The notes under the pieces: generated by a model | Told to the model about the DNA's origin: nothing | The model's input: the letters and a program-made list of their open reading frames with translations, nothing else | Databases searched by the model: none | Made by a program: the position numbers and the translations under genes | Shown here: piece by piece, positions 1-64,000 of the stretch | How the letters are laid out: the number at the start of each line of letters is the position of its first letter | Numbering within the stretch: the first letter of the stretch is position 1 | Assembly (NCBI RefSeq): GCF_026586675.1 | Contig: NZ_JAODIX010000032.1 | Span: 1-64,000 of the forward strand | Direction: 5' to 3' | Length of the DNA: 64,000 nucleotides | Source of the DNA: Halorubrum yunnanense | GTDB lineage: Archaea; Halobacteriota; Halobacteria; Halobacteriales; Haloferacaceae

Positions 1-57
1 AGTTCATACAGGCTAAGTTGTGCGCCTTCTATGAGATAGCAGCGAAATCAGTTCGGG

Positions 58-435
58 CTAAACACGTACTACAGCCGAAAATAGGAACGAACCCAAGTGC
101 AGTATGCCAACTGCCCCCCAGAGAATTCGACTGGGTATCCAGTTGCTGTCGTTCTTTCGGAGTGTTCTGACATCGAGATAGAGGCATAGTGAGTATATGG
201 GGGCCAGTAGACTGCCGACCAATACTGTGGCTCCCACTGTGAGGGTAGAGAACAGAAATATCAAACTCAGTTCTGGATTAGATGGAATCAGACTTGGGGG
301 CGACCCGGCTTGCGGTTCGCTAACTATCTGAAGGATACCGTACGAGATCCACGTTAACCCCAATACTCCAATAAAGAACGCGACTCCGTACCACCACCGT
401 GAATCAGGAGACCGGCTGGAGGACATACTTGACAT
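58..435 (-). CDS. Small integral membrane protein, function unknown
   Basis: 125 residues with three hydrophobic stretches likely to span the membrane (about residues 16-40, 55-82 and 103-123) and a Ser-rich N terminus. I do not recognise a family. The ATG at 435 is preferred because a TATA-like element reading GAATTTATAGA on this strand lies at 467-477, about 35 nt upstream; a second in-frame ATG at 426 is possible. Base composition is clearly AT-richer than the rest of the window, and AT-ending codons are common, suggesting recent acquisition or a weakly conserved gene. Neighbours give no functional hint. Confidence 0.6.
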   Translation of the reverse strand: MSSMSSSRSPDSRWWYGVAFFIGVLGLTWISYGILQIVSEPQAGSPPSLIPSNPELSLIFLFSTLTVGATVLVGSLLAPIYSLCLYLDVRTLRKNDSNWIPSRILWGAVGILHLGSFLFSAVVRV

Positions 436-622
436 AGACTACGTGTTAGAACGTTGTCCGTTGAGGTCTATAAATTCAGTGACCCAACGATTTGGTTGAT
501 AACAGTGTAGGATAGCTCCCCTGTACTGACCATACTGAGGTGGAATATATCACTTTCTACTGATTTCAACGAAGCCATAGTATAGAAACACCCGACCGCA
601 AACTCGTCTTCCAGGACTCGAC
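436..622. other. AT-rich intergenic stretch with promoter of the upstream-reading gene
   Basis: About 190 nt of AT-rich DNA. It holds the TATA-like element at 467-477 for the membrane-protein gene reading leftwards. I see no other gene or clear hairpin. Confidence 0.4.
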
Positions 623-1088
623 TCAGAACGTCAGGTGCGAACTCGACGACAGCCCCGCGTCGTCGTCGCCGTCATCGTCCGACAACCCCTCGGAGAGGTA
701 CGCGAGGCCGTCGTCGGTGAGGAACACCGCGACGTCGCGCACCTCGATATCGATAGCGCGCAGCGTCGTCCCCGCCGCCTCGCCGTTGTCACAAGAGCCC
801 TCGCACGTATCGAACGCCGAGCTGTGCTTAGGGCAGACGACAGACCCGTCCCGCGTCACGGTGCCCACTCCCGCGCGGTGAAGCCGCTAGTCCTCGTGGG
901 TTCAGCGGTTTATCCACGCGCGGACGAGCGGCTCCTCGCCGTCCACCTCGCCCGCGTCCGTTTCTCCGTCCAGCTCGTCCGCGCACGGCACGAGGAACAC
1001 CTCGCGGTCCGCGTCGCCCTCGCGGGCCGTGAACGCCCACGACCCTTGCTCCCGGACCGTAAGACCGTAGTGAGTACCCCCTTTCGCC
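623..1088 (-). pseudogene. Rieske-type [2Fe-2S] protein pseudogene with two in-frame stops
   Basis: The reading frame can be followed from about 1080 to the TGA at 623-625 and encodes a small cytosolic Rieske/ferredoxin-like protein. It contains a segment ending WINR, then a TGA codon (902-904) exactly where the first cluster Cys of the Cys-x-His motif belongs, then THED, then TAG (887-889) where Gln is expected, then RLHRAG. The second cluster motif CPKHSSAFDTCEG is intact and the tail ends SSSSHLTF, typical of haloarchaeal family members. Both stops are one substitution from sense codons (TGC to TGA, CAG to TAG). No good start codon is visible at the 5' end, so the N terminus is also eroded. 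A GTG at 868 could only make the C-terminal half, without the first ligand pair. It lies directly downstream of the reductase gene on the same strand. Confidence 0.85.
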
Positions 1089-2459
1089 TCAGTACTTCGC
1101 GTCGGCGCCGGTCGTCTCGTAGATCCGGTCCATGATCGCGTCGCGCTCGCCGGTCCAGTTCGCCATCGCGGCCGGGCTGGTCGGGTACGACTCGTAGTGG
1201 GCGAGCAGCTCGTCCGCGAGCGACTTCGTCTGGTAGAAGTTCCGGATCGTCCCCCAGTAGCCGAAGCTCTTGACCGCCGCCTTCAGCTTCAGGCCGAACG
1301 ACATCGACGTCGACCCCTCGTACAACGCCTCCGCGAGCTTCTCGCCCGGGAGCGACGCGAGCAGGCCCATCAGGTCGTCCACGTCGACCGCGGTCGAGAG
1401 GACGTTGTACACGTCGAGCCCGGCATAGCGCCCGCCGAAGTGGTCCATCACGCGGGTGTTGTACCGCCAGAGGTTTTCCTCGCTGACGTCGCTGTCCGAG
1501 ACCGCCTTCACGGCCTGCTCGCCGGCGTATTTGCCCGCGTACGCCGCCCCGGCGATGCCGCCGCCAGTCGTCGGGTTGACGTGGCCCGCGGCGTCGCCGA
1601 CCGCCATGTACCCCGGCGCGACCGCCGAGTCGTACGGGCGGCGGGTGGGGAGCGCGGCGCCGAGCTTGTCCGTGACCGTCGCGCCCTCGAACTCGGGGCG
1701 GTCCCGCAGGTCGCGTTTCAGCGCCTCGACGAGCTGCATCGGCTCCTCGTTCATCTGGAAGCCGAGCCCGGCGTTGATCTCCGTGCTCGTTCGCGGGAAG
1801 TACCAGAGGTAGCCCGCGGCGCGGTCGGTCGCTTTGAAGACGAGGGCGTCGTCCCACTCGACCGGCTCCGGGACCTCGACGATCTCGCGGTACGCCGAGC
1901 AGAACTGCGAGTAGCGCACGTTGGTATCGAACGTCGTCCCCTCGAAGTCCGTCTTGTCCTGGAGCAGCGACAACGACCCGGCGCCGTCGATGACGAGGTC
2001 CGCCTCGTAGGTGACCGGGCCGCCCTTCCGCTTCGCGCGGAGCCCCGTGACCCGGCCGCCGTCGCTCTGTGTCACGTCGTTGATGACGGTGTCGTAGTGG
2101 AAGTCGACGCCCGCGTCCTCCGCGCCCGAGATGAGCTGCCGCCCGTACTCCCAGCGGTCGATGACCGCGAGCTCGCCGGGGACGGGGATCTCGAGGACGG
2201 TGTCCTCCTGCGGGATCTCGAAGCGCCCGTGGTCGACGCCGGTGTTGGTGAACGCCGGCTCCAGCCGGTCTTTCGGGATAGCCTCCGGGAAGGCGTCGGC
2301 GCCCTTCAGCGCGTCGCCGCAGGCGATGTGGCCCGCCTCCTCCGCGTCCTTTCGCTCGACGATGACGACGTCGAGCCCCTCGTTCGCGATCGTCGCGGCG
2401 GCGTAACAGCCGGCGGTCCCGGCGCCGGCCACGACGACGTCGTACTCGTCGATACTCAT
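1089..2459 (-). CDS. Geranylgeranyl reductase family FAD-dependent oxidoreductase
   Basis: 456 residues. The N terminus has an FAD/NAD Rossmann dinucleotide motif (VVVAGAGTAGCYAA, about residues 8-21) followed by the acidic ribose-binding residue region IVERK. A GDAAGHVNPTTGGGI motif near residue 290 is the second FAD contact typical of geranylgeranyl reductases and related group A flavoprotein monooxygenases. Family members saturate isoprenoid chains of archaeal ether lipids or of menaquinone side chains; the substrate cannot be told from sequence. The ATG at 2459 is chosen because it sits immediately before the Rossmann fold; upstream in-frame sequence is low-complexity. The Rieske pseudogene downstream may once have been a redox partner (inference). 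Confidence 0.88.
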   Translation of the reverse strand: MSIDEYDVVVAGAGTAGCYAAATIANEGLDVVIVERKDAEEAGHIACGDALKGADAFPEAIPKDRLEPAFTNTGVDHGRFEIPQEDTVLEIPVPGELAVIDRWEYGRQLISGAEDAGVDFHYDTVINDVTQSDGGRVTGLRAKRKGGPVTYEADLVIDGAGSLSLLQDKTDFEGTTFDTNVRYSQFCSAYREIVEVPEPVEWDDALVFKATDRAAGYLWYFPRTSTEINAGLGFQMNEEPMQLVEALKRDLRDRPEFEGATVTDKLGAALPTRRPYDSAVAPGYMAVGDAAGHVNPTTGGGIAGAAYAGKYAGEQAVKAVSDSDVSEENLWRYNTRVMDHFGGRYAGLDVYNVLSTAVDVDDLMGLLASLPGEKLAEALYEGSTSMSFGLKLKAAVKSFGYWGTIRNFYQTKSLADELLAHYESYPTSPAAMANWTGERDAIMDRIYETTGADAKY

Positions 2460-2575
2460 GTCACGTGGGTCGTTGCCCCGGTGGCAAAACTCTTTGTTCC
2501 CAATTCGGTCCCTTATGAACCGACACGAGCGGTGCGGATCGCGGGACTGCAGCGGCCCCGGCGACGCGTCGCCGT

Positions 2576-2595
2576 CGGACCAACCGGTTGGTCCG
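2576..2595. repeat. Perfect 20-nt palindrome
   Basis: Self-complementary sequence centred on AACCGGTT in the space between the BMP transporter operon and the reductase gene. It could be a protein-binding operator or a processing hairpin for transcripts reading leftwards. No function can be assigned. Confidence 0.7.
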
Positions 2596-2611
2596 GACCG
2601 CATCTCGAAAT

Positions 2612-2677
2612 CGGCTCCCACCTCGGGCTCGGAACCGGCTCCCACCTCGGGCTCGGAACCGGCTCCGACCTCGAGAC
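2612..2677. repeat. 24-nt tandem repeat, 2.7 copies
   Basis: Two exact copies of a 24-nt unit beginning CGGCTCCCACCTCGGGCTCG (2612-2635 and 2636-2659) followed by a degenerate third part. It lies between genes, just downstream of the last permease gene, and is not in a credible reading frame. Confidence 0.8.
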
Positions 2678-2697
2678 GGATCGGTCTCTCCCCCGCC

Positions 2698-3795
2698 TCA
2701 CTCCTCAGTCTCGTAGTGCTCTCCGGCCGCCTCCGGGAGCCGCGTCCGACCGACTAGCGCCAGGACGATGATGACCACCACGAACGGCGTGATCCGGATG
2801 AGCTGGCGGGGGATCCCGATCCCCTGCAGCTGGAGCACGGTCTGGACCGCGTCCAGCCCCGCGAACAGCATCGTCGAGAGGAACGCCCCGACCGGGTTGT
2901 AGTTGCCGAACAGGTACGCCACGATGGCGATGAACCCCTTCCCGTTGACCATCGTCGGGCCGTTGCCGGTGAACTGGCCGAGGTCGAGCGACAGCGCCGC
3001 GCCGCCCATCCCGGCGAGCACGCCCGATATCAGCACCGCCGCGTACCGGACGCGGGTGACGCTCACGCCGGCGGTGTCGAGCGCCTTCGGGTTCTCCCCG
3101 CTGGCGCGTATCCACCGGCCGAACGCCGTCCGCTCGAAGACGTACCACGAGCCGAAGACGGCGGCGAACAGCAGGTACACCGACGGCGACGCCGAGAAGA
3201 GCGCGCCGAAGAACGGGAGGTCGGCGAGCACCGGCACGTTGATCGACGGCGACGTCGCGACGGTCGGCGTGTTCGGGCTGCCGTAGATCACCTGCGAGGC
3301 GAACGGCGCGAGCCCGAGCGCGATGAGCCAGACCGCGAGCCCGGCGATGATCTGGTCCGCGCGGAACCCGATCGTCACGACGGCGAACAGCGCCGCGAGC
3401 AGCGTGCTCGCGGCCACGCCCCCGGCGAAGCCGATCCAGACCCCACCGGTGACGTCGGCGACGTAGATGGCGCTGAACGCCGAGATGATCAGGAGCCCCT
3501 CCAGCCCGATGTTGATCACGCCCGACTTCTCGGCGAAGATCCCCCCGAGGGCGGCGAACGCGATCGGCACGGACAGCCGCAGCGCGGCCGCGAGCGTGTT
3601 CCGGCTCGTGAGCGCGTCCGCCAACGTCCCGGCGAGCGAGTCCGGGAACAGCAGCCCGGCGAGAAGGAGCGCGACGACCGCGGCCACGGTCACGCCGCCG
3701 ACGAGCGCGCGGGTCGTGTACCCCTCGAGGAAGCCCGCATCGTCGTCTCCGGGGGCGGTGTCGGCGTCCGCGCGGTCCGCGGGCGCGTCACTCAT
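2698..3795 (-). CDS. BMP-type ABC transporter permease (second permease)
   Basis: 365 residues with many membrane helices, of the branched-chain permease family (BPD_transp_2) found in ribose, nucleoside and BMP importers. The conserved GENPKALDTAGVSV stretch near the middle is the cytoplasmic loop that contacts the ATPase. It is the last gene of the operon and overlaps the previous permease by 8 nt. The ATG at 3795 is chosen over an earlier in-frame codon because GGAGGTGA lies a few bases upstream, an unusual Shine-Dalgarno sequence in this mostly leaderless genome. Together with the upstream genes it should import a nucleoside-like solute. Confidence 0.9.
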   Translation of the reverse strand: MSDAPADRADADTAPGDDDAGFLEGYTTRALVGGVTVAAVVALLLAGLLFPDSLAGTLADALTSRNTLAAALRLSVPIAFAALGGIFAEKSGVINIGLEGLLIISAFSAIYVADVTGGVWIGFAGGVAASTLLAALFAVVTIGFRADQIIAGLAVWLIALGLAPFASQVIYGSPNTPTVATSPSINVPVLADLPFFGALFSASPSVYLLFAAVFGSWYVFERTAFGRWIRASGENPKALDTAGVSVTRVRYAAVLISGVLAGMGGAALSLDLGQFTGNGPTMVNGKGFIAIVAYLFGNYNPVGAFLSTMLFAGLDAVQTVLQLQGIGIPRQLIRITPFVVVIIVLALVGRTRLPEAAGEHYETEE

Positions 3796-5035
3796 CGGCC
3801 TCACCTCCCCGGTCGCCGGCGGCGCCGCCGTCGGTCGCGACCGCCTCCGGTTTCGACCCCGTCCCCGGCAGCCCGCGGGCCAGCAGCCGGAAGAACTCCG
3901 GCATCGCCACGAACAGGATGATGAGCCCGCGGAGGACGCCCACGAGCTGCGGCGGGACGTCGGTCGCGAACTGGACGACCGTCGTCCCGCTTTTTAAAAC
4001 ACCGAACAGCAGCGCTGCGACGCCCACGCCGAGCGGGTTGTTGCCGGCGAGGATCGAGACGGTGATCCCGTCGAAGCCGTAGGCGGGGATCCCCGTCTGG
4101 AACGTCCCGAGGACCATCATCACGTACATCGCGCCGGCGATGCCGCCGAGCGCGCCCGACAGCGTCAGGCTCGCGACGACGGTACGCTTGGCGTCGACGC
4201 CGCCGTACTCGGCCGCCTCGGGCTGGACGCCGCTCGTGCGGACGTCGTACCCGAAGGCCGTGTGCTCGAGGACGTAGTACAGCGCGACGACGGCGAGGAG
4301 GCCGAACCCGAGCGCGACGATCGAGAAGTCCTGTTGGGCGCCGAACAGCAGGGCCGGGAACTGCGCGAACTCCGGGAGCGGAACGGTCTGGTTCGCGGCG
4401 CTCTCTGGGTCTTTGAACACCCCGCTGACCAGGTACAACGCGATGCCGGTGGCGATGAAGTTGAGCATGATCGTCGTGATCACCTCGTTGGCGTCGGCGT
4501 ACGCCTTCAGCAGGCCGGGGACCGCGCCGTAGAGGCCGCCGAACACCGCGCCGACGAAGAGGCCGAACGGGATCAGGACCACGGTGCCGAGGGCGCCCGA
4601 CACGAGCGACGACGCCCAGAGGACGCCGAGCGCGGTCGCCAGCGCGCCGACGACCATCTGCCCCTGCGTCCCGATGTTGAAGATGCCGGCGCGGAACGCC
4701 AGCGCGACCGAGAGCCCGGTGAACAACAGCAGCGTCGACTCCCGCAGCGTGACCGCGAACTGCCCGTTCGGCGACCAGCCGCCGCTGAACGGGTCGCCAA
4801 GCGCCCCGAGGAAGAGCCGGTCGAAGACGACGACGGGGTCGTAACAGAAGCCGGTGCCGAAGTAGTACACCGCTTCGCCGACGGTACACGTCGTCATCCG
4901 ACCCGCCACGAGCACCAGCACCGCGCCGATGAGGACGGAGAGGACGAGCGCCGCCGTGCTGATCAGGACCCGTTCGGTCGCGGACGCGTCGACGAGTCGC
5001 GCGAGCGCGTCGCGAGCGCGGTCGGCGGTGCTCAC
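3788..5035 (-). CDS. BMP-type ABC transporter permease (first permease)
   Basis: 415 residues. A hydrophobic N-terminal helix is followed by a periplasmic-side segment and then about eight or nine membrane helices of the BPD_transp_2 type; the loop GVQPEAAEYGGVDAKR matches the coupling loop of the family. The start overlaps the stop of the ATPase gene in an ATGA (5032-5035), implying translational coupling. The C-terminal tail is short and acidic. The pair of unequal permeases is normal for BMP/nucleoside importers such as the NupPQ type. Confidence 0.9.
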   Translation of the reverse strand: MSTADRARDALARLVDASATERVLISTAALVLSVLIGAVLVLVAGRMTTCTVGEAVYYFGTGFCYDPVVVFDRLFLGALGDPFSGGWSPNGQFAVTLRESTLLLFTGLSVALAFRAGIFNIGTQGQMVVGALATALGVLWASSLVSGALGTVVLIPFGLFVGAVFGGLYGAVPGLLKAYADANEVITTIMLNFIATGIALYLVSGVFKDPESAANQTVPLPEFAQFPALLFGAQQDFSIVALGFGLLAVVALYYVLEHTAFGYDVRTSGVQPEAAEYGGVDAKRTVVASLTLSGALGGIAGAMYVMMVLGTFQTGIPAYGFDGITVSILAGNNPLGVGVAALLFGVLKSGTTVVQFATDVPPQLVGVLRGLIILFVAMPEFFRLLARGLPGTGSKPEAVATDGGAAGDRGGEADE

Positions 5036-6654
5036 GCTCGCTCACCGCCCGCGGCGTCCGTGCGGTCGGCCAGGCCGCCCCGTTCGGTTCCGTCCGCGTT
5101 CCCGGTCGGCTCCGGTTCGCCTCCGCCGCCCCCGTCGTCTCCCGGCCGCTCCCCGGCCATCAGCAGGCCGAGCTCCTCCTCGGTCGTCTCGTCCGGGTCG
5201 ACCACGTCGATGAATTCCCCTTCGTAGACGACGGCCAAGCGGTCCGAGAGGCCCTGTACCTCCTCCAGCTTGGAGGAGACGAGGAGGATCGCCACGCCCT
5301 GCTGGCGGAGCTCCAGCAGCCGCTCGTGGATGAACTCGATCGACCCGACGTCGACGCCTCGCGTCGGGTGCGAGGCGACGACCAGCTCGGGGTCGCGCTC
5401 GAACTCCCGGCCGACGATGAACTTCTGCTGGTTGCCGCCGGAGAGCGACTCCGCGTCGGTGTCGGCGTCCGGCGGCCGGACGTCGTACTCGTCGATGATC
5501 GCCTGGGCGTGCCCTCGCGTCTTCGACCAGTCGATCCGTCCGTTGGCGGCGAGTTCGGTGCCGTGTTGGCTGCCCAAGAGGCCGTTCTCCACGAGATCGA
5601 ACTCCATCACCAGTCCGCGGTCCTGGCGGTCCTCGGGGACGTACGCCATCCCCGCGTCGATCCGGTCTCGCCGCGAGGCGGTCGTGACGTCCTCGCCGCG
5701 GAACCGGATCTCGCCCGCGTCGGGGGTCCGGAGGCCGGTCACCGCCTCGACGAGCTCGGACTGGCCGTTGCCGTCCACGCCGGCGATCCCGAACACCTCG
5801 CCGCCCCGGACCTCGAAGGAGACGCCGTCGACCGCCCGGACCCCGCGGTCGTCGTCGACGGCGACGTCCGAGACCGAGGCGACGACCCCGCCCGTCTCCG
5901 CGGTCCCGTGGTCGACGTCCAAGAGGACCTCGCGGCCGACCATCAGCTCCGCGAGCTCCGCTTGCGTGGTCGCGTCCGCGTCGACGGACCCGACCTTCCG
6001 CCCGTCTCGGAGGACTGATATCTCGTCGGCCGCGCGCATCGCCTCGCCGAGCTTGTGGGTGATGAAGATGATCGTCTTCCCCTGGGCGGTGAGCTCGTCG
6101 AGCACGTCGAACAGTTCTCCGACCTCCTGGGGAGTCAGCACGGCGGTCGGTTCGTCGAGTATCAGCGTGTCGGCGCCGCGGTACAGCGCCTTCAGGATCT
6201 CGACGCGCTGTTGCTCGCCGACGGAGACGTCCTCGATCCGCGCGTCCGGGTCGACGTCGAACCCGTAGCGGTCGGCGAGTTCGACGACGGCCTCGCGCGA
6301 CCCCGCCCGGTCGACGGCGAGCCCGCCCCACTTCCGGGGCTCGTTGCCGAGCGTGATGTTCTCGGTGACGGTCATCGGGTCCACGAGCATGAAGTGCTGG
6401 TGGATCATCCCGATCCCGGCGTCGATCGCGTCCCGTGGCGAGCCGAACGCGTGTGTTTTCCCGTCGAGCCGGACCTCCCCCGACGTTGGTTCGTAGAGGC
6501 CGTAGAGAACGTTCATCAGCGTCGTCTTCCCGGCCCCGTTCTCGCCCAAGAGGGCGTGGACGGTGCCGCGCTCGACTTCGAGGTCGACGTCGTCGTTCGC
6601 CACGACCCCCGGAAACCGCTTCGTGATCCCGTCGAGGTGGACGGCTGAGGGCAT
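5032..6654 (-). CDS. BMP-type ABC transporter ATP-binding protein, two ATPase domains
   Basis: 540 residues with two ABC domains in one chain, as in RbsA/MglA/NupO proteins. Domain 1 has Walker A GENGAGKTT, signature SVGEQQR and Walker B LILDEPTA. Domain 2 has a degenerate Walker A region (GVDGNGQSE), signature LSGGNQQ and a degenerate Walker B (LVVASHPTRGVD), the usual asymmetry of this family. The C terminus is a Gly/Asp-rich tail. The start at 6654 is supported by AGGAGG at 6665-6670, 10 nt upstream. It energises the two permeases that follow. Confidence 0.92.
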   Translation of the reverse strand: MPSAVHLDGITKRFPGVVANDDVDLEVERGTVHALLGENGAGKTTLMNVLYGLYEPTSGEVRLDGKTHAFGSPRDAIDAGIGMIHQHFMLVDPMTVTENITLGNEPRKWGGLAVDRAGSREAVVELADRYGFDVDPDARIEDVSVGEQQRVEILKALYRGADTLILDEPTAVLTPQEVGELFDVLDELTAQGKTIIFITHKLGEAMRAADEISVLRDGRKVGSVDADATTQAELAELMVGREVLLDVDHGTAETGGVVASVSDVAVDDDRGVRAVDGVSFEVRGGEVFGIAGVDGNGQSELVEAVTGLRTPDAGEIRFRGEDVTTASRRDRIDAGMAYVPEDRQDRGLVMEFDLVENGLLGSQHGTELAANGRIDWSKTRGHAQAIIDEYDVRPPDADTDAESLSGGNQQKFIVGREFERDPELVVASHPTRGVDVGSIEFIHERLLELRQQGVAILLVSSKLEEVQGLSDRLAVVYEGEFIDVVDPDETTEEELGLLMAGERPGDDGGGGGEPEPTGNADGTERGGLADRTDAAGGERA

Positions 6655-6787
6655 TGGTCTAATACCTCCTGGTTCGAGGGCGGCTGAATATGTTTGGATA
6701 TGTCTCGGTCCGAGCAGGCCGGCGAACGGCCGGCAATCCGACCGAACCGCGTGACTGACGACCCGACCGGACTACGAACCCGCTCCG
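6655..6787 (-). promoter_or_regulatory. Intercistronic hairpin and ribosome binding site in BMP operon
   Basis: Between the binding-protein gene and the ATPase gene lies a small GC stem-loop (GGCCG 6717-6721, CGGCC 6727-6731) and then the AGGAGG Shine-Dalgarno sequence at 6665-6670. Such hairpins often let the binding protein be made in excess over the membrane parts; here that is inference. Confidence 0.4.
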
Positions 6788-7900
6788 TTAGACTTCCGAG
6801 GGAACGGAGAGGTCGCCGGCGATGATATCCTCGCGGGCCGTCGCGACCTCGTCTCTGACGTCGTCGGGGATCTCGGACCCGAGCTGGTCGCCGTAGACGA
6901 GCGCGACGCCGTCGTTCTCCAGGCCGAGCGCGACGACCGACCCACCGGGGAACTCGTCATCGACGGTCGCGTCGATCGCGTTGAAGACGGCGGTGTCGAC
7001 CCGCTTGACCATGCTCCCGAGGATGACGTCGGCGTAGTCGGGTCGCGTGACCGACTGGTCACGGTCGACGCCGATCGCGAACTTCCCCTGTTCCTGTGCG
7101 GCCTGGAAGACGCCGGTGCCGGTGTTGCCCGAGGCGTGGTAAACGATGTCGGCGCCGCTGTTGTACATCGCGGTCGCCGCCTCGCGACCCGCAGCGGGGT
7201 CGTTGAAGCTCCCGGTGTAGTTGACGCTGACGTCGACGTCGTCGCTGCCGGCGGCGACGCCCGCCTCGAAGCCAGCTTGGAACTTCTGGATCAGGTCGGA
7301 CTCGACGCCGCCGACGAACCCGACGTTCGTGGAGTCACCTGCGGTCGACCCCGCGCCAGCGGAGAAGTCGCGGGTGGTGAGCAGGCTCGCCATCAGGCCA
7401 CCGAGGTACGACCCCTCGTGCTCTTGGAACGTGTAGCTCGCGACGTTGTCCGCCTCCACGACCGAGTCCACGATCATGAAGTCCTGGTCGGGGTACGACT
7501 CGGCCGTCTCCGAGAGCGAGTCCGCCTGGAGGAAGCCGATACAGGACACCAGGTCGTAGTCGGGATCGGACGACTCCGCGAACTGCTGCTGGAAGTTGCT
7601 GAACTGCGAGACCTCGTCCGGCTGGGCCTCCTGGAACGAGATGTTCAGCTCCTCTTCCGCCTGGATCGCCCCCTGCTGGGCCTGATCGTTGAACGACCCG
7701 TCGCCGAGGCCGCCGGTCGCGTACACCATCCCGATGTTCGCCGCGGGGCCGCTCCCGCCGTCGTCGCCGTCGGACCCGTCGGAGCCGTCGGAGCCGTCCG
7801 ATCCGTCGCTGCTCGGACCGCCGCTACAGCCCGCGAGGCCGATGAGCCCCGCCGCGCTTGCCGCCTTGACGAACCGCCGCCGATCGAGGTCGGATACCAT
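6788..7900 (-). CDS. BMP family ABC transporter substrate-binding lipoprotein
   Basis: 370 residues. The N terminus DRRRFVKAASAAGLIGLAGC is a Tat-type lipoprotein signal: twin arginine, short hydrophobic core, lipobox LAGC. A Gly/Ser/Asp-rich linker (about residues 25-50) follows, then the BMP/PnrA periplasmic-binding fold with GMVYATGGLGDGSFND and the conserved HASGNTGTG segment. BMP proteins bind purine or other nucleosides, less often sugars, outside the membrane. First gene of the four-gene importer operon. Two TATA-like elements lie upstream, the nearer one placed for a leaderless or very short leader from the ATG at 7900. Confidence 0.92.
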   Translation of the reverse strand: MVSDLDRRRFVKAASAAGLIGLAGCSGGPSSDGSDGSDGSDGSDGDDGGSGPAANIGMVYATGGLGDGSFNDQAQQGAIQAEEELNISFQEAQPDEVSQFSNFQQQFAESSDPDYDLVSCIGFLQADSLSETAESYPDQDFMIVDSVVEADNVASYTFQEHEGSYLGGLMASLLTTRDFSAGAGSTAGDSTNVGFVGGVESDLIQKFQAGFEAGVAAGSDDVDVSVNYTGSFNDPAAGREAATAMYNSGADIVYHASGNTGTGVFQAAQEQGKFAIGVDRDQSVTRPDYADVILGSMVKRVDTAVFNAIDATVDDEFPGGSVVALGLENDGVALVYGDQLGSEIPDDVRDEVATAREDIIAGDLSVPSEV

Positions 7901-7925
7901 GTCAGGTACAACGGGGCGCGAGCGC

Positions 7926-8043
7926 ATCATAAATTCGTCGCTCTCGGCCCCCAGATATGCACGCTCTCGGAACGCTACGGGGAAAATGTTCCCTATGCGG
8001 GCGGATCGAGCCCGAACGTGTTCACGTCCGTAATTTATAAGCG
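7926..8043 (-). promoter_or_regulatory. Tandem promoters of the BMP importer operon
   Basis: Two TATA-like elements read leftwards: GAATTTATGATG near 7926-7938, about 30 nt before the ATG, and CTTATAAATTA near 8033-8043, about 135 nt before it. A distal promoter would give a leader of roughly 110 nt containing a GAAC-GT-GTTC inverted repeat near 8016-8025, a possible operator. Confidence 0.4.
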
Positions 8044-8055
8044 TCGACCGGCGGG

Positions 8056-9558
8056 TTACGCGCCGTCGGCCGCGCTCACCGCGTCGGCGACGACGCCTTC
8101 GACCTCGGCGACCAGCTCCTCAACTGCGTCGCTCTCGGCGTACACCCTGACGTACGGCTCCGTGCCGGAGGGCCGGACGAGCGTCCACGAGGCGTCGGGG
8201 AACTCCAGGCGCACGCCGTGGTCGGTGTTCACCGTCGCGTCGGTGAACGCCGCCGGCAGCGCGGTCTCCAGCCGGTCCATCGCGTCGGCCTTGGCGTCGT
8301 CGGGGCAGTCGACGCTCAGCTTGCGGTACGGGCGCTCCGTGATCGGCTCGCGGAGGCCGTCGAGCCCCTCGTCGGCGACGAGCCGGGCGATCACGGCCGC
8401 CGAGGCGACGCCGTCGATCCACTCGCCGTGAGCGACGTGGATGTGCTTCCACGGCTCCGCGGCGAAGACGACGCTGGTGTCCGCGGTCGTCCCCGCCGAC
8501 CGGGCCTCCTCGCGAACCGCCGCGATGCCCTCGTGAAGGGCGCCGAGCCGCACGCGCTCGACGCGCCCGCCCGCCTCGCGGACGCGCTCGTCGATACGAC
8601 CGGAGGCGTTCGGGGTCGTGACGACCACGGGGTCGGCGGCGTCGCTCTCGCGGGCGTACCGCTCCGCGAGCAGCGCGAGCACGGTGTCCTCGTGGACGAC
8701 CTCGCCGTCGGCGTCGACGATCACGATCCGGTCGGCGTCGCCGTCGTGGCCGATGCCGAACGCGAACCCCTCGGCGTCGCCCTCGCCGCCCTCGGCGTCC
8801 GTCTCCCGTCGACCCGGATCGTTCACGCCCTCGTTGGCGTCGGCGACGAACGCCCGGAGGTCCCGCAGCGTCCCCGGGGTCGGCTTGCTCCCCCGGCCGG
8901 GGAAGTGGCCGTCCACGTTCCCGTTGAGCGTGACGACGTCGGCGCCGAGCTCGCGGAGCACGGTCGGCGTCGCGGGCGCCGACATCCCGTTCCCGCAGTC
9001 GACCGCGACCCGGAGTCCGTCGAGCGGGGCCCCGAACCGCTCCGCGTACGCGCGGACGTCGGCGAGGTAGCGGTCCGCGGCGTCGACGCGCTCCGTCTCG
9101 GTCCACGCGTCCCACGCCGCCGGCGGCTCCTCGTTCGCCACGCGCTCCTCGACGGCGAGTTCGGCCTCGCGATCGAACTCGCCGCCGTCGCGGAACAGCT
9201 TGATCCCGTTGTCGGTCGGCGGGTTGTGCGAGGCCGTGAGCATCACGCCGTACCGGTCCCGCGAGGCGTGTGCGAGCGCGGGGGTCGGCAACCGTCCGGC
9301 GCGCAGCACGCGGACGCCGCCCGAGGCGAGTCCCGACTCCATCGCCGCCGCGAGCGCGGGGCCGGTCACGCGCCCGTCGCGGGCAAGCACGACCTCGGCG
9401 GGGCGCGCGTCGGCGTCGCCGCTCTCCCGACCGCTCGCGCCGCCCTCTGCGTCCGCCCGTACCTCCGCCGCGACGGCGCGTCCCACGGCGAGCGCGAGCT
9501 CGGGCGTGACCCGTTCCTCGGCGCTCCCGCGGATCCCCGCGGTTCCGAACAAGTCCAT
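8056..9558 (-). CDS. Phosphohexomutase (phosphoglucomutase/phosphomannomutase family)
   Basis: 500 residues. It begins MDLFGTAGIRG, the classical N terminus of the alpha-D-phosphohexomutases. The catalytic phosphoserine loop is TASHNPPTDNGIKLF (about residue 107), the metal-binding loop GHDGDADRI (about residue 265), and the C-terminal phosphate-binding loop RPSGTEPYVRVY (about residue 465). It interconverts hexose 1- and 6-phosphates or glucosamine phosphates; archaeal genomes hold several paralogues, so the sugar is not certain. It is transcribed alone, divergently from the acylphosphatase gene. Slightly longer than usual because of Asp/Glu/Gly-rich insertions. Confidence 0.88.
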   Translation of the reverse strand: MDLFGTAGIRGSAEERVTPELALAVGRAVAAEVRADAEGGASGRESGDADARPAEVVLARDGRVTGPALAAAMESGLASGGVRVLRAGRLPTPALAHASRDRYGVMLTASHNPPTDNGIKLFRDGGEFDREAELAVEERVANEEPPAAWDAWTETERVDAADRYLADVRAYAERFGAPLDGLRVAVDCGNGMSAPATPTVLRELGADVVTLNGNVDGHFPGRGSKPTPGTLRDLRAFVADANEGVNDPGRRETDAEGGEGDAEGFAFGIGHDGDADRIVIVDADGEVVHEDTVLALLAERYARESDAADPVVVTTPNASGRIDERVREAGGRVERVRLGALHEGIAAVREEARSAGTTADTSVVFAAEPWKHIHVAHGEWIDGVASAAVIARLVADEGLDGLREPITERPYRKLSVDCPDDAKADAMDRLETALPAAFTDATVNTDHGVRLEFPDASWTLVRPSGTEPYVRVYAESDAVEELVAEVEGVVADAVSAADGA

Positions 9559-9689
9559 ACCCCCGCCTGGGCCGGCGAGGAGTTAGAAGCCGTCGGTTGG
9601 CGAGCGTCGGCTCCACGGCCGCCGTGCGTCGGCCGGACGAGCGTCGGCCGGACGGGCGTCGGCGTCGACGCGCCGAGCGCCGGGCGTCG

Positions 9690-9696
9690 TTTTTAA
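9690..9696 (+). promoter_or_regulatory. TATA box of acylphosphatase gene
   Basis: TTTTTAA about 27-33 nt upstream of the ATG at 9723, the spacing expected for a leaderless haloarchaeal transcript. It decides the start: longer in-frame extension upstream would cross the promoter. Confidence 0.5.
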
Positions 9697-9722
9697 CCCC
9701 GCGGCGGTCGCACGCTCCGGTC

Positions 9723-10001
9723 ATGGCAGACCGCACGCGAGCGCACGTGTACGTCTCGGGCCGCGTCCAAGGCGTCTACTACCGCGCGACAACGCGCGAC
9801 ACCGCCCGGGAGAAGGGGGTCGACGGCTGGGTGCGCAACCTCGACGACGGGCGCGTCGAGGCCGTCTTCGAGGGACCGACGGACGCGGTCCGCGAGATGG
9901 TCGCGTGGTGCGAGACCGGGAGCAAGGCGGCCGACGTCGACGACGTCGACGCGACCGAGGAGGAGCCGGAGGGGCTGGACGGGTTCGAGGTCCGGTGGTA
10001 G
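9723..10001 (+). CDS. acyP: Acylphosphatase
   Basis: 92 residues, the normal length. The acyl-phosphate loop GRVQGVYYR (with the catalytic Arg) and the downstream GWVRNLDDGRVEAVFEG with the catalytic Asn are both present. It hydrolyses carboxyl-phosphate bonds such as acetyl phosphate or 1,3-bisphosphoglycerate in the cytoplasm. Start chosen at 9723 on the TATA spacing and family length. Convergent with the next gene, 20 nt apart. Confidence 0.93.
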   Translation: MADRTRAHVYVSGRVQGVYYRATTRDTAREKGVDGWVRNLDDGRVEAVFEGPTDAVREMVAWCETGSKAADVDDVDATEEEPEGLDGFEVRW

Positions 10002-10020
10002 GCGGGCGGTTCCGGCGGGC

Positions 10021-10482
10021 TCAGGGCGCCACCGGATCGCCCGGTGAGTCGCGGACGCCGAGCTCCGCTAGCGCGCGCAACACCACGATCGCCTCGACGA
10101 CGTCGCGCTCCTCGGTGTAGGGGTCGTCGACGGCGTCGAGGGTCGCCTCGGCCTCGGCGGCGAGCCGAGACTCCAGCTCCGTCTGGTCGGTCTCGGGCTT
10201 GGTCGCCGACAGCAGCGCCTCGTGGTCCTCGCGTAGGTCCAGCGAGACGTGCGCCGCGTTGCACCGCGAGAGCGGGTGGGTATCCATCTCGATGGCCAGG
10301 TCGCTCACGAGCTCCCAGTCGTCGGCACAGAAGCGCAGCGTCACCGCTCCGACGACGTCGCGCCACGAGATCGGGCCGCCGTTCGCCATCAGCCCGATCG
10401 CCCGCGGCGGCACCGCGATCCGGGTGTGCGTGTCGTCGCGGCCGCACAGGCAACAGGGGGTGTTCTTCAGTCCGGCGTACAC
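10021..10482 (-). CDS. Conserved haloarchaeal protein with CCLC motif, unknown function
   Basis: 153 residues. The N terminus carries CCLCGRDDTHTR, a possible zinc-binding knuckle, and a later Cys (about residue 52). The rest is acidic and probably helical, ending in a short Pro/Gly tail. I do not recognise a named family. The start is a GTG at 10482. The upstream TATA-like sequence (10547-10556) coincides with the left edge of the composite repeat, so the repeat may supply its promoter. Confidence 0.6.
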   Translation of the reverse strand: MYAGLKNTPCCLCGRDDTHTRIAVPPRAIGLMANGGPISWRDVVGAVTLRFCADDWELVSDLAIEMDTHPLSRCNAAHVSLDLREDHEALLSATKPETDQTELESRLAAEAEATLDAVDDPYTEERDVVEAIVVLRALAELGVRDSPGDPVAP

Positions 10483-10548
10483 GCCGATTTGTACGGGCCG
10501 GAGAGTGGTGTGCGTTTCGGCGCCGAGAGCGGACTGCCGACGACACGG

Positions 10549-10840
10549 TATATAAACGAACGCGGTGCGGTGGCGCGCGCCTCCGAGCGGTCGCCCTCGG
10601 CGGCCGCGAGGAGCGCGTGCGAGGGAGTCGGTCGTCCGGAGCGAAGCGGAGGACGACTGACGAGGCTGGGGAGGTGTGAGGTGCGGTTGCGGTGCGCTGC
10701 GGGGCGGGACTCAAAGGGGCAGCCGCGAGGCGGGCGCAGGCGATGTAAGCACCGCAACGAGGGAGCGGTAGCGACCGAGTGAGGAGCGCAGCGAGCGTGC
10801 GCCCGCCTCGCGGCTGGGGCTTTGGGAGAGTTCGCCGCCG
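10549..10840. repeat. Composite repeat element, copy A
   Basis: This stretch shares ordered blocks with 59911-60106. Both start with TATAAA(C/T)GAA, continue after 16-18 nt with GGTGGCGCG(C/T)GCC, and contain an identical 25-nt block beginning CGAGGCTGGGGAGGTGTGAG (10661-10685 here), then a GGGACT-type box. It holds an exact 18-bp inverted repeat (10721-10738 with 10798-10815, loop 59 nt). No credible protein is encoded. It may be a non-coding RNA gene, a small non-autonomous element or a structural repeat; I recall similar strings as common in Halorubrum genomes but cannot verify that here. Confidence 0.75.
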
Positions 10841-10924
10841 CTCCAGTCTAATAAGTTTATAACCGAGCGGCTGGGGCTTTGGGAGAGTTCGCCGCCGAGT
10901 TGGTGAAAATTTATAAATAGACGC
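10811..10924. repeat. 57-nt tandem repeat, box plus TATA-like unit
   Basis: Two units of 57 nt. Each begins with an identical 30-nt box starting CGGCTGGGGCTTTGGGAGAG (10811-10840 and 10868-10897) and ends with an AT-rich TATA-like run (near 10850-10859 and 10907-10919). The arrangement looks like duplicated promoter-plus-transcript starts on the minus strand, or duplicated ends of copy A. It lies just 3' of the HxlR gene. The remaining bases to 10976 hold another TATA-like run (10942-10951) and nothing else I can name. Confidence 0.75.
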
Positions 10925-10976
10925 CCACAGAACCAACTATCACTTATAAACAACCAACGACCTCGCAGACGAATTC

Positions 10977-11384
10977 CTATCCGCTACATTCGGCGAGCCA
11001 CTCGTGGGCCCAGTCGTCGATCTCCTCGAAGACGGGCGCGAGCGACTCCCCCTTGTCGGTGAGGCTGTAGTACGTCGCCACCGGCGACTCCTCTTCCAGG
11101 CGCCGGTGAACGAACCCCGTCTCCTGGAGGTCGTCGAGCACGCGAGAGAGCGTGCGGGCGTTCGCGTCGGTCTCCCGCTTGAGCTCGTTGAACCGCGACT
11201 CGCCGTTCAACAGCTCGTGGAGTACGACGAGCCGCCAGCGCGAGCCGATCTGTTCGAGCGAGTCGACGACGGGGCACGGCGTCTCTGGGGGCGACGTTGT
11301 CTCCGACGCCGACGACGCCTCAGAATCGGCCTCTACCTCGGTCGTTTTCCCCGGGTCTCCGCCGGCGATTTCCTGCGATGACAT
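10977..11384 (-). CDS. HxlR family winged-helix transcriptional regulator
   Basis: 135 residues. A disordered acidic N-terminal arm (about 1-35) precedes PCPVVDSLEQIGSRWRLVVLHEL, the hallmark start of HxlR-type winged helices, and the recognition region NARTLSRVLDDLQETGFV. The single Cys at the start of the domain (PCPV) is the position used for redox or electrophile sensing in relatives such as HypR/QorR; function here is inferred. Divergent from the DoxX gene, with a short shared intergenic region, so it probably controls that gene and itself. Confidence 0.85.
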   Translation of the reverse strand: MSSQEIAGGDPGKTTEVEADSEASSASETTSPPETPCPVVDSLEQIGSRWRLVVLHELLNGESRFNELKRETDANARTLSRVLDDLQETGFVHRRLEEESPVATYYSLTDKGESLAPVFEEIDDWAHEWLAECSG

Positions 11385-11453
11385 CGGTGTTACCTACTTA
11401 CACGTTCGTCCGGGAAGCGATAAATAGGTTACGTCCGTATACGTAGTTACACG
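11385..11453. promoter_or_regulatory. Divergent promoter/operator between hxlR-like and doxX-like genes
   Basis: The 69-nt gap contains one TATA-like element (GATAAATAG, 11419-11427) that could serve both directions, three GTTAC motifs (11389-11393, 11428-11432, 11446-11450) and the palindrome CGTATACG (11436-11443). Spacing to the ATG at 11454 fits a leaderless doxX transcript; motifs overlapping that start are likely regulator sites. Confidence 0.5.
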
Positions 11454-11903
11454 ATGTTAGCTGAATTCACGACGCTACCGCTGCAGCTCGACGCTCCCCT
11501 CGCGGGCGAACTCTTCTTACTCGGCCGGATCCTGTTCGGCGCGACGCTCGCGTTCATGGGTCTGAACCACTTCATGGACGTCGACACGATGGCCGGCTAC
11601 GCCGAGTTCAAGGGGCTCCCGGCCCCGCGCTTCTCCGTTGTCGCCTCCGGGCTCGTCCTGGTGCTGGGCGGGCTCGGCCTCGTCGTCGGCGCGTTCCCCG
11701 TACTCGCGGCCGGCGCGCTCGCCGCCTTCCTGCTCGTCTCCGCCGTGACGATGCACGACTTCTGGTCGGTTGACGACCCCGAGGAGAAGCAGAGCGAGAT
11801 GACGAGCTTCCTCAAGAACGTCTACGGCGCGGGCGCCGCGGTCGCGCTGCTCGCCGTCGGCGGCACCGCGTGGCCCTACGCGCTGGGCCTCGGCCTGTTC
11901 TGA
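11454..11903 (+). CDS. DoxX family membrane protein
   Basis: 149 residues with four predicted membrane helices. The first contains LGRILFGATLAFMGLNHF, the DoxX family signature region with the conserved Arg, Gly and His. Members are quinone- or thiosulfate-linked or of unknown role and are often induced by electrophiles or oxidants. The neighbouring HxlR regulator and glyoxalase-fold protein resemble quinone/aldehyde stress loci of bacteria (inference). Confidence 0.85.
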   Translation: MLAEFTTLPLQLDAPLAGELFLLGRILFGATLAFMGLNHFMDVDTMAGYAEFKGLPAPRFSVVASGLVLVLGGLGLVVGAFPVLAAGALAAFLLVSAVTMHDFWSVDDPEEKQSEMTSFLKNVYGAGAAVALLAVGGTAWPYALGLGLF

Positions 11904-12018
11904 GCCGGCCGGGACCGTTCCGGGCGACCGCGACCGTTCCGGGCGACCGCGGCATCGCTTTTCGACCGCGCCTTCCGAACCGTCACTACCACTAACTGAC
12001 TCCGCACTCACCGACGAC

Positions 12019-12507
12019 ATGCCCATGACCGACGCCCCGCCCACCACCGGACTGCACCACGTGACGAACATCTGCACCGACATGGACGAGACGGTCGCGT
12101 TCTACGAGGACGCGCTCGGCTGGTACACCGTCAAGCGGACCCAGAACTACGACGACCCGGGGACGCCCCACTACTACTTCTCGTCCACGCCGGAGGGGGA
12201 ACCGGGGACCAACGTCACCTACTTCGAGTACCCGAACTCGCAGGGCGCGCCCGGCCCGGGAGCGAGCCACCACTTCGCGTTCGGCGTCGAAGACGAGGCG
12301 ACGCTCGGGGAGTGGCAGACGCACCTCCGCGAACAGGGGGTCCGCGTCTCCGAGGTGAAGGACCGCACCTACTTCAAAAGCATCTACTTCAGCGACCCCG
12401 ACGGGCTCGTCTTCGAACTGGCGACCGATGGGCCCGGGTTCGCTCGGGACGAGGAGGAGCCCGGCAGCGAGGCGATCGACCCGTTCGCCGAGGGGTACGA
12501 GAACTGA
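12019..12507 (+). CDS. VOC (glyoxalase/extradiol dioxygenase) family protein
   Basis: 162 residues, two-module VOC fold. Likely metal ligands are the His in GLHHVT (about residue 14), the His pair in GASHHFAF (about residue 76) and the Glu in VFELATDGPGF (about residue 129). The sequence near the end resembles ring-cleaving dioxygenase-like proteins of the MhqO/LinE type. It may detoxify quinones or thiol adducts. The start could be either Met at 12019 or Met at 12025; the first is used. It follows doxX by 115 nt on the same strand and may be co-regulated. Confidence 0.8.
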   Translation: MPMTDAPPTTGLHHVTNICTDMDETVAFYEDALGWYTVKRTQNYDDPGTPHYYFSSTPEGEPGTNVTYFEYPNSQGAPGPGASHHFAFGVEDEATLGEWQTHLREQGVRVSEVKDRTYFKSIYFSDPDGLVFELATDGPGFARDEEEPGSEAIDPFAEGYEN

Positions 12508-12532
12508 GGGGACGCGTCGCGGGTCCGCGGTC

Positions 12533-13081
12533 TCAGCAGTCGGCGTCGGTATCGGTCGATTCGTTCGCCGAGGGCGACTCCGCCAGCGCCGCGAATCGGT
12601 TGAGGGCCCGCCGACAGACGGGGACGTACCACGCCGCGACGGCCGGGACCTCGATCACGACGCGACTCCGGTCCGACTCCCCGGCGTAGCCGTCGACGCG
12701 GTGGCCCGTCGCCGGGACCCCGGCGATCCGCCAGTCCCAGCGTCGCCCGTTGCACGCGGTCACGCGGAACGGGACCCACGCCCCGCCGACCGAGACCCGG
12801 CCGCTCGTCCCGCGAGTCACGTAGCGGTCGTCGCTCTCGACGGCACCGATCGCCGGCCCCCACTCCGGCCAAGCGCGGGTGTCGCGGAGCGTCTCGGCGG
12901 CGACGTCCGGCGCGACCGCGACGTCGCGACCCACGGCGAGCGTCGCGCCCTCCCGGACGACCGTCGACCGGGAGTCGCCGCCGCGACACTCGAGATCGAA
13001 ACGTCCGTCCGATTCGCCGCCCGACCGAGACGCGTAATTCACGGTTCGTCCAACGATCTCGTCGCGCTTAACCCGACGCAT
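12533..13081 (-). CDS. SRPBCC/polyketide cyclase-like protein
   Basis: Up to 182 residues. From about residue 45 the sequence (AVGRDVAVAPDVAAETLRDTRAWPEWGPAI) matches the start of START-like SRPBCC domains with the usual Trp-Pro-x-Trp, followed by the beta-rich body and the C-terminal long helix (WYVPVCRRALNRFAAL). Function is unknown; such proteins bind hydrophobic ligands. The N-terminal 40 residues are not typical and the true start may be a later GTG near residue 41, but the ATG at 13081 is preceded by an AT-rich TTAATA element. Convergent with the VOC gene. Confidence 0.65.
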   Translation of the reverse strand: MRRVKRDEIVGRTVNYASRSGGESDGRFDLECRGGDSRSTVVREGATLAVGRDVAVAPDVAAETLRDTRAWPEWGPAIGAVESDDRYVTRGTSGRVSVGGAWVPFRVTACNGRRWDWRIAGVPATGHRVDGYAGESDRSRVVIEVPAVAAWYVPVCRRALNRFAALAESPSANESTDTDADC

Positions 13082-13163
13082 ATTAATACCTTAAATGCTA
13101 TCAGGTCTCATTATCTCTTATCACGAAGGCTTAATATCCGGATCCGCGCAAGCGAGAGGCAAG

Positions 13164-13283
13164 ATGGCCGACGACCGCGACACCATGAAAGACGTCTCGC
13201 ACACAGCGCCGAACGACACCTCCGTGGAGGGAGTCTGGGAACGAGGCCGAGTGTCCGTCGAAGAAGAGGAAGAAGAGGAGTAG
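13164..13283 (+). CDS. 39-residue acidic small protein
   Basis: Short ORF starting MADDRDTMKDVSHTAP and ending in a run of seven Glu. A TATA-like CTTAATATCC (about 13130-13139) sits some 30 nt before the ATG, the leaderless spacing, which supports it as a real gene. The MKDVSHT core resembles a small haloarchaeal family I have seen but cannot name. Highly negatively charged; no membrane segment. Confidence 0.6.
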   Translation: MADDRDTMKDVSHTAPNDTSVEGVWERGRVSVEEEEEEE

Positions 13284-13392
13284 CGCCGGAGTCCGACCGC
13301 CGACCGCCGGTCGACTCCTCGACCGACGCCGTCTTTCGCGCCGAGCGAAGAGCGGAGCGCGTCTGCTTCGATCACCGCCGCTGGCCGACACC

Positions 13393-13411
13393 CTTTTTGA
13401 GGTCGTTTTTG
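13393..13411 (+). terminator. T-rich tracts after small acidic protein gene
   Basis: Two runs of five T (CCCTTTTTGA and GTCGTTTTTGC) in a GC-rich setting, typical of archaeal intrinsic termination. They lie about 110 nt past the stop of the small gene and just before the next ATG, so they could instead be promoter sequence. Confidence 0.35.
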
Positions 13412-13421
13412 CACACGCGGT

Positions 13422-13595
13422 ATGATCGGAGTCGCACTCGGGGCGGCCGGAATCGCAGCGGTGACCGCGTTGCTGGCGCTCAGCGCGTTCTTCTCCAGCT
13501 CTGAGACCGCGATCTTCTCGCTGCCGGCTCCGTTCTCGCGGCTGATAGCCGCGGAGGTGGGTTTAAGCCCGGCCGCGGCCGAGCGATCTCCATGA
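13422..13595 (+). pseudogene. N-terminal stub of a CNNM/DUF21 (HlyC/CorC-type) membrane protein
   Basis: 57-codon ORF: a hydrophobic first helix followed by SAFFSSSETAIFSLP, the signature of the DUF21/CNNM transmembrane domain. Full proteins run 350-450 residues with further helices, two CBS domains and a CorC_HlyC domain; all of that is missing. After the signature the frame runs into unrelated residues and ends at a TGA overlapping the ATG of the ABC ATPase gene (13592-13595). It may be a deletion remnant or a short coupled leader peptide. A TATA-like GTTTAAGC at 13561-13568 inside it fits a promoter for the ABC operon. Confidence 0.65.
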
Positions 13596-14620
13596 TCGAG
13601 GTGGCGGGGTTGCGCAAGACGTACGGCGACTTCGCGGCGGTCGTCGACAGCGACTTCTCCGTCGAGGAGGGCGAGGTGTTCGGCATCGTCGGCCCGAACG
13701 GCGCCGGCAAGACGACGACGCTGAAGGTGCTCGCCGGGCTCGTCGACCCCACCGAGGGGGACGTCGAGGTCGCCGGCTTCCCCTCGGACGACCCGGAGAT
13801 GCGGCGGCGGCTCGGCTTCCTCCCCGAGGAGTCGCCCCTCTACGAGGAGATGACGCCGCTGTCGTACCTGAACTTCTTCGCCGACCTGTACGACGTGCCG
13901 AGCGAGGTCGCCGACGAGCGGATCGAGGCCGCCCTCGACCGGCTCGAACTGGACCACCGAGACCGCCGGCTCGGCGACATGTCGAAGGGGATGAAACGCA
14001 AGGTCGCCATCGCGCGGTCCCTCGTCAACGACCCGGACGTGCTCGTGTACGACGAGCCCGCCTCGGGGCTCGACCCGGTGACGACCAACTCCGTGCTGGA
14101 GTTCACCCGCGAGCTGCGGGCGGCCGGGAAGACGGTCGTCTTCTCCGCGCACAACCTCTACCACGTCGAGTCCGTCTGCGACCGCGTCGTGGTGATGAAC
14201 GAGGGCCGCATCGTCGCCCGCGGGAGCGTCGACGGGATCCGCGAGCGACACGGCGAGACGACCTACCACGTGTTCACCGACGTCGCGCCCGCCGCCGGCG
14301 AGCGCCTGATCGAGGCCCTCGCCGACCCCGACGCCCCGACCGAGGAGGTCGGCGACCGGTTCCGCACCGTGGTGCCGGACATGGACGCGGTCGAGGCGGT
14401 TCGGGCGGCGGCCGCGGAGGCCGGCGGCGAGGTCGTCGACATCCGCACCCGCGAGCCGAGCCTCGAGGACGTGTTCCTCGACATCGTCGGCCGGCCGATG
14501 CCCGGGCGGTACACCGGGGGCGGCGGGGCGGTCGACGAGACCCGCGACACCGCCGGAGACGGTGGCGAAGGTGACGACGAGAGGAACCGACCGGCCGAGC
14601 CCCCGGAGGGCGCCGAGTGA
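13592..14620 (+). CDS. ABC transporter ATP-binding protein (Na+/drug exporter type)
   Basis: 342 residues. Walker A GPNGAGKTTTLK (about residue 36), signature MSKGMKRKVAIARSL, Walker B VLVYDEPASGLDP and the H-loop SAHNL are intact. The domain type is the CcmA/NatA-like subfamily that pairs with ABC-2 permeases. About 100 C-terminal residues form an accessory domain ending in an acidic tail. First gene of a three-gene exporter operon with two permeases; starts and stops overlap by a few nucleotides. Confidence 0.9.
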   Translation: MIEVAGLRKTYGDFAAVVDSDFSVEEGEVFGIVGPNGAGKTTTLKVLAGLVDPTEGDVEVAGFPSDDPEMRRRLGFLPEESPLYEEMTPLSYLNFFADLYDVPSEVADERIEAALDRLELDHRDRRLGDMSKGMKRKVAIARSLVNDPDVLVYDEPASGLDPVTTNSVLEFTRELRAAGKTVVFSAHNLYHVESVCDRVVVMNEGRIVARGSVDGIRERHGETTYHVFTDVAPAAGERLIEALADPDAPTEEVGDRFRTVVPDMDAVEAVRAAAAEAGGEVVDIRTREPSLEDVFLDIVGRPMPGRYTGGGGAVDETRDTAGDGGEGDDERNRPAEPPEGAE

Positions 14621-16557
14621 TCGACCGGCTCCGGAGGGTCCTCCGGGTCGCCCGCTGGGAGGTCGCCCGCGCGGGCGGCGGCGTCGACCGCCGAACGCTG
14701 GCCGCGGCCCTCGCGCTCCTACTCGTCGCCGGCGGCGTCCTCGGCGGCGGGCTCGCGGTCGGCGCGGTCGGGCTCGACGTCGACCGCGACGTGTACCGCG
14801 TCGCCGTCGACGGCGACTCGCCGTACGCGGACGCGGTCGAGGAAGCCCCGGCCCTGACACCGGTGCCCGTCGAGGGAGCCGACCTCGGCGACACGGCCGA
14901 CCTCGTCGTCTTCGACGGCGGCGGGAGCCGAACCGACGCGGTTGAGACCGTCGCCGTCCGCGCCAGCGACACCCGCAAGGGCGAGGCCGCCGCGGCCGAG
15001 TTCCGCGCGGCCGTCGAGGCGCACAACGAGCGGCTGATGGCCGCCGAGGAGAACGCGACCGCCGCCTTCCCGGTCACCGTCACCCTCCGGTACGTCGGTC
15101 GGACGAGCGCGCTCGACGAGGGCTCGACCCTCGGCGAGGATGACGGCGGAAGCGACGACGGCTCGGGAGGCGGGACCGGCGGCGACGCGGAGGGCGGCGA
15201 CGACGGCTCGGGAGGCGGAACCGGCGGCGACGCGGAGGGCGACGACGGCGACACGAGCGAGACTGCCCCGACCGGCGGCGACACCGCGACCGACGGCGGC
15301 GGCCTCGCGGTCCCCTCGGTCGGCGGCGGGACGTTCGGCGCCGACACGGTGGGCTCGCCGGGGTCGATCTCGCCGCCGTTCCCCTTCGTCTCGCTGCTCT
15401 TAGCGTTCGTCTTCCTCGTCCCGATGAACTTCCTCATCCAGGCGTACGGCTCCTCGGTGCTCGACGAGCGCACGAACCGCCGGGGCGAGCCCATGCTCGT
15501 CACGCCGCTCTCGCCGGTCGACATCGTCGCCGGGAAGACGCTCCCGTACGTCGCGGCCGCGCTCGTCGTCACGGCGCTCATCGCGCTCGGGGTCGGCGGC
15601 GGCGTCCTCTCCGTGCTCGCCGTGCTCCCCGTGGCCCTGACCTTCCTCGCGGCCACCTTCGTCGGCGCGATGTTCGCGCGGTCGTTCAAGGAGCTCACCT
15701 TCGTCACGGTGGGCGTCAGCGTGCTCCTCACGACGTACGCCTTCGTGCCGGCCATCTTCACCAACGTGACGCCCGTCGCGCTGGTGTCGCCGCTGACGCT
15801 CGTGGTCTTCGACCTGCAGGGCGAGGCCGTCTCGGCCGGCGAGGCCCTCTTCTCTACGGTCCCGATGGCGCTCGGTTCCGCGCTCCTGTTCGGGCTCGGT
15901 CTCGGGGTGTACCGCGAGGAGGACATGTTCACCCAGAAGCCTGTGCCGCGGAAGTTCCTCGACGCGCTCGCGGTGCGGCTCTCGCCGGTCGAGGACGTCG
16001 CCCTCGCGGGACTCGTCGACCGCGGGCGACTCCGCGCGCTCGGGTCGGTCGCGTTCCTCACCGCCTGCACGATCCCCTTCGTGTTCGTCGCGGAGCTGCT
16101 GGCGGTCGCGACGCTGTTCGCGCTGCCGGTGACGGTGTCGGTCCCCGTGCTCCTCGTGACGATCGCCTTCGTCGAGGAGGTCGCGAAAAGCGTCGGCCTC
16201 TACGCCGGGTTCGAGCGCGACGTCTTCGCCCGGACCGACCGGGTCGCCGTCGCGGTCGGCGTCGCCTCCGCGGTCGGGTTCTTCCTCGCCGAGAAGGCCA
16301 CGGCGGTCGCGCAGGCGGTCGGGCTCACGGAGCTGTACGTCGGTCGGGCCGCGTTCGGGAGCGTCGCCGGGGGAGCGGGGCTCTCCCCGGTCACCGCCGT
16401 GGCGCTGCTGTTCGCGCCCCTCCTGCTCCACGGGTTCGCGACGACCGTCGCCGCGGTGGGCGCGAGTCGGGACCGGACGTACTACGTCCTGACGCTGGCG
16501 CTGGCGACGCTCGTCCACGCCGCGTACAACTTCGGGGTGGTGAGCCTCCATGGGTGA
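14617..16557 (+). CDS. ABC-2 type permease fused to a PrsW-like intramembrane protease domain
   Basis: 646 residues, GTG start overlapping the ATPase stop (GTGA). Residues about 25-250 contain the first membrane helix and a long external loop with a low-complexity Asp/Gly/Ser/Thr segment; about 255-440 are the helical ABC-2 core (PMLVTPLSPVDIVAGKTLPY). From about residue 490 the sequence becomes a second multi-helix module with FVEEVAKSVGLYAGF, the EExxK motif of PrsW-family glutamic/metallo membrane proteases, then LLLHGFATTVAAVG and LVHAAYNF, matching its further His-bearing helices. So one chain combines a permease and a likely protease or protease-derived domain. Confidence 0.82.
   Translation: MIDRLRRVLRVARWEVARAGGGVDRRTLAAALALLLVAGGVLGGGLAVGAVGLDVDRDVYRVAVDGDSPYADAVEEAPALTPVPVEGADLGDTADLVVFDGGGSRTDAVETVAVRASDTRKGEAAAAEFRAAVEAHNERLMAAEENATAAFPVTVTLRYVGRTSALDEGSTLGEDDGGSDDGSGGGTGGDAEGGDDGSGGGTGGDAEGDDGDTSETAPTGGDTATDGGGLAVPSVGGGTFGADTVGSPGSISPPFPFVSLLLAFVFLVPMNFLIQAYGSSVLDERTNRRGEPMLVTPLSPVDIVAGKTLPYVAAALVVTALIALGVGGGVLSVLAVLPVALTFLAATFVGAMFARSFKELTFVTVGVSVLLTTYAFVPAIFTNVTPVALVSPLTLVVFDLQGEAVSAGEALFSTVPMALGSALLFGLGLGVYREEDMFTQKPVPRKFLDALAVRLSPVEDVALAGLVDRGRLRALGSVAFLTACTIPFVFVAELLAVATLFALPVTVSVPVLLVTIAFVEEVAKSVGLYAGFERDVFARTDRVAVAVGVASAVGFFLAEKATAVAQAVGLTELYVGRAAFGSVAGGAGLSPVTAVALLFAPLLLHGFATTVAAVGASRDRTYYVLTLALATLVHAAYNFGVVSLHG
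15152..15241 (+). repeat. 45-nt in-frame tandem duplication
   Basis: Two near-identical 45-nt units (15152-15196, 15197-15241) encode DDGSGGGTGGDAEG(G/D) twice in the external loop of the permease-protease fusion. Only one base appears to differ, so the duplication is recent. Confidence 0.85.
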
Positions 16558-17632
16558 GACCGATAGCCGACCGGCGAGCGCCGGGCGGAGCAGTCGTCTG
16601 ACGATCGCCGGCCGCGAACTGGCGGGCCTGCGCGCCGAGAAGACGATCCTGCTGGCGATCGCGATCCAGCTGTTCATCGCCGCGTTCTCGTCGTTCCTCG
16701 TCGTCGGGCTCGTCTCGATGTACGACCCCGGATCGCTCGGCGGCGCGGAGGTCGAGGTGGCGGGCGCGGGCGACGCCGTGAGCGACCTCGAACGCGCCGC
16801 GAGCGACGTCGAGGGCGCCTCGGTCACCCGATACGAGGACGGCACCGCCGCGCTGAACGCCTTCGACCGGAACGCCGCCGACGCGGTGGTGATCGCGAAC
16901 CGCAACGATGACGGTCGGGTCTCCGCGGTCGTCACGGCGCCGGACGCAACAGTCGAGACGACCGTGATCGTCGTCCAACTCCGGGAGCTGCTCCGGTCCT
17001 ACGAGCTGGACGAGCGCGAGGACCGCGCCGCGTACCTGAGCGAGTCGCCGCTTCCCCTGCCGGACCGGACCGGCTCCAGTCCGTACTTCACGTTCACGTA
17101 CACCGTGTTGATCCCGGTCCTCGTCTTCCTCCCCGTCTTCATCTCTGGGTCGCTCGTGGTCGACTCGATCACCGAGGAGATCGACGAGGGGACCCTCGAG
17201 CTGCTCCGCGTCGCCCCGGTCACCCTGGGAGAGATCGTCGACGGAAAGGCGCTCGCGGCGGTCGCGATTGCCCCCGGACAGGCGCTGCTGTGGCTCCTCT
17301 TGCTCCGCGCGAACGGGACCCCCGTCGCCAACGTCCCGTCGATCCTCGCGCTGATGACCGCGCTGACGACGCTCGTCGTCGCGCTGGCGGTCGCCATCTC
17401 CGCGCTCGCGCCGGACCGGCGCGCCGCCCAGTTCCTCTACTCGATCGGCGTCCTCGTCCTCTTCGGCGGCGCGACGGCGATGGCCGGCGGCCCGGCGAAC
17501 GCGGTCGCGCGCCTCGCCATCGATAGCGCGGACGCGGCGACGACCGCCCTCGTCGTCGCCTACGTGGGTATCGCGGCGGTCGCGTACGTCGGCGTGCGGC
17601 GACTCGTCGCCGAGAACGGGTTCGAGGGGTGA
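16550..17632 (+). CDS. ABC-2 type permease (NatB-like)
   Basis: 360 residues. An N-terminal helix (about 33-58) is followed by a large extracytoplasmic domain of about 140 residues and then five or six helices. The coupling region SITEEIDEGTLELLRVAPVT matches NatB/YhaP-type sodium or drug exporters. It overlaps the preceding gene by 8 nt, so the ATPase and two unlike permeases probably form one exporter. Substrate unknown. Confidence 0.87.
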   Translation: MGETDSRPASAGRSSRLTIAGRELAGLRAEKTILLAIAIQLFIAAFSSFLVVGLVSMYDPGSLGGAEVEVAGAGDAVSDLERAASDVEGASVTRYEDGTAALNAFDRNAADAVVIANRNDDGRVSAVVTAPDATVETTVIVVQLRELLRSYELDEREDRAAYLSESPLPLPDRTGSSPYFTFTYTVLIPVLVFLPVFISGSLVVDSITEEIDEGTLELLRVAPVTLGEIVDGKALAAVAIAPGQALLWLLLLRANGTPVANVPSILALMTALTTLVVALAVAISALAPDRRAAQFLYSIGVLVLFGGATAMAGGPANAVARLAIDSADAATTALVVAYVGIAAVAYVGVRRLVAENGFEG

Positions 17633-17654
17633 AAGTTCCGCCGTCGATGCGTGC

Positions 17655-18329
17655 TCACCGCTCGCCGGTGACGTGGTCGACGAGGTCTTCGACCCACCCC
17701 GCGGTCGGAAGCTCCCAGCCGTACGCCACCGCGATCAGTCGCGTGCCGACGGTCACGGCCGCGCAGCCGGCGGCGGCCGCGCCCCCGAGGCCACCCAACG
17801 CGCCGAGCGTCCAGTACGCCGCGCCGCCCAGCACCGCGCAGGTCGCGTAGAAGTCGTCGAACAGGATGAACGGCGCGCGGTCGAGGAGGATGTCCGCGAA
17901 CGCGCCGCCGCCGACCGCGTTGATCGTCGCGACGGCGACGACGCCGAAGGCGGAGGCGCCCGCGTCGGTGGCGACGATTGCGCCGGTCGTCGCGAAGGCG
18001 GCGAGCCCGATCGCGTCCGCGACGAGCGTGATCGGGTGTGTGTCGGCCGATCGGAGGACGACGCTGAGGCCGACGGCCAACCCCACCCCGACCAGCCCGA
18101 GCGCGATTTCGACCGGCGACTGGAGGGCGAGCGGGACCCGGTTCACGAGGAGGTCGCGGGTCACCCCGCCCGCGAACGCCATCGCCAGCCCGACGACCGC
18201 GACGCCGAACAGGTCGAACTCCTCGCGGACCGCCTTCGTTGAGCCCACGAGCGCGAACGCGACCAGTCCGACCGTGTTCATCGCGGCGAACGGATCGCCG
18301 AACAGCGCCGTTCCGAGGTCGCCCGTCAC
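17655..18329 (-). CDS. TRIC/YadS family (UPF0126) membrane channel
   Basis: 224 residues, seven helices in two homologous halves: GLVAFALVGSTKAVRE...AGGVTRDLL and GLAAFATTGAIVATD...GGGAFADILL. These are the two glycine-rich repeats of prokaryotic TRIC channels, which pass K+ or Na+; Gly-Gly and the positively charged helix residues are present. The GTG start at 18329 overlaps the stop of the upstream DUF2797 gene in GTGA, so the two are coupled. Confidence 0.85.
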   Translation of the reverse strand: MTGDLGTALFGDPFAAMNTVGLVAFALVGSTKAVREEFDLFGVAVVGLAMAFAGGVTRDLLVNRVPLALQSPVEIALGLVGVGLAVGLSVVLRSADTHPITLVADAIGLAAFATTGAIVATDAGASAFGVVAVATINAVGGGAFADILLDRAPFILFDDFYATCAVLGGAAYWTLGALGGLGGAAAAGCAAVTVGTRLIAVAYGWELPTAGWVEDLVDHVTGER

Positions 18330-19078
18330 CCGCCGAAGGCCCCCAGACTCGACTGTAGTTCGCGGTCCGGCACCTCGTCGGTGAGCTCGTGGCCGACCAG
18401 CTCGCGGGCGTCGACCGCGTACGTTGAGCCGCCGCGGTCGAGCACCAGCACCCGGCCCTTCCAGCCGCGCACCGTCCCGGCCGCCATCGTCTCCGTGACG
18501 GGTCGCTCGTCGAGGTCGAGCCCGTCGTCGAACGCGAAGCGCTCGATGGGGTCGAACCGCGCCAACAGCCCCTCCCACGCCGACTCGTCGACCCCGCGAC
18601 CGAACCCGGCGAGCTTCGTCGGCACGCGAACCCGGTCGACGAGGTCGTCGCCCTCGGCGAGTTCGGCCTCGACCCGTCGGGCGATCCGCCCGTCGGGGAA
18701 GGTGCGGACGTGGGCCGCGCGGTCCGCCCCCTGCTCGCGGAGCCGGGTCTCCAGCCGCCACAGCCGCGTCACGCCGACCTTCAGCACGTCGGGAGCGAAC
18801 GCGGCGAGGTACAGCGCGTGTTCCTCGTGGCAGTCCATCTCGTCTTTCAGGCAGTCCCCCGTACACCGCGCACAGACCCAGACGCCCCCGTGGGCGTCGC
18901 AGTAGGGGGCCTTCGGGGCGTCGCAGGCGACGTGGTCGCCGTCGTGGAGGCTCCCCGCGCAGCGCCGGTCGCCGAGCCCGTACGCCAGCTCCGTCCCGGC
19001 GCCGGCCTCGACGAACTCGACCGCGCCGCCGCTGGCGACGTAGAGGCCTTCTCCCGACTCGTAGCCGACGACTTGCAC
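18326..19078 (-). CDS. DUF2797 family protein
   Basis: 250 residues from a GTG start. It begins VQVVGYESGEG and has a Cys/His-rich zinc-finger-like region (CAGSLHDGDHVAC, YCDAHGG, VCARCTGDC, DCHEEHALYLAAF) and the conserved KVGVTR...RLREQGA segment. The family is widespread in archaea and actinobacteria but uncharacterised. The GTG at 19078 is preferred over longer forms because GCATAAGTCC lies about 29 nt upstream, consistent with a leaderless transcript. First gene of the pair with the TRIC-like channel. Confidence 0.85.
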   Translation of the reverse strand: MQVVGYESGEGLYVASGGAVEFVEAGAGTELAYGLGDRRCAGSLHDGDHVACDAPKAPYCDAHGGVWVCARCTGDCLKDEMDCHEEHALYLAAFAPDVLKVGVTRLWRLETRLREQGADRAAHVRTFPDGRIARRVEAELAEGDDLVDRVRVPTKLAGFGRGVDESAWEGLLARFDPIERFAFDDGLDLDERPVTETMAAGTVRGWKGRVLVLDRGGSTYAVDARELVGHELTDEVPDRELQSSLGAFGG

Positions 19079-19367
19079 GCGTTCCCGTAAGGGGAGCCGG
19101 GACTTATGCGCGTCGTCGGGGGAGCGATCGAATCGGTGGCGCCTCGTCATCCGGCCGAATCGCCCGCGAACGGCTCTGACGGCTTCTCGGCGAGTAGACT
19201 ACCCCACCCTACTCGCTCACGGCGTTGCCGCTCGCTCCTTGAGGTCGGAGGCTCCACCTCGGGTTACGCTGAACAGTCAGGTGTCCCTCCGACCCCCTGT
19301 GCGGGTCGATCGACTTCTTCTGGGACGGACACAACGGTTATTGGTCGAGAAGGCGAACGCGTCACGT
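19079..19367. other. Intergenic region with a possible transposase-tail relic
   Basis: 289 nt between divergent genes. It contains the promoter of DUF2797 (near 19103-19112) and a TATA-like GGTTATTGG (19336-19344) for the small membrane protein. On the minus strand around 19215-19260 a short frame reads GGASDLKERAATP then stops, reminiscent of the variable C-terminal tails of haloarchaeal TnpB proteins. That resemblance is weak and from memory. Confidence 0.25.
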
Positions 19368-19493
19368 ATGCGAACGTCAACAATCGTCGTGGTGGTGGGC
19401 GTGGTCTTGTTCGTCCTCCCACTTCCGGGAACGTTCATTCTCGGCGCGCTACTCGTGCTCGCGGGAGTCGTCGCTCGCCTGCTCGGCGCGTGA
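19368..19493 (+). CDS. 41-residue single-domain hydrophobic membrane protein
   Basis: Short protein starting MRTSTIVVVVGVVLFVLPLPG and consisting of two closely spaced hydrophobic segments joined by a PLPGTF turn. Similar 40-residue membrane proteins of unknown function recur in haloarchaea. The ATG at 19368 has a TATA-like GGTTATTGG about 27 nt upstream, supporting this short form over the longer in-frame extension. Confidence 0.65.
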   Translation: MRTSTIVVVVGVVLFVLPLPGTFILGALLVLAGVVARLLGA

Positions 19494-19664
19494 GTCCGTG
19501 AGGGAACTGCCCCCGTCTCAGCACTCGCGAGCCCGGGAGTAGCACACGTCTATCCGTGTTTCTGGCAGCGAAATCCGAGTTAAGGGTTCCGACCCGATAG
19601 CAGCCGACGGATCCGAGGGAGTCAACGGTATCTACGCTGCCGGTACCAGCGAGACCGACCGCGG

Positions 19665-19675
19665 TTTTATTTATT
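19665..19675 (+). promoter_or_regulatory. TATA box of BsuPI-like gene
   Basis: TTTTATTTATT in GC-rich surroundings, 20-30 nt before the ATG at 19695; it fixes that start as leaderless. Confidence 0.6.
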
Positions 19676-19694
19676 TTAACCATGATCCGTCCGC

Positions 19695-20066
19695 ATGCTC
19701 GACGCCGCGCTCGCGCCCACCGGCGGCGATTCCGGAGTCATGCTCGCGCTCACGGTGACAAACGGTGGCGACGATCCGGTCACGCTCCGGTTCCGGACCG
19801 GCCAGCGCGCCGACTTCGCGGCTTTCGAGCCCGCCGCGGGCGACGGGGCGGACGACCCCCGTCGCAGCACTGTCGGGCCCGTCTGGCGACACGCCGAGGG
19901 ACGGCTGTTCACGGGGGCGCTCGGCACCGAGACGCTGGCGCCGGGCGAGTCGGCGACCTACGAGGCGACGTGGCCCGATCCGCCGGCGGGCGAGTACTTG
20001 GTCGTCGGAACGCTGACCGCCGAGGAAGGGGACGCGGAGGCGACCGCGACGGTCGCGATCGACTGA
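19695..20066 (+). CDS. BsuPI-like intracellular proteinase inhibitor domain protein
   Basis: 123 residues, predicted all-beta. The pattern LALTVTNGGDDPVTLRFRTGQRADF, VWRHAEGRLFTGALGTETLAPGES and GEYLVVGTL matches the BsuPI family, named from an intracellular protease inhibitor of Bacillus; members are Ig-like beta sandwiches. There is no signal peptide. Actual inhibition is untested in archaea. Convergent with menD. Confidence 0.72.
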   Translation: MLDAALAPTGGDSGVMLALTVTNGGDDPVTLRFRTGQRADFAAFEPAAGDGADDPRRSTVGPVWRHAEGRLFTGALGTETLAPGESATYEATWPDPPAGEYLVVGTLTAEEGDAEATATVAID

Positions 20067-20091
20067 GTCAGCGCCCGGTGCGGGCGAGGTC

Positions 20092-21990
20092 TCAGTCAGC
20101 GCCGTCGCCGTGGACCGCGTCGGCGTGGACTACGTCGCCGTGGACCGCGTCCTCGACCGCGGCCGCGAAACGTTCGCGCGTCCGATGGCTCGACTCGGCG
20201 TCGGTCCGGACCTCGATCAGGTGGGAGCCGTCGGCGTCGCAAGCCCGCGCGTACGCCTCTCCGAGCGCGTCCGCGGCGGCTTCCGCGGCCTCCTCTGGGC
20301 CTCCGTCCCCGTCGCCGACCCCCTCGGGCCGCGCGTCGATCCGGGCGTACTCCAGCCCGTGGAGGTCGGCCATCGGCTCGAACTCGACGCCGTGCGGTGT
20401 TTTAAATGACTCCGTGAACTCCGGTTCGAACGACTCGATCGGGAGCGCGTGGAAGATCCCGCCGCCGTCGTTGTTGATCAGGACGATCGTCGCGTCGACG
20501 TCGCACCGGTCGATCGCGAGCAGCCCGTTCGTATCGTGGTATAAGGCGAGGTCGCCGACGACGAGGGTGAGGTCGTCCGTCGTGGCCGAGCCGGCCCCGA
20601 GAGCACTGGAAACGATCCCGTCGATCCCGGAGACACCGCGGTTGCCGAGCGCGGTGACATTCGTCGTCGTCGGCCCCGCGAACCGGTCGAGGTCGCGCAC
20701 GGGCATGGAGTTCGAGACGAACAGGGTCGCCGGGTCCGGGAGCGCGTCGGCCACGACGCGGAGCGCGTCGCCCTCGTGGAACGGCGCGGGGTCGGACGGG
20801 TCGGGGAGCGCGTCGGTCTCGCGCCCGTGGACCGCCCGCGCGGTTCGGTCGGCCTCCTCCCACTGCGCGCGCCAGTCGGGGTCGCCGCCGCCCCCGCCGC
20901 CGAGCCGCGAGAGGCGAGCGCAGAGCCGGCTCGGCTCGGCGACGACGAGGTCGGTCGCGGCGAACTCGGCCTCGCGCCAGCGCCCCGCGGGATCGACCTG
21001 GTACTGGTCGGCGCCGGTACCGGCGAGGTACTTCCGGAGGTTCTTCGAGGTGGGGGAGGCGCCGAGCCGGACGACGACCTCCGGGTCGGTCCACTCGGGA
21101 GCCGGCTCTGACTCCCCCGCCACCGCTCCCGAGAGGTACGCGTCGTACGCGCCGATCACGGGCGCGACGCGAGTGTGGCCGCCGTACCGGACGCCCGAGA
21201 GCGGGTCGGCGAGCACCGGGAACCCTGTCGCGTGCGACAGCGCAGTCACCGACTCGGCGTCGAGCCCCGGCGGGTCGGCGGGGCCGGCGACGATCAGCCC
21301 GCGGTCGGTCGTCATCAACTCGTTGGCGAGCGCCCGGAGTTCGTCGTCGGCCGGCTCCGGCGATCCCGGCGTGACGTCGACGTACGGACCGTCGCGGCCG
21401 GCCTCGGCGACCGGGTCGAGGTCAGCGGGCACGTCGCCGGACACCCGCGTCGGCTCCAGCGGCTTTTTAAAAGGGACGTTGAGGTGGACGGGTCCGGGGT
21501 CGTCGCCCTCGGCGGTCGCGACGGCCCGGCTCACGGTGGTCCGCAGCGACCGGAGCGCCCGGTCGTTCGGCGCCGGCTCGGGGAGATCCTTATAAAAGCG
21601 CACGGCGTCGCCGTACAGCTTCTCTTGGTCGGCGGTCTGGTTGGCGCCCGAGTCCCGCAGCTCGGGCGGGCGGTCGGCGGTGAGCGCGAACAGGGGGACG
21701 CGAGCGTTGTTCGCCTCCATCACGGCGGGATGGTAGTTGGCGGCGGCGGTGCCCGAGGTGCAGATCAGCGGCGTGACGCTCCCCGTCCGCCGGGCGCGGC
21801 CCAGCGCGAAGTAGGCGGCTGAGCGCTCGTCCAGCTGCGAGAAGACGCGGAGGTCGTCGCGGCGCGCGGCGGCCATCGTCAGCGGCGTCGAGCGGCTGCC
21901 CGGCGAGACGACGACGGCGTCGACGCCCGCGGCGGCGAGCTCGTCCACGAGCGCCCCCGCCCACAGCGCGTTCCGGTTCGGCGCGGTCAT
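20092..21990 (-). CDS. menD: 2-succinyl-5-enolpyruvyl-6-hydroxy-3-cyclohexene-1-carboxylate synthase
   Basis: 632 residues. A ThDP-dependent enzyme that joins 2-oxoglutarate, after decarboxylation, to isochorismate in menaquinone synthesis. The N terminus has the MenD motif VVSPGSRSTPLTMA (about residue 28) and the catalytic-Glu region LDERSAAYFALG. LICTSGTAAANYHPAV, ADRPPELRDSGANQ and the ThDP-binding VVGDLALYHD...NNDGGGIF are all present. The ATG at 21990 follows a TATA box TATTTAAATA at 22011-22020. Several in-frame AT-rich codon clusters (SFKT, PFKKP, RFYKD) stand out against the GC-rich gene. Confidence 0.95.
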   Translation of the reverse strand: MTAPNRNALWAGALVDELAAAGVDAVVVSPGSRSTPLTMAAARRDDLRVFSQLDERSAAYFALGRARRTGSVTPLICTSGTAAANYHPAVMEANNARVPLFALTADRPPELRDSGANQTADQEKLYGDAVRFYKDLPEPAPNDRALRSLRTTVSRAVATAEGDDPGPVHLNVPFKKPLEPTRVSGDVPADLDPVAEAGRDGPYVDVTPGSPEPADDELRALANELMTTDRGLIVAGPADPPGLDAESVTALSHATGFPVLADPLSGVRYGGHTRVAPVIGAYDAYLSGAVAGESEPAPEWTDPEVVVRLGASPTSKNLRKYLAGTGADQYQVDPAGRWREAEFAATDLVVAEPSRLCARLSRLGGGGGGDPDWRAQWEEADRTARAVHGRETDALPDPSDPAPFHEGDALRVVADALPDPATLFVSNSMPVRDLDRFAGPTTTNVTALGNRGVSGIDGIVSSALGAGSATTDDLTLVVGDLALYHDTNGLLAIDRCDVDATIVLINNDGGGIFHALPIESFEPEFTESFKTPHGVEFEPMADLHGLEYARIDARPEGVGDGDGGPEEAAEAAADALGEAYARACDADGSHLIEVRTDAESSHRTRERFAAAVEDAVHGDVVHADAVHGDGAD

Positions 21991-22010
21991 TGCCACCGCT
22001 TGGGGGTCGA

Positions 22011-22020
22011 TATTTAAATA
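22011..22020 (-). promoter_or_regulatory. TATA box of menD
   Basis: TATTTAAATA centred about 25 nt before the ATG at 21990, consistent with a leaderless menD transcript. Confidence 0.6.
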
Positions 22021-22062
22021 CTCCCGCGGGTCGGGCTCGGCGGCGACGACCCGCGGTGACGC

Positions 22063-22998
22063 TCAGGCTCGATCGAGCCGCGAGAGGCCGTGCCACACCG
22101 CGTCGACGAGCCGGTCCTCGCCCTCGCCCTCGGCGTCGCCCCACCCGCGGGCGATGGCGTCCTCTAACACCGGGACCGGGTGGTTCTCGAAGTTGTTCAT
22201 CCCGCGGAACGTCTCCAGCGCCTCGCGGTGGGGCTCGCCGAAGGCGTCGACGCCGTCCGCGTCGCCCTCGCCGAGGAAGCCGAGGTCCGCGAGCGTCGCC
22301 GCCGCCTCGGCCGCGGCGTCGCCGGTCAGCTCCCGGGTCTCGTCGGGCGCCTCGCGCTCCAGCAGGGTGACGTCGTACAGCTTAAACACCCGTTCGAGCT
22401 CGTCGATCGGGCGCTCGTGGTCGTCGACGCGCACGTCGATCCACCGGTCGTTGCGACCGTCGTAACCGCCCTCCGGCTTGGCGACGTACAGCGCCGCCGA
22501 CTGCTCGCCGCGCTTGTCGCCGCCGGCCGCGTTGCCGGCGTGGAGCGCGGCGATCAGCCGCTCCGGGAGCCCGCCGTCGGTCTCCTCGAACGCGTCCGCC
22601 ATCGCGGTCAGGGTTTCGGCGTTCTCGAGGATGTTGCCCTGGACGGTGTAGCTCTCGCCTTGCAGGTCGCCGGCGTAGTCGTGGCACTCGTCGCCCGTGA
22701 ACGCGGCCGGCTCGCCGTCGAGACCGACGACGCCGACCTGTCGCGACCGGGCCTCGTCGTCGCCGCTCGTGAGCTCGTCGACGACCGTCGCCGGCTCGTT
22801 CCCTTCCCGGAGGAGGTCGAGCCCGTCGGGGCCATAAGCGACGTTGGCGAAGCTCTGCGTCGCGATCGCGCCGGCGTTCGCGCTAACGAACGGGACGACC
22901 GCGCCGACGCTGACGAACTTCGACTGGACCGCGACGCCGACGGCGTCGGTCTCCGGGTCGCGAGCGGCAATCGAGAACGTCGAGGGACGAGGTTGCAT
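22063..22998 (-). CDS. DUF1028 family protein (Ntn-hydrolase-like)
   Basis: 311 residues. It begins MQPRPSTFSIAARDPETDAVGVAVQSKF, the conserved start of DUF1028, with the region VGAVVPFVSANAGAIATQSFAN and GRNDRWIDVRVDDHERPIDEL near the end. The family has an Ntn-hydrolase-like fold and unknown substrate. The ATG at 22998 has CGCATTTATGAGG about 29 nt upstream. An acidic C-terminal extension of about 80 residues with a peptidoglycan-binding-like helical pattern follows the domain. Same strand as menD, 72 nt upstream. Confidence 0.85.
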   Translation of the reverse strand: MQPRPSTFSIAARDPETDAVGVAVQSKFVSVGAVVPFVSANAGAIATQSFANVAYGPDGLDLLREGNEPATVVDELTSGDDEARSRQVGVVGLDGEPAAFTGDECHDYAGDLQGESYTVQGNILENAETLTAMADAFEETDGGLPERLIAALHAGNAAGGDKRGEQSAALYVAKPEGGYDGRNDRWIDVRVDDHERPIDELERVFKLYDVTLLEREAPDETRELTGDAAAEAAATLADLGFLGEGDADGVDAFGEPHREALETFRGMNNFENHPVPVLEDAIARGWGDAEGEGEDRLVDAVWHGLSRLDRA

Positions 22999-23129
22999 AC
23001 GGACGGATCGATCGGCGGGCGACCTCATAAATGCGGTCGGCCCGTCGCGACGATCGTCGGCGCCCTCCGCACCCCGGCTCGCGGCCGCGTTCTGCAACGC
23101 TTATGCACGCCGACCGACTTCGATCGGGT

Positions 23130-23813
23130 ATGAGCGACGACGACGCCGTCGACGTCGAGGTCGAGTCCTCCGACGACGCCGCGGCCGACGCGGCGAGCGC
23201 GAACGGCACGGCGGAGGCAACCGCCGAGGGAACGAGCGGCGAGTCGCCCGGAGAAGCCGGCGAGGCCGACGATGACGGCGGAGAGGCCCTTGCCGCCGCC
23301 GTCGCCGAGCACGACGAGGCGCTCGCGCGGGAGGTCGCGGAACTGGAGGCGGAGCTCGCGGAGACGCGCGAGGAGCTGCTGGAAGCCGAGGGGGAGGTCG
23401 ACGACCTGACGAGCAAGCTCGCCCGCGTGAAGGCGGACTTCAGCAACTACAAGGGGCGCGCCAAGCGCAAGCAGGAGGAGATCCGCGAGCGCGCCTCCGA
23501 GCGGCTCGTCGAGCGCATCGCCCCCGTCCGGAACGACCTCCTGCGCGCGCTCGACCAGGAGGCGGGGAGCGACCTCCGCCCTGGCGTCGAATCGACGCTG
23601 GAGAAGTTCGACGAGGTGCTCGGCGAGGAGGGCGTCGAGCCCATCGCCCCCGACCCGGGCGAGGAGGTCGACCCCGCGCGCCATCAGGTGATGCTCCGCG
23701 TCGAGAGCGATCAGCCCGACGGGACCGTCCACGAGGTGTACGAGCCCGGCTACGAGATGGGCGACCGCGTCGTCAGCGAGGCGAAGGTCACCGTCAGCGC
23801 CGACGAGTCGTAG
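23130..23813 (+). CDS. grpE: GrpE nucleotide exchange factor
   Basis: 227 residues. An acidic disordered N terminus (about 1-60) and a long coiled coil (about 60-115) precede the GrpE core with KADFSNYKGRAKRKQEE and the beta-domain HQVMLRVESDQPDGTVHEVYEPGYEMGDRVVSEAKVTV. It releases ADP from DnaK. Start at 23130 from the TTATGC element at 23101-23106 and the length of relatives. dnaK and dnaJ are not in this window, so the gene is separated from its usual partners, at least on this side. Confidence 0.93.
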   Translation: MSDDDAVDVEVESSDDAAADAASANGTAEATAEGTSGESPGEAGEADDDGGEALAAAVAEHDEALAREVAELEAELAETREELLEAEGEVDDLTSKLARVKADFSNYKGRAKRKQEEIRERASERLVERIAPVRNDLLRALDQEAGSDLRPGVESTLEKFDEVLGEEGVEPIAPDPGEEVDPARHQVMLRVESDQPDGTVHEVYEPGYEMGDRVVSEAKVTVSADES

Positions 23814-23848
23814 TCGGCGTCACCGGGTCCTTCCGCTCTCACTCTCCG

Positions 23849-23853
23849 TTTTT
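23849..23853 (+). terminator. T tract between convergent grpE and surE
   Basis: CGTTTTTGC 35 nt after the grpE stop in an otherwise GC-rich gap; a plausible archaeal terminator. Confidence 0.4.
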
Positions 23854-23860
23854 GCTCTCC

Positions 23861-24709
23861 TCACTCCCCGTTCCCGCCGTTCGTCCCGTACCGCTTCGCG
23901 AGTTCGTCGAGCCCCGCGTCCGGCTCCGCGGCGTGGGGCACCGACAGCGGCGAGACCGACACCTCGCCGTCGACGACCGCGCGCCGGTCGGTGCCGACCG
24001 GGTCGGGCACGTCGGCGGGCGTCATCCGCCCCCAGATCGGGTCGGAGATGGCGACGCCGCCGTTGCCGTCTGAACTCGCCTCCATTCCGTACCACTCCGA
24101 GGGCGTGGTGACGCGCATCGGCGCGGGGTCGACCCGGCGTTCGTCCGCGGCCGCCTCCCGACCCCCGTCGACCTCGGCCGGCTCCGCTATCGGCGCGTTG
24201 ACGTTGAGGTAATCGGCACGCTCGAACACGCCCGCGGCGTCGCCCTCGTCGACGAGGAACCGCGTGGCGCGGACGGCGTGCGCGAACGACGCGGGGGGCA
24301 GCTCACGCTGCCGCCAGTCGTCGCCGCCCGGCACGTACATCGACGCCGCGATTCCGGGGACGCCGAAGAAGGCCCCCTCGACGGCCGCCGAGACCGTCCC
24401 GGACCGCCCGAGGGTGTACGCGCCGAGGTTGGCGCCCTCGTTGCAGCCGGCGACCACGAGGTCCGCGTCTGGGACGAGCTCGTCGAGGCCGGCGACGACG
24501 CAGTCGACGGGCGTTCCGTCCACGGCGTAGCCCAGTTCGTGCTCCGCGACCTCGACGTCGGCGGAGATAGCGCGGCCGATCGACGACCGGTCGCCCGTGG
24601 GCGCGACTGTCACCACGTCGTAATCGGCCGCGAGCGCGTCGTACAGGGCGCGGAGGCCGACGGCGTCGACGCCGTCATCGTTCGTCAACAGGATCCGCTC
24701 GACGCTCAT
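23861..24709 (-). CDS. surE: 5'/3'-nucleotidase SurE
   Basis: 282 residues. It starts MSVERILLTNDDGVDAVG; the LTNDDG motif supplies the two metal-binding Asp. Further family blocks are APTGDRSSIGRAIS, GTPVDCV, VVAGCNEGANLG and YTLGRSGTVSAAVEGAFFGVPGIAAS. SurE removes phosphate from nucleoside monophosphates. The ATG at 24709 is set by the LLTNDDG start, as usual in the family. Normal length with an insertion near residue 190 and a Gly/Asn tail. Confidence 0.94.
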   Translation of the reverse strand: MSVERILLTNDDGVDAVGLRALYDALAADYDVVTVAPTGDRSSIGRAISADVEVAEHELGYAVDGTPVDCVVAGLDELVPDADLVVAGCNEGANLGAYTLGRSGTVSAAVEGAFFGVPGIAASMYVPGGDDWRQRELPPASFAHAVRATRFLVDEGDAAGVFERADYLNVNAPIAEPAEVDGGREAAADERRVDPAPMRVTTPSEWYGMEASSDGNGGVAISDPIWGRMTPADVPDPVGTDRRAVVDGEVSVSPLSVPHAAEPDAGLDELAKRYGTNGGNGE

Positions 24710-24820
24710 ACCGTCATATCGGGCGGTTCGGACAAAAGCCCACCGTCGCCGGGCCGGCCCCGTCCGTTCCGACCGCGCCGAACGGAAAAGCCCACGTATC
24801 CCGGGCCCGCACCGTTCGAT

Positions 24821-25135
24821 ATGGGATTCGGGGACACGGCGAAGAAGATCCAGACGCTCGCCGACAAGGCCGAGCGCACGTATCAGAAGATAAACGAGCT
24901 GCGCGCCGAGGTCGAGGAGACGCAGACGACCGTCCTGGACACCTCCGAGCGCGTCCAGCGGCTGGAAAACGAGATGGCGGAACAGCGGGCCGTCCTCGAC
25001 GCGGTCGCGCGCGAGGTCGGCGTCGACTTGGAGAGCGTTAGCACCGAGGCGCACATCGCCGAGGCGGAGCGCGTCGCCGCGGAGAATGCCGCCGGCGACG
25101 ACGCGGATTCCGCCGAGGGCGACGACGCCGCGTAA
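24821..25135 (+). CDS. DUF5798-like coiled-coil protein
   Basis: 104 residues: MGFGDTAKKIQTLADKAERTYQKI then a continuous coiled coil to about residue 70, then an acidic Ala/Asp-rich tail. I believe this is the haloarchaeal DUF5798 family; function unknown. Divergent from surE and convergent, 4 nt apart, with the acyltransferase gene. Confidence 0.75.
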   Translation: MGFGDTAKKIQTLADKAERTYQKINELRAEVEETQTTVLDTSERVQRLENEMAEQRAVLDAVAREVGVDLESVSTEAHIAEAERVAAENAAGDDADSAEGDDAA

Positions 25136-25139
25136 GCGG

Positions 25140-25766
25140 CTATTCGGCCGCCTCGGCAGTCCCGTCGGCGCTCCGTCCTCCCTCGTCCGCCCGGGACACC
25201 ACCTCGGCCGGCACGCCCGCGGCCGTCGTCTCCGGCGGGACGTCCGCGGCGACGAGAGAGTTGGCGGCGACTCGCGCGCCCTCGCCGACCGTGACGCCCG
25301 GGAGGACGACCGCACCGGCCCCCACCATCGCGCCCTCCTCGACGACGACGTCGCCGAGGCGGTACTCCTCCTGGAGGAACTCGTGGCACAGCAGCGTCGC
25401 GTCGTAGCCGACGATCGCGTCGCTCCCGACCGTGATCCGCTCGGGCCAGAACACGTCCGGCGTCGACTCCAACCCCCACGCGACGCCCGTTCCGACCGTG
25501 ACGCCGATCCGCCGCAGCAGCCAGTTCTTCAGCCGGAGGCTGGGGGAGACTCGCGCCAGCACGATGACGACGTAGTTGCGCACGACGACCAGCGGCGACT
25601 TCGCGTCCGGCCACGACCACAGCGAGTTCCGCGGCCCGCGCGTCGGGCGGCGCTCGAGCCGATCGGTGCGGGAGTCGTCGGTGGTCGAGTCGCCCGCTCT
25701 GTCGGTGCCCTCGGCCTCGCCCGACGTGTCCGCCGCGCCCGCCGCGCCGTCGTCCTCGTGAGTCAC
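25140..25766 (-). CDS. Left-handed beta-helix (hexapeptide) acyltransferase
   Basis: 208 residues. A disordered acidic N terminus (about 1-40) and an amphipathic segment precede hexapeptide repeats (VGSDAIVGYDATLLCHEF, VVEEGAMVGAGAVVLPGVTVGEGARVAANSLV) of the LbH fold. The family O- or N-acetylates sugars or small molecules using acyl-CoA. The conserved His in LLCHEF may be catalytic. The GTG start at 25766 has CCTTTTACC about 28 nt upstream. Substrate unknown. Confidence 0.82.
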   Translation of the reverse strand: MTHEDDGAAGAADTSGEAEGTDRAGDSTTDDSRTDRLERRPTRGPRNSLWSWPDAKSPLVVVRNYVVIVLARVSPSLRLKNWLLRRIGVTVGTGVAWGLESTPDVFWPERITVGSDAIVGYDATLLCHEFLQEEYRLGDVVVEEGAMVGAGAVVLPGVTVGEGARVAANSLVAADVPPETTAAGVPAEVVSRADEGGRSADGTAEAAE

Positions 25767-25844
25767 GAAGTGACGTTCGGGCGGCTTCGGTAAAAGGGTC
25801 GCTGCGCGCTCGGCGGCCGGACGCGGGGACGTGCGAGGCCGCGA

Positions 25845-27128
25845 CTACCCCCGCAACTCGTTCATGTGCTCGATCCGGCGCTCGACGAGAGCGGCCTTCC
25901 CCACGTCGTGGCGGATTCGCAGGCCGTCGCCGGCGGCCGAGAGTCCCGCCTCGGCCTGTCGCTCCGCGGCGTCGATCGAGCCGCCGCGGCCGACGACCGC
26001 GAACGACCGGGACGTGGTCGTGTACAGCCCGTCGTCGCGCTCGTCGACGCTGGCGTAGTAGAGCAGCGCATCGCCGACGCTCTCCTCGTCGACCGCGATC
26101 CGCGCGCCCGCGTCGGGGTCGACCGGGTAGCCGTCCGGAACGGCGTACTTACACACGGTCGCCTCGCCGGAGAAGGAGAGGTCGGGGAGATCGGTCTCCT
26201 CCCGCGCGGCCGTCAGCACGTCGATGAACGGGGTGTCCAACGCCGGCAGCGTGTTCATCGCCTCCGGGTCGCCGAAGCGCGCGTTGAACTCGACGACCTT
26301 CGGCCCCTCGTTGGTGAGCATGAACTGCCCGTAGAGGACGCCCTTGTAGTCGGGGAGCGCCTCGACGACCGCCTCCAGCACGTCGACCGCGTCGGCGTAG
26401 TCGCCCTCGCCCATGAACGGGAGCGAGAGGTCCGTGTCCGTGTACGAGCCCATCCCGCCGGTGTTCGGGCCCTCGTCGCCCTCGTAGGCGCGCTTGTGGT
26501 CTTGGACCGCGGGCGTCGTCCGGACGTCGCCGTTCGCGACGAACGCCTGTATCGTGAACTCCTCGCCGACGAGCCGTTCTTCCAACACGACGCGGTCGTA
26601 GTCGGAGTCGCGGAGGTACGTCTTCGCCTCCTCGGGGGTCACCTGGTCGCCGATCACCTTCACTCCCTTCCCGCCCGTGAGCCCGGCCGGCTTCACCGCG
26701 AGGTCGCCGTCGTAGGCGTCGATGTAGTCGCAGGCGGCCTCCGTGTCGTCGAACACTTCGTAGTCCGGACAGCCGGGAATGTCGGCTTCGTCCATGAACT
26801 CGCGCTGGTACGCCTTGTCCGTCTCCAGGCGCGCCTCCTCGGCCCGCGGGCCGAACGCGTACACCCCGGCGTCGTCGAGCGCGTCCGCGACGCCCGCCGC
26901 GAGCGCGGACTCGGGGCCGATCACCGCCAGATCCGCGCCCACCGCCGTCGCGTACTCGGCGACTGCCTCGGCGTCGGTCTCGTCGATCGACTCGAAGCCG
27001 TCGGCGAGCCGGCGGATGCCCGGGTTTCGGTTGCTCGCGCAGGCGTACAGCGCGCAGTCGTCGGCGACCGCGCGGGCGATCGCGTGCTCGCGTCCGCCGC
27101 CCCCCACCAGCAGTACGGTCTCGGTCAT
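25845..27128 (-). CDS. purD: Phosphoribosylamine-glycine ligase
   Basis: 427 residues, normal for the family. It starts MTETVLLVGGGGREHAIA; the ATP-grasp core includes KPAGLTGGKGVKVI and EFTIQAFVANGD, and the GAR-synthetase block QDHKRAYEGDEGPNTGGMGSY and VVEFNARFGDPE with metal ligands. It makes glycinamide ribonucleotide, the second step of de novo purine synthesis. Start chosen at the ATG before VLLVGGGGREH. It stands alone; purA is 8 kb away. Confidence 0.95.
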   Translation of the reverse strand: MTETVLLVGGGGREHAIARAVADDCALYACASNRNPGIRRLADGFESIDETDAEAVAEYATAVGADLAVIGPESALAAGVADALDDAGVYAFGPRAEEARLETDKAYQREFMDEADIPGCPDYEVFDDTEAACDYIDAYDGDLAVKPAGLTGGKGVKVIGDQVTPEEAKTYLRDSDYDRVVLEERLVGEEFTIQAFVANGDVRTTPAVQDHKRAYEGDEGPNTGGMGSYTDTDLSLPFMGEGDYADAVDVLEAVVEALPDYKGVLYGQFMLTNEGPKVVEFNARFGDPEAMNTLPALDTPFIDVLTAAREETDLPDLSFSGEATVCKYAVPDGYPVDPDAGARIAVDEESVGDALLYYASVDERDDGLYTTTSRSFAVVGRGGSIDAAERQAEAGLSAAGDGLRIRHDVGKAALVERRIEHMNELRG

Positions 27129-27271
27129 ATCCGACGGATGAGTACACGGTAGTGTAAGCTTTACTTTCCGCACGCAAGCAGATAGCCACAGACGTGGATC
27201 GGACCCCGGAGCGGGCCTCGCTCGCGTGGCTCGTGTGACGGCTTTTTGCCTCGCCGGGGCGAACCGGAGGT

Positions 27272-29470
27272 ATGTCACAGCCGACGGAGCGGAACCGCCT
27301 CGCGGACGAGGCGAGCCCGTACCTCCAGCAGCACGCCGACAACCCGGTCCACTGGCAGCCGTGGGGCGACGCGGCGTTCGAGCGCGCCCGCGAGCACGAC
27401 GTCCCGGTGTTCGTCTCTATCGGCTACTCTTCCTGTCACTGGTGTCACGTGATGGCCGAGGAGAGCTTCGAGGACGAGGGGGTCGCCGAGGTGCTCAACG
27501 ACTCGTTCGTGCCGGTGAAGGTCGACCGCGAGGAGCGCCCCGACGTCGACAGCACGTTCATGACCGTCTCCCAGCTCGTCACGGGCGGGGGCGGTTGGCC
27601 GCTCTCCGCGTGGTGTACGCCGGAGGGCAAGCCGTTCTACGTCGGGACGTACTTCCCGCCCGAGCCGCGCCGGAACCAGCCGGGGTTCCGCGACCTGTGC
27701 GAGCGCATCGCCGACTCGTGGGCGGACCCCGAGCAGCGAGAGGAGATGGAGCGCCGCGCCGAGCAGTGGACGACGAGCGCCCGCGACGAGCTGGAGTCGG
27801 TCCCCGAGCCGAACGTCGCGGACGGCGCGAGCGGGAGCGAACCTCCCGGTGCCGACCTCCTCGACGAGGCGGCCGCCGCCGCGGTCCGCGGCTACGACGA
27901 CGAGTACGGCGGGTTCGGGAGCGGCGGCGCGAAGTTCCCGATGCCGGGCCGGGTCGACCTGCTCATGCGCGCCTCCGCTCGGAGCGGCCGGGACGCCGCG
28001 CTCGCGGCCGCGACCGGAACCCTCGACGGGATGGCCCGCGGCGGGATGTACGACCAGGTCGGCGGCGGCTTCCACCGGTACGCGACCGATCGCCAGTGGA
28101 CCGTCCCGCACTTCGAGAAGATGCTGTACGACAACGCGGAGCTTCCCCTGGTGTACCTCGACGGGTACCGCCTGACCGCCGACCCGACGTACGCCCGCGT
28201 CGCGAGCGAGACGCTCGCGTTCCTCGACCGGGAGCTCCGCCACGACGAGGGCGGCTTCTTCGGCACGCTCGACGCGCGGAGCGCGCCCCCCGAAAGCCGG
28301 CGGGGAGACGCGAGCGACGACGGAAGCGGACACGCTGACGTCGAGGGGGCCTTCTACGTCTGGACGCCCGGCGAGGTCGACGCGGTCCTCGACGAGCCGG
28401 CCGCCTCGCTGGCGAAGGACCGATGGGGGATCGAGCCGGGCGGGAACTTCGAGCGCGGCACGACCGTGCCGACGGTCGCGGCGTCTGTCTCGGACCTCGC
28501 CGACGAGCACGATCTGTCGGCCGAGGAGGTCCGAGAGCGCCTGACCGACGCTCGCGTCGCGCTGTTCGAGTCCCGGGAATCGCGCCCGCGTCCCGCCCGC
28601 GACGAGAAGGTGCTTGCCTCGTGGAACGGCCGGGCGATCTCCGCGTTCGCGAGCGCGGCCGGGCCCCTCGGCGAGCCGTACGTCGAGATCGCCCGCGAGG
28701 CGCTCGACTTCTGTCGCGACCGGCTGTACGACGAGAGCTCCGGCGAGCTCGCCCGGCGATGGCTCGACGGCGACGTCCGCGGACCGGGGTATCTCGACGA
28801 CTACGCGTTCCTCGCGCGCGGCGCGCTCGACGTCTACGCCGCCACCGGCGACCCAGAGCCGCTCGGGTTCGCGCTGGAGCTGGCCGAAGCGATCGTCGCG
28901 GAGTTTCACGACCCGGACGACGGAACGATCTACTTCACGCGGGACCCCGGCGGCGCCGATCGGGGAGACGACACTCTCTTCGCCCGCCCGCAGGAGTTCA
29001 CCGACCGCTCGACGCCGTCGAGCCTCGGCGTGGCGGCCGAAACGCTGGCGCTGCTCGACGGCTTCCGGACCGACCGCGAGTTCGCCGCGATCGCGGAGCA
29101 GGTCGTGACGACCCACGCCGACCGGATCCGCGCGAGCCCGCTGGAGCACGTCTCGCTCGTCCGGGCGGCCGAGCGCGTCGAGACGGGCGGAATCGAGGCG
29201 ACGATCGCCACCGACGCGGTGCCGGACGCGTGGCGCGAGACCCTCGGCGAGCGGTACCTCCCCGGGGCGCTCGTCGCGCCGCGACCGCCGACCGAGACGG
29301 GACTCGACGCGTGGCTGGACCGACTCGGCATGGACGAGGCGCCGCCGGTCTGGGCCGGGCGCGACGCCGTCGACGGCGAGCCGACCGCCTACGTCTGCGA
29401 GGGCCGGACCTGCTCGCCGCCCGAGACGGACCTCGACGCGGCGCTCTCGTGGCTGGCCGAGCGGCGGTAG
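27272..29470 (+). CDS. DUF255 thioredoxin-fold protein (YyaL/SPATA20 family)
   Basis: 732 residues, full length. The N-terminal thioredoxin-like domain has NRLADEASPYLQQHADNPVHWQPW and SSCHWCHVMAEESFED with the CxxC active site (CHWC); then GWPLSAWCTPEGKPFYVGTYFPPEP. The remaining 500 residues form an (alpha/alpha) barrel like N-acylglucosamine epimerases, with HFEKMLYDNAELPLVYL and KVLASWNGRAISAFA. Conserved from bacteria to mammals; biochemical role unknown. A TATA-like CTTTTTGC lies about 30 nt before the ATG. Confidence 0.92.
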   Translation: MSQPTERNRLADEASPYLQQHADNPVHWQPWGDAAFERAREHDVPVFVSIGYSSCHWCHVMAEESFEDEGVAEVLNDSFVPVKVDREERPDVDSTFMTVSQLVTGGGGWPLSAWCTPEGKPFYVGTYFPPEPRRNQPGFRDLCERIADSWADPEQREEMERRAEQWTTSARDELESVPEPNVADGASGSEPPGADLLDEAAAAAVRGYDDEYGGFGSGGAKFPMPGRVDLLMRASARSGRDAALAAATGTLDGMARGGMYDQVGGGFHRYATDRQWTVPHFEKMLYDNAELPLVYLDGYRLTADPTYARVASETLAFLDRELRHDEGGFFGTLDARSAPPESRRGDASDDGSGHADVEGAFYVWTPGEVDAVLDEPAASLAKDRWGIEPGGNFERGTTVPTVAASVSDLADEHDLSAEEVRERLTDARVALFESRESRPRPARDEKVLASWNGRAISAFASAAGPLGEPYVEIAREALDFCRDRLYDESSGELARRWLDGDVRGPGYLDDYAFLARGALDVYAATGDPEPLGFALELAEAIVAEFHDPDDGTIYFTRDPGGADRGDDTLFARPQEFTDRSTPSSLGVAAETLALLDGFRTDREFAAIAEQVVTTHADRIRASPLEHVSLVRAAERVETGGIEATIATDAVPDAWRETLGERYLPGALVAPRPPTETGLDAWLDRLGMDEAPPVWAGRDAVDGEPTAYVCEGRTCSPPETDLDAALSWLAERR

Positions 29471-29580
29471 GGAAAGCCCGCCCGGGGCGCCGAGAGGAGG
29501 CGCGGTCCCGGGACCGCGCTCCGGGCACAGCGCGAGGTAGCCGCGTCGTACTTTTAAGTATCGGCCACGACGCTCCGATC

Positions 29581-30681
29581 ATGCACGACTTCGTCGTCGT
29601 CGGCGCGGGCCCCCCGGGCTCGCGGTTCGCCAGGCGCGCGGCCGAGGCCGGCCGCGACGTCGTCGCCTTCGAGAAGGGGACGGTCGGCGAGCCGCTGGCC
29701 TGCTCGGGGCACGTCTCCGACGACGTGTGGGAGTACGTCCCCGACGAGGCCCGCGACCGGCTCCTCCAGAACCGCGTGTACGGGGCGCGGTTCCACGTCG
29801 GCGGCCCCGGCTCGACGGCGTACCCGTTTTATAAGGATCGACCGGTCTCGAACGTCATCGACCGCGTCGGACTCGACCGGACCCTCGCCGACTGCGCGCG
29901 GGACGCGGGCGCCGACGTGCGAGAGAACCACACCGTCCTCGACGTCGACGAGCGCTCGGACCGCGTCGCCGTCGAGGTCCGGACCCCGGACGGCGACGTG
30001 GAGACGGTCGAGGGCCGGATGGTCGCCGGCTGCGACGGCCCTACCTCCCGCGTGCGCCGGTCGCTCGACCTCCCCGAGCCGGACGAGCTCCTCCACGGCG
30101 TGCTCGCGTTCGACGACGCGCCCGACGACGGCGACCTCGTCGACGTCCACCTCACCGCGCCGACGTTCTTCGCGTGGCGGATCCCGCGGGGGGACGCCGG
30201 CGTCGAGTACGGGCTCGCGGCGCCCCCGAGCGACGACGTCACGGCGATGTTCGACCGGCTCACCGACGCGTACGGGGCGACGACCGACCGGTTCTGCTCC
30301 GGGGCGATCCCGGTCGGCCCGCCGGACCGCGTCACCGCGGACCGCGCGTTCCTGATCGGCGACGCGGCGGCGCAGACGAAGCCGTTCACCGGCGGCGGCA
30401 TCCTGTACGGGATGACCGCGGCCGACGTGGCCGCGGACGTCGTCGACCCCGCAGACCCGGGGACGCTCGCCGACTACGAGTCCGGCTGGCGCGACGCGAT
30501 CGGCCGGGAGATCCTGCTCGGAAAGGGTATCCGGCGGTGCTACTCGCTACCGGAGCCGGTCCAGCGACTCGGCCTGTGGGCGCTCTCGGGCGAGATCGGC
30601 GTCCACATGGACCGCCCGAGCTCCTTCTTCTCCCCGGCGCACCTCCGGCGGCTGTTCTCGCGGAGCGACCCGCCGGAGTGA
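29581..30681 (+). CDS. Geranylgeranyl reductase family protein (second paralogue)
   Basis: 366 residues. The FAD Rossmann motif VVGAGPPGSRFARRAAEAG (residues about 6-24), then PLACSGHVSD, the geranylgeranyl reductase substrate region, and FLIGDAAAQTKPFTGGGI near residue 260. Shorter than and only distantly similar to the 456-residue paralogue near 1-2.5 kb. Likely acts on an isoprenoid of lipid or quinone metabolism. The ATG at 29581 has CTTTTAAGTA about 25 nt upstream. Confidence 0.87.
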   Translation: MHDFVVVGAGPPGSRFARRAAEAGRDVVAFEKGTVGEPLACSGHVSDDVWEYVPDEARDRLLQNRVYGARFHVGGPGSTAYPFYKDRPVSNVIDRVGLDRTLADCARDAGADVRENHTVLDVDERSDRVAVEVRTPDGDVETVEGRMVAGCDGPTSRVRRSLDLPEPDELLHGVLAFDDAPDDGDLVDVHLTAPTFFAWRIPRGDAGVEYGLAAPPSDDVTAMFDRLTDAYGATTDRFCSGAIPVGPPDRVTADRAFLIGDAAAQTKPFTGGGILYGMTAADVAADVVDPADPGTLADYESGWRDAIGREILLGKGIRRCYSLPEPVQRLGLWALSGEIGVHMDRPSSFFSPAHLRRLFSRSDPPE

Positions 30682-30717
30682 CCGAGGGGTGGAGTCAAAC
30701 CGGACGCCCCGGCCCGC

Positions 30718-31179
30718 CTACTCCTCGACGACCTCGGCGAACGAGACGTTCTCGCGGACGCTCGTGATCTCGACGGTCGGCTCGTCGCCCGGCTCGGAGT
30801 CCGGGACGATGACGACGTAGCCGCGCTCGATCTTCGCGATCCCGTCGCCCTTGTCGCCCAGCGTCTCGATCGTGACCTCGCGGACGTCGCCCTCGGAGAC
30901 CGGTGGGCCGGCGGCCTCGTCCGGGGTGGAGCGGGCCCGCGACCCCCCGGTGCCGTTCCCGGCCACGTCTCGGTTCGCCGACGCGTCCGTCCGTGACTCG
31001 GTCGAGGCGGCGGCCTCGCCTCCTCCGTCTCGTTTTATCAGTGCCACGCGGTACGTCTCGTCGTGAGCGACGGTCTCATGCTCGATTTCTGAGGAGGGAA
31101 CGACGACGACGTGATCGCCGTCGCGCTCCTCGACCTCTCCGGTGAACAGACACGCGAGCGAATCGGTGATTTCGACCAT
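30718..31179 (-). CDS. TRAM domain RNA-binding protein with acidic linker
   Basis: 153 residues. An N-terminal module (MVEITDSLACLFTGEVEERDGDHVVVVPSSEIEHETVA...YRVALIKR) of about 50 residues has beta-strand character; a Ser/Ala/Asp-rich linker (about 52-88) follows; the C-terminal TRAM domain is VREVTIETLGDKGDGIAKIERGYVVIVPDSEPGDEPTVEITSV split by no insertion. TRAM domains bind RNA or tRNA; haloarchaea have many small TRAM proteins, some cold-induced. Start at 31179 set by the TATA element GCATAAATAGG at 31213-31223. Confidence 0.85.
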   Translation of the reverse strand: MVEITDSLACLFTGEVEERDGDHVVVVPSSEIEHETVAHDETYRVALIKRDGGGEAAASTESRTDASANRDVAGNGTGGSRARSTPDEAAGPPVSEGDVREVTIETLGDKGDGIAKIERGYVVIVPDSEPGDEPTVEITSVRENVSFAEVVEE

Positions 31180-31689
31180 GGGCCACGTTGCGAACACGGC
31201 AATGAAAAGCTCCCTATTTATGCCACGCCGCGCGGGCCGTCTGAAGATCGTAGGATTCGTGCCGCAGTGAGCGTCGGGATTTCGGACTGACGTCCTCCCA
31301 GCGCTAAACGGCGAGGATTCCACGAAGTGGAGTTTGAGGTTCCGTGTTTCCTCGGGGTTCAAGAACGCTTTCGCGTGACCCTTCGACGGTAGCTGTCCAA
31401 TTGTCACCGAGAACGTGGCGAACCGGTTCTGGTCTTGTTACCCACCACGGTCGCTGGGCGAAGACCGTCTGACGGTGAAACCGTCGTACCGTTCGTGGGG
31501 AAGACTATCACCGTACAGTACGCTTAAACCCTAATAAGTGGAGGGAAGCCAAACTCAAAAGCCCATCCTTGGTAGCTCATGTAGTCGATTGTCGGATTCA
31601 TCCCCGGCCTACAGCACGGGGCTTTCTCCTCGATTCTCCGTAACGTCCACTCTCGCAATCGGTCACGCGGTGAGCTCAACCGAGTCCCG
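31180..31689. other. 510-nt gene-free region holding an IS-derived remnant
   Basis: From left to right: the TATA box of the TRAM gene, the right end (31282-31330) and body of an IS200/IS605-like remnant on the minus strand, its left-end hairpin near 31602-31621, and about 50 nt of unique sequence before the aminotransferase stop. Base composition is lower in GC than flanking genes. No intact transposase frame is present. Confidence 0.6.
31282..31638 (-). mobile_element. Internally deleted IS200/IS605-like element (PATE-like), remnant 1
   Basis: Read on the minus strand, the element begins with a GGAGAAAGCCCCG hairpin region (CCCCG/CGGGG, 31602-31621) and ends near GGAATCCTCGCC...TGGGAGGACGTCA (31282-31318). 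This end matches the right end of remnant 2 (41097-41160): both read GAAAC, AACCT, AAA, a GGA(A/T)TCCTC hairpin arm and GGAGGA(C/T)GTCA in order. Such hairpin ends are typical of haloarchaeal IS605/TnpB elements and of the non-coding PATEs described from Haloquadratum. No transposase remains, so it could only move in trans, if at all. Confidence 0.55.
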
Positions 31690-32832
31690 TCAGTCCCGTT
31701 CTTCCACGAACGTCGCGATCCGGTCGGTGGCCTCCTTCAGCTCGCGCATCGAGGTCGCGTACGACACCCGGAGGTGCCCCTCGCCGCCTTCGCCGAAGAC
31801 GGAACCCGGGACGACCGCGACGCCCTGCGCCTCCAGCAGCGCCTCGGCGAAGGCCTCGTCGTCGCCGCCGCAGTCGGGGAACGCGTAGAACGCGCCGCCG
31901 GGCTCGAACGTGTCGAGCCCCATCTCGTTGAACCGGGAGACGACCAGCCGCCGGCGGCGGTTGTACTCGTCGACCATCTCCGCGACCTCGTCGTCGCAGT
32001 GGTCGAGCGCCTCGCACGCCGCGTACTGGGGCGTCGTCGGCGCCGACAGCATCGTGTACTGGTGGATCCGGTTCATCGCGTCGATTGCCTCGCTCGGCCC
32101 CAGCGCGTAGCCGAGCCGGAGGCCGGTCATGGCGTACGCCTTCGAGAAGCCGTTGACGACGACGGTGCGCTCGCGCATCCCCGGCTGCGTGGCGATCGAG
32201 CTGTGGTCGGCGCCGTAGGTGAGCGCGGCGTATATCTCGTCGGCGACCACCCTGAGATCCTCGTCGCGGCAGAACGCCGCGACCTCGGCCATCTCCTCGT
32301 CCGTCATCGTCGCGCCCGTGGGGTTGTTCGGGTAACAGCAGACGAGGAGGTCCGCGTCGGCGGCGCCCGCCGCTTCCAGCGACTCCCGCGTGAGCGCGAA
32401 GTCGTCCGCGGCCCGGGTGGGGACCGTCAGCCGCTCGCCGCCCGCGAGTTCGATCCCCGGCCCGTAAGAGATGTACGTCGGCTCGTGGACCGCAACCGTG
32501 TCGCCGGGGTCGACGAGCGCGCGGAACGCGAGGTCGACCGCCTCGCTCGCCCCGGTCGTGACGAGGGTCTCGTCGGTCGGGTCGTACGACTGGTCGTAGC
32601 GCTCGTGGTGGTCTGCGATCCGCTCGCGGAGCGCGGCCATCCCCCGGTTCGACGTGTAGGAGGTCTTCCCGCGCTCGAGCGAGTCGATCGCGGCGGTGCG
32701 GGCCGCCCACGGCGCGGAGAAGTCGGGCTCGCCGACGCCCAGCGATATCACGTCGTCGCGCGCCTCCGCGAGCTCGAAGAACTTCCGGATCCCCGACTCC
32801 GGGAGGTCGTTGGCGCGGTCGGACAGCCTCAT
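31690..32832 (-). CDS. Pyridoxal phosphate aminotransferase class I/II
   Basis: 380 residues. Fold-type I aminotransferase with SLGVGEPDFSAPW at the N terminus, CCYPNNPTGATM, ADEIYAALTYG (PLP Asp and Tyr), NGFSKAYAMTGLRLGY (the catalytic Lys) and LRVSYATS near the C terminus with the substrate-carboxylate Arg. Probably an aspartate or broad aromatic/neutral amino acid aminotransferase. The ATG overlaps the stop of the Lrp-type gene in ATGA, so the regulator and enzyme are co-translated and the regulator may respond to its amino acid. Confidence 0.93.
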   Translation of the reverse strand: MRLSDRANDLPESGIRKFFELAEARDDVISLGVGEPDFSAPWAARTAAIDSLERGKTSYTSNRGMAALRERIADHHERYDQSYDPTDETLVTTGASEAVDLAFRALVDPGDTVAVHEPTYISYGPGIELAGGERLTVPTRAADDFALTRESLEAAGAADADLLVCCYPNNPTGATMTDEEMAEVAAFCRDEDLRVVADEIYAALTYGADHSSIATQPGMRERTVVVNGFSKAYAMTGLRLGYALGPSEAIDAMNRIHQYTMLSAPTTPQYAACEALDHCDDEVAEMVDEYNRRRRLVVSRFNEMGLDTFEPGGAFYAFPDCGGDDEAFAEALLEAQGVAVVPGSVFGEGGEGHLRVSYATSMRELKEATDRIATFVEERD

Positions 32833-33317
32833 GGCGAGACTGAGAGGCGGTCGTCGTCGTCGCCGTCCTCGAACCGCACCCCGCCGTCCTTGTACGTCTC
32901 CATGATGTAGTGGGTCACCGTCTGGGTGACCTCGGGCATGGGCGCGACCTGCTCGGAGATGAACCGGGAGACGTCCTCCATCGTCTCGCCGAGCACCTCG
33001 ACGGCGAAGTCGTAGTCGCCGGAGACGAGGTGGAGGGCGTCGACCGCCGGGAACTTGGCGATCCGGTCGGCGACCTGCTCGTAGCCGGTCTCGCGGTCGA
33101 GCTCCACGTTGATCTCGGCGACCGCGCGGATCTTCCCCTCGTCGACGCGGTCCCAGTCGACGACGGCCTGATAGCCGTGGACCACGTTGTCCCCCTCCAG
33201 CGCGTCGATCGCCGCCGCTACCGCGTCGGCGTCGAGGCCCGTCTGGGCCGCGATGTCGTCGATGTCCTCGCGGGCGTTCCGCGCCAACACGTCGAGTACC
33301 TCGCGCTCGGCGTCCAT
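32829..33317 (-). CDS. Lrp/AsnC family transcriptional regulator
   Basis: 162 residues. Short HTH domain (residues about 3-50, DAEREVLDVLARNAREDIDDIAAQTGLDADAV) and a RAM effector domain (AVAEINVELDRETGYEQVADRIAKF, HLVSGDYDFAVEVLG). The ATG at 33317 has a TATA-like TCATAAACC about 25 nt upstream; an earlier TTG is less likely. Forms an operon with the downstream aminotransferase, a common arrangement in haloarchaea. Confidence 0.92.
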   Translation of the reverse strand: MDAEREVLDVLARNAREDIDDIAAQTGLDADAVAAAIDALEGDNVVHGYQAVVDWDRVDEGKIRAVAEINVELDRETGYEQVADRIAKFPAVDALHLVSGDYDFAVEVLGETMEDVSRFISEQVAPMPEVTQTVTHYIMETYKDGGVRFEDGDDDDRLSVSP

Positions 33318-33458
33318 ACCGAACAATCGGACGGGGACGGTTTATGAGTAGCGACGCGCGCAAGACGGGCGAGCGCTCCGGACGGCGGACCGCGGCCCTC
33401 CGGCGGCGATCCTTCCGCCATCCCCACGGCTTTCCACGTGGCACGCGAACGCTCGATT

Positions 33459-34325
33459 ATGGCTTCAGACACCGCGACCCGGAGCGACACGTTCGACATC
33501 GGCGGCGACCTGACCGTCGACCGCCTCGGCTTCGGCGCGATGCGGATCACGGGCGAGGACATCGTCGGTCGCCCCCACGACGAGGACGAGGCCAAGACGG
33601 TCCTCCAACGAGCCGTCGACCTCGGCGTCGATTTTATTGATACCGCCGACTCTTACGGCCCGGGCGTCTCGGAGCGGCTGATCGGCGAGGCGCTCGGCGA
33701 CTCCGACGACGTCGTCGTCGCCTCGAAGGCCGGCCTGCTCCGCAACCGCGAGGGCGACTGGCTCCCCCACGGCGACCCGGAGTTCCTGAAGAATCAGGTC
33801 CTGTGTAGCCTCGATCGACTCGGGACCGACACGATCGACCTGTATCAGTTCCACCGCCCGGACCCCGACACCGACTTCGAGGAGTCCGTCCACGCGTTCG
33901 CGGAGATGAAAGACGCCGGCCAGATCGCTCACGTCGGGCTCTCGAACGTCACCGTCGAGCAGCTCGAGACCGGGATGGAGATCGTCGATATCGCCACCGT
34001 TCAGAACCGGTACAACGTCGGCCACCGCGACGACGAAGACGTGTTGCGTGCCTGCGAGCGCAACGACGTGGGGTTCATCCCGTGGGGCCCGATGTACACG
34101 GTCGACGAGGAGGGCGTCGCGGGCGCGCTCGGGGAGGTCGCCGACCGCCGCGACGCGACGGCGCGGCAGGTCGCACTCGCGTGGCTCCTCGACCGGTCGG
34201 ACGTGACCCTCCTGATCCCGGGCACGTCGAGCGTCGACCACCTCGAATCGAACGTCGCGGCCGCGGAGCTGTCGCTGACGGACGAAGACGTGGCGACGCT
34301 GAACGAGATCGATCCGCAGGCGTAG
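33459..34325 (+). CDS. Aldo/keto reductase
   Basis: 288 residues, a TIM-barrel AKR. Catalytic residues: Asp and Tyr in DFIDTADSYGPG, Lys in VVASKAGL and His in LYQFHRPD. NADPH-binding C-terminal motif LIPGTSSVDHLESNV. Substrate unknown; the closest types are PdxI/YajO-like. The ATG at 33459 is preferred because the sequence before it is GC-poor in coding signal and the family start is near. Confidence 0.9.
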   Translation: MASDTATRSDTFDIGGDLTVDRLGFGAMRITGEDIVGRPHDEDEAKTVLQRAVDLGVDFIDTADSYGPGVSERLIGEALGDSDDVVVASKAGLLRNREGDWLPHGDPEFLKNQVLCSLDRLGTDTIDLYQFHRPDPDTDFEESVHAFAEMKDAGQIAHVGLSNVTVEQLETGMEIVDIATVQNRYNVGHRDDEDVLRACERNDVGFIPWGPMYTVDEEGVAGALGEVADRRDATARQVALAWLLDRSDVTLLIPGTSSVDHLESNVAAAELSLTDEDVATLNEIDPQA

Positions 34326-34354
34326 CGGTGGTTCTCCGAAGCTCCGGCCGGCGC

Positions 34355-35707
34355 CTACTCCTCGAACGGGTTCGTCAGCTCGACCGTCTCCTCACGGTCG
34401 GGGCCGACGCCGACCGCGTAGATCGGCGTGTCGATCTCGTCGGCGACGAACTCCAGGTACTCGCGGGCCGCCTCCGGGAGCGCGTCGTAGCCCTCGTCGG
34501 CGACCGCGGCCGAGTCGAACTCCTCCCAGGTGTCGAGCTCCGCGAACACGGGCTCGCAGCGCTCCCAGCGGTCGGTCGTGGTGGGAACGGTGTCGAGCGT
34601 CTCCCCGTCTATTTCGTACCCCGTACACACCTTCAGCTCGTCGAGCCCGGCGAGCACGTCGACGTGATTGACCGCGACGCCCGTGAAGCCGGAGACGCGC
34701 GCGGCGTGACGCAGCATCGGGAGGTCGAGCCAGCCGATGCGGCGGGGGCGACCGGTGACGGTGCCGAACTCGCCGCCCTTCTCGCGGATGTGGTCGGCGA
34801 GCGCCTCCTCGTCGGCGTCGCCGTCGAGCTCGGTCGGAAGCGGCCCCTCGCCGACCCGCGAGAGGTACGCCTTCACGATGCCGACGACCTCGCCGGAGCC
34901 GACCGCGGTGACGCCCACACCGGAGCCGACGGCCGCGCCGCCGGCGGTCGGGTTCGAGGACGTAACGAACGGGTAGTTCCCGTGGTCGACGTCGATGTGA
35001 GTGCCCTGCGCGCCTTCGAAGAGGACCTCGTCGCCCGCCTCGCGGCGTCGGTAGAGGTAATCGGAGCAGTTGACGGTCATTTCCTCCTCGGCGAGGCGCT
35101 CGCCGATCGCGGCGAACTCCTCGTGGAGCGCGTCGACGTCGAACGCGTCCGTGTACTCCTCGTCATCGGCGTCGAGCCCGTACACGTCCTCGACGAGCGC
35201 GCGCTTCTGCGGCACGGCGTACTCGAGCTTCTCGCGGAGCACGTCGGGGTCAAGCAGGTCGGCGACCCGGATCCCCCGCCGTCCGGCCTTGTCCTCGTAC
35301 GTCGGGCCGATGCCGCGGCCGGTGGTGCCGACCTCGTCGCCGGCGTCGTCGTCCGCCTTGACCTCCTCTTCGATCCCGTCCAGCACGCGGTGGTACGGCA
35401 TGATGACGTGCGCCCGGCGAGCGACCCGCACGTCGGGGTCGAGCCCCCGCTCGCGCAGGTCGTCGATCTCGGTGAACAGCGTGCGCGGGTTGACGACGCA
35501 GCCGTTGCCGAGGACCCCGACCGTGCCTCGGACGGCCCCGCTCGGTACCAGCGAGAGCTTGTACTCCGCGCCGCCCTCGACGACGGTGTGGCCGGCGTTG
35601 TCGCCGCCCTGATAACGGACTACGACGTCCGCGTCCCCTCCCCACCGGTCGACGAGCGCGCCCTTGCCCTCGTCACCCAGCTGGGAGCCGACGATGGTGA
35701 GTGTCAT
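34355..35707 (-). CDS. purA: Adenylosuccinate synthase
   Basis: 450 residues. The N terminus VGSQLGDEGKGALVDRW is the GTP P-loop-like motif with the catalytic Asp; QGGDNAGHTV carries the catalytic His; TTGRGIGPTYEDK and FEGAQGTHIDVDHGNYPFVTSSN are family blocks; TGRPRRIGWLD and VNHVDVL complete the site. It converts IMP and aspartate to adenylosuccinate with GTP. Slightly longer than bacterial forms through acidic insertions. Transcribed alone; TGTTTTACC lies about 28 nt upstream of the ATG. Confidence 0.96.
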   Translation of the reverse strand: MTLTIVGSQLGDEGKGALVDRWGGDADVVVRYQGGDNAGHTVVEGGAEYKLSLVPSGAVRGTVGVLGNGCVVNPRTLFTEIDDLRERGLDPDVRVARRAHVIMPYHRVLDGIEEEVKADDDAGDEVGTTGRGIGPTYEDKAGRRGIRVADLLDPDVLREKLEYAVPQKRALVEDVYGLDADDEEYTDAFDVDALHEEFAAIGERLAEEEMTVNCSDYLYRRREAGDEVLFEGAQGTHIDVDHGNYPFVTSSNPTAGGAAVGSGVGVTAVGSGEVVGIVKAYLSRVGEGPLPTELDGDADEEALADHIREKGGEFGTVTGRPRRIGWLDLPMLRHAARVSGFTGVAVNHVDVLAGLDELKVCTGYEIDGETLDTVPTTTDRWERCEPVFAELDTWEEFDSAAVADEGYDALPEAAREYLEFVADEIDTPIYAVGVGPDREETVELTNPFEE

Positions 35708-36001
35708 ACGGCCCGGAGGTTCCGGCCGGGGGGTAAAACAGATTACGGTCCACGGCCGCGATCACCCCACGGACGTGTATCACACGGGGCCCGGTTCCCG
35801 TGAGATGTCCCCGTTCGTGCGATAGAATCGCGCCCGCGCCGCATCCCGTCGCCGGGGCGCCCCGAGCGGTTCGCGGACCCCGTCGGCGCCGAGGCGATCG
35901 AACACGTTAACTACTGCCACGTCGAACGCTGCGATCGAGCAACCCCGGCCCCGTCGCCGACAGCAACTTTTAAACCGGGGCACGACGAGTTAACATGTGC
36001 C
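35708..36001. other. Divergent intergenic region between purA and a wHTH gene
   Basis: 294 nt. It holds the purA promoter (near 35730-35740) and the TATA box ACTTTTAAACC (35966-35976) of the wHTH gene, 28-35 nt before its ATG. The middle section is GC-rich with no credible gene. Confidence 0.45.
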
Positions 36002-36307
36002 ATGATAGATCGATTAGAGAAGGAGGTAGACATGCTTGAACGCCACCTCCAGGTTCTGCGGATGGTCATCGAGAACGAGCCGATCGGCATCGTGAAGATG
36101 TCGAACGAGACCGGCTACCCCCACCACAAGGTCCGCTACTCGCTGCGCGTGCTCGAGGAGGAGAACCTCATCGAGCCCTCCAGCCAGGGCGCGATCACCA
36201 CCGAGCGGACCCACGAGTTTGTCGACGAGCTGGACGAGAAGCTCGACGAGACGGTCGAGAAGCTCGGCTCCATGCGGATCGACGACGCTGCCGAACTCGA
36301 GAACTGA
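36002..36307 (+). CDS. Small winged-helix protein, haloarchaeal regulator-like
   Basis: 101 residues. An amphipathic N-terminal helix (MIDRLEKEVDMLERHLQVLRMVI) is followed by a wHTH core (IGIVKMSNETGYPHHKVRYSLRVLEEENLIEPSSQGAITT) and a coiled C-terminal helix (EFVDELDEKLDETVEKLGSM). Looks like a dimeric DNA-binding regulator conserved in haloarchaea; target unknown. AT-rich start codons and a strong TATA box support the leaderless ATG at 36002. The divergent purA gene is an obvious candidate target, without direct evidence. Confidence 0.8.
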   Translation: MIDRLEKEVDMLERHLQVLRMVIENEPIGIVKMSNETGYPHHKVRYSLRVLEEENLIEPSSQGAITTERTHEFVDELDEKLDETVEKLGSMRIDDAAELEN

Positions 36308-36432
36308 ACCCCGCGTTCGTACGTCTGACCGGCCGAGAGTTTGCGTTTTGATCTCGGGTCGTCACGGCCAGTAGCGCCTCGGGTCTCGATCCGAATTCTC
36401 CGTCACTGCTCGCTCGTCCCCGAGAGGCCCGT
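36308..36432. other. Convergent spacer with short T tract
   Basis: 125 nt between convergent genes; TTTGCGTTTTGATC near 36340-36353 may terminate the wHTH gene. Nothing else seen. Confidence 0.3.
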
Positions 36433-38754
36433 CTACAGGTCGGGGACGGTCATGTGGAAGCCGCCGTCGCGGGCCTCGACCAGACAGAGGTGGTACCCCT
36501 GCTTGCGCGAGAGCTTCACGAAGCTCGCGCGCTTCGACCGGCTGAACAGCCCGCCGCCGACGGCGCCGCTCGCGGTCTCTAACGCGCCCGGCTCGAAGAA
36601 GCTCTCCGTCACCGCGAACGCCGCCGCGAACGACTCGTTCGACTCGGCGATGTCGCGCCCGTTACCCACAAGTGACTCCAGGGTCCCCTCCGCGGTCGGG
36701 TCCCGGCTGTCGTTCAGGTCGGCGACGAACAGGGGGTTCCCCATTCGGTCGCGCAACACGAGGTCGAACGCGCGCTGCTCACGCGTCTCCTCGCCGTTCT
36801 CGCGGATCGCGATCGACACCGACCCGCCGATCTCCGCGCGGTCGATCTCGGGGACCGCGTCGTAGAGGTCGCGGAGGACGCTCTGGTTGCCGGTCCCGCT
36901 CACCTCGAACGGGAGGTCCTCGACGAGCCACCGGGTGAACCCGTACTCGATCGTCCCCCGCAGGAACTCCTCGTACGGCCGCCCCTCGACCGCGAGCCCC
37001 TCGGTCTCGAAGCTCGTGTGGTGTTCGATTCGGAGGTTCTCGCGGAGTTCCTCGCGGTCCACCGCCCCGTCGTGGGCGTCCTCCAGCGTCGCCCCGCCCT
37101 TGGAGTCGTACCTCACGAAGAGGTTCGTCCCGCTCCGGGCCTCCCCGGGCGAGAGCGACCGGTCGCTCTCTGGGAGCCGGTCCCGGGCCGACGAGAGCTC
37201 GTCGCGCAGGCGGTCGCGCTCCTCGCGGAGCGTCGAGACCTCCGACTCCAGGCGGTCGACCTCGGACGCCAGCCGGTCGCGCTCGCCCTCGATATCGTCT
37301 CGCTCCGCGGCGGTTTCCTCCAGCTCCGAGGCCAACTCCTCGCGCTCCCGCTCGGACTCCTCCAGCTCGCTCTCCAGCTCCCGGAGGCGCTCCCGTCCCG
37401 ACGCCTCGCCGCGAGACTCGCCGGAGCGGCGCGAGCGCTGCGAGACGGCCGACCGGTTCGAGCCGGTCTCACCGGTCGAGCGCGGCTCAGGCGACGAGTC
37501 GGTCCGGGAGTCCGCGGGCTGCCCGGCGTCTTCGCGGCGCATCGCCCCGTTCGACCCGCGCGACTGGGGCGAGCCCCGGGTCGGGGACGCCCCGTTGCCG
37601 TCGCCGCCCCCCGGCGGGTCGCTCGCCTCCGAGGGGTCCAGCGCGGGGATCGACTTCTGCTCGCGCCACTGCTCCTCCTCGGAGAACACGTCGTCGTCCG
37701 GGCGGGTCGCGTCGTCCTCGTCGCCGACGCGGTCCCGGCCGGCGGCCTCGGCGTCCCGATCTCGACCGGCGGGAGCGTCGTCCGAGCGCGCGGCGGCGTC
37801 CCCGGCGCCGTCGGAGTCGCTCGCCGACGGCTCGTCCGCGACGGGGGGGCCCTCGCTCGACACCTCGCTCGGATCCCGCGACCCGCCGTCGTCGTCGCGA
37901 CCGCCCGCCGCCTCGATCTCGACGGACGACGGGCGATCGTCGCCGGCGGACCGGTCCCGGCTCCGAGCGGCGGAGTCCCGACTTCCGTCCGTCGACTCCC
38001 GCCCGGTGACCCCGGACGTTCGCGTCTCCTCGACGCCGTCCGTCTCGGCGTCCGCCGGCTCGGCGGATGCGGACCGGCGGTCGATCGACTTGTCGTCTGC
38101 CTCGTCGCCGCCTTCCTCGTCGCCCGTGGCCGCGCCCGCCGACGCGCCGCCTGCCGCGTCGCCGTCGGCTCCCGCATCACTTCCGGCTGCGCCGGGACTC
38201 CCGGCGTCCGAGCCGCGGGAGGGGAGCTCCCGGACGTCCAAGTCGACCTCGTAGACGGTGTAGATCCCGACCTCGTCGTCGGCCAGCGAGAACGCCTCCT
38301 CGCCGGTCTCGAGGCGTCGAGAGTTACCGACGTACGCGGCGGCCATCGAGTCGCCGGCCGTGTACGTGACGTAGTAGTCTCCCGAGAGTACGTTCTCCGA
38401 CAGCTCGACGTAGCCGGTGAAGCCGCCCTGCGAGAGCTTGCGGTCCGCCTCCGAGAGCGGGGTGTCGTTCGTGTAGTACTTCGCCCGCGGCTCGCCCCCC
38501 CGCTCCTGCATGGCGAACAGGACCGGGAGGACCGCCTCGGGGGCCTCGTACAGCGTGCCGGAGGCCGCCGCGAACGCCTCCAAGTCGCCGTCGACTGCCC
38601 CAACGACGCGGCCCTCGAACACGAACAGCCACGCCGCGCCGTCGGTCACCGCGCCGGAGAACCCGCCGTCGACGAGGCGCTCGAGCTCGGCGAACCCCTC
38701 CGAGAACTCGCGGGAGTTCCACCCGGTGATCTCCGATCGTCGCTCTGCGTCCAT
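36433..38754 (-). CDS. Large acidic coiled-coil protein with N- and C-terminal conserved domains
   Basis: 773 residues. Residues about 1-200 form a globular domain starting MDAERRSEITGWNSREFSEGFAEL. About 200-420 is an extremely acidic Ser/Asp/Gly/Arg-rich disordered linker. About 430-540 is a heptad coiled coil (RERLRELESELEESEREREEL, EGERDRLASEVDRLESEV). About 560-773 is a second globular domain (NLFVRYDSKGGATLEDAHDG, VEDLPFEVSGTGNQSVLRDLYDAVPEID, DLVLRDRMGNPLFVADLND) with a slight nuclease-like feel but no clear catalytic set. I think it belongs to a haloarchaeal DUF family (DUF7527), function unknown; no signal peptide or membrane helix. Confidence 0.8.
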   Translation of the reverse strand: MDAERRSEITGWNSREFSEGFAELERLVDGGFSGAVTDGAAWLFVFEGRVVGAVDGDLEAFAAASGTLYEAPEAVLPVLFAMQERGGEPRAKYYTNDTPLSEADRKLSQGGFTGYVELSENVLSGDYYVTYTAGDSMAAAYVGNSRRLETGEEAFSLADDEVGIYTVYEVDLDVRELPSRGSDAGSPGAAGSDAGADGDAAGGASAGAATGDEEGGDEADDKSIDRRSASAEPADAETDGVEETRTSGVTGRESTDGSRDSAARSRDRSAGDDRPSSVEIEAAGGRDDDGGSRDPSEVSSEGPPVADEPSASDSDGAGDAAARSDDAPAGRDRDAEAAGRDRVGDEDDATRPDDDVFSEEEQWREQKSIPALDPSEASDPPGGGDGNGASPTRGSPQSRGSNGAMRREDAGQPADSRTDSSPEPRSTGETGSNRSAVSQRSRRSGESRGEASGRERLRELESELEESEREREELASELEETAAERDDIEGERDRLASEVDRLESEVSTLREERDRLRDELSSARDRLPESDRSLSPGEARSGTNLFVRYDSKGGATLEDAHDGAVDREELRENLRIEHHTSFETEGLAVEGRPYEEFLRGTIEYGFTRWLVEDLPFEVSGTGNQSVLRDLYDAVPEIDRAEIGGSVSIAIRENGEETREQRAFDLVLRDRMGNPLFVADLNDSRDPTAEGTLESLVGNGRDIAESNESFAAAFAVTESFFEPGALETASGAVGGGLFSRSKRASFVKLSRKQGYHLCLVEARDGGFHMTVPDL

Positions 38755-38897
38755 GTTGGTCCATGTCGCCTGCAACGACCCAAATACCTTCCGGACCGTG
38801 AGACGGTCGTCTGACGCCGATCGGGCGGGGATCGGTCGGAGGCGGTATGCGCGTCAGTCGGGGATTCGGCCGACCGACTCATCGCGCAGTCGGTCGA

Positions 38898-39371
38898 CTA
38901 CGCGTCCTCGACGGTCGCGATTGCCTCGCGCCCGAGGTCGATCACGTCCGGCTGTAGGTCGCTCGCGGCCAGCTCGGCCGGCGTGTACCACCGCCAGCCG
39001 TCCGGGTCGACCTCGTCGTGGCCGTCCGGCGCGATATCGCGGGAGCCGACGCGGGCGTAGTAGAGGTGATCGACGTGCTGGTGCCCCACCGACCCGTCCT
39101 CGTGGACGTTGATGTCGTGGAGCATGAGGTGGGCCGGCTCCGGGAGGCCGCGCGTGTTCGGCCCCTCGATAGGGGACCGCGTCGCGGCCAGCTCGGCCTC
39201 GAGCCCGGTCTCCTCGCGGACCTCGCGGAGCGCCGCCTCGTGGGGCAGTTCGTCGCGGTCGACGTGGCCGCCTGGCGGAAGTCGGATGCCGAGCCGCTCG
39301 TGGGCGTGGAGCGCTGTGGCGCCGTCGTTGACGACGTAGGTCGTCGCGGTGAAGTGACGAGTGGTCTCCAT
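38898..39371 (-). CDS. NUDIX hydrolase
   Basis: 157 residues. The Nudix box GGHVDRDELPHEAALREVREETGLEAE fits G-x5-E-x7-REVREETG (about residues 34-56), giving a Mg-dependent pyrophosphohydrolase of nucleoside-diphosphate-linked substrates. Family members in haloarchaea are common and their substrates unknown. Start at the ATG 39371 directly before the domain. Between the large acidic protein gene and the TFB gene, all on the minus strand but with independent promoters likely. Confidence 0.9.
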   Translation of the reverse strand: METTRHFTATTYVVNDGATALHAHERLGIRLPPGGHVDRDELPHEAALREVREETGLEAELAATRSPIEGPNTRGLPEPAHLMLHDINVHEDGSVGHQHVDHLYYARVGSRDIAPDGHDEVDPDGWRWYTPAELAASDLQPDVIDLGREAIATVEDA

Positions 39372-39440
39372 ACGCGCCGCTCGGTCCGCGCGGGCTTGGG
39401 CGTTCGGAAAAGCGGTCGAAACGAACTCCCGGCGTGCCGA

Positions 39441-40412
39441 TCAGTTCAGCGCGACGCCGTCTTCGGCCTCCAGCAGCTCGTGGTAGCGGTTCCGGATGGT
39501 GACCTCGCTGATGTTCGCGACGTCGCTGACCTCGCTCTGGGTCACCTTCTCGTTGACCAGCAGGGAGGCGGCGTACACGGCGGCGGCCGCGAGCCCCACC
39601 GGCGACTTACCGGAGTGGATCCCCTGCGACTTCGCGGTGCCGAGCAGCGACCGGGCGCGGCGCTCGGCCTCGTCGGAGAGGCCGAGGTCGGAGGCGAACC
39701 GCGGGACGTAGCTCTCGGGGTCCGCGGGCTGGATCTCGAGCTTGAGCTCGCGGACGACGTAGCGGTACGTCCGGGCGATCTCGTCTTTCTCGACGCGGGA
39801 GACGGCCGCGATCTCGTCGAGGCTGCGCGGCGTGCCCGCCTGCCGGGCGGCCGCGTACAGCGACGAGGTCGAGACGCCCTCGATCGAGCGGCCCGGCAAC
39901 AGGTCCTCGTCGAGCGCGCGGCGGTAGATGACGGAAGCGGTCTCGCGGACGTTGTCCGGGAGGCCGAGCGCCGACGCCATGCGGTCGACCTCGCCGAGCG
40001 CCTGCTTCAGGTTCCGCTCTTTGGAGTCCCGGGTCCGGAACCGCTCGTTCCAGGTGCGGAGCCGCTGCATCTTCTCGCGCTGACGGCTGGAGAGGGACTT
40101 ACCGTAGGCGTCTTTGTCCTGCCAGCCGATGTTCGTCGACAGGCCCTTGTCGTGCATCATGTTCGTCGTCGGGGCCCCGACGCGCGACTTGTTGTCCTTC
40201 TCTTTGGAGTCGAACGCGCGCCACTCGGGCCCGCGGTCTATCTCGTCCTCCTCGACGACGAGCCCGCAGTCGACACACACGGTCTCGCCGTGTTCCGTGT
40301 CGCTCGCGAGCTGGCCGCTGCACTCGGGACAGCGCAGTTCCTCGTCGGCCGACTCGGTCTCCTGTTCGTCGTCGGCGCGCTCCGCCGTGTACGTTCGAAC
40401 GTTTTCGCTCAT
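39441..40412 (-). CDS. tfb: Transcription initiation factor TFB (TFIIB homologue)
   Basis: 323 residues. Zinc ribbon CPECSGQL...CVDCGLVV (about residues 28-50), B-finger region [25 protein letters not shown], and two cyclin-fold repeats ending with the [28 protein letters not shown]. It recruits RNA polymerase to TBP-bound promoters. Haloarchaea carry several TFB paralogues; a second lies at 57.6-58.6 kb. Unlike most genes here it has a leader of about 60 nt with a 12-nt palindrome. Confidence 0.95.
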   Translation of the reverse strand: MSENVRTYTAERADDEQETESADEELRCPECSGQLASDTEHGETVCVDCGLVVEEDEIDRGPEWRAFDSKEKDNKSRVGAPTTNMMHDKGLSTNIGWQDKDAYGKSLSSRQREKMQRLRTWNERFRTRDSKERNLKQALGEVDRMASALGLPDNVRETASVIYRRALDEDLLPGRSIEGVSTSSLYAAARQAGTPRSLDEIAAVSRVEKDEIARTYRYVVRELKLEIQPADPESYVPRFASDLGLSDEAERRARSLLGTAKSQGIHSGKSPVGLAAAAVYAASLLVNEKVTQSEVSDVANISEVTIRNRYHELLEAEDGVALN

Positions 40413-40446
40413 TGGTGTGTTCAGGTGGAGGGAACGAGGGGACCGA

Positions 40447-40503
40447 GAGACGCGTCTCGGTTGGTTTCCTCACTAACAAGTAAGGGCTGAAAACATTTAA
40501 AAC
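40447..40503 (-). promoter_or_regulatory. TFB promoter and leader palindrome
   Basis: The TATA box (ATTTAAAA, 40495-40502) lies about 85 nt before the ATG at 40412, so transcription should start near 40470 and leave a leader of about 58 nt. The leader has the perfect palindrome GAGACGCGTCTC (40447-40458), a candidate autoregulatory operator or RNA hairpin. Confidence 0.45.
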
Positions 40504-41160
40504 CTGCCCCTAATATCGGAAGTGAAAACAAACGAGAACGGGCGTCACACACGTCCGTACTCAGTAGTAGCCGTCGTTCTCTCGTGGGGTATCGACGCCG
40601 GCTGACTCTCGCCGAGAGCGCTATCGCTACTATATACATGTTTCGTGACGGATCCCTCGCGACGTCGGCTCCGCGCGGACGCGCCGCTCTCAGTGAACGA
40701 CCCGAACGGAGGCCGGGTTCCGCCAGAGCGTCGTCGGTGAGTGTGTAGGCTATTGTCCGCTCGACCCCCGCCTCAGAAGAGCTAGGAATCAGGCGAGAAC
40801 AGGGTGATTCTACCTCGTCCTACGATGGCGGCTTCGCCGCCCCAAGCAACCAAGCAATAATCGGAACCAGTCGATAACCGGCGAACCCTCACAGGATTCG
40901 ACCGGAGTTGACTGCTGTAAGCAGCGTTAAACTAACTCCGAGTCCGTCGAGGTCTGCCGGACTCCCCGAGGCAAAAACAACTCTGGGAGTCCCTGTATGA
41001 CGGAGGATAGGAGTACCGGGGGCTTGGCACTCCCAGCAGTCCCACTCGCCACAGTCCGTGAATCTCACACGGATTCTCACCGTGTCAGGGTTCGGTGAAA
41101 CTGCAAACCTGAAATCTCCAACACTCAGGATTCCTCCGCGTTCACGCGGAGGAGGATGTC
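40504..41160 (+). mobile_element. Second IS200/IS605-like remnant and surrounding gene-free DNA
   Basis: No intact gene lies between 40504 and 41160. The part from roughly 40889 to 41160 ends in a clear transposon right end: GAAACTGCAAACCTGAAATC (from 41097) then an 8-bp hairpin CCTCCGCG-TTCA-CGCGGAGG (41133-41152) and GAGGATGTC. It matches the end of the remnant at 31.3 kb. The left boundary is not identifiable. A strong hairpin GGCGGC-TTC-GCCGCC lies at 40827-40841. The element stops at the first codon of a decapitated membrane-protein gene. Confidence 0.55.
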
Positions 41161-41289
41161 AACATCGTCTGGGCCTACTCGGACGCCACGCAGCGCAGCG
41201 ACCAGCCCGCGTTCCTGTGGGCCATCGTCGCGTTCCTCGCGCAGCTGCTCGGCCTCGTCCTGTACTTCATCATCGGTCGGAACCGGTAG
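41161..41289 (+). pseudogene. 3' fragment of a PLDc_N-type small membrane protein, decapitated by an IS end
   Basis: The frame from 41161 reads NIVWAYSDATQRSDQPAFLW then AIVAFLAQLLGLVLYFIIG and ends RNR at the stop 41287-41289. This is the C-terminal half of the phospholipase-D-nuclease N-terminal (PLDc_N) type haloarchaeal membrane proteins, which normally start with another helix and a start Met about 40 residues earlier. Directly upstream sits the right end of the IS200/IS605-like remnant (ending about 41158-41160), so the 5' part was replaced by the insertion. No start codon or promoter in frame. Confidence 0.7.
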
Positions 41290-41293
41290 ACGG

Positions 41294-42325
41294 TCAGACG
41301 CCCCGTAACAGCTCCGTGGCTCCGAGCGTCTCGGCGACCACCCACGCGATAAACAGGAGGTACGCGAGCAGCAGCAGCGACGACTCTCGTTCGGTGAGCG
41401 ACAGGTCCGTCCGGAGCGTCGTGAACAGCAAGACGGTCGCGACGGTGAGCACGCCCAGCATCGGGACGGCGCTCGAGAAGTTCACCTCGACGCTCCCGAC
41501 GATCAACACCCCGACCGGGATGGCGACGAGCAGGTCGAACGTGTTCGACCCCAGCACGTTCCCGAGGCTCGTCCCGCCTCGCCCCTCGCGCGCCGTCCGG
41601 ACGCTCACGAGGGCGTCCGGGAGGCTCGTCGCCGCCGCGACGACCGTGACGCCGGCGAGGAACTCCGGGACGCCGAACGCCGACCCGAGCGACTCGACCG
41701 ACGCGACCAGCCGCTCGACGCCGACGCCGATGACGAGCAGCCCGGCCGCCAGCCTCCCCCACTCGCGGCGAATCGCTACCCCCTCCCGGACTCGGTCGAT
41801 CGCCGCGTCGTCGACGTCTTGGTACTGGATGAACAGGTAGAGCCCGTATAGCGCCAGCGGGATCGCCGCGACGGAGCGGGTCAGCTCCCCGACGATCGGG
41901 TCCGACGAGACGGGGAAGTAGATGACCGCGAGCGAGAAGGTGACGACCAGCGCCGACACCGCGATCATGTAGAACTGCGCCTCCTTGTACACGATCGCGC
42001 GGCTGGTCTCGAGGTCGCCGTCGGCGCTGAACCCGGAGAGCCCGGGGATGACGAGGACGTTGAAGATCGCGGAGCCGACGAGCGCGCCCACGCCCATGTC
42101 GAAGATACCGGTGGCCGCGGTGATGACGACGCTCGCGAACTCCGGGAAGCTCGACCCGACGGCGACGACGACCGACCCCTGCACTACCGCCGGCAACCCG
42201 TAGTACCCCGAGAGCGTCTCCGCGGCCTCCTCCAGCCAGGCGCTCCCGATCCAGATGGCACCGGTCGCGACGGCGATCAGGGCGACGTGGACGGCTGACC
42301 CGTCCGAGAGGGTCCACCCGAGCAC
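41294..42325 (-). CDS. Sodium/calcium exchanger family (CaCA) antiporter
   Basis: 343 residues, about ten to eleven helices with two inverted alpha repeats: VVAVGSSFPEFASVVITAATG...VGSAIFN (first) and AATSLPDALVSVRTAREG...LGNVLGSNTFDL (second), holding the acidic residues that bind Ca2+/Na+. The central cytoplasmic loop is short, as in prokaryotic YrbG-type exchangers. The GTG start at 42325 lies 4 nt past the malQ stop (same strand), so it may be co-transcribed with malQ. It also runs next to the interrupted PLDc_N fragment, convergently. Confidence 0.9.
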   Translation of the reverse strand: MLGWTLSDGSAVHVALIAVATGAIWIGSAWLEEAAETLSGYYGLPAVVQGSVVVAVGSSFPEFASVVITAATGIFDMGVGALVGSAIFNVLVIPGLSGFSADGDLETSRAIVYKEAQFYMIAVSALVVTFSLAVIYFPVSSDPIVGELTRSVAAIPLALYGLYLFIQYQDVDDAAIDRVREGVAIRREWGRLAAGLLVIGVGVERLVASVESLGSAFGVPEFLAGVTVVAAATSLPDALVSVRTAREGRGGTSLGNVLGSNTFDLLVAIPVGVLIVGSVEVNFSSAVPMLGVLTVATVLLFTTLRTDLSLTERESSLLLLAYLLFIAWVVAETLGATELLRGV

Positions 42326-42329
42326 CGCC

Positions 42330-43820
42330 CTACCGCACGTGACGCCCGGCGAGGTCCCACAGCCGATCCGCGATGGCGTCGTCGAGCTGGTCCCGCGTCA
42401 GCCGCCACTCCCAGTTGCCGTCGACCGTCCCCGGCTCGTTGAAGCGGGACTCGCTGCCGAGCCCGAGGAGGTCCTGCATCGTCGTCATTGCGAGCACCGC
42501 CTCGGAGTCCCACACCTCGTCGACGATCTCCCACTCGATCCCGCGGTCGCCGTCGGCGCCGACGTTGTACCGGAAGCAGTCGCGCTGGCGCTCGGGGAGG
42601 CCCTCGAAGTAGCCGACCCACGTGTCCGTGTCGTGGGTCGACGTGTAGCCGACGACCCCCTCCGGATAGTGCATCGGCTGGTACGGGTTCCCCTCCTCGC
42701 ACCAGTCGGCGTACTGCGGGACGCGCATCCCCGGGAAGCCGAACTCCGCCATGATCTCGTTCATCGCCGGCTCCTCGAACCCGAGGTCCTCGGCGATAAA
42801 GGGCGCCTGTCCGAGCTCGCGCTCCACCGTCTCGAACAGGTCGCGCCCCGGCCCCTCCCGCCACTCGCCGGCGGCCGGGTCGTCGCGGTCGGCCGGGATC
42901 GCCCAGTACTTCACGAACCCGAGGAAGTGGTCGAGCCGGGCCACGTCGGCGAGGTCGAACAGCCGCCGGAACCGGGCGACCCACCAGTCGTACTCCCGCT
43001 CGGCGAGGCGCTCCCAGTCGTAGACGGGGTTCCCCCAGCGCTGCCCGTCGTCGCCCGGGTTCGGCGGGACGCCCGCGACCGCGGTGGGGCGGTTCCCCGC
43101 GCCGAGCCGGAACGCCTCCGGGTTCGCCCACACGTCGGCGGAGTCGAGCGCGACGTAGATCGGCACGTCGCCGACGACGGAGACGCCCTCCTCCGCCGCG
43201 ACAGCCCGCATCTCGCGCCACTGCCGGTCGAACGTCCACTGCGCGAACTCCCGGAACCGGATCTCGGTCGCGTGTCGCTCGCGGGCCTCGGCGAGCGCCT
43301 CGGGGTCGCGCGTCCGGAGCGGGTCGGGCCAGTCGACCCACGTCTCCTCGGAGCGGGCCTCGGAGAGGGCCCGGAACAGCGCGTACTCGGCGAGCCACGG
43401 CTCGCGCTCGCGGAACGCGTCGAGTTCGCCTGCCGCCTCCTCCCCGGCCCCCTCGTCGAACCGCTCGAAGGCGGTCCGCAACAGCGGGAGCTTGTACTCC
43501 CGCACCGCGCCGTAGTCGACGCGGTGATCCGGGAAGTCGGGGACCGGTTCGAGGTCGGACTCGTCGAGCCAGCCGTCGGCGACGAGCCCGCCGAGGTCGA
43601 TCAGAAGGGGGTTGCCGGCGAACGCCGACGGGGACTGGTACGGCGACTCCGCGGCGCCGTCCGTCGTCGGGCCGATCGGGCAGATCTGCCAGTGGTCCAC
43701 GTCGGCGTCGCCGAGGAACGAGAGGAACGCGGCGGCGCCGTCGCCGAGGTCGCCGATCCCGTGTCGTCCCGGCAGCGAGGTGACGTGGCAGAACACGCCG
43801 GCAGAGCGGTCGAGTCGCAT
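42330..43820 (-). CDS. malQ: 4-alpha-glucanotransferase (amylomaltase)
   Basis: 496 residues, GH77. It starts MRLDRSAGVFCHVTSLPGRHGIGDLG; further family motifs SPYQSPSAFAGNPLLIDL, RLDHFLGFVKYWAIP (nucleophile Asp region), AEDLGFEEPAM (acid Glu) and STHDTDTWVGYF. It transfers maltodextrin segments between chains and releases glucose. The start at 43820 matches the usual N terminus; the longer extension is GC-rich leader. Sits in a block with a GH13 amylase (51 nt upstream, same strand) and the divergent double GH15 enzyme. Confidence 0.95.
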   Translation of the reverse strand: MRLDRSAGVFCHVTSLPGRHGIGDLGDGAAAFLSFLGDADVDHWQICPIGPTTDGAAESPYQSPSAFAGNPLLIDLGGLVADGWLDESDLEPVPDFPDHRVDYGAVREYKLPLLRTAFERFDEGAGEEAAGELDAFREREPWLAEYALFRALSEARSEETWVDWPDPLRTRDPEALAEARERHATEIRFREFAQWTFDRQWREMRAVAAEEGVSVVGDVPIYVALDSADVWANPEAFRLGAGNRPTAVAGVPPNPGDDGQRWGNPVYDWERLAEREYDWWVARFRRLFDLADVARLDHFLGFVKYWAIPADRDDPAAGEWREGPGRDLFETVERELGQAPFIAEDLGFEEPAMNEIMAEFGFPGMRVPQYADWCEEGNPYQPMHYPEGVVGYTSTHDTDTWVGYFEGLPERQRDCFRYNVGADGDRGIEWEIVDEVWDSEAVLAMTTMQDLLGLGSESRFNEPGTVDGNWEWRLTRDQLDDAIADRLWDLAGRHVR

Positions 43821-43871
43821 GCGTTCCCCTGTGACCCCCACCGACTCAAGCGTTGCGTCCGCGGGGCCGAG

Positions 43872-45971
43872 TCACTCCCCCGTCTCCCGGACGACCGCGA
43901 CCTCCTCGGCGCGGATCCGCTCGGTCCCTTCGCCGTCGACGACGACGCAGGACTCGCCGGTGACCAAGTCGCGGTCCGCGTGGTCGGCGTCGACCGCGAC
44001 GCTCGCCGTCTCCGGGGCGAAGTTGAGCACGACGAGAAGCGACTCCTCGCCGTCGCTCCGACGGAACGCCACCGCGTCGTCCGGGTGGATGTTCCCGCTG
44101 GCGACGATCGGCCGCTCGGAGAGGTCGCCGCTGGCGACGTGGTACCCCACCCGTTCGAGGTCGCCCTCGGGCCCGAGCGCCGGGTGGTCGGTGCGCGTCG
44201 TGAGCAGGCGCTCGTAGCGCTCGCGGACCTCGTCGCGCGCGTGGTCCCACGCGATCGCATCGCGGCGGCCGCGCTGGCCGATCTCCTGGCCGGCGTACAC
44301 CATCGGCACGCCCGGAAGCGTCATCGTGGCGGCGGCCGCTGCGGCCGCCGCGGCGTCCCCGCACTCGACGCGGTAGCGCGTCTCGTCGTGGTTCTCGATG
44401 TACTGGAGGAAGCCGGCGTGGTCGGGGAAGCCGATCTCCGAGCGCTGGTCGATCGCGTCGAGCAGCGAGGCGGCGGGCTCGGCGCCGCGGCCGACCTGCC
44501 GGAGCTGGAAGTACAGGGTCGCGTCGAAGTGGACGTCGAACATCCCCTCGTGGAAGCCGGGGATGTACGGGATCGTCTCGTCCATCAGCAGGAACTCCCG
44601 GTCCTTGGCTTTCACCCGGTCACGCAGCTCGCGCCAGAAGGAGTCGGGCACGGCCCACGCCATGTCGCAGCGGAAGCCGTCCACGAGCGGGGCCCACTCG
44701 TCGATCACGTCGAGCAGGAAGCGGCGCACGTTGAGGCTGGCGTGGTTCAGGTTCGCGATCAGCTCCCAGTCGAAGTACGTGCCCGGCTCGCCGGACTCCT
44801 GCCACTCGAAGCGGTCGCGGTACGGCGAGTCGGGATTCCGGTAGGCGTCTCGGAACCACTCGTGGTCGCGCGCGGTGTGGTTGGCGACGAAGTCGAACAG
44901 CACCCGCATCCCGTGGTCGTGGGCGGTCTCGACGAGCGCCTCGTAGTCGTCGCGGTCGCCGAGGTCCTCGGCGACGTCGAAGAAGTCGACGATGTTGTAG
45001 CCGTGCGGCTTCCCGTCGTGCCCGAGGACGGGCGTGAGCCATAGCGTGTCGACGCCGAGGTCGGCGATCCGGGGGATCCGCTCCGCGATGGCCTCGAACG
45101 CCTCGCCCTCGTCGGCGTCGGCGAACGTCCGGACGTACACCTCGTAGACGGTCGCGTCCGTCGTCCACTCGGGCGGCTGGTTGAGTCGGACGGTCTCGAA
45201 GGCGGGGCCGTCGGCTCCGGTCGGGGCCGTCAGGTCCGGAGCGGCGGGCTCGATCCCGTCCGCGGCCGTGAGGCCGCCCCGGTCGACGCGCTCGACCGCG
45301 ACCGCGTCGGCGACGCTCACCCGCTGTTCGCGCCCGGGCTCGCGAGCGACGGCGACCCCGTGGACGCGGAGGCGGTCCGGCACCGCGTCGGCCGGGACCC
45401 GAAGCGCGCGCCCGTCGTCGGTCGTCCGGAGCGCGTCGCGGGGGTTCCGCCGCCCCTCGGCGACCGCCGCCTCGACGTCGCGGTCGTCGACGACGAAGTC
45501 GACCGCGAGCGCCGACGCGTCGAGGGCGGACTCGGGGTTCGGCTCCGGCGTCGCCCGAACGACGACCTCGGCCCCCTCTTCCGCCTCTTCGACGGTCGCG
45601 TCGAGCCGGACCCGCGGGCGTCCGACGCCCTCGTGGGCGCGCTCGGCGCCGTAGTCGATCTCGGCGTGGTCGGCGTCGCGGTCACGGATCGCGGTCCCAC
45701 TCCCGCCGGCGACGTCGGCGCCCTCGTAGCTCGCCGCGAACGCGCGTACCGTCAGGAGGTGGTCGCCGTCGGGCGCGTCGAGGCCGATCCGGTACCGGCC
45801 GGGCACGTCCGGCGTGAACTCGGTCACGGACTGTTCGCCCACGGTCGACTCGCTGTCCGGCGGCGCGTCGGCGACGCGCCAGTCGTAGTTCGCCGCCGGG
45901 TCCGGGTCCCGCGGCGCGAGCTGGGTCGTCTCCCCGGTCGAGAGGAATCGGGGGGGTCCAGGGTGGTGCAT
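43872..45971 (-). CDS. Alpha-amylase family (GH13) glycosidase
   Basis: 699 residues, no signal peptide. About 1-280 form beta-sandwich N-terminal domains (carbohydrate-binding/N-terminal amylase-like). The TIM barrel follows with conserved regions I ILFDFVANHTARDH-like (VLFDFVANH), II GFRCDMAWAVP (nucleophile Asp), III FLLMDETIPYIPG (acid Glu) and IV YIENHDETRY (third Asp). A C-terminal beta domain ends the chain. Likely an intracellular maltodextrin or glycogen-debranching-type amylase. The ATG at 45971 has ACAAATACC about 28 nt upstream. Divergent from the GH15 gene. Confidence 0.92.
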   Translation of the reverse strand: MHHPGPPRFLSTGETTQLAPRDPDPAANYDWRVADAPPDSESTVGEQSVTEFTPDVPGRYRIGLDAPDGDHLLTVRAFAASYEGADVAGGSGTAIRDRDADHAEIDYGAERAHEGVGRPRVRLDATVEEAEEGAEVVVRATPEPNPESALDASALAVDFVVDDRDVEAAVAEGRRNPRDALRTTDDGRALRVPADAVPDRLRVHGVAVAREPGREQRVSVADAVAVERVDRGGLTAADGIEPAAPDLTAPTGADGPAFETVRLNQPPEWTTDATVYEVYVRTFADADEGEAFEAIAERIPRIADLGVDTLWLTPVLGHDGKPHGYNIVDFFDVAEDLGDRDDYEALVETAHDHGMRVLFDFVANHTARDHEWFRDAYRNPDSPYRDRFEWQESGEPGTYFDWELIANLNHASLNVRRFLLDVIDEWAPLVDGFRCDMAWAVPDSFWRELRDRVKAKDREFLLMDETIPYIPGFHEGMFDVHFDATLYFQLRQVGRGAEPAASLLDAIDQRSEIGFPDHAGFLQYIENHDETRYRVECGDAAAAAAAAATMTLPGVPMVYAGQEIGQRGRRDAIAWDHARDEVRERYERLLTTRTDHPALGPEGDLERVGYHVASGDLSERPIVASGNIHPDDAVAFRRSDGEESLLVVLNFAPETASVAVDADHADRDLVTGESCVVVDGEGTERIRAEEVAVVRETGE

Positions 45972-46082
45972 GTGCCATCCATCGGCACCCGGGGTATTTG
46001 TTGTTGCCCTTGGGTGATCCCGCTCGGACGGACTCATCGCCTCGTTCGTCAAGGCTTTTAGCCCGGGAATCGCAAAGCGACT
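45972..46082. promoter_or_regulatory. Divergent promoters between GH13 amylase and GH15 genes
   Basis: 111 nt with the TATA-like ACAAATACC near 45996-46005 for the leftward gene and GGCTTTTAGC (46053-46062) for the rightward gene, each about 25-30 nt from its ATG. The shared region suggests joint control of the glucan-degradation locus. Confidence 0.5.
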
Positions 46083-49000
46083 ATGCGACTGCGAACCGCT
46101 CTCACGGAGCACGAACGTCGGCGCGGCGAGCGCTATCCGGCGGAGCGTCCCACGACCGCCGGCGCGTTCACGGGCGACGACGGCCGTCTGGTCCACGTCG
46201 GGCCCGACGGCGCCGTCCACGACTGTTCGTACTCCCTGTCGGGAGTCGGCGGGGCCGACCGCCTCCGAATGGGGATCACGGCCGGCCGCGGCGTCCGCTG
46301 GTTCGACGACCTCACGACGACGCGCCAGCACTACGACGATGACACGCCGCTCGTCGAGACGGAGTACGACGCGGGCCGATACACGGTCCACCAGTTCGAC
46401 CTCGTCGTGAGCGACACACACCTCACGCACGTCGAGCTGCGCGGCGCGCCGCCCGCCGACGCCGAGCTCGTCGCCGCCTGCGCGTTCTCGCCCGACATGG
46501 TCGAGGGCCGCGTCGGCAACCTCGTCCACGAGGAGGCCGGGCCGGACGACGGGAGCGTCGTCGAGGTGTACCACCGGACCGAACACGACTTCCTCACGGC
46601 GTCGACGGGGCTCTCGGCGGCGCACGGCCAGCGGCTCCGCACAATCACGGAGCTCCTCGGCGAGGACGGGGCCGGGTTCCCCCACCGCGGGGAGATCGAC
46701 CAGCGCGAGGACTCGCGGCTCACCCCCGACGTCGTCGTCCGGGCGCCCTTCGAGCGCGACGGCCGGACCGAGCGCGTCACGCTGGCGAGCCGAGCGATCG
46801 TCGACCGTCGGGAGACCCGCGAGACGGGCGACGACGCGATGGACGCGCTCTCCGAGGGGCCCGACCGCCAGCGTCGGATCGAGGAGCTCTCGCGGATCGC
46901 GACCGCCTACCCCGACGCCGCCGACCTCCGCGAGGCGGCCGCGGGCCGGGGGCCGACGGTCCCCGAGGACGTGCCGCGGCGGGACGTGATCGCGAGCGAC
47001 CTCCGCGCGCTCGACCTGCTGACGGCCGAGTCCGGCGCGCGGATCGCGGCCCCCGAGTTCGACCCCTTCTACTCGACGTCCGGCGGGTACGGCTACACCT
47101 GGTTCCGCGACGAGGCGGAGACCGCGACGGCGCTCCTGAGCGCGAGCGAGGAGATCGGCCTCGACGCCGACGAGGAGCTGCTCGCGACCGCGTCGTTCTT
47201 CTGCCGCACCCAGGACGCCGACGGCTCGTGGCCCCACCGCGTGTGGGCCGACTCCGGCAAGGTCGCCCCCGGCTGGGCGAACGCCCGGATCGAGGGCGCG
47301 AACGGGACCGCCGGCCCGAACGACCAGCTCGACCAGCCGGCCTCGGTGGTCGCGTTCCTCGCCCGGCTCCGCCGAACGAGCGACCTCCCCGAGGAGTGGC
47401 GCGAGCGGATCGACGGGACGATCGCCGACGCGGTCGCGTTCCTCCGCGAGACGACCGAGGACGACGGGCTCCCCCGGCGGTGTCAGAACTGCTGGGAGAA
47501 CGCCCTCGGGCGGTTCACCCACACCGGCGCGGCGTATCTCCGCGCGTTCGCCGCGGTCGCCCGCGCGCCGGTCGACGACGAGACGCGCGTCGCGGCGGCC
47601 GCGGCGGCCGACGACGCGCTCGCCGGGCTCGACGACCGCTGGAACCCGGACACCGAGCGGTTCCCGCAGCGCGCGAGCGAGGAGAGCCGCGACGACCGCG
47701 CGGACGCCAGCACCTTCGCGCTCGCCGGCGCGGCCGTCGAGTATGCGGCGCTTCGCGAGGAGCGCGCGGACGTCGACGGCGCGGTCACCGAGGGCTCGAG
47801 CGCGCCGGTCGCGACGGCCGACTTCGAGGCGTTTCTCGACCGCGTGGAGAGCCACGTGCGGAACTCGATCGAGGCGCTACACCGGGAGACGGCCGACGTC
47901 GAGGGGCTCGTCCGGTTCGTCGGCGACGACTGGCGCACGGCCGAGCAGGGCGGCGCGAAGGTCTGGTCGATCGCGACGCTGTGGGGCGTGACGGCGGCCG
48001 CCTCGCTCGGCGGACTCGTCCGCGAGCGCGACGGCGACGCGAGCCGGCTGTTCGGGGCGGCCCGCGACCTGTACGCGCTCTGTGAACCCGACGGCCCCTT
48101 CGTCAACGACGCCGGCCTCTTCGCCGAGCAGGCGTTCGACGACGGCGACCTCGACAGCGCGACGCCCGTCGGGTGGTCGCACGGACTCCGGATCGAGGCC
48201 ACGGTGACGCTGGCGAAGCACGGGGCGCTGCCGGTCCCGCACGACCGACCGACCGGGCCGGGCGAGGCGCCCCACTGGACGACCGGCCGGAAGTTCGGCG
48301 TCGGTACCCCCGCAGACCACGAGGCCGACGACCCGGTGCCGGTCTGGTTCACGCTGACCGAGGGCGCGCTCACCGAGGCGCGCTTCCCGCGGATCGACGT
48401 GATGAACGTCCGGACGTTCGACTTCCTCGTCGCCGACCCGGAGACGGGGTACACGATCCGGACCTTCGACGAGACGAGCCACGTGACGGCCACGGAGACC
48501 GTCGAGCGCCGCACGGAGCCGACCGTCGACGACGCCCTGGCGTACACCCAGACGATCCGGGAGACCGGCGACGGCCACGGCCACGAGTGGACGCTCACCG
48601 TCGAGTACGCGGTCGACACCGACGGCGACGCGATCCTTGCGGACGTCGAGTTCGAGGGCGGCCGCGAGTACGACGTGTACGCCCTCGTCGACACGACGAT
48701 CACGAACGTCGGCACGAACGACCGCGGCGACCGCGTGGGCGACGCCGACGGCTACCACCTCCTCGCGCGCAACGACGACGCGACCGACCGGGGCACGGGC
48801 AAGCTCGTCGACGACGACGGCGACTCCTTTGAGGTCGCGCTCGCGCTCGCGAGCGAGAGTCAGTTCGAGTGGGCCAGCGTTCTCGCGGCCGGGGGGAGAG
48901 ACGCGAACGCCCTGTTCGGCGAGGGAGAGCGGGGCGAGGGCGCCGCCGAGGCGACGGGGAACGTCGTGCTCGCCGGCCTCGTCGGGAGCGGGACCGCCGT

Positions 49001-50819
49001 CTCCGACACGGTCGCGCTCGGCTTCGCGGAGAAGGCGGACACCGCGGCCGCGCTCGGCGAGGCCCGCGGCGCCATCTCGCGCGGCTTCGACGACGTCGCC
49101 GACTCGTACGTTGAGTCGTGGCGCGACTGGTTCGTCGGTCGGGAGTTCCCCGACTCGGTGACCGGCGACGCGGCGCTGGAGACCCAGTACCGCTTCGCGC
49201 TGATGACCCTCGCGGCCGTGGAGGACAAGCGGCACGACGGCGCGGGGATCGCCAGCCCGTCGGTGCCGTGGGGCGAGACTGAGTACGCCGCCGAGGACCG
49301 CGGCTACGGCTACAACTTCGTCTGGTCGCGCGACCTCTACCAGGTGTTCACCGCGCTGATCGAGGTCGGCGAGGTCGACCGCGGCGCGAACGCCCTGGCC
49401 TACCTCTACAACACCCAGCAGGACGCGGACGGCTTCCTCCCGCAGAACACCTACATCGACGGCCGCACCCGCTGGGGCGGCGAGCAGATGGACAACATCG
49501 CGTTCCCGTCGGTGATGGCGTGGCAGCTGTACGAGCGCGGGGTCGCCCCCGACGACGCCGACTACACCTACGACCAGGTCCGGCGCTCGCTCGGCTATAT
49601 CGCGAGGAACGGCCCCGAGACGGCTCAGGAGCGCTGGGAGGAGGAGGCCGGCTTCTCGCCGTCGAGCATCGCCGCCGAGATCGCCGGGCTCGTCTGCGGC
49701 GCCGCGCTCGCGCTCGGGGAGGCCGATCGGATCGAGTCGGGCGGCAGCGGTGCGGCCGCCTTGGGCGGCGACCCGGCTCCGAACGGGCTCCGCGCAGACG
49801 CGCTCGCGTGGCTCGGGCTCGCCGACGACTGGGCCGCGCGCGTCGAGGAGTGGTGCGCGACGTCGACCGGGACCGAGCGCCACGCCGACACGCCGTACTA
49901 CCTCCGGGTCACCGCCAACGGCGACCCCGAGTCCGGCCGGCCGCGGACGATCGCCAACGACGGGCCGACCTACGACGAGCGGGAGATCGTCGACGGCGGC
50001 TTCTTGGAGCTCGTCCGGCTCGGCGTGAAGCCGGCGGACGACGAGGCGGTCCGGAACTCCGTCTCCGTCGTCGACGATTCGATCCGCGTCGACACGCCTC
50101 ACGGCCCCGCGTGGTACCGCTACGTGGGCGACGCCTACGGCGAGATCGCCGCCGGCGACCCGGGCGCGCCGTGGGCGGGCACCGGCGACGGCCGCGGGCG
50201 GCTGTGGCCGATCTTCACCGGCGAGCGCGGGGAGTACGAGCTCCGCGCCCGCGCCGACGGCCCAGACGCCTTCGGCGGCACCGACGAGGACGCCCTCGAA
50301 CCCGACGCACTCTTGGAGACGATGGCCGGGTTCGGCAACTCCGGGCGGATGCTCCCCGAGCAGGTGTGGGACCGCGAGCACCCGACCGACTACGGGTGGG
50401 AGTTCGGCGAGGGAACCGGGGGGGCGACCCCGCTCGCGTGGACGATGGCCGGCTACATCCGGCTCGCCCACGGCGTCGACGCCGGCGAACCGGTCGAGAC
50501 GCCCGACGCGGTCCGGGGGCGTTACGTCGAGCGCGACCGGCCCGCGGGCCCCGACCTCACCGCCGCCGTCGAGTACGCGGGCGAGGACCTCGTGATCTCC
50601 GGCGAGACCGACGGCGGCGCGGTCGCGGTGTACGCCGCGAACGGCTCCACGCTGGCGACCCCCAACGACGGCGAGTACGAGGTCCGGCTCGACGCCGACC
50701 TCGACGCTGACACAGTGGTCGTCGCGGCGGCGACTCCCGGTGAGGCGGCGGACGGCGACGAGTCGTCCCTCGGCGACTTCGCCGGCGCCGGCACGTCGGT
50801 CGAGCGGCTGCGGCTGTAG
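46083..50819 (+). CDS. Tandem GH15 glucoamylase/glucodextranase-type enzyme
   Basis: 1578 residues with two complete GH15 catalytic modules. About 1-290: N-terminal beta region. About 300-730: module 1 with GGYGYTWFRDEAE, NDQLDQPASV, CQNCWENALG and GDLDSATPVGWSHGLR. About 745-980: glucodextranase N-type beta sandwich (HWTTGRKFGVGTPADHE, EYDVYALVDTTITNVG). About 1000-1490: module 2 with GYGYNFVWSRDLYQVFTALIE, GFLPQNTYIDGRTRWGGEQMD, ERWEEEAGFSP and GGATPLAWTMAGYIRLA. A short beta-like C terminus follows. No signal peptide, so likely cytoplasmic. It removes glucose from non-reducing ends of alpha-1,4/1,6 glucans. Most GH15 enzymes have one module. Confidence 0.9.
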   Translation: MRLRTALTEHERRRGERYPAERPTTAGAFTGDDGRLVHVGPDGAVHDCSYSLSGVGGADRLRMGITAGRGVRWFDDLTTTRQHYDDDTPLVETEYDAGRYTVHQFDLVVSDTHLTHVELRGAPPADAELVAACAFSPDMVEGRVGNLVHEEAGPDDGSVVEVYHRTEHDFLTASTGLSAAHGQRLRTITELLGEDGAGFPHRGEIDQREDSRLTPDVVVRAPFERDGRTERVTLASRAIVDRRETRETGDDAMDALSEGPDRQRRIEELSRIATAYPDAADLREAAAGRGPTVPEDVPRRDVIASDLRALDLLTAESGARIAAPEFDPFYSTSGGYGYTWFRDEAETATALLSASEEIGLDADEELLATASFFCRTQDADGSWPHRVWADSGKVAPGWANARIEGANGTAGPNDQLDQPASVVAFLARLRRTSDLPEEWRERIDGTIADAVAFLRETTEDDGLPRRCQNCWENALGRFTHTGAAYLRAFAAVARAPVDDETRVAAAAAADDALAGLDDRWNPDTERFPQRASEESRDDRADASTFALAGAAVEYAALREERADVDGAVTEGSSAPVATADFEAFLDRVESHVRNSIEALHRETADVEGLVRFVGDDWRTAEQGGAKVWSIATLWGVTAAASLGGLVRERDGDASRLFGAARDLYALCEPDGPFVNDAGLFAEQAFDDGDLDSATPVGWSHGLRIEATVTLAKHGALPVPHDRPTGPGEAPHWTTGRKFGVGTPADHEADDPVPVWFTLTEGALTEARFPRIDVMNVRTFDFLVADPETGYTIRTFDETSHVTATETVERRTEPTVDDALAYTQTIRETGDGHGHEWTLTVEYAVDTDGDAILADVEFEGGREYDVYALVDTTITNVGTNDRGDRVGDADGYHLLARNDDATDRGTGKLVDDDGDSFEVALALASESQFEWASVLAAGGRDANALFGEGERGEGAAEATGNVVLAGLVGSGTAVSDTVALGFAEKADTAAALGEARGAISRGFDDVADSYVESWRDWFVGREFPDSVTGDAALETQYRFALMTLAAVEDKRHDGAGIASPSVPWGETEYAAEDRGYGYNFVWSRDLYQVFTALIEVGEVDRGANALAYLYNTQQDADGFLPQNTYIDGRTRWGGEQMDNIAFPSVMAWQLYERGVAPDDADYTYDQVRRSLGYIARNGPETAQERWEEEAGFSPSSIAAEIAGLVCGAALALGEADRIESGGSGAAALGGDPAPNGLRADALAWLGLADDWAARVEEWCATSTGTERHADTPYYLRVTANGDPESGRPRTIANDGPTYDEREIVDGGFLELVRLGVKPADDEAVRNSVSVVDDSIRVDTPHGPAWYRYVGDAYGEIAAGDPGAPWAGTGDGRGRLWPIFTGERGEYELRARADGPDAFGGTDEDALEPDALLETMAGFGNSGRMLPEQVWDREHPTDYGWEFGEGTGGATPLAWTMAGYIRLAHGVDAGEPVETPDAVRGRYVERDRPAGPDLTAAVEYAGEDLVISGETDGGAVAVYAANGSTLATPNDGEYEVRLDADLDADTVVVAAATPGEAADGDESSLGDFAGAGTSVERLRL

Positions 50820-50830
50820 CGGACCCGCGA

Positions 50831-50842
50831 TCTTTTTAAAAG
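50831..50842. terminator. T/A tract between convergent GH15 and DUF genes
   Basis: TCTTTTTAAAAG in the 34-nt gap; a T run for the rightward gene and an A/T mirror for the leftward gene, so it may terminate both. Confidence 0.4.
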
Positions 50843-50853
50843 AGCGGCCGGAG

Positions 50854-51333
50854 TCAACCGAGCGCGGTCACGGCTATCTCGCAGGTCGCGTTCCCCTCGC
50901 CGTCGCTTCCGGCGGCGACTCCGATCGCGATCGATTCGACGATCGATCCTCGGACTCGCTCCCGCCACCCTTCGACGGCCTCCTCGTGGAGCTCGCGGCG
51001 CGTCTCGACGTCGGCGTCGGGGTGCGCCGCCGCGGTCTCGTCGGCCTCGGGGTACGCGGGGACCTCGCCGACGAGGTCTCTGGGGTCGACGTGGATCGGG
51101 GCCGGCGAGTCGGCGTCGCCCTCGCCGGTGCCGGGGACGTCTCCGTCGGCGCTGGGGACGTCCTCACCGATCGCGTGCAGCCGGGCCCGCATCCGACCCG
51201 AGAACGGCGGCGTCACGCGGAGGACGACCTCGCGGTCGCTCCGAAGGGTCGCTTCGAGGGCGCTCGCGACGTCCTCGCGGTGGACCGCGATCGACCGGAT
51301 CCGGTCGGGGGTCCCCCTCTCGCCGTCACTCAT
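50854..51333 (-). CDS. Haloarchaeal protein of unknown function, partner of MutS-like ATPase
   Basis: 159 residues, acidic, with alternating strands and helices (IRSIAVHREDVASALEATLRSDREVVLRVTPPFSGRMRARLHAI and EGWRERVRGSIVESIAIGV). I recognise no named domain. The ATG at 51333 overlaps the stop of the MutS-like gene (ATGAGTGA), so the two are translationally coupled and probably work together. Confidence 0.65.
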   Translation of the reverse strand: MSDGERGTPDRIRSIAVHREDVASALEATLRSDREVVLRVTPPFSGRMRARLHAIGEDVPSADGDVPGTGEGDADSPAPIHVDPRDLVGEVPAYPEADETAAAHPDADVETRRELHEEAVEGWRERVRGSIVESIAIGVAAGSDGEGNATCEIAVTALG

Positions 51334-53164
51334 GCTCACCCGTCCACTCCGCGTCCGAGAGGGTGCGCTGGACGGCCTCCTCGCCGACGGCGCCGGCGAG
51401 GTGCTCGAAGCCCGCGCGGACGCCGCGGTCGCTCGCGTTCGCGACGAGCCGCGAGACGATGAACTCCGGGGTCGACTTCCCGATCGTGCCGAAGCGGGGC
51501 TGGTAGTCGACGCGCAGCTCCAGGTCGCTCGTGAGCCCCTCCGCGAAGATCCCGTCGATCCGGGCGGCGTCGGGCAGCGGGCTCAGGTCCTCCGCGAGAT
51601 GCGTGACGTACACGCCGAGCGCCCCTCGGTCGACGGTGAGCGTCACGAGCCCGTTTAAAAGGTCCGCGGCCCGCCCCGGCTCCGTGATCGCCTCGAACTC
51701 GTCGACGAGCATCAGCGTCCGCCCGTCTTCGACCAGCGGCGGGACCACCGACTTCAGCGTCGACTCCAGCACCCCGGCGTTGAAGGAGGCGTGTCGGCGG
51801 TGGAAGACGATCCGGTCGAACGCGCCCACCTCCGCGGCCTCCGCGGGCACCGGGAGCCCCATCGACGCGAGCAGCGCGACCGCACAGACCGTTTCGAGGA
51901 GCGTCGTCTTCCCGCCCGAGTTCGCGCCCGTGAGGACGCTCACCCGGTCGCCGGTCGGCGGGGCGTCGGCGCTCGCGACGCCCGCCCCGTCGGCGAGCGA
52001 GTGCGTCCCGACCGCGTACGACACCGGCTGGACCTCGCCGGCGACGAAGAGATTTCGGGCGTTCCGCACCGCGACCCCGTCGTCGACGAGGGTCGGCCGG
52101 ACCAGGTCGCGGGCGGCCGCGAAGCGCGCGAGCGAGAGCAGGAACGCGGCGTCCGAGACGGCGGCGACCGCGCGGGCGACGTGGCCGCCCCGTTCGCCGC
52201 CTCCGCCGTCTTCGTCCCCTCCCGCACCGACCCCCCCGATCCGCTCGCGGATGTCGGCGGCGACCGCCGCCTCGCGCTCTCCGACCGCCCCTTCCAGCTC
52301 CGCCACGAGGTCGCGGAGGGTGGCCGAGACGAAGTCGGCGGCGTCGAGCGCGTCGTCCGGGGCGACCGAGCGCACCGTCGCCGGGTCGACGCCGGTCTCG
52401 CTCGCGACGTGGTCGATCGTCGCGGCCTCCAGCGCCTCGAAGTCGCGCAGCGAGCCGTCCCGGACCGCGTCGAGCACGTCGAACGCGGAGTTCTCCAGCC
52501 CCTCGGCCGCGTCGAGCCGGTCCCGAAGGCGGTCCAGCTCCGCGTCGGCGCCGCGGGCGATCTCGATCGCGCCGTCGCCGTCGACGCTCGTCGGGTCGAC
52601 CGGGCCGCGCACGTCCGCGAGCGCGTCGGCGGCGTCCCGCAAGGCGTCCGCCTCCAGGCCGCCGACCGCCTCGAACGGCCCCTCGTCCAGTCCGGCCTCC
52701 CGCAGCGCGAGGGCCGTCTCGACGGCCGCGAGGTCCGAGCCCTCGGCGTCGTCGTAGGCGTCGAACGCCTCGACGACGCGCTCCCGGTCGGCCTCGGCGA
52801 GCCCCTCCCACGCGTCCCGCGCGGCGACCACGCTATCGAGTCGGTCTTCGACCGCGTCTCGATCGGCGAGCGGCGTCAGCACCCGGATCCGGTCGGCAGC
52901 GTGGGCCGTCACGGCGTGGCTCGCGGCCAGCGAGAGCAGGTCGTCGTACACCGAGCGGGTGTCCCCCGTCGCGAGGACGTCCATGCCGGCCTCGCCGTTG
53001 GCCCGGCGGAGGATCCGAGTGGCTCGCCCCCGGTGGAGCCCGGCGTCGACGAGCGCCCGGACGTCGGCCGACTCGATCGCCTCGACCGCCCGCGAGGTCC
53101 CCAGCCCCGAGACGAGCCGTTCGCTCGTCTTCGGACCGATCCCCCAGTAGTCCTCGAGTCGCAT
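51326..53164 (-). CDS. MutS-related DNA-binding ATPase with N-terminal helix-hairpin-helix
   Basis: 612 residues. N-terminal helix-hairpin-helix motif (about 1-60, LEDYWGIGPKTSERLVSGLG). Central helical core domain (about 60-390) and C-terminal MutS ATPase: Walker A LTGANSGGKTTLLETV, then HASFNAGVLESTLKSV and Walker B LMLVDEFEAI, then the H-loop VTHLAEDL. Related to MutS2-like archaeal proteins that lack the mismatch-binding and Smr domains. Likely acts in recombination or branched-DNA processing. Start at 53164 from the HhH motif. Confidence 0.87.
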   Translation of the reverse strand: MRLEDYWGIGPKTSERLVSGLGTSRAVEAIESADVRALVDAGLHRGRATRILRRANGEAGMDVLATGDTRSVYDDLLSLAASHAVTAHAADRIRVLTPLADRDAVEDRLDSVVAARDAWEGLAEADRERVVEAFDAYDDAEGSDLAAVETALALREAGLDEGPFEAVGGLEADALRDAADALADVRGPVDPTSVDGDGAIEIARGADAELDRLRDRLDAAEGLENSAFDVLDAVRDGSLRDFEALEAATIDHVASETGVDPATVRSVAPDDALDAADFVSATLRDLVAELEGAVGEREAAVAADIRERIGGVGAGGDEDGGGGERGGHVARAVAAVSDAAFLLSLARFAAARDLVRPTLVDDGVAVRNARNLFVAGEVQPVSYAVGTHSLADGAGVASADAPPTGDRVSVLTGANSGGKTTLLETVCAVALLASMGLPVPAEAAEVGAFDRIVFHRRHASFNAGVLESTLKSVVPPLVEDGRTLMLVDEFEAITEPGRAADLLNGLVTLTVDRGALGVYVTHLAEDLSPLPDAARIDGIFAEGLTSDLELRVDYQPRFGTIGKSTPEFIVSRLVANASDRGVRAGFEHLAGAVGEEAVQRTLSDAEWTGEHE

Positions 53165-53264
53165 ACGTCGTGGTGTCCCCCCGGCGTCTTGGCGTTTTCG
53201 TCGCCGGGACCGCTCGCTCGCCCCGGCCGCCAGCGTCAAACCCCGCCGGTCGCTACGAGGCTCC

Positions 53265-53939
53265 ATGGCGACGGAACTCGCGGACGGAGTGTGGCGGTTC
53301 GAGCTGCGCGGCGTCAGCGCCTACCTCGTCGACGACGGCGCCCCCGCGCTCGTCGACGCCGGGACGCCGTGGGAGGAGGCGGCGATCCGAGAGGGGGTCG
53401 CCGAGGCCGGCGTCGCCCTCGCGGACGTCGAGCGGGTGCTGCTGACCCACTACGACCTCGACCACGTCGGGACTCTCGCGGCGCTGACGCCGGAGCTCGA
53501 CGCCACCGTGTACACCGGCGCGTTCGACGCGGCGCTCCTCCGGGGCGAGCGGTCGCCGCCGTGGCGGAACCACAAAGGCGCGCTCCAGCGGGTCGCCGGC
53601 CTGTTCACGACGCTGCCGGAGTTAGCGGTCGAGGCCGTCGCCGACGGCGAGCGGCTCGGCTCGTTCACCGCCTACCACACGCCCGGTCACACGCCCGGTC
53701 ACGTCGCGTACGTGAGCGAAGATCTGGGCGTCGGACTGCTGGGGGACCTCGTCTCGGAGTCCGACGGCGCGCTGGAGCCCTCCGAGTGGGTCATCAGCTA
53801 CGACACGGACGCGGTCTTGGAGAGCATCCGGGACCTCGCCGACCGCGCCCCCCCGTTCGAGGTCGCCTGCGTCGGCCACGGGAACCCCCTCTCGTCGGGC
53901 GGGAGCGAGGCGCTCTCGGCGCTCGCCGAGCGGATCTGA
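53265..53939 (+). CDS. MBL-fold metallo-hydrolase
   Basis: 224 residues. Zinc ligands in THYDLDHVG (HxxxDH), HTPGHTPGHVAY, LLGDLVSE and GHGNPL. Small glyoxalase-II-like or lactonase-like type; substrate unknown. Divergent from the MutS-like gene and convergent with the acyl-CoA dehydrogenase gene. Confidence 0.9.
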   Translation: MATELADGVWRFELRGVSAYLVDDGAPALVDAGTPWEEAAIREGVAEAGVALADVERVLLTHYDLDHVGTLAALTPELDATVYTGAFDAALLRGERSPPWRNHKGALQRVAGLFTTLPELAVEAVADGERLGSFTAYHTPGHTPGHVAYVSEDLGVGLLGDLVSESDGALEPSEWVISYDTDAVLESIRDLADRAPPFEVACVGHGNPLSSGGSEALSALAERI

Positions 53940-53971
53940 GGTAAAAACTCGACCGGTCCCGCGACGCCGAC

Positions 53972-55120
53972 CTACCTGGACTGCTTGTAGATCAGGTTCC
54001 GCTGGATGTCGTTGGCGCCCTCGTAGATCACCGGGATGCGCACGTCGCGGTAGACGCGGGCGATCCGGCGGTCGGTCAGGATCGAGCGGCCGCCGTGGAG
54101 CTTCATCCCCCTCTCGGCGCAGTCGGTGGCGACCTCGGTGGATTTGGTCTTCGCCAAGGCGGCCCAGTAGCCCGCGTCCTCGTTGTCCGCGACCTTCTCG
54201 CAGGCGCGCCAGTTGAGCGCGCGCGCCGACTCGAAGCCGATCCGCATGTCGGAGAGGGTGTGTTGGACGGCCTGGAACTCGTTGACGGTGCGCCCGAAGG
54301 CGTTGCGGTCGTGGACGAACTCCTCGGCCTCCTCGATGGCCGCGGCGGCGAGCCCGAGCCCGTGTCCGCCGACGATCACGCGGCCGTGGTTGAAGAAGTC
54401 GGCGAGCACGTAGAAGCCGCCGCCCTCGCTGCCGACGACGTTCTCCTCGGGGACGAAGCAGTCCTCGAAGACGATGTGGCCCTGCTTGGAGGCGCGCATC
54501 CCCATCTTCTCGGGAATGTGCTCCGCCTCGTAGCCGTCCGAGTCGGTCTCGACGATGAACAGGGTGTAGTTAGAGTAGCGGTCCTCGCTCTCGCCGGTCT
54601 TGGCGTAGACGGTGAGCCAGTCGGCCTCAACCGCGTTGCCGACCCAGTACTTCTCGCCGGTGAGTTCGTACCCGCCGTCGACCTTCTCCGCCTTCGTCGT
54701 CATCCCCGCGAGGTCCGAGCCGGTCTCGGGCTCCGAGACGGCGAGCCCGGAGATCTGGTCGTTCTCCGCGACCGGGCGGAGGTACTCCTCCTTCTGTGCG
54801 TCGGTGCCGTACTGCTCGACCATCTCGGCGCCGAAGCTCGCGAGCTGGAGCGTGAGCGCGATGCCGGCGTCGGCGCGGTAGAACTCCTCCGCGATCGCGA
54901 GCACCTGCGCGAGGTCGAACCCCTTGCCCCCGTACTCCTCGCCGATGTCCTGCGCGACGAGGCCGGCGTCCATCCCCGCCTCCAGCACCTCCCACGGGTA
55001 CTCGCCGGAATCGTAGTACGACTCCGCGTTCGGTGCGATGTGCTCGTCGGCGAACTCGCGGGCCTGGGCCTTCACGTCGCGCGCGTGCTCCGGCACGATG
55101 CTGTCGTCGAGTAGATCCAT
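53972..55120 (-). CDS. Acyl-CoA dehydrogenase
   Basis: 382 residues. FAD-dependent ACAD fold: GLAVSEPETGSDLAGM (FAD contact), TGEKYWVGNA, FGRTVNEFQAVQHTLSDM, LHGGRSILTDRRIARVYRDVRIPVIYEGANDIQRNLI with the catalytic Glu in YEG. Oxidises acyl-CoA to enoyl-CoA; substrate length unknown. The ATG at 55120 matches the typical N terminus MDLLDDSIVPEHARDV. Same strand as, and downstream of, menE. Confidence 0.94.
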   Translation of the reverse strand: MDLLDDSIVPEHARDVKAQAREFADEHIAPNAESYYDSGEYPWEVLEAGMDAGLVAQDIGEEYGGKGFDLAQVLAIAEEFYRADAGIALTLQLASFGAEMVEQYGTDAQKEEYLRPVAENDQISGLAVSEPETGSDLAGMTTKAEKVDGGYELTGEKYWVGNAVEADWLTVYAKTGESEDRYSNYTLFIVETDSDGYEAEHIPEKMGMRASKQGHIVFEDCFVPEENVVGSEGGGFYVLADFFNHGRVIVGGHGLGLAAAAIEEAEEFVHDRNAFGRTVNEFQAVQHTLSDMRIGFESARALNWRACEKVADNEDAGYWAALAKTKSTEVATDCAERGMKLHGGRSILTDRRIARVYRDVRIPVIYEGANDIQRNLIYKQSR

Positions 55121-55181
55121 GACCGACCTGCGGGCTCCGCGGTCAAAACGTTCGTGAAACAACGAGAAATGTCGGGAGGGT

Positions 55182-57047
55182 TTATGAACCGGTCCCCGAC
55201 TCCTCGGCGTCGACGGGTCCGTCGTCGCCCTCGTCGGAGTCGTCGCTCCCGTCAGCGATCTCGTCACCGCGACCGTCGTCAGCGTCTTCGTCCGGGTCGT
55301 CTTCCGCTTCGGTGTCGGTGTCGCCCCCAGCCGTCGCGGCGTCCGCGCTCGTGGTTCCCTCGGCGTCGTTGACCTCGGCGGGGTCACGCTCGGGTGCGTC
55401 ACCCCCGTCGACTCCGTCGCCGTCGGCCGAGTCGGCGCCCGGAGGATCGGTCGGGTCCGCGGGCTCGAAGCCGGCCGTCTCCAGCTCGGGGTCGGGGCCG
55501 CCTAGGTCGTGGCCCCGGTCCCGAAGCGCCTCCCGGACGGCCTCTCGGTCGACGGTTCCCGAGACGGTCCGCGGGAGCTCGTCGGCGAGCGCCACCGTCT
55601 TAGGGAGCTTGAACCCGGTGAGCCGCTCCCGGGTGAAGGAGGCGAGGGCCGCCTCGTCCAGCGCCGCCTCCGCCGGGTCTTCGACCGCGAGCAGGGCGGC
55701 GACCCGCTCGCCCCACGTCTCGTCGTCGAGACCGACGACGGCGACCTCCTCGATCGCGGGGAACTCGCGGAGCACGTCGGCCACCTCGCCCGGCTCGACG
55801 TTCTCGCCGCCGGTGATGATCCGGTCGTCAAGCCGGTTGAGCACGAAGAGGTAGCCGTCCTCGTCGACCCGCCCCACGTCGCCGGTGTGGAGGCCGTGCG
55901 GACCGAACGAGGAGCGGTCCAGCTCGGGAGAGGCCTCGCCCCCGCCCTCCGGCCGACGCTCCAGATACCCGGGCGTCACCGTCGGGCCGTCGACGACGAT
56001 CTCTCCGCTTTCGCCGGCCTCAACCGGCGTGCCGTCCTCGTCGACGACCGTCACCTCGGTGCCGAACAGGGGGCGACCGACGGTGCCGATCCGGTCCCGC
56101 GTCTGACGCGGCGTCGCGGTGGCGATCTGCGAGGCGGACTCGGTCATCCCGTAGGTGGGGTACACCGGGACCGAGTAGTCGCGGCAGCGCTCCAGCAGCT
56201 CGTCCGACGCCGGCGCGCCGCCGAGCAGGACCACGCGGAGCGTGTCCGAGAGGGTGCCGCGGCTGTCGAGCATCCGCTTGAGCATCGTCGGCACGAGCGA
56301 GACGCCGGTCACGTCGTACGTGTCGATGTCGTCGGCGGTGCCACCGGGGTCGAACCCGCCCCGGAGCACGAGCGTCGTCCCGTACAGCGCCGAGCGGTAG
56401 ACCGGCGCGAGCCCGCCCATGTGGTGGAGCGAGAGGGAGACGAGCCAGCGGTCGCCGGGGTCGACCCCAAGCCGGAACGCGGAGGCGACGGCGGAGCTGT
56501 ACACGTTGCCCGCGGTGAGCGGGACCGGCTTGGGCTCCCCCGTCGTGCCCGAGGTGAAGAGGACACAGAGGTGGTCGTCGCGCTCCCACTCGGGCGGGTC
56601 GACCGGTGACGGCTCGGCGTCGTGGACGGCGGTGACGGTCGGGTCCGCCGGGTCGTCGACGGAGAAGACGGGCGTGTCGCCGATGCCGTCGACGGCCGCC
56701 AGCGCGTCGTCTTCGGTCGGTTCCGCGCAGACGAGCGCGGAGAGCTCCGCCCGCTCGATCCGCTCGGAGAGCTCTCTCGGGGTGAGCTCCTGTCCGAGCG
56801 GGACGAACGTCGCCCCGATCCGCATCGCCGCGTGGACCAGTCCGACCGTTCCGACGTACGGCGGGGTGAGCACGCCGAGCCTGTCGCCCGCCTCGACCCC
56901 CTGAGCGACGAGGCGGCCGGCCGTCTCCGAGACGAGGCGGTCGAGGTCCGTGTACGTCCACGCCTCGCCGTCCTCGGCCCGGACGAGCGCCGCGTCGTCT
57001 GGGGAGGCCGCGACCCGCTGTGAGAGCCAGTCGCGCACGGGGGTCAC
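55182..57047 (-). CDS. menE: o-Succinylbenzoate-CoA ligase with long acidic C-terminal tail
   Basis: 621 residues from a GTG start. Adenylate-forming enzyme: VLFTSGTTGEPKPVPLT (P-loop), YPTYGMTESASQ (A5-type), LHTGDVGRVDEDGYLFVLNRLDDRIITGGENV and KLPKTVALADELPRTVSGTVDR with the catalytic Lys. It activates OSB in menaquinone synthesis; the MenE assignment rests on overall similarity and on menD/menF in the window. From about residue 505 the chain continues in an extremely acidic Asp/Glu/Gly/Thr tail of some 115 residues that is not part of the usual family. MenE is normally 480-500 residues. Confidence 0.87.
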   Translation of the reverse strand: MTPVRDWLSQRVAASPDDAALVRAEDGEAWTYTDLDRLVSETAGRLVAQGVEAGDRLGVLTPPYVGTVGLVHAAMRIGATFVPLGQELTPRELSERIERAELSALVCAEPTEDDALAAVDGIGDTPVFSVDDPADPTVTAVHDAEPSPVDPPEWERDDHLCVLFTSGTTGEPKPVPLTAGNVYSSAVASAFRLGVDPGDRWLVSLSLHHMGGLAPVYRSALYGTTLVLRGGFDPGGTADDIDTYDVTGVSLVPTMLKRMLDSRGTLSDTLRVVLLGGAPASDELLERCRDYSVPVYPTYGMTESASQIATATPRQTRDRIGTVGRPLFGTEVTVVDEDGTPVEAGESGEIVVDGPTVTPGYLERRPEGGGEASPELDRSSFGPHGLHTGDVGRVDEDGYLFVLNRLDDRIITGGENVEPGEVADVLREFPAIEEVAVVGLDDETWGERVAALLAVEDPAEAALDEAALASFTRERLTGFKLPKTVALADELPRTVSGTVDREAVREALRDRGHDLGGPDPELETAGFEPADPTDPPGADSADGDGVDGGDAPERDPAEVNDAEGTTSADAATAGGDTDTEAEDDPDEDADDGRGDEIADGSDDSDEGDDGPVDAEESGTGS

Positions 57048-57065
57048 CCCCGTCGCGGCGGCGAC

Positions 57066-57500
57066 TCACTCATCGTTCGGTTGCCGGACGGTGAGGACCG
57101 GGACGTCCGAGGTCCGGACGACCCGCTCGGTGACGCTGCCGAGGAGGTACCGGTCGAGTCCCTTCCGCCCGTGCGTGCCCATCACGACCATGTCGATCGC
57201 GTGCTCGTCGACGTATTCCCGAATCGAGCGGTAGGCGGTCCCGCTGGCGACCGTCGACTCGCAGTCGACGCCGGCGCCCTCGGCGGCGTCCGCGACCCGC
57301 CCCGTGGCCTCTTTCCCCTCTGACTCGAGGGCGTCGACGACGACCTCGGCGCCGGCTTCGAGCGTCGAGTACGCTGCGCCGTCGACGACGTACAGCGTGT
57401 GGAGGGTGGCGCCGTACCGCTCGGCGAGGTCGATCGCGTGTTCGATCGCGGCGTCCGACGCGGGGCTGCCGTCGGTCGGAACGAGAATCTGCGAGTACAT
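57066..57500 (-). CDS. Universal stress protein UspA domain protein
   Basis: 144 residues, single Usp domain. It starts MYSQILVPTDGSPASDAAIEHAI and carries the ATP-binding motif GTHGRKGLDRYLLGSVTERVVRTSDVPVLTV (G-2x-G-9x-G-S/T). Haloarchaea hold dozens of such proteins. 18 nt separate it from menE on the same strand, so co-transcription is possible. Confidence 0.93.
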   Translation of the reverse strand: MYSQILVPTDGSPASDAAIEHAIDLAERYGATLHTLYVVDGAAYSTLEAGAEVVVDALESEGKEATGRVADAAEGAGVDCESTVASGTAYRSIREYVDEHAIDMVVMGTHGRKGLDRYLLGSVTERVVRTSDVPVLTVRQPNDE

Positions 57501-57620
57501 CTCACCGCCGGCTACGCCCGGTACCGATTAAAAACCCGATCACAGCGGGCCGACGTCGGTCCGGCGCCGGTCCGATCGCACGACCGCGCTCCGGAGACGG
57601 CCGTCTCGACGGCGTCGTCG

Positions 57621-58577
57621 TTAGCGGAAACCCATCGCTTCGATCTGCTCTTGATACCGGTTGCGGATGGTGACCTCGGTCACCTGCGCGACGTCGGCGA
57701 CCTCGCGCTGGGTCTTCTTCTCGTTACAGAGCAGCGAGGCGGCGTAGATCGCGGCGGCGGCGAAGCCGGTCGGGGACTTCCCGGAGAGGAGCCCCTGCTC
57801 CGCGGAGACGTCGATTATCTCCGTCGCCTTCGACTGCACCTCCTCGCTCAGCTCCAGCGAGGACGCGAAGCGCGGGACGAACTGCTTCGGGTCGACCGGC
57901 TTCAGCTCCAGGCCGAGCTCCTGGGAGATGTAGCGATACGTCCGGCCGATCTCCTTCTGCGGGACCCGCGAGACGTCGGCGACCTCGTCGAGCGAGCGCG
58001 GGATCCCCTCCTGCCGGCAGGCGGCGTACAGCGCGGCGGTGGAGACGCCCTCGATCGATCGCCCGCGAATGAGGTCCTCGTTGAGCGCGCGTCGATAGAT
58101 GACCGAGGCGACCTCGCGTACCGACCGCGGGACGCCGAGCGCGCTCGCCATGCGGTCGATCTCCGAGAGCGCGAACTGGAGGTTGCGCTCGCCCGCGTCC
58201 TTGGTGCGGATCCGCTCTTGCCACTTGCGCAGTCGATGCATCTGTGACCGCTTCTCGGAAGAGAGCGACCGGCCGTACGCGTCCTTGTCCTTCCAGTCGA
58301 TCGTCGTCGTCAGCCCCTTGTCGTGCATCGTCTCGGTGATGGGGGCGCCGACGCGCGACTTCGACTGCCGCTCGGAGTGGTTGAACGCGCGCCACTCCGG
58401 GCCGCGGTCGATGTTCCGTTCGTCCAACACCAGGCCGCAGTCCTCGCACACGAGCTCTTGATCTGCGTCCGTGACGATCTCTTCCGAATCGCACTCCGGG
58501 CAGGAGAGCGTCTCCGTCTCGTCCGATTCTTGCTCGGTGTTCCGCTCTTGTTGACGCTGGCGGCTCGGACGTTCCAT
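57621..58577 (-). CDS. tfb: Transcription initiation factor TFB (second paralogue)
   Basis: 318 residues. Zinc ribbon CPECDSEEI...CEDCGLVL, B-finger [25 protein letters not shown], two cyclin repeats and the C-terminal [27 protein letters not shown]. Closely similar to the TFB at 39.4 kb but with a Gln/Arg-rich N terminus. The TATA box GTATTTAAAC (58600-58609) lies about 28 nt before the ATG, giving a leaderless transcript, unlike the other copy. Confidence 0.95.
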
Positions 58578-58869
58578 TATAAGATTTCTGGTTATTGGAG
58601 TATTTAAACCTTTGTCCGGAACCCGCGGGAGACGTCGGCCCGCGACCGCATCGCGTAACCGGCTTCGAACGAGTCCGTAGCGAGTGAAACGCCCGTCCAC
58701 GCTGACGTTCCGCCGTCGGTCCCGCGCTCTCAACCGCCGTCGCCGCCGGGGGTCGAACACGAAATGTGACTGTCGCGGAGGGCGGTACTGGCGTCTCGCC
58801 GGTCGCTCTTAATCAATTACTACCAAGCATTCACAAAGACTTTTGTATAACCACGGCATATTGGATATC
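58578..58869. promoter_or_regulatory. Divergent promoter region between TFB and METTL5 operon
   Basis: 292 nt. Leftward TATA TATTTAAACC at 58601-58610; rightward TATA TTGTATAA at 58843-58850. The right half (58808-58860) is unusually AT-rich (TTAATCAATTACTACCAAGC), which may hold upstream activator or BRE elements. No gene seen between. Confidence 0.45.
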
Positions 58870-59271
58870 ATGAGTACGACGCGGTCCGACGCGATCGAGG
58901 GGACGCTCCGCGGCTGTCGACCCGCGGAGATCGACCCGATAGTGATCGACGGCGACGACCTCGACAGCACCGCGCCCGAACACCTCCGTGACCTCAAGGC
59001 AGAGCTCTCGGCCCGCGGCTACCAGCCGGCGACGCTGTCGGTCGAGGCCAGCTTCGACTCCGAGGAGACGCTCGCGACCCAGCGCGAGGCCGACCGGCTC
59101 CGCGAGTTCGTCCGCGCCGCCTCGTTCCTCGGCGCCGGTCGGATCGAGGTCCGCGTCGACGAGGTCTCGGACCCGGACGCCGCGGAACCGGCGCTGTCGG
59201 CGCTGACCGAGCGCGCCCGCCGCGAGGGCGTCGAACTCGTCCGGGCCGACGGCGACCCGACCGCGGCCTGA
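58870..59271 (+). CDS. Conserved haloarchaeal protein, partner gene of METTL5-like methyltransferase
   Basis: 133 residues: MSTTRSDAIEGTLRGCRPAE, then an acidic alpha/beta stretch with LRDLKAELSARGYQPATLSVEASFDSEETLATQREADRLREFVRAASFLGAGRIEVRVDEVSD. I do not recognise a domain. The stop is 3 nt from the methyltransferase start, so they form an operon and may act together, for instance as an activator subunit as TRMT112 does for METTL5 in eukaryotes; that is speculation. TATA TTGTATAA lies about 24 nt upstream. Confidence 0.65.
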   Translation: MSTTRSDAIEGTLRGCRPAEIDPIVIDGDDLDSTAPEHLRDLKAELSARGYQPATLSVEASFDSEETLATQREADRLREFVRAASFLGAGRIEVRVDEVSDPDAAEPALSALTERARREGVELVRADGDPTAA

Positions 59272-59274
59272 CGG

Positions 59275-59898
59275 ATGGCGTCGAAGCGCTCGCTGGCGAC
59301 GAAGCTCGGCGTCGTCGCCGGGTTCGACGAGCCGAGTCTCGCGCTCGAACAGTACCCCACGCCGCCCGACCTCGCCGCGCACGTCGTCCACCTTGCGGAC
59401 CTCCACGGCGACGTCGACGGCCGCACCGTCCTCGACCTCGGCACCGGCACGGGGATGCTCGCGCTCGCCGCCGCCCTGCGCGGCCCCGCCCGGGTGTTCG
59501 GGGTCGAACTCGACCGCACCGCGTTGACCACCGCGGCCGCCAACCAGCGCCGGGTGGCCGCGAGCGCCCCCGTTCACTGGGTCCAGGCTGACGCGACGCG
59601 ACTTCCCCTCTCCGTCCCGGACCCCGTCACGGTCGTGATGAACCCCCCGTTCGGCGCGCGGGACGGGAACCGGAACGCCGACCGGGGCTTCCTGGCGACG
59701 GCGAGCCGCGTCGCGACCGTCTCCTACTCGGTCCACAACGCGGGCAGCGAGGCGTTCGTGGAGGCGTTCGCGGCCGACAACGGCGGCGAGGTGACCCACG
59801 CGTTCGCGGCCGACTTCGCGATCGACGCGCAGTTCGACCACCACGAGGACGCGTCGCGCGACATCGACGCCGAAGTGTACCGGATCAAGTGGGCCTGA
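59275..59898 (+). CDS. METTL5-family N6-adenine rRNA methyltransferase
   Basis: 207 residues. SAM-binding VLDLGTGTGMLALAAA, acidic ribose contact VFGVELD, and the catalytic NPPFGARDGN motif of N6-adenine methyltransferases. N-terminal SLALEQYPTPPDLAAHVV matches METTL5, which methylates a small-subunit or large-subunit rRNA adenine; archaeal orthologues are widely predicted. Second gene of a two-gene operon. Confidence 0.87.
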   Translation: MASKRSLATKLGVVAGFDEPSLALEQYPTPPDLAAHVVHLADLHGDVDGRTVLDLGTGTGMLALAAALRGPARVFGVELDRTALTTAAANQRRVAASAPVHWVQADATRLPLSVPDPVTVVMNPPFGARDGNRNADRGFLATASRVATVSYSVHNAGSEAFVEAFAADNGGEVTHAFAADFAIDAQFDHHEDASRDIDAEVYRIKWA

Positions 59899-59910
59899 CG
59901 GCGACGATCG

Positions 59911-60106
59911 TTTATAAATGAATGATTCGGTGGCGCGTGCCGGTGAGCGGCCGGAGGGCCGCGGACCGCACGCGCGAGGGAGCCGCGAACAGAGAGGGAC
60001 CGGTAGTCACTCTCGCAGCCGGCGCTCCGCGCCGGCGAAGTGAGCGACGAGGCTGGGGAGGTGTGAGGTGCGTTGTTGTGCGGGGTGGGACTTTGGGGAC
60101 CTTCAC
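59911..60106. repeat. Composite repeat element, copy B
   Basis: Begins TATAAATGAA (59913-59922), then GGTGGCGCGTGCC (59929-59941), and contains the 25-nt block CGAGGCTGGGGAGGTGTGAG... (60048-60072) that is identical to copy A, followed by a GGGACTTTGGGGACCTTC box (60086-60103). About 190 nt, non-coding. It sits between the methyltransferase gene and the 3' end of the rhomboid gene (minus strand), just as copy A sits at the 3' side of the HxlR gene (minus strand). Confidence 0.75.
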
Positions 60107-60118
60107 CGCGACTCCCCC

Positions 60119-61963
60119 CTACTGCCGTCCCTCGTATCGCTCTCGCGTCGCGATCCGCACCCGGGTCTCCCCGCGCTCCGCGAACACGGCGTCCTCCTCG
60201 TGGACGAGCGTCACCCCCCGTAGCGTCACCGACTCGTTGGCCGCGGGGAGCACCGACCGTTCGGTCTCGCCCTCGTACGCCACGCGCAGTTCGAACCCGC
60301 CCTCCACGGCCGCGACCGTGACGTTCCGCCCGTCGATCCGCGGCTCCGCCCGCGCCGACTCGCTCGTGAACAGCGTCGAGCGCGTCTCGTTCCGGACCGC
60401 GTCGACCCGGTACGTCGGGCCACCGTTCGCCGCGACCCAGCCGACCCGCTGGACCCAGACGGTCTCGCGCCAGCCGGTCCCGCCCACGTCGACGGCGCGG
60501 TAGCCCCAGAAGGCGAGGTTCCCGCGCGAGACCGCCGTGGTCCAGATCTCCCGGTCCGCGTTCTTCACGATCACCCCCGAGGTGTTGACGCTCGTCGAGC
60601 GGCCGAACGCCCGGACGTCGACGACGTTCACCGTCCGGTCCTCCACGTCCTCCGCGTACGTCACCTGGTACCCCTCGACTTCGACCGGATCGCCCGGGAG
60701 GTCCCCGTCGCCGACGGCGACGAGGTTCGGGACCACCCCCGGGCCGGCGACGACCGCCAGCGCCGACGCGAGCAGCAGGAGCCCGACCGCGGCCGGCGTG
60801 GCAGAGCGGATCGCCCCGCGGACCGTCGCGGACTCCGGCACGGCCAGATCGGGGCGCAGCGGCTCGTCTCGCCCCGCGACCGCGAGGGCGACGACCGCCG
60901 CGAGGACCGCGAGCAGGCCGAGGCCCACGGCCCGGTACAGCTCGTACCGCTGGTTCCCGAGATACCAGTACACCGCCCAGAGCCGGCGCGAGGCGCCGAA
61001 GAGGAGCACCGCGCCGAACGCGGCGAGCGCCGTCGTCCGTCGGCCCGCGCCCGCCTCGTCGACGTCGGCGTCGCCCCCGCGTCGCCGCCGGACGAGCCAG
61101 GCCGCCGCGAGGGCCCCGGCGATGAGCCCGAGCGCGTGGCCCTGGATCGCCACGTTCGCCCATCCCGGCGGGCCGTAGAAGCCGCTCGCCTCGGCCGTGA
61201 CGACTGGGTTCCGGAGCGTCTCGGAGGCGACGTCCAGCAGCGTCGCGCCCGTCAGCGCCGCGATCGTTCCGACCGGGTAGAAGACGAGCGCGAACCCCCA
61301 CAGCGCGAAGACGACCCCCGAGAACCCGATCACCGGTCCCAGCGCGAACAGCGCGGAGACGACCCCGAACGCCGCCATCGCTCCCGGCACGACCGCGAAC
61401 GCGCGGACGTAGGGGCTCTCGCCGAGCGAGTCGCCTTCGGCGAGCGACGCGAGCGCCGAACGGGCGACGCGCCCCGGCTCCGACGCGGCGAGCCCCTCCG
61501 CGCGGACCCGCCGCAGCGACTCCCGTGACGGGAGCGCGGATCGCAGCGTCCCCGTCTCGTCGTCGACTTCGCGACCGCCCGGAAAGTGCCCGTACGCGTA
61601 CTCGGCGACTCCGCCGGCGACGAGCGTCGACAGGAGGTTCCCGGTGATGTGCCCCCGGTTGGCGTGCGCGAAGCTCGACCAGAGGAGTCCCTCCGGGTAG
61701 AGGTACGACCACGAGCGGAACGGGATCACGACGGGCCGATCGGGGTTCTCCAGCCCGCTCTGAACGAAGAGGTACACGCAGATGACGCCGGCGACGGCGA
61801 CGAGTGTCCCCCACGGCACGCCGAGCAGGAAGCGCGAGCGGAGCGCCCGCGTCCACGCGCCGCTCGGGCGGTCCGTCTTATAAGCGACCGCGAGCGCGAC
61901 GGCGACGAGCGCGCCGCCGACCGCGAGGTGGGCGGCGTCCGACGTCAGCGCCTCGGCGACCAT
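60119..61963 (-). CDS. Rhomboid family intramembrane serine protease with large C-terminal domain
   Basis: 614 residues. Multi-helix membrane domain with LWSSFAHANRGHITGNLLSTL, the GxSx nucleophile region VIGFSGVVFALWG and IQGHALGLIAGAL with the catalytic His; these are rhomboid hallmarks. About residues 335-425 add further membrane helices. The last 190 residues (from about 425) are an extracytoplasmic-looking beta-rich domain (VEVEGYQVTYAEDVEDRTVNV, WRETVWVQRVG) not usual in rhomboids. Start at 61963 chosen over an upstream TTG; TTGATATGCGG lies about 28 nt upstream. Confidence 0.88.
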   Translation of the reverse strand: MVAEALTSDAAHLAVGGALVAVALAVAYKTDRPSGAWTRALRSRFLLGVPWGTLVAVAGVICVYLFVQSGLENPDRPVVIPFRSWSYLYPEGLLWSSFAHANRGHITGNLLSTLVAGGVAEYAYGHFPGGREVDDETGTLRSALPSRESLRRVRAEGLAASEPGRVARSALASLAEGDSLGESPYVRAFAVVPGAMAAFGVVSALFALGPVIGFSGVVFALWGFALVFYPVGTIAALTGATLLDVASETLRNPVVTAEASGFYGPPGWANVAIQGHALGLIAGALAAAWLVRRRRGGDADVDEAGAGRRTTALAAFGAVLLFGASRRLWAVYWYLGNQRYELYRAVGLGLLAVLAAVVALAVAGRDEPLRPDLAVPESATVRGAIRSATPAAVGLLLLASALAVVAGPGVVPNLVAVGDGDLPGDPVEVEGYQVTYAEDVEDRTVNVVDVRAFGRSTSVNTSGVIVKNADREIWTTAVSRGNLAFWGYRAVDVGGTGWRETVWVQRVGWVAANGGPTYRVDAVRNETRSTLFTSESARAEPRIDGRNVTVAAVEGGFELRVAYEGETERSVLPAANESVTLRGVTLVHEEDAVFAERGETRVRIATRERYEGRQ

Positions 61964-62052
61964 GTGCAAAACGGAGCGGTCGACCGCATATCAATCCGCG
62001 GGTCGGCCGGTCCGAGAGCCCCCGGTGGCGCCCGCGAGACGAAGTCGAACCC

Positions 62053-62331
62053 TCAGATCTTGTTCTCGGCGTCGTCCGCGAGCTCCTCCATCCGCTTGCC
62101 GACGCGGCCGGCGGGGGAGAACTCGTCCTCGCTCATCGCGTTCGCCAGCGCGTTGCCGAGCACGAACACGGCGTGTTTGTGCTCGCTCTTCGACTTGTGG
62201 ACGTGCGAGGGGTCGACCTCCAGCTCGTCGTACGGGTCGAAGAGCGAGCCGTCGACGGTCTCGTGCGAGCGGAAGTGCTCCATGATCGTCACCATCTGTT
62301 CGTGGAGTTCGAGGAGCTCGTCTTTGTGCAT
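62053..62331 (-). CDS. UPF0058 family protein
   Basis: 92 residues: MHKDELLELHEQMVTIMEHF then SHVHKSKSEHKHAVFVLGNALANAM and AGRVGKRMEELADDAENKI. All-helical; the HxxxK...H pattern may bind metal. Family of unknown function common in euryarchaea. CGCTTAAAGGG about 25-30 nt upstream of the ATG. Confidence 0.85.
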   Translation of the reverse strand: MHKDELLELHEQMVTIMEHFRSHETVDGSLFDPYDELEVDPSHVHKSKSEHKHAVFVLGNALANAMSEDEFSPAGRVGKRMEELADDAENKI

Positions 62332-62444
62332 ACCCTCTGATACGGGTCGTAGACCCTTTAAGCGTTGTTGAGGGGCATACGCACGGCTCAGAGTGTAGGC
62401 AGCCGCGACGAGCGGCGGGACGCGAGTCGCGGTGGGGCACCGAC

Positions 62445-62663
62445 TCAGAACACGTACTCGTCTTCGTGGCCCATCATGCCCTCGTCCTCGAATCCGCCGG
62501 AATCGTCCTCGTCCTCTCGCGGACCGCTCGTCTTGAACGCCTTTATCCCCGTCGACAGGAGCTCTTCGACCGCCTCCTCGCGGTTGAGGAACTCCCCCTG
62601 CTCGACCATCTGAGCGATCTGCATCTCCAGATGCTCCGGCACGGTTATCTCTACTCGTGGCAT
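62445..62663 (-). CDS. Ribbon-helix-helix (CopG-like) small protein
   Basis: 72 residues. MPRVEITVPEHLEMQIAQMV is the beta strand and first helix of a RHH DNA-binding fold (LNREEAVEELLSTGIKAF the second helix), followed by a disordered acidic tail ending DEYVF. Likely a dimeric transcription factor. The TATA box TATATAAATG at 62691-62700 lies about 30 nt upstream of the ATG. Confidence 0.85.
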   Translation of the reverse strand: MPRVEITVPEHLEMQIAQMVEQGEFLNREEAVEELLSTGIKAFKTSGPREDEDDSGGFEDEGMMGHEDEYVF

Positions 62664-62984
62664 TTCCTGCCCGGGAGTAATGGGAATGGGTATATAAATG
62701 TGGCGTCGATGATACGGCTATTAGAAATCACTCTCGGGCGATATCGGAAGTACGATTTGCGGATTTTTAACGATTCTTTCGATCACTGTAACTATTATAA
62801 CTTCGCCGATGCTTGTGTGGCTTTTTCGGCCGGCGTGGTCGGCGGCGTGCGCAGCTGGGGTCGTCGGTCCCTCTCGCGACTACCGCTCTCGCGACTACCG
62901 CCCTCGACCGCGTCCACGACTGGGCCCCTCGACTGCTTCCGCGAGAGCGACATCCATACGTGCTACCGGGACGTACTGTGGATC
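62664..62984. other. 321-nt leader/intergenic region before molybdopterin oxidoreductase
   Basis: Left part has the RHH gene's TATA box; 62740-62810 is AT-rich (TTTTTAACG, ACTATTATAACTTC near 62790-62805), a probable promoter for the rightward gene; the rest is GC-rich. It contains an exact 15-nt tandem duplication (62871-62900). An in-frame open stretch runs back from the oxidoreductase ATG but without a credible start, so it is treated as leader. Confidence 0.45.
62871..62900. repeat. 15-nt tandem duplication
   Basis: CTCTCGCGACTACCG twice in a row in the leader of the molybdopterin oxidoreductase gene. Confidence 0.85.
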
Positions 62985-63635
62985 ATGACCGGATCCGGCG
63001 CCTCGGACGCAGCGGGCGGAACGGAGGTCGACGGCGAGACCGACGTCGAGGACCTCACGGGGCTCTACCGCCAGTACGGCGACGACCGACTCCCGCCGGG
63101 GCAGCGCGAGACCGACCGCTTCCCGGTGCTCTCGAAGAGCGGAACGCCCTCGTGGGACGCCGAGACGTTCGCGTTCGAGGTCTGGGGCGCCGTCGACGAG
63201 CCCCTCGCGTACTCGCTGTCCGAGTTCCGCGAGCTCCCGGCCGTCACCCAGCGACAGGACTTCCACTGCGTCACCGGCTGGAGCAGGTTCGACTGCGCGT
63301 TCACCGGCGTCGAGTTCGCCGAGATCGTCGACCGCGCCGGGATCGGCGACGACGTCGACCACGTCCTCTTCCACGCGCTCGACGGCTACACGACGAACCT
63401 CTCGCTGGAAGAGTGCGCCCGCGACGGCGTGCTGTTCGCCTACGGATTCGACGGCGACGACCTCCCCGCGGACCACGGCGGCCCGATCCGAGTCGTCACC
63501 CCGCACAAGTACGCTTATAAAGGCGCCAAGTGGGTCTCGGGGGTGGAGTTCCTCTCGGAGAAGGAGCTCGGCTACTGGGAGAAGCGCGGCTACAGCGACA
63601 CCGCGAACCCGTGGAACGAGGAGCGGTACAGCTGA
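62985..63635 (+). CDS. Sulfite-oxidase-like molybdopterin oxidoreductase (MsrP/YedY type)
   Basis: 216 residues. The MoCo-ligating Cys lies in RQDFHCVTGWSRFDCAFTGV, the sulfite-oxidase family fingerprint; later GGPIRVVTPHKYAYKGAKWVSGVEFL matches the pterin-binding region. No Tat signal is visible, so it is probably cytoplasmic, unlike YedY/MsrP. Substrate unknown. The ATG at 62985 is used because upstream codons lose family similarity; the start could be slightly upstream. Confidence 0.85.
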   Translation: MTGSGASDAAGGTEVDGETDVEDLTGLYRQYGDDRLPPGQRETDRFPVLSKSGTPSWDAETFAFEVWGAVDEPLAYSLSEFRELPAVTQRQDFHCVTGWSRFDCAFTGVEFAEIVDRAGIGDDVDHVLFHALDGYTTNLSLEECARDGVLFAYGFDGDDLPADHGGPIRVVTPHKYAYKGAKWVSGVEFLSEKELGYWEKRGYSDTANPWNEERYS

Positions 63636-63702
63636 CGACCGGCGCCGCACTCGACCCCTGGGATAGTCAGGGTAAAGGGGCCACGGCACCCAACTACGGG
63701 TA

Positions 63703-64000
63703 ATGGAACGGGCGCGTTCGACGTCGGTCCCGCCCCTCGTCAGCCGCACGACCGAGGTCGACGCGCCTCCCTTCGCGGCCGCGTTCGACGCCCTCTCGGC
63801 ACCGCGGACGACGTGGAGCGCGCCGGACGACGCCCTCGTCCTCGGGAGCGGCGCGGCCGCGACGCTGGCCGCGAGCGGTCCGGACCGGTTCGCCGAGATC
63901 CGGAGCGCCGCCGCCGACCTGTTCGACTCCGGCGACGTCCACGCCGGGACCGAGGCCGCACGCCCCCGGGTATTCGGTGGGTTCGCCTTCCACGAGGGGG
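63703..64000 (+). CDS. menF: Isochorismate synthase MenF, partial (runs off the window)
   Basis: The frame from the ATG at 63703 is open to the end of the window (99 codons): SRTTEVDAPPFAAAFDALSA, then VLGSGAAATLAASGPDRFAE and ARPRVFGGFAFHEG. The last motif, RPRxFGGFAF, and the GxGAAATL pattern are the N-terminal part of chorismate-using (anthranilate/isochorismate synthase) enzymes. With menD and menE nearby, MenF is the best call. TATA-like GGTAAAG about 30 nt upstream. Catalytic C-terminal half not in view. Confidence 0.75.
   Translation, partial: MERARSTSVPPLVSRTTEVDAPPFAAAFDALSAPRTTWSAPDDALVLGSGAAATLAASGPDRFAEIRSAAADLFDSGDVHAGTEAARPRVFGGFAFHEG

Follow-up and report, generated by a model that had tools for sequence, protein, structure and literature searches.

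The 64,000-nt window analysed here, the whole stretch of Halorubrum yunnanense DNA under study (GCF_026586675.1, contig NZ_JAODIX010000032.1, positions 1–64,000, forward strand), contains two copies of a repeat that is probably best explained as a high-copy, dispersed element that is non-autonomous and folds at the RNA level. According to this explanation, one strand of a ~260-nt core would adopt, most likely as RNA, a conserved fold of several helices, and the core would have spread as cargo between imperfect inverted arms, in one lineage within the ends of IS5-family elements. Copies would insert into intergenic sites, usually behind genes, where the arms then decay and the core is kept, and they would trade hairpin modules by ectopic recombination or by conversion between conserved blocks. 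In a transcript of its own or within a 3' untranslated region, the core may fold and act in cis on neighbouring messages; alternatively, a protein may bind to it by way of its invariant unpaired blocks. The original prediction had described the pair as a candidate non-coding RNA or non-autonomous element. Both halves of this description apply, the former on account of covariation, the latter on account of empty sites, inverted arms and IS5-like outer ends. Lack of further copies and of covarying pairs had been named at the time as what would refute it; both were found, and in these two respects the refutation failed. Overall, that first interpretation proved partly supported, as detailed below.

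Two copies in the window and the family behind them

Copy A consists of a full-length core with two tail units, all on the plus strand. A TATA-like motif (TATATAAACGAA, 10549–10560), which keeps its place in orthologous copies and has a partner in the 3' arm, marks the inner end of the 5' arm. The structured core (10567–10838) extends from GCGGTGGCGCG to TTCGCCGC and comprises helix P1 (10573–10620, alignment helices 1 and 2) with a CGAG/CGAG tandem-GA step and an inner hairpin, hairpin P2 (10627–10661), which is a site of module exchange, the invariant block GACGAGGCTGGGGAGGTGTGAGGTG (10659–10683), also kept in other families, and the 3' domain P3 (10711–10826, alignment helices 3–8), in which CAAAG..CTTTG and CAGCCGCGAGG..CCTCGCGGCTG are arranged around a tandem-GA ladder. 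A 57-bp tail unit (AGAGTTCGCCGC..TTTATAA..GGCTGGGGCTTTGG, 10826–10882) represents a second copy of the 3' end and is followed by a probable 3' arm (10883–10955) with TTTATAAATA (from 10910) and CTTATAAACA (from 10943). Copy B (59899–60109, plus strand) is a shortened element whose start directly adjoins the stop codon that ends the gene at 59275–59898. It retains a 5' arm remnant (GCGACGATCGTTTATAAATGA, 59901–59921; complete arms carry the motif at their inner end), the P1 domain (59927–59997) and the invariant block (60046–60070, identified by pattern match), and ends in a junction of CGGGGTGGGACTTTGG and TTCACCGC (60081–60109) that results from loss of the P3 domain. Copy B had been regarded as an independent composite; it is instead an internal deletion, in which GGGTGGGACT is joined to CTTTGG and ~110 nt are lost. 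A covariance model of the 5' domain recognised both copies (E 8e-14 for 10567–10681 and E 5.5e-8 for 59927–59997) and gave no further match below E 0.05 in the whole window.

The sequence landmarks that had been listed for the two copies are all present: the TATA starts (TATAAACGAA at 10551, TATAAATGAA at 59913), the 13-nt box (GGTGGCGCGCGCC, 10569–10581; GGTGGCGCGTGCC, 59929–59941), the identical block CGAGGCTGGGGAGGTGTGAGGTGCG (10661–10685 = 60048–60072), whose identity reaches 2 nt further in the 5' direction, and the GGGACT and GGGGCTTT boxes. The 18-bp inverted repeat noticed in copy A corresponds to hairpin P2 (10627–10637 with 10651–10661), and the duplicated box-plus-TATA unit to the 57-bp tandem (GGCTGGGGCTTTGG at 10812 and 10869).

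With up to 3 mismatches, the 25-nt block GACGAGGCTGGGGAGGTGTGAGGTG has 90 matches in the genome of H. yunnanense and its reversed pattern has none, which argues against chance occurrence. At three loci of this draft assembly (L007, L008, L028), N runs interrupt core hairpins, and the true copy number is probably slightly higher. A slightly shorter form of the block gave about 14–180 matches in each of 22 Halorubrum relatives, and matches in named records belong to Halorubrum, some Halobellus and other Halobacteriales. The 5'-domain covariance model identified relatives in 55 of 243 genomes and in 15 of the 78 genera of the order, with as many as 50 matches in a single genome outside Halorubrum (E 0.01). 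At 30 of 40 loci from other genera the 25-nt block recurs with at most 2 mismatches, usually preceded by GGCGCG, a hairpin and GAGGGA, and P2 takes the form of an ordinary hairpin or of a GA ladder; a copy on a Halobaculum plasmid shows the whole architecture, with GAAAG/CTTTC in place of CAAAG/CTTTG. The window gave no Rfam match at the gathering threshold, copy A none up to E 10, a tRNA search found none, and phage and viral collections contained no match to the repeat. Likewise, no description of the family was found in the openly licensed full texts searched. As far as these searches reach, the repeat is undescribed in Rfam and in the literature.

Architecture and covariation of the core

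A full core reads, in its 5' half, GCGGTGGCGCG, P1 with the inner hairpin, GAGGGA, the variable hairpin P2 and the 25-nt block, and in its 3' half the G-rich linker GGGGTGGGACTCAAAGGGGCAG, the long P3, CTGGGGCTTTGG and TTCACCGC, with P3 enclosing a ladder of two-base steps parted by GA/GA pairs. The 3' end of the core is often repeated in tandem units of 54 or 57 bp, of which there are up to five, and the 57-bp spacing is exact in several loci. At L027, L002, L009 and L024 the 57-bp unit is present two to five times, near-identical within a locus and different between loci, as if locally homogenised. Several copies (G040 C74 38405–38661, that is L136, and L056, L139, L234) have the inner part of the 3' domain turned round within the helix arms that enclose it. 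Double-hairpin modules of about 43–55 nt, composed of a stem-loop, a short linker (often GCAG) and another stem-loop, occur in both orientations at several variable core positions (L010, L012, L093, L097, L058, L112).

RNAalifold predicted 49 pairs for 58 diverse copies, 33 of them with compensatory, i.e. two-sided, changes; in P1 (columns 9–26 with 40–60) such changes affect 11 of 15 pairs. For quantification we used 45 pairs, leaving out four near-constant RNAalifold pairs inside the 25-nt block; 33 of these 45 show two-sided change. Here, 96.2% of cells were paired as compared with 28.8–43.5% when partners were slid, and 337 two-sided cells compared with 90.2 in shuffles; on every measure the outcome was 0 of 500 shuffles, with related copies inflating the cell counts. 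A candidate closing helix, P0 (GCGGTG/CACCGC), had 86.5% of its cells paired, yet this was not above shuffles and the helix was dropped. Compensatory changes beyond controls, as looked for in a structured RNA, were thus found, and a single-stranded DNA fold would give equal covariation.

The two strands differ in their folding potential. In each of the 58 copies the plus strand had a lower free energy than its complement, so the structured molecule is probably a plus-strand RNA. At pairs with a Watson–Crick consensus, G.U combinations outnumbered A.C combinations by 60 to 23, although the per-pair sign test (14 versus 6, p = 0.12) was not significant. Relative to shuffled sequences, the fold of copy A had a z value of −5.9 on the plus and −4.2 on the minus strand, and that of the shortened copy B was unremarkable (z −1.4). 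Taken at the level of predicted folds, the one-sidedness and the conserved unpaired blocks favour RNA as the folded molecule, probably read from the plus strand.

Arms, spread and exchange between copies

Syntenic comparison of related genomes revealed that some core sites are empty in relatives. Imperfect inverted arms (GATCGATAGCGGGAGTG.. / ..CACTCCCGCTATCGATC) flank 51 copies, mostly from G014 and its relatives, so terminal inverted repeats of the MITE type around a non-coding body characterise a subset of the family. In H. yunnanense itself the arms are decayed in most copies, which mostly retain arm remnants only, and the left arm has two matches in this genome compared with 52 in G014. 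Among the G014 loci found by their arm, 30 of 30 examined contained the core, and in none of these 30 was a transposase present between the inner arms, the core being the only content.

Outside the arms lies sequence common to an element family with the ends GGCTCTGTTGAAATCC, and these ends enclose some of the cores, mainly in G014 and relatives. Core-less members of this shell family carry small lipoprotein or membrane genes (L395, L397, L398, L319, L334, L477; genomes G011, G014, G018, G005). One of them, L477, contains an IS5-family transposase (NF033579, 211 bits) between the outer ends, beside the cargo gene; the shell had first been judged from its ends to be IS6, an assignment abandoned when the transposase turned out to be IS5. 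Two core-less members are bordered by 8-bp target duplications (AAACGATC, ATCTGACC). No target duplication was seen around three core-holding shells, and no clean case around any core. Core-less shell elements and core-holding ones share their ends only, and L477 is devoid of the core; no sequence shared between the core and the IS was found. Since in one lineage the core and its arms lie within IS5-family ends, transposases of this type probably mobilised it in trans. Empty sites, terminal inverted repeats and IS5-like ends together indicate that copies have spread, and we infer that in the G014-type lineage the core was carried by IS5-type transposition. At L067 (G054) and L101 (G011), outer arm sequences occur alone and meet at TATA-like repeats, between which recombination may have removed the core.

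Individual sites have different histories. More than half of the 30 genomes read have a copy in the copy A slot, and the arms there are shared, indicating that copy A is old; the copy B slot is filled in about 5 of the 30, once in opposite orientation. Orthologues at the copy A slot (0.789 alike) are no closer to each other than paralogues are (0.779). At a second site, G011 and G014 are identical in the flanks and in the first half of the core, but carry different modules from a conserved block onward. Orthologous copies thus appear to have exchanged hairpin modules, a sign of conversion between copies. Inter-copy conversion with breakpoints in shared blocks would be the simplest reading of these alignments; alternatively, saturation under a fixed consensus might explain the divergence of orthologues. 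The original proposal that selection or conversion keeps the blocks agrees well with this patchwork exchange of modules at orthologous sites.

Genomic placement, rival explanations and known repeats

Placement was analysed in two deduplicated samples of copies, with gene calls from a simple home-made codon model. Copies lie between genes, avoid divergent spacers and are enriched between convergent genes (69 of 178 copies, 39%, versus 123 of 775 background spacers, 16%; p = 1e-10, and p = 1e-5 against a length-weighted background). That copies A and B share their orientation and both adjoin a minus-strand gene on its 3' side can be explained by this enrichment and does not extend to a family rule: in tandem spacers the two orientations were found 44 and 36 times (p = 0.43). 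An apparent orientation rule relative to neighbouring genes was an artefact of counting copy A orthologues and vanished on deduplication.

The repeat sits on the main chromosome and almost never on plasmids. The secondary replicons of two genomes yielded 0 copies in 400 kb versus 21 in 393 kb of chromosome of other genomes, the chromosomal stretches being a non-random sample chosen around copies A and B. For G018, with 128 matches in its genome, ~10 copies were to be expected across the 240 kb read from its secondary replicons, and none was seen. BLAST of a plasmid collection returned one Halorubrum copy, at settings that recover 89 of 95 own copies. The IS5 shell element was found on 40 plasmids, so the scarcity cannot be put down to poor sampling of mobile DNA in general. 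For a mobile element, near-absence from plasmids and viruses is unusual and counts against our preferred explanation, as do the failure to find a transposase between the inner arms or a clean target duplication around a core.

A role as DNA would also fit the chromosome restriction, and the main rival, unlikely on balance yet the strongest of its kind, builds on this. The core would act as single-stranded or cruciform DNA, its palindromes and tandem-GA hairpins serving as REP/BIME-like sites for chromosome proteins, and the chromosome-only distribution would reflect a role in chromosome organisation. Besides the replicon counts, with a single Halorubrum plasmid match set against 40 plasmids bearing the shell element, the inverted inner segments of the 3' domain and the modules in both orientations are in line with events at the DNA level. 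If both strands mattered equally, however, the excess of G.U over A.C and the one-strand folding would be unexpected. Unpaired blocks kept in one orientation across families also count against this rival. A bolder and rather improbable version extends to the entire class: a haloarchaeal structured nucleic acid, selected onto chromosomes and off secondary replicons, would mark or organise the chromosome via ~100 RNA or DNA folds built on tandem G.A ladders.

We consider it improbable, to a slightly greater degree still, that all or a subset of the copies are host genes for stable trans-acting RNAs whose inverted arms serve as promoters. Conserved unpaired motifs across several families and the long retention of copy A at one site would suit such genes, as would a TATA-like motif that precedes the box by 12–16 nt in 81 of 189 copies and had been suggested to start a stable RNA. 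The motif is, however, part of the two-sided inverted arms, no more than 104 of 189 copies have it in the 60 nt upstream, and at the distance customary in archaea transcription would begin within helix P1; on these grounds it was rejected as a promoter of a core RNA. Many copies are, moreover, shortened, internally inverted or devoid of the motif, and site occupancy is variable, as seen at the copy B slot. Equally doubtful is the notion of an inert fossil, according to which decayed miniature transposons would display covariation because hairpin modules are copied by conversion, with the fold itself unselected. Frequent module exchange and the decay of arms in most own-genome copies would be compatible with it. 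Against it stand two-sided changes that occur pair by pair within conserved helices, including the 2-bp steps between GA pairs, and the maintenance of the same blocks in other families. Furthermore, 69 of 78 own-genome copies (88%) keep at least 10 of 11 P3 pairs, as compared with 62% when arms from different copies are combined. The dispersed element with an RNA-level fold remains the reading that we favour.

Comparable repeats are known from bacteria. The BOX repeat of pneumococci is modular. Like BOX, RUP and SPRITE of Streptococcus pneumoniae, the haloarchaeal repeat is a high-copy, intergenic sequence with strong secondary structure, a likeness by description and not by sequence; unlike them, it is archaeal, has a larger core, occurs in many genera, shows extensive compensatory change and leaves plasmids nearly free. 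In PMC3049150, the pneumococcal elements are described as parasitic, as likely to affect co-transcribed genes and as almost entirely absent from other streptococci. REP, BIME and REPIN sequences (PMC3733652, PMC12306157, PMC3116915) are likewise extragenic, palindromic and preferentially situated near gene ends, and both chromosome-organisation and RNA roles have been proposed for them. REPs are units of 20–40 bp with GTAG or CGTC tags that are associated with RAYT transposases (PMC3733652); such a tagged 20–40 bp palindrome is not present in the 260-nt multi-helix core, which differs from REP/BIME also by its inverted arms. In the main text of PMC3733652 and PMC12306157, no word begins with 'halo'. 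Roles in nucleoid condensation have been proposed for REP DNA and for a REP-containing RNA (PMC12306157), and these are the nearest functional precedent for a chromosome-organising reading, by way of analogy and not as evidence. With MITEs the repeat shares its short, non-coding nature, inverted terminal arms and the lack of an internal transposase, but it differs in its structured and conserved core, in the lack of a clean target duplication and in leaving plasmids and viruses nearly free. The Halorubrum IS5-family element (L477; NF033579), whose ends GGCTCTGTTGAAATCC enclose some cores, is by contrast itself core-less and common on haloarchaeal plasmids.

In most Halorubrum genomes searched, one strongly structured element is thus present in tens to well over 100 copies. 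As RNA, the core would constitute a large new archaeal RNA class with sufficient sequence variety for a fold solved by covariation; as DNA, it would be an archaeal counterpart of REP/BIME whose chromosome-only distribution is directly testable. On either reading, hundreds of natural insertions are available for studying how repeats affect neighbouring archaeal genes. The repeat also readily accounts for assembly gaps and spurious open reading frames in haloarchaeal genomes. In the window, long spurious frames run through both cores on the minus strand (9779–10936 and 59724–61856), and gene callers could call them as proteins.

Follow-up and report, generated by a model that had tools for sequence, protein, structure and literature searches.

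A single gene of Halorubrum yunnanense was found to encode an ABC-2 half-transporter fused to a PrsW-like intramembrane protease domain. The gene lies within a 64,000-nucleotide window (contig NZ_JAODIX010000032.1, positions 1 to 64,000). On balance, we favor the reading that it belongs to an ancient archaeal heteromeric ABC exporter, one transmembrane half of which carries a predicted active PrsW-type protease that works with the exporter. Should the domain prove active, a large share of the examined archaea would carry a transporter that doubles as a protease, with intramembrane proteolysis and ATP-driven export joined in one chain.

Architecture of the fusion gene and its operon

The fusion is encoded by one uninterrupted open reading frame on the plus strand (14617–16557), with a GTG start and a TGA stop, giving a protein of 646 amino acids. 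In one RefSeq-derived record it appears as "ABC transporter permease subunit", a name that hides the protease. The gene is the second of a three-gene operon. The first gene (13592–14620, plus strand) encodes a 342-residue DrrA/NatA-like ABC transporter ATPase with a DrrA1-3_C domain (PF00005, E 1e-30; PF13732, E 2.3e-8). The third (16550–17632, plus strand) encodes a second ABC-2 permease of 360 residues (PF12698, E 1.2e-15), likely the partner half. The start of the fusion overlaps the stop of the ATPase (GTGA at 14617–14620), and the start of the second permease at 16550 precedes the stop of the fusion at 16555–16557. An earlier note, made from the sequence alone, had placed the gene in an exporter operon and read its N-terminal part as a permease with a large external loop; both readings agree with the present results.

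Residues 1–438 (14617–15930, plus strand) form an ABC-2 transmembrane half of the ABCA/NosY type. The match to PF12698 (E 7.8e-6, 25.6 bits) was below the gathering score of 31.6, and hmmscan found this family in 33 of 62 fusion orthologues at E ≤ 1e-3. When compared by hhalign, the profile of the permease half matched that of the partner permease at 96.8% (E 2.3e-10). The structural model contained a complete half with six helices and matched ABCA4 (Z 15.5, rmsd 3.6 over 207 residues) and NosY (Z 15.3, rmsd 4.3 over 188 residues). The protein thus shares its N-terminal fold and a separate ATPase with the NosFY/ABCA-type (type V) exporters. It differs from them in having a C-terminal protease domain and in pairing two non-identical ABC-2 halves.

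The model and its pLDDT place the external loop at residues 48–256 (14758–15384, plus strand). It consists of a small alpha/beta domain followed by a disordered, acidic, Gly-rich stretch, and residues 161–250 are mostly disordered. A 45-bp tandem repeat lies in the loop-coding region at 15152–15247.

Relationship of the C-terminal domain to PrsW

The C-terminal domain (about residues 441–646; 15937–16554, plus strand) has five predicted transmembrane helices. Its assignment as PrsW-like rests on profile–profile comparison, on orthologue domains that score above the Pfam threshold for PrsW, and on a confidently predicted model whose top structural match, below significance, is APH-1. In hhalign, the domain profile matched stand-alone archaeal PrsW at 94.7% (E 6.2e-8) over 157–158 columns in which the four motifs all line up, versus 0.6% for CPBP proteases and 0.2% for the partner permease. 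At i-E < 1e-3, an HMM built from the domain recovered 15 of the 23 PrsW proteins that stand alone and none of 60 permeases, 29 CPBP proteins or 23 reversed PrsW sequences. In a six-frame search, PF13367 covered 19 fusion orthologues, 16 of them above the Pfam cut-off, two of the 16 only when neighboring stretches were added. These results uphold the fusion of a permease to a PrsW-like protease that the earlier note had proposed.

Searches in the opposite direction gave less. Pfam PrsW was absent from the window protein at E ≤ 1 in hmmscan and was detected in one of 62 orthologues at E ≤ 1e-3. A stand-alone PrsW HMM gave the window domain 5.2 bits. With default filters, the HMM of the 23 stand-alone proteins matched one of 98 fusions, and none at i-E < 1e-3; with --max it matched 14 of 98 at i-E < 1, again none below 1e-3. 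Switching off the composition correction brought 37 of 98 fusions below 1e-3, and the controls remained empty (0/60 permeases, 0/29 CPBP proteins, 0/98 shuffled and 0/98 reversed sequences). Detection from this side depends on the bias correction and is therefore weak.

The motifs VEEVAKS, HGFATT and HAAYNF, beginning at residues 519, 605 and 634, had been noticed as PrsW-like, and their key residues proved invariant. A further stretch that had not been listed, FFLAE (555–559), is the FxxxE motif of PrsW. The whole set, on the plus strand, comprises EExxK (E520, E521 and K524; 16174–16188), FxxxE (F555 and E559; 16279–16293), H605, the histidine of PrsW TMH5 (16429–16431), and HxxxN (H634 and N638; 16516–16530). 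E520, E521, K524, E559, H605 and H634 were conserved in 98/98 orthologue rows, the window's own copy included. F555 was conserved in 97 of the 98, and position 638 was N in 90 rows and D in the other 8. E520, E521 and K524 all lie within one helix (505–533), FxxxE falls in the helix after it, and E559 aligns with E190 of stand-alone PrsW. In the available text of PMC4602095, PrsW is defined by a histidine in its fifth transmembrane helix, which CAAX proteases lack, and by HxxxD/N in its sixth. The fusion domain is one helix shorter at its beginning, and here H605 and H634 lie in the fourth and fifth helices.

Across an alignment of 62 sequences, the domain has just seven invariant columns: E520, E521, K524, E559, K560, H605 and H634. 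They are six PrsW active-site positions and one adjacent lysine, a coincidence with a hypergeometric p of 7e-11 when columns are treated as independent. In non-halophile orthologues, the rest of the protease domain falls to about 19–36% identity. As the invariant columns are the PrsW active-site set plus K560, catalysis by the domain is favored, and the domain is a putative protease.

The fusion domain therefore resembles PrsW (PF13367, MEROPS M82) in profile and in carrying EExxK, FxxxE, the fifth-helix histidine and HxxxN/D in the same order. It differs in being fused behind an ABC-2 half-transporter, in having FxxxEK where stand-alone archaeal PrsW has FxxxEN (K560 versus N191), in lacking the conserved DG...Y stretch, and in being mostly below Pfam detection. 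A CPBP identity was ruled out, as both the EExxxR motif and the profile failed: EExxK was present in all 98 rows, whereas the 29 CPBP proteins used have E[ED]..[FWY]R. In a list of PF02517 places across 60 genomes, no entry was read as coinciding with a fusion locus.

The C-terminal model had a mean pLDDT of 92.3. Its best structural match, not a significant one, was APH-1 (APH-1B; Z 10.4, rmsd 4.5, 162 aligned), a value within the range for unrelated helical bundles. Rce1 gave Z 5.7. VIA-align listed many transporters at Z 5–9, with MlaE and other permeases at Z 8–9, so the rank of APH-1 is supportive only. With Foldseek against PDB, neither model found a match at E ≤ 0.001 (E 1.4 for the C-terminal domain). 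The outcome that would have refuted the earlier note, ordinary permease helices lacking a PrsW/CPBP fold, did not arise: APH-1 took first place in the structural list, a rank that cannot settle the fold of a helical bundle, and on the sequence side the profile fits PrsW and neither permeases nor CPBP.

The missing hmmscan match in the window protein and the permeases in the structural list would suit ordinary permease helices that resemble PrsW by chance. We consider this very improbable. The profile comparison separates PrsW from the partner permease, the invariant columns are those of the PrsW active site, and the domain comes after an ABC-2 half that is already complete and matches ABCA4 and NosY. 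A chance motif match was rejected on the profile comparison with its controls and on these invariant columns.

The APH-1 match raises another explanation, in which the domain does not cleave but serves as a membrane scaffold that shapes or stabilizes the transporter, like APH-1 in gamma-secretase, its conserved polar residues binding metal or holding helices together. APH-1 is a stand-alone, non-catalytic subunit and has lost at least some of the PrsW motif set. For a scaffold, loss of at least part of the set would be expected, but the fusion domain retains all of it, with EExxK, FxxxE and both histidines kept while the remaining domain diverges. APH-1 does belong to the PrsW superfamily, according to the accessible part of PMC4602095. 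We regard a pure scaffold as unlikely and prefer a catalytically competent PrsW-type domain.

Distribution and age of the fusion

Among the genomes examined, 179 of 242 from the class and 99 of 196 from the phylum carry an orthologue; the carriers span haloarchaea, methanogens and their relatives. A plasmid collection of 72,556 records gave one archaeal record. In 138 of 140 loci, the gene for the second permease comes immediately after the fusion. An ATPase gene is near the fusion in 126 of 140 (100 divergent and 26 on the same strand, L095 included). Of 34 genomes without a fusion match, 33 also had no good match to the second permease. The trees of the two halves are congruent, with 27 of 51 splits common and 20 supported in both, versus 0.17 with shuffled names; the fusion is old and its partner genes are fixed. 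An artefact of sequencing or annotation joining two genes was ruled out by single-frame orthologues of 520–730 residues in many assemblies and by the congruent trees. Nor is the fusion a local oddity.

Three splits of the N-terminal tree conflict with one supported split of the C-terminal tree (L029, L034, L036 and L222), the one sign of discordant history inside haloarchaea. L222, an orthologue from Halorussus, has neither the ATPase nor the partner permease nearby, which counts against the favored reading.

The earlier note had called a transporter that also cleaves membrane substrates unusual. A protease-bearing permease stands, but "unusual" needs qualifying, because the fusion is kept across an archaeal phylum and a bacterial permease/CPBP fusion, NF041647, is already named in NCBIfam (ABC transporter permease subunit/CPBP intramembrane protease). 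By its family name and model length, NF041647 likewise has a permease followed by a protease in one chain; its protease half is CPBP, whereas that of the fusion is PrsW-like. The window protein matched it in two fragments of 6 and 5.5 bits (cut-off 435), and none of 62 fusion orthologues matched at E ≤ 0.01. The archaeal fusion thus joins an already named kind, with a PrsW-like protease instead. In the literature accessible to our search, no description of an archaeal permease/PrsW fusion was found. Of two reviews on Haloferax volcanii membrane proteases, the available parts name HVO_0408 as the one PrsW-like protein or give no such protein joined to a permease.

Possible role of the protease in the exporter

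Coupling between the protease and the exporter is favored because the second permease follows the fusion in nearly all loci and the two are nearly always absent together. The wide conservation suggests that cleavage of something in the membrane belongs to the work of the pump. The complex would combine an ATPase dimer with two ABC-2 halves, one ordinary and the other bearing the PrsW-type protease at its C-terminus. The protease domain would be catalytically competent and cooperate with the exporter. The substrate would be a polypeptide anchored in the membrane or inserted into it. Cleavage may take place within the bilayer, next to the transporter, and ATP-powered motion of both halves may bring the substrate or clear the product outward. 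We infer the stoichiometry of the subunits, catalysis, coupling and the polypeptide nature of the substrate. The earlier note's suggestion that such cleavage releases signals or processes exported peptides is likewise hypothetical.

The streptolysin S operon offers a parallel. Its exporter SagGHI is served by a suspected CPBP protease, SagE, and the system likewise has one ATPase, two permeases and one suspected intramembrane protease (excerpt of PMC4513790). In the archaeal operon the protease is fused and of the PrsW type, whereas SagE is a separate CPBP protein. If active, the archaeal fusion would be a tractable case: the gene is single-copy, its hosts are non-pathogenic and genetically amenable, and the predicted active site is mapped to single residues. 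The SagGHI permeases are also of the ABC-2 type.

An active protease might instead serve regulation of the transporter or the cell rather than cargo. As a sensor or site-1-type protease, it would cut a regulator or a damaged membrane protein when a substrate (a drug, lipid or ion) engages the exporter, as PrsW acts on RsiW. The genes flanking the operon differ between lineages, which fits a cargo encoded elsewhere. Across the phylum, no conserved regulator gene stands beside the operon. To our knowledge, sigma/anti-sigma pairs are not an archaeal mode of regulation; therefore the substrate would be of another kind. The precedent is Bacillus PrsW, the site-1 protease of an anti-sigma factor in the accessible text of PMC4602095 and PMC9263693. 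We regard a purely regulatory role as rather improbable and retain the protease that works with the exporter.

No substrate-like gene common to the phylum was found within about 5–6 kb of the loci, in a neighbor listing that also contains antisense ORFs which are not genes. No phylum-wide conserved small gene was found near the loci among ORFs of at least 80 amino acids, and no precursor peptide was recognized near the fusion. In Methanosarcinaceae-type loci, the next gene downstream, for example at 8930–10783 of locus L144, encodes a surface protein that has a signal peptide and a single anchor at its C-terminus; it is a candidate substrate. A more specific and tentative proposal is an ancient archaeal class of "cut-and-export" machine, in which cleavage of such a membrane-anchored protein and its ATP-driven release might be coupled in one complex. 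In Methanolobus-type loci, an MscS channel gene lies between the divergent ATPase gene and the fusion, where other loci have unrelated genes.

Gene layout and identity of the fused domain

The fusion gene (14617-16557, + strand) is one frame of 646 codons with a GTG start, which overlaps the stop of the ABC ATPase gene (13592-14620, +; Pfam PF00005, E 1e-30; DrrA1-3_C, E 2.3e-8). Its own stop lies in the start region of the second ABC-2 permease gene (16550-17632, +; Pfam PF12698, E 1.2e-15). Given these overlaps, the three genes very probably form a single transcript. Directly 5' of the ATPase gene, a 57-residue ORF (13422-13595) resembles only the first residues of a CNNM/DUF21 domain (PF01595, E 4.6e-4, under the cut-off) and looks like a truncated gene.

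Pfam detected the permease part of the fusion alone, under the gathering score, and an NCBIfam search named no family. With hmmscan, PrsW gave no match in the window protein at E ≤ 1 and matched a single one of the 62 orthologues at E ≤ 1e-3. Single-sequence searches cannot settle PrsW identity; profile comparison, a domain HMM and a six-frame search with PF13367 do. The fused-domain profile matched that of 23 stand-alone archaeal PrsW proteins at 94.7% (E 6.2e-8), and every motif lined up across the 157-158 aligned columns; the corresponding values were 0.6% for 29 CPBP (CAAX-type) proteins and 0.2% for 60 partner permeases. At i-E < 1e-3, the fused-domain HMM recovered 15 of this stand-alone set of 23 but no control sequence (60 permeases, 29 CPBP proteins and 23 reversed sequences). 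In genomes without the fusion (for example, G005, G148, G153, G306 and G311), the fused-domain profile marked places also called by PF13367. In 19 fusion orthologues, the six-frame search placed PF13367 at the C-terminal part; 16 of these matches were over the cut-off, two of the 16 only with neighbouring stretches. The discrepancy with hmmscan is due to filters and composition correction. FxxxE is a PrsW motif and was present in the alignment of stand-alone archaeal PrsW. Stand-alone-type PrsW proteins of 508-580 aa also occur in four loci (L111, L117, L125 and L130), each with a long N-terminal part in which Pfam found no significant domain.

Residues 441-646 modelled alone gave five membrane helices (mean pLDDT 92.3, pTM 0.88), with 469-500 as a single kinked pair. 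The motif residues are all near mid-helix: E520, E521 and K524 in helix 505-533, E559 in 541-571, H605 in 591-618 and H634 in 620-645. Across 62 sequences, the K+R fraction was 0.25 and 0.38 in two short loops predicted to be cytoplasmic and 0.01-0.02 in loops predicted to face outward, a charge distribution that fits the modelled layout. The motifs are those given in the PrsW passage of an eLife 2015 paper (PMC4602095), namely EExxK, HxxxD and a fifth-helix histidine without a counterpart in CAAX proteases. In the structural ranking, APH-1 came first (Z 10.4, rmsd 4.5, 162 aligned), followed by a BOS complex chain (Z 10.0), the unrelated MlaE (8.8) and Rce1 (5.7); this comparison of a model agrees with PrsW but does not decide.

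The AlphaFold model of the whole fusion, built with 62 orthologues (mean pLDDT 81.8, pTM 0.75), showed in the permease half an elbow helix, membrane helix 1, a large external part and five more helices to residue 430. The external part consists of a small alpha/beta domain and, at 161-250, a disordered stretch. Within this external loop, an acidic segment rich in Gly is encoded by a 45-bp tandem repeat (15152-15247; 2.1 copies, 96% matches). Among solved structures, ABCA4 (Z 15.5, rmsd 3.6, 207 aligned) came closest to residues 1-455, next to NosY (Z 15.3, rmsd 4.3, 188 aligned), and the profile of residues 1-438 matched that of the partner permease at 96.8% (E 2.3e-10). Residues 1-438 are one half of an ABCA/NosY-like exporter, whose partner half is encoded next door. 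The analysis bore out the architecture proposed in the earlier note, a PrsW-like protease fused behind an ABC-2 permease in an exporter operon.

A permease/intramembrane-protease fusion is already named in NCBIfam (NF041647), but its protease is CPBP, and the archaeal fusions fall far short of that family. One annotated orthologue is called 'ABC transporter permease subunit'. The relevant passages of two reviews on haloarchaeal membrane proteases refer to one PrsW-like protein, HVO_0408, or to PrsW in general, and mention no permease fusion. The archaeal fusion is a PrsW version of the permease/protease fusion, old and widespread in archaea, and has apparently not been recognised as a protease so far.

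Conservation and age of the fusion

The fusions of 104 loci gave 98 distinct rows, including the window's own, after removal of 6 duplicates. E520, E521, K524, E559, H605 and H634 were identical in 98/98 rows. In the 62-row domain alignment, non-halophile domains were 19-36% identical to the window's, and only 7 of 206 columns were invariant: the same six residues and K560. The overlap with the active site had p 7e-11, with columns treated as independent. Selection has held the active site more strictly than any other part of the domain, and it is chiefly on this that we infer catalysis.

At E ≤ 0.001, matches were found in 124 of 148 family genomes, 179 of 242 class genomes and 99 of 196 phylum genomes, a few of them partial. 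Relatives among the best 80 of 366 included Methanolobus, Methanomethylovorans, Methanoperedens, Methanoregula, Methanoculleus, Syntrophoarchaeum, Natrinema and Halorussus. Each orthologue is one uninterrupted frame, about 515-730 aa long except for one of 444 aa. Trees of the permease and protease halves had 27 of 51 splits in common, 20 supported in both; with shuffled names the mean was 0.17 and the maximum 2. Haloarchaea formed one clade in both trees (support 100 and 99), as did family f15 (99 and 94). Within haloarchaea, one protease-half split was contradicted by three permease-half splits. A single fusion event predating the separation of these lineages is the simplest account.

Gene pairing and a possible coupling of cleavage to export

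In 138 of 140 loci, the gene immediately after the fusion, in the same orientation, was the second permease. The exceptions were L184, at the end of a contig, and L222, where the Halorussus salinisoli fusion (5983-7917) stands alone, with neither ATPase nor partner permease within about 6 kb. Its neighbours on both sides are ORFs for HNH-repeat (homing-endonuclease-associated) proteins. The ATPase was upstream on the same strand in 26 haloarchaeal loci (counting L095, which has a misplaced frame start), and in another 100 loci it was divergent; it was not found in the available stretch of 13 loci having the permease, in several of them because the contig ends. The fusion had no match in 34 genomes. 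Of these, 30 had no partner-permease match either, and 3 gave weak matches only (E ~1e-4). The remaining one, G055, carries a remnant left by a natural deletion (L254, 1384-1986): the whole fusion gene is missing, and ATPase residues 1-41 continue in frame into the final third of the second permease. Fusion and partner genes are gained and lost jointly.

The fusion, the strict pairing and the joint loss all point to a single process that comprises both cutting and transport. Two unlike ABC-2 halves would be powered by an ATPase pair, and one half would carry the protease in cis; a membrane-anchored polypeptide would be cleaved, and its release coupled to cleavage. The streptolysin S operon, as described in a passage of PMC4513790, has a suspected protease, SagE, thought to take off the leader before export by SagGHI; there protease and exporter are separate parts, whereas here they are fused. 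This parallel and the gene evidence favour coupled cleavage and release. We lean slightly towards a protease that is active and acts together with the exporter, and regard true cut-and-export as a tentative, rather doubtful extension.

A lead to a substrate or partner came from Methanosarcinaceae-type loci. In locus L144, 18 bases after the second permease and on its strand, lies the gene (8930-10783) for a 617-aa surface protein that has an apparent signal peptide, repeats of DUF11/CARDB-like type and a single membrane segment near its C-terminus. Proteins of this type were encoded directly downstream of the second permease and on its strand in 24 loci, L144 among them, those checked by name being Methanosarcinaceae. 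Since they are absent from the other loci, the protein may be a partner rather than a general substrate. In Methanolobus-type loci, the interval separating the fusion from the divergent ATPase contains a gene for a mechanosensitive channel of the MscS type (L048, 5891-6697; L144, 5071-5877).
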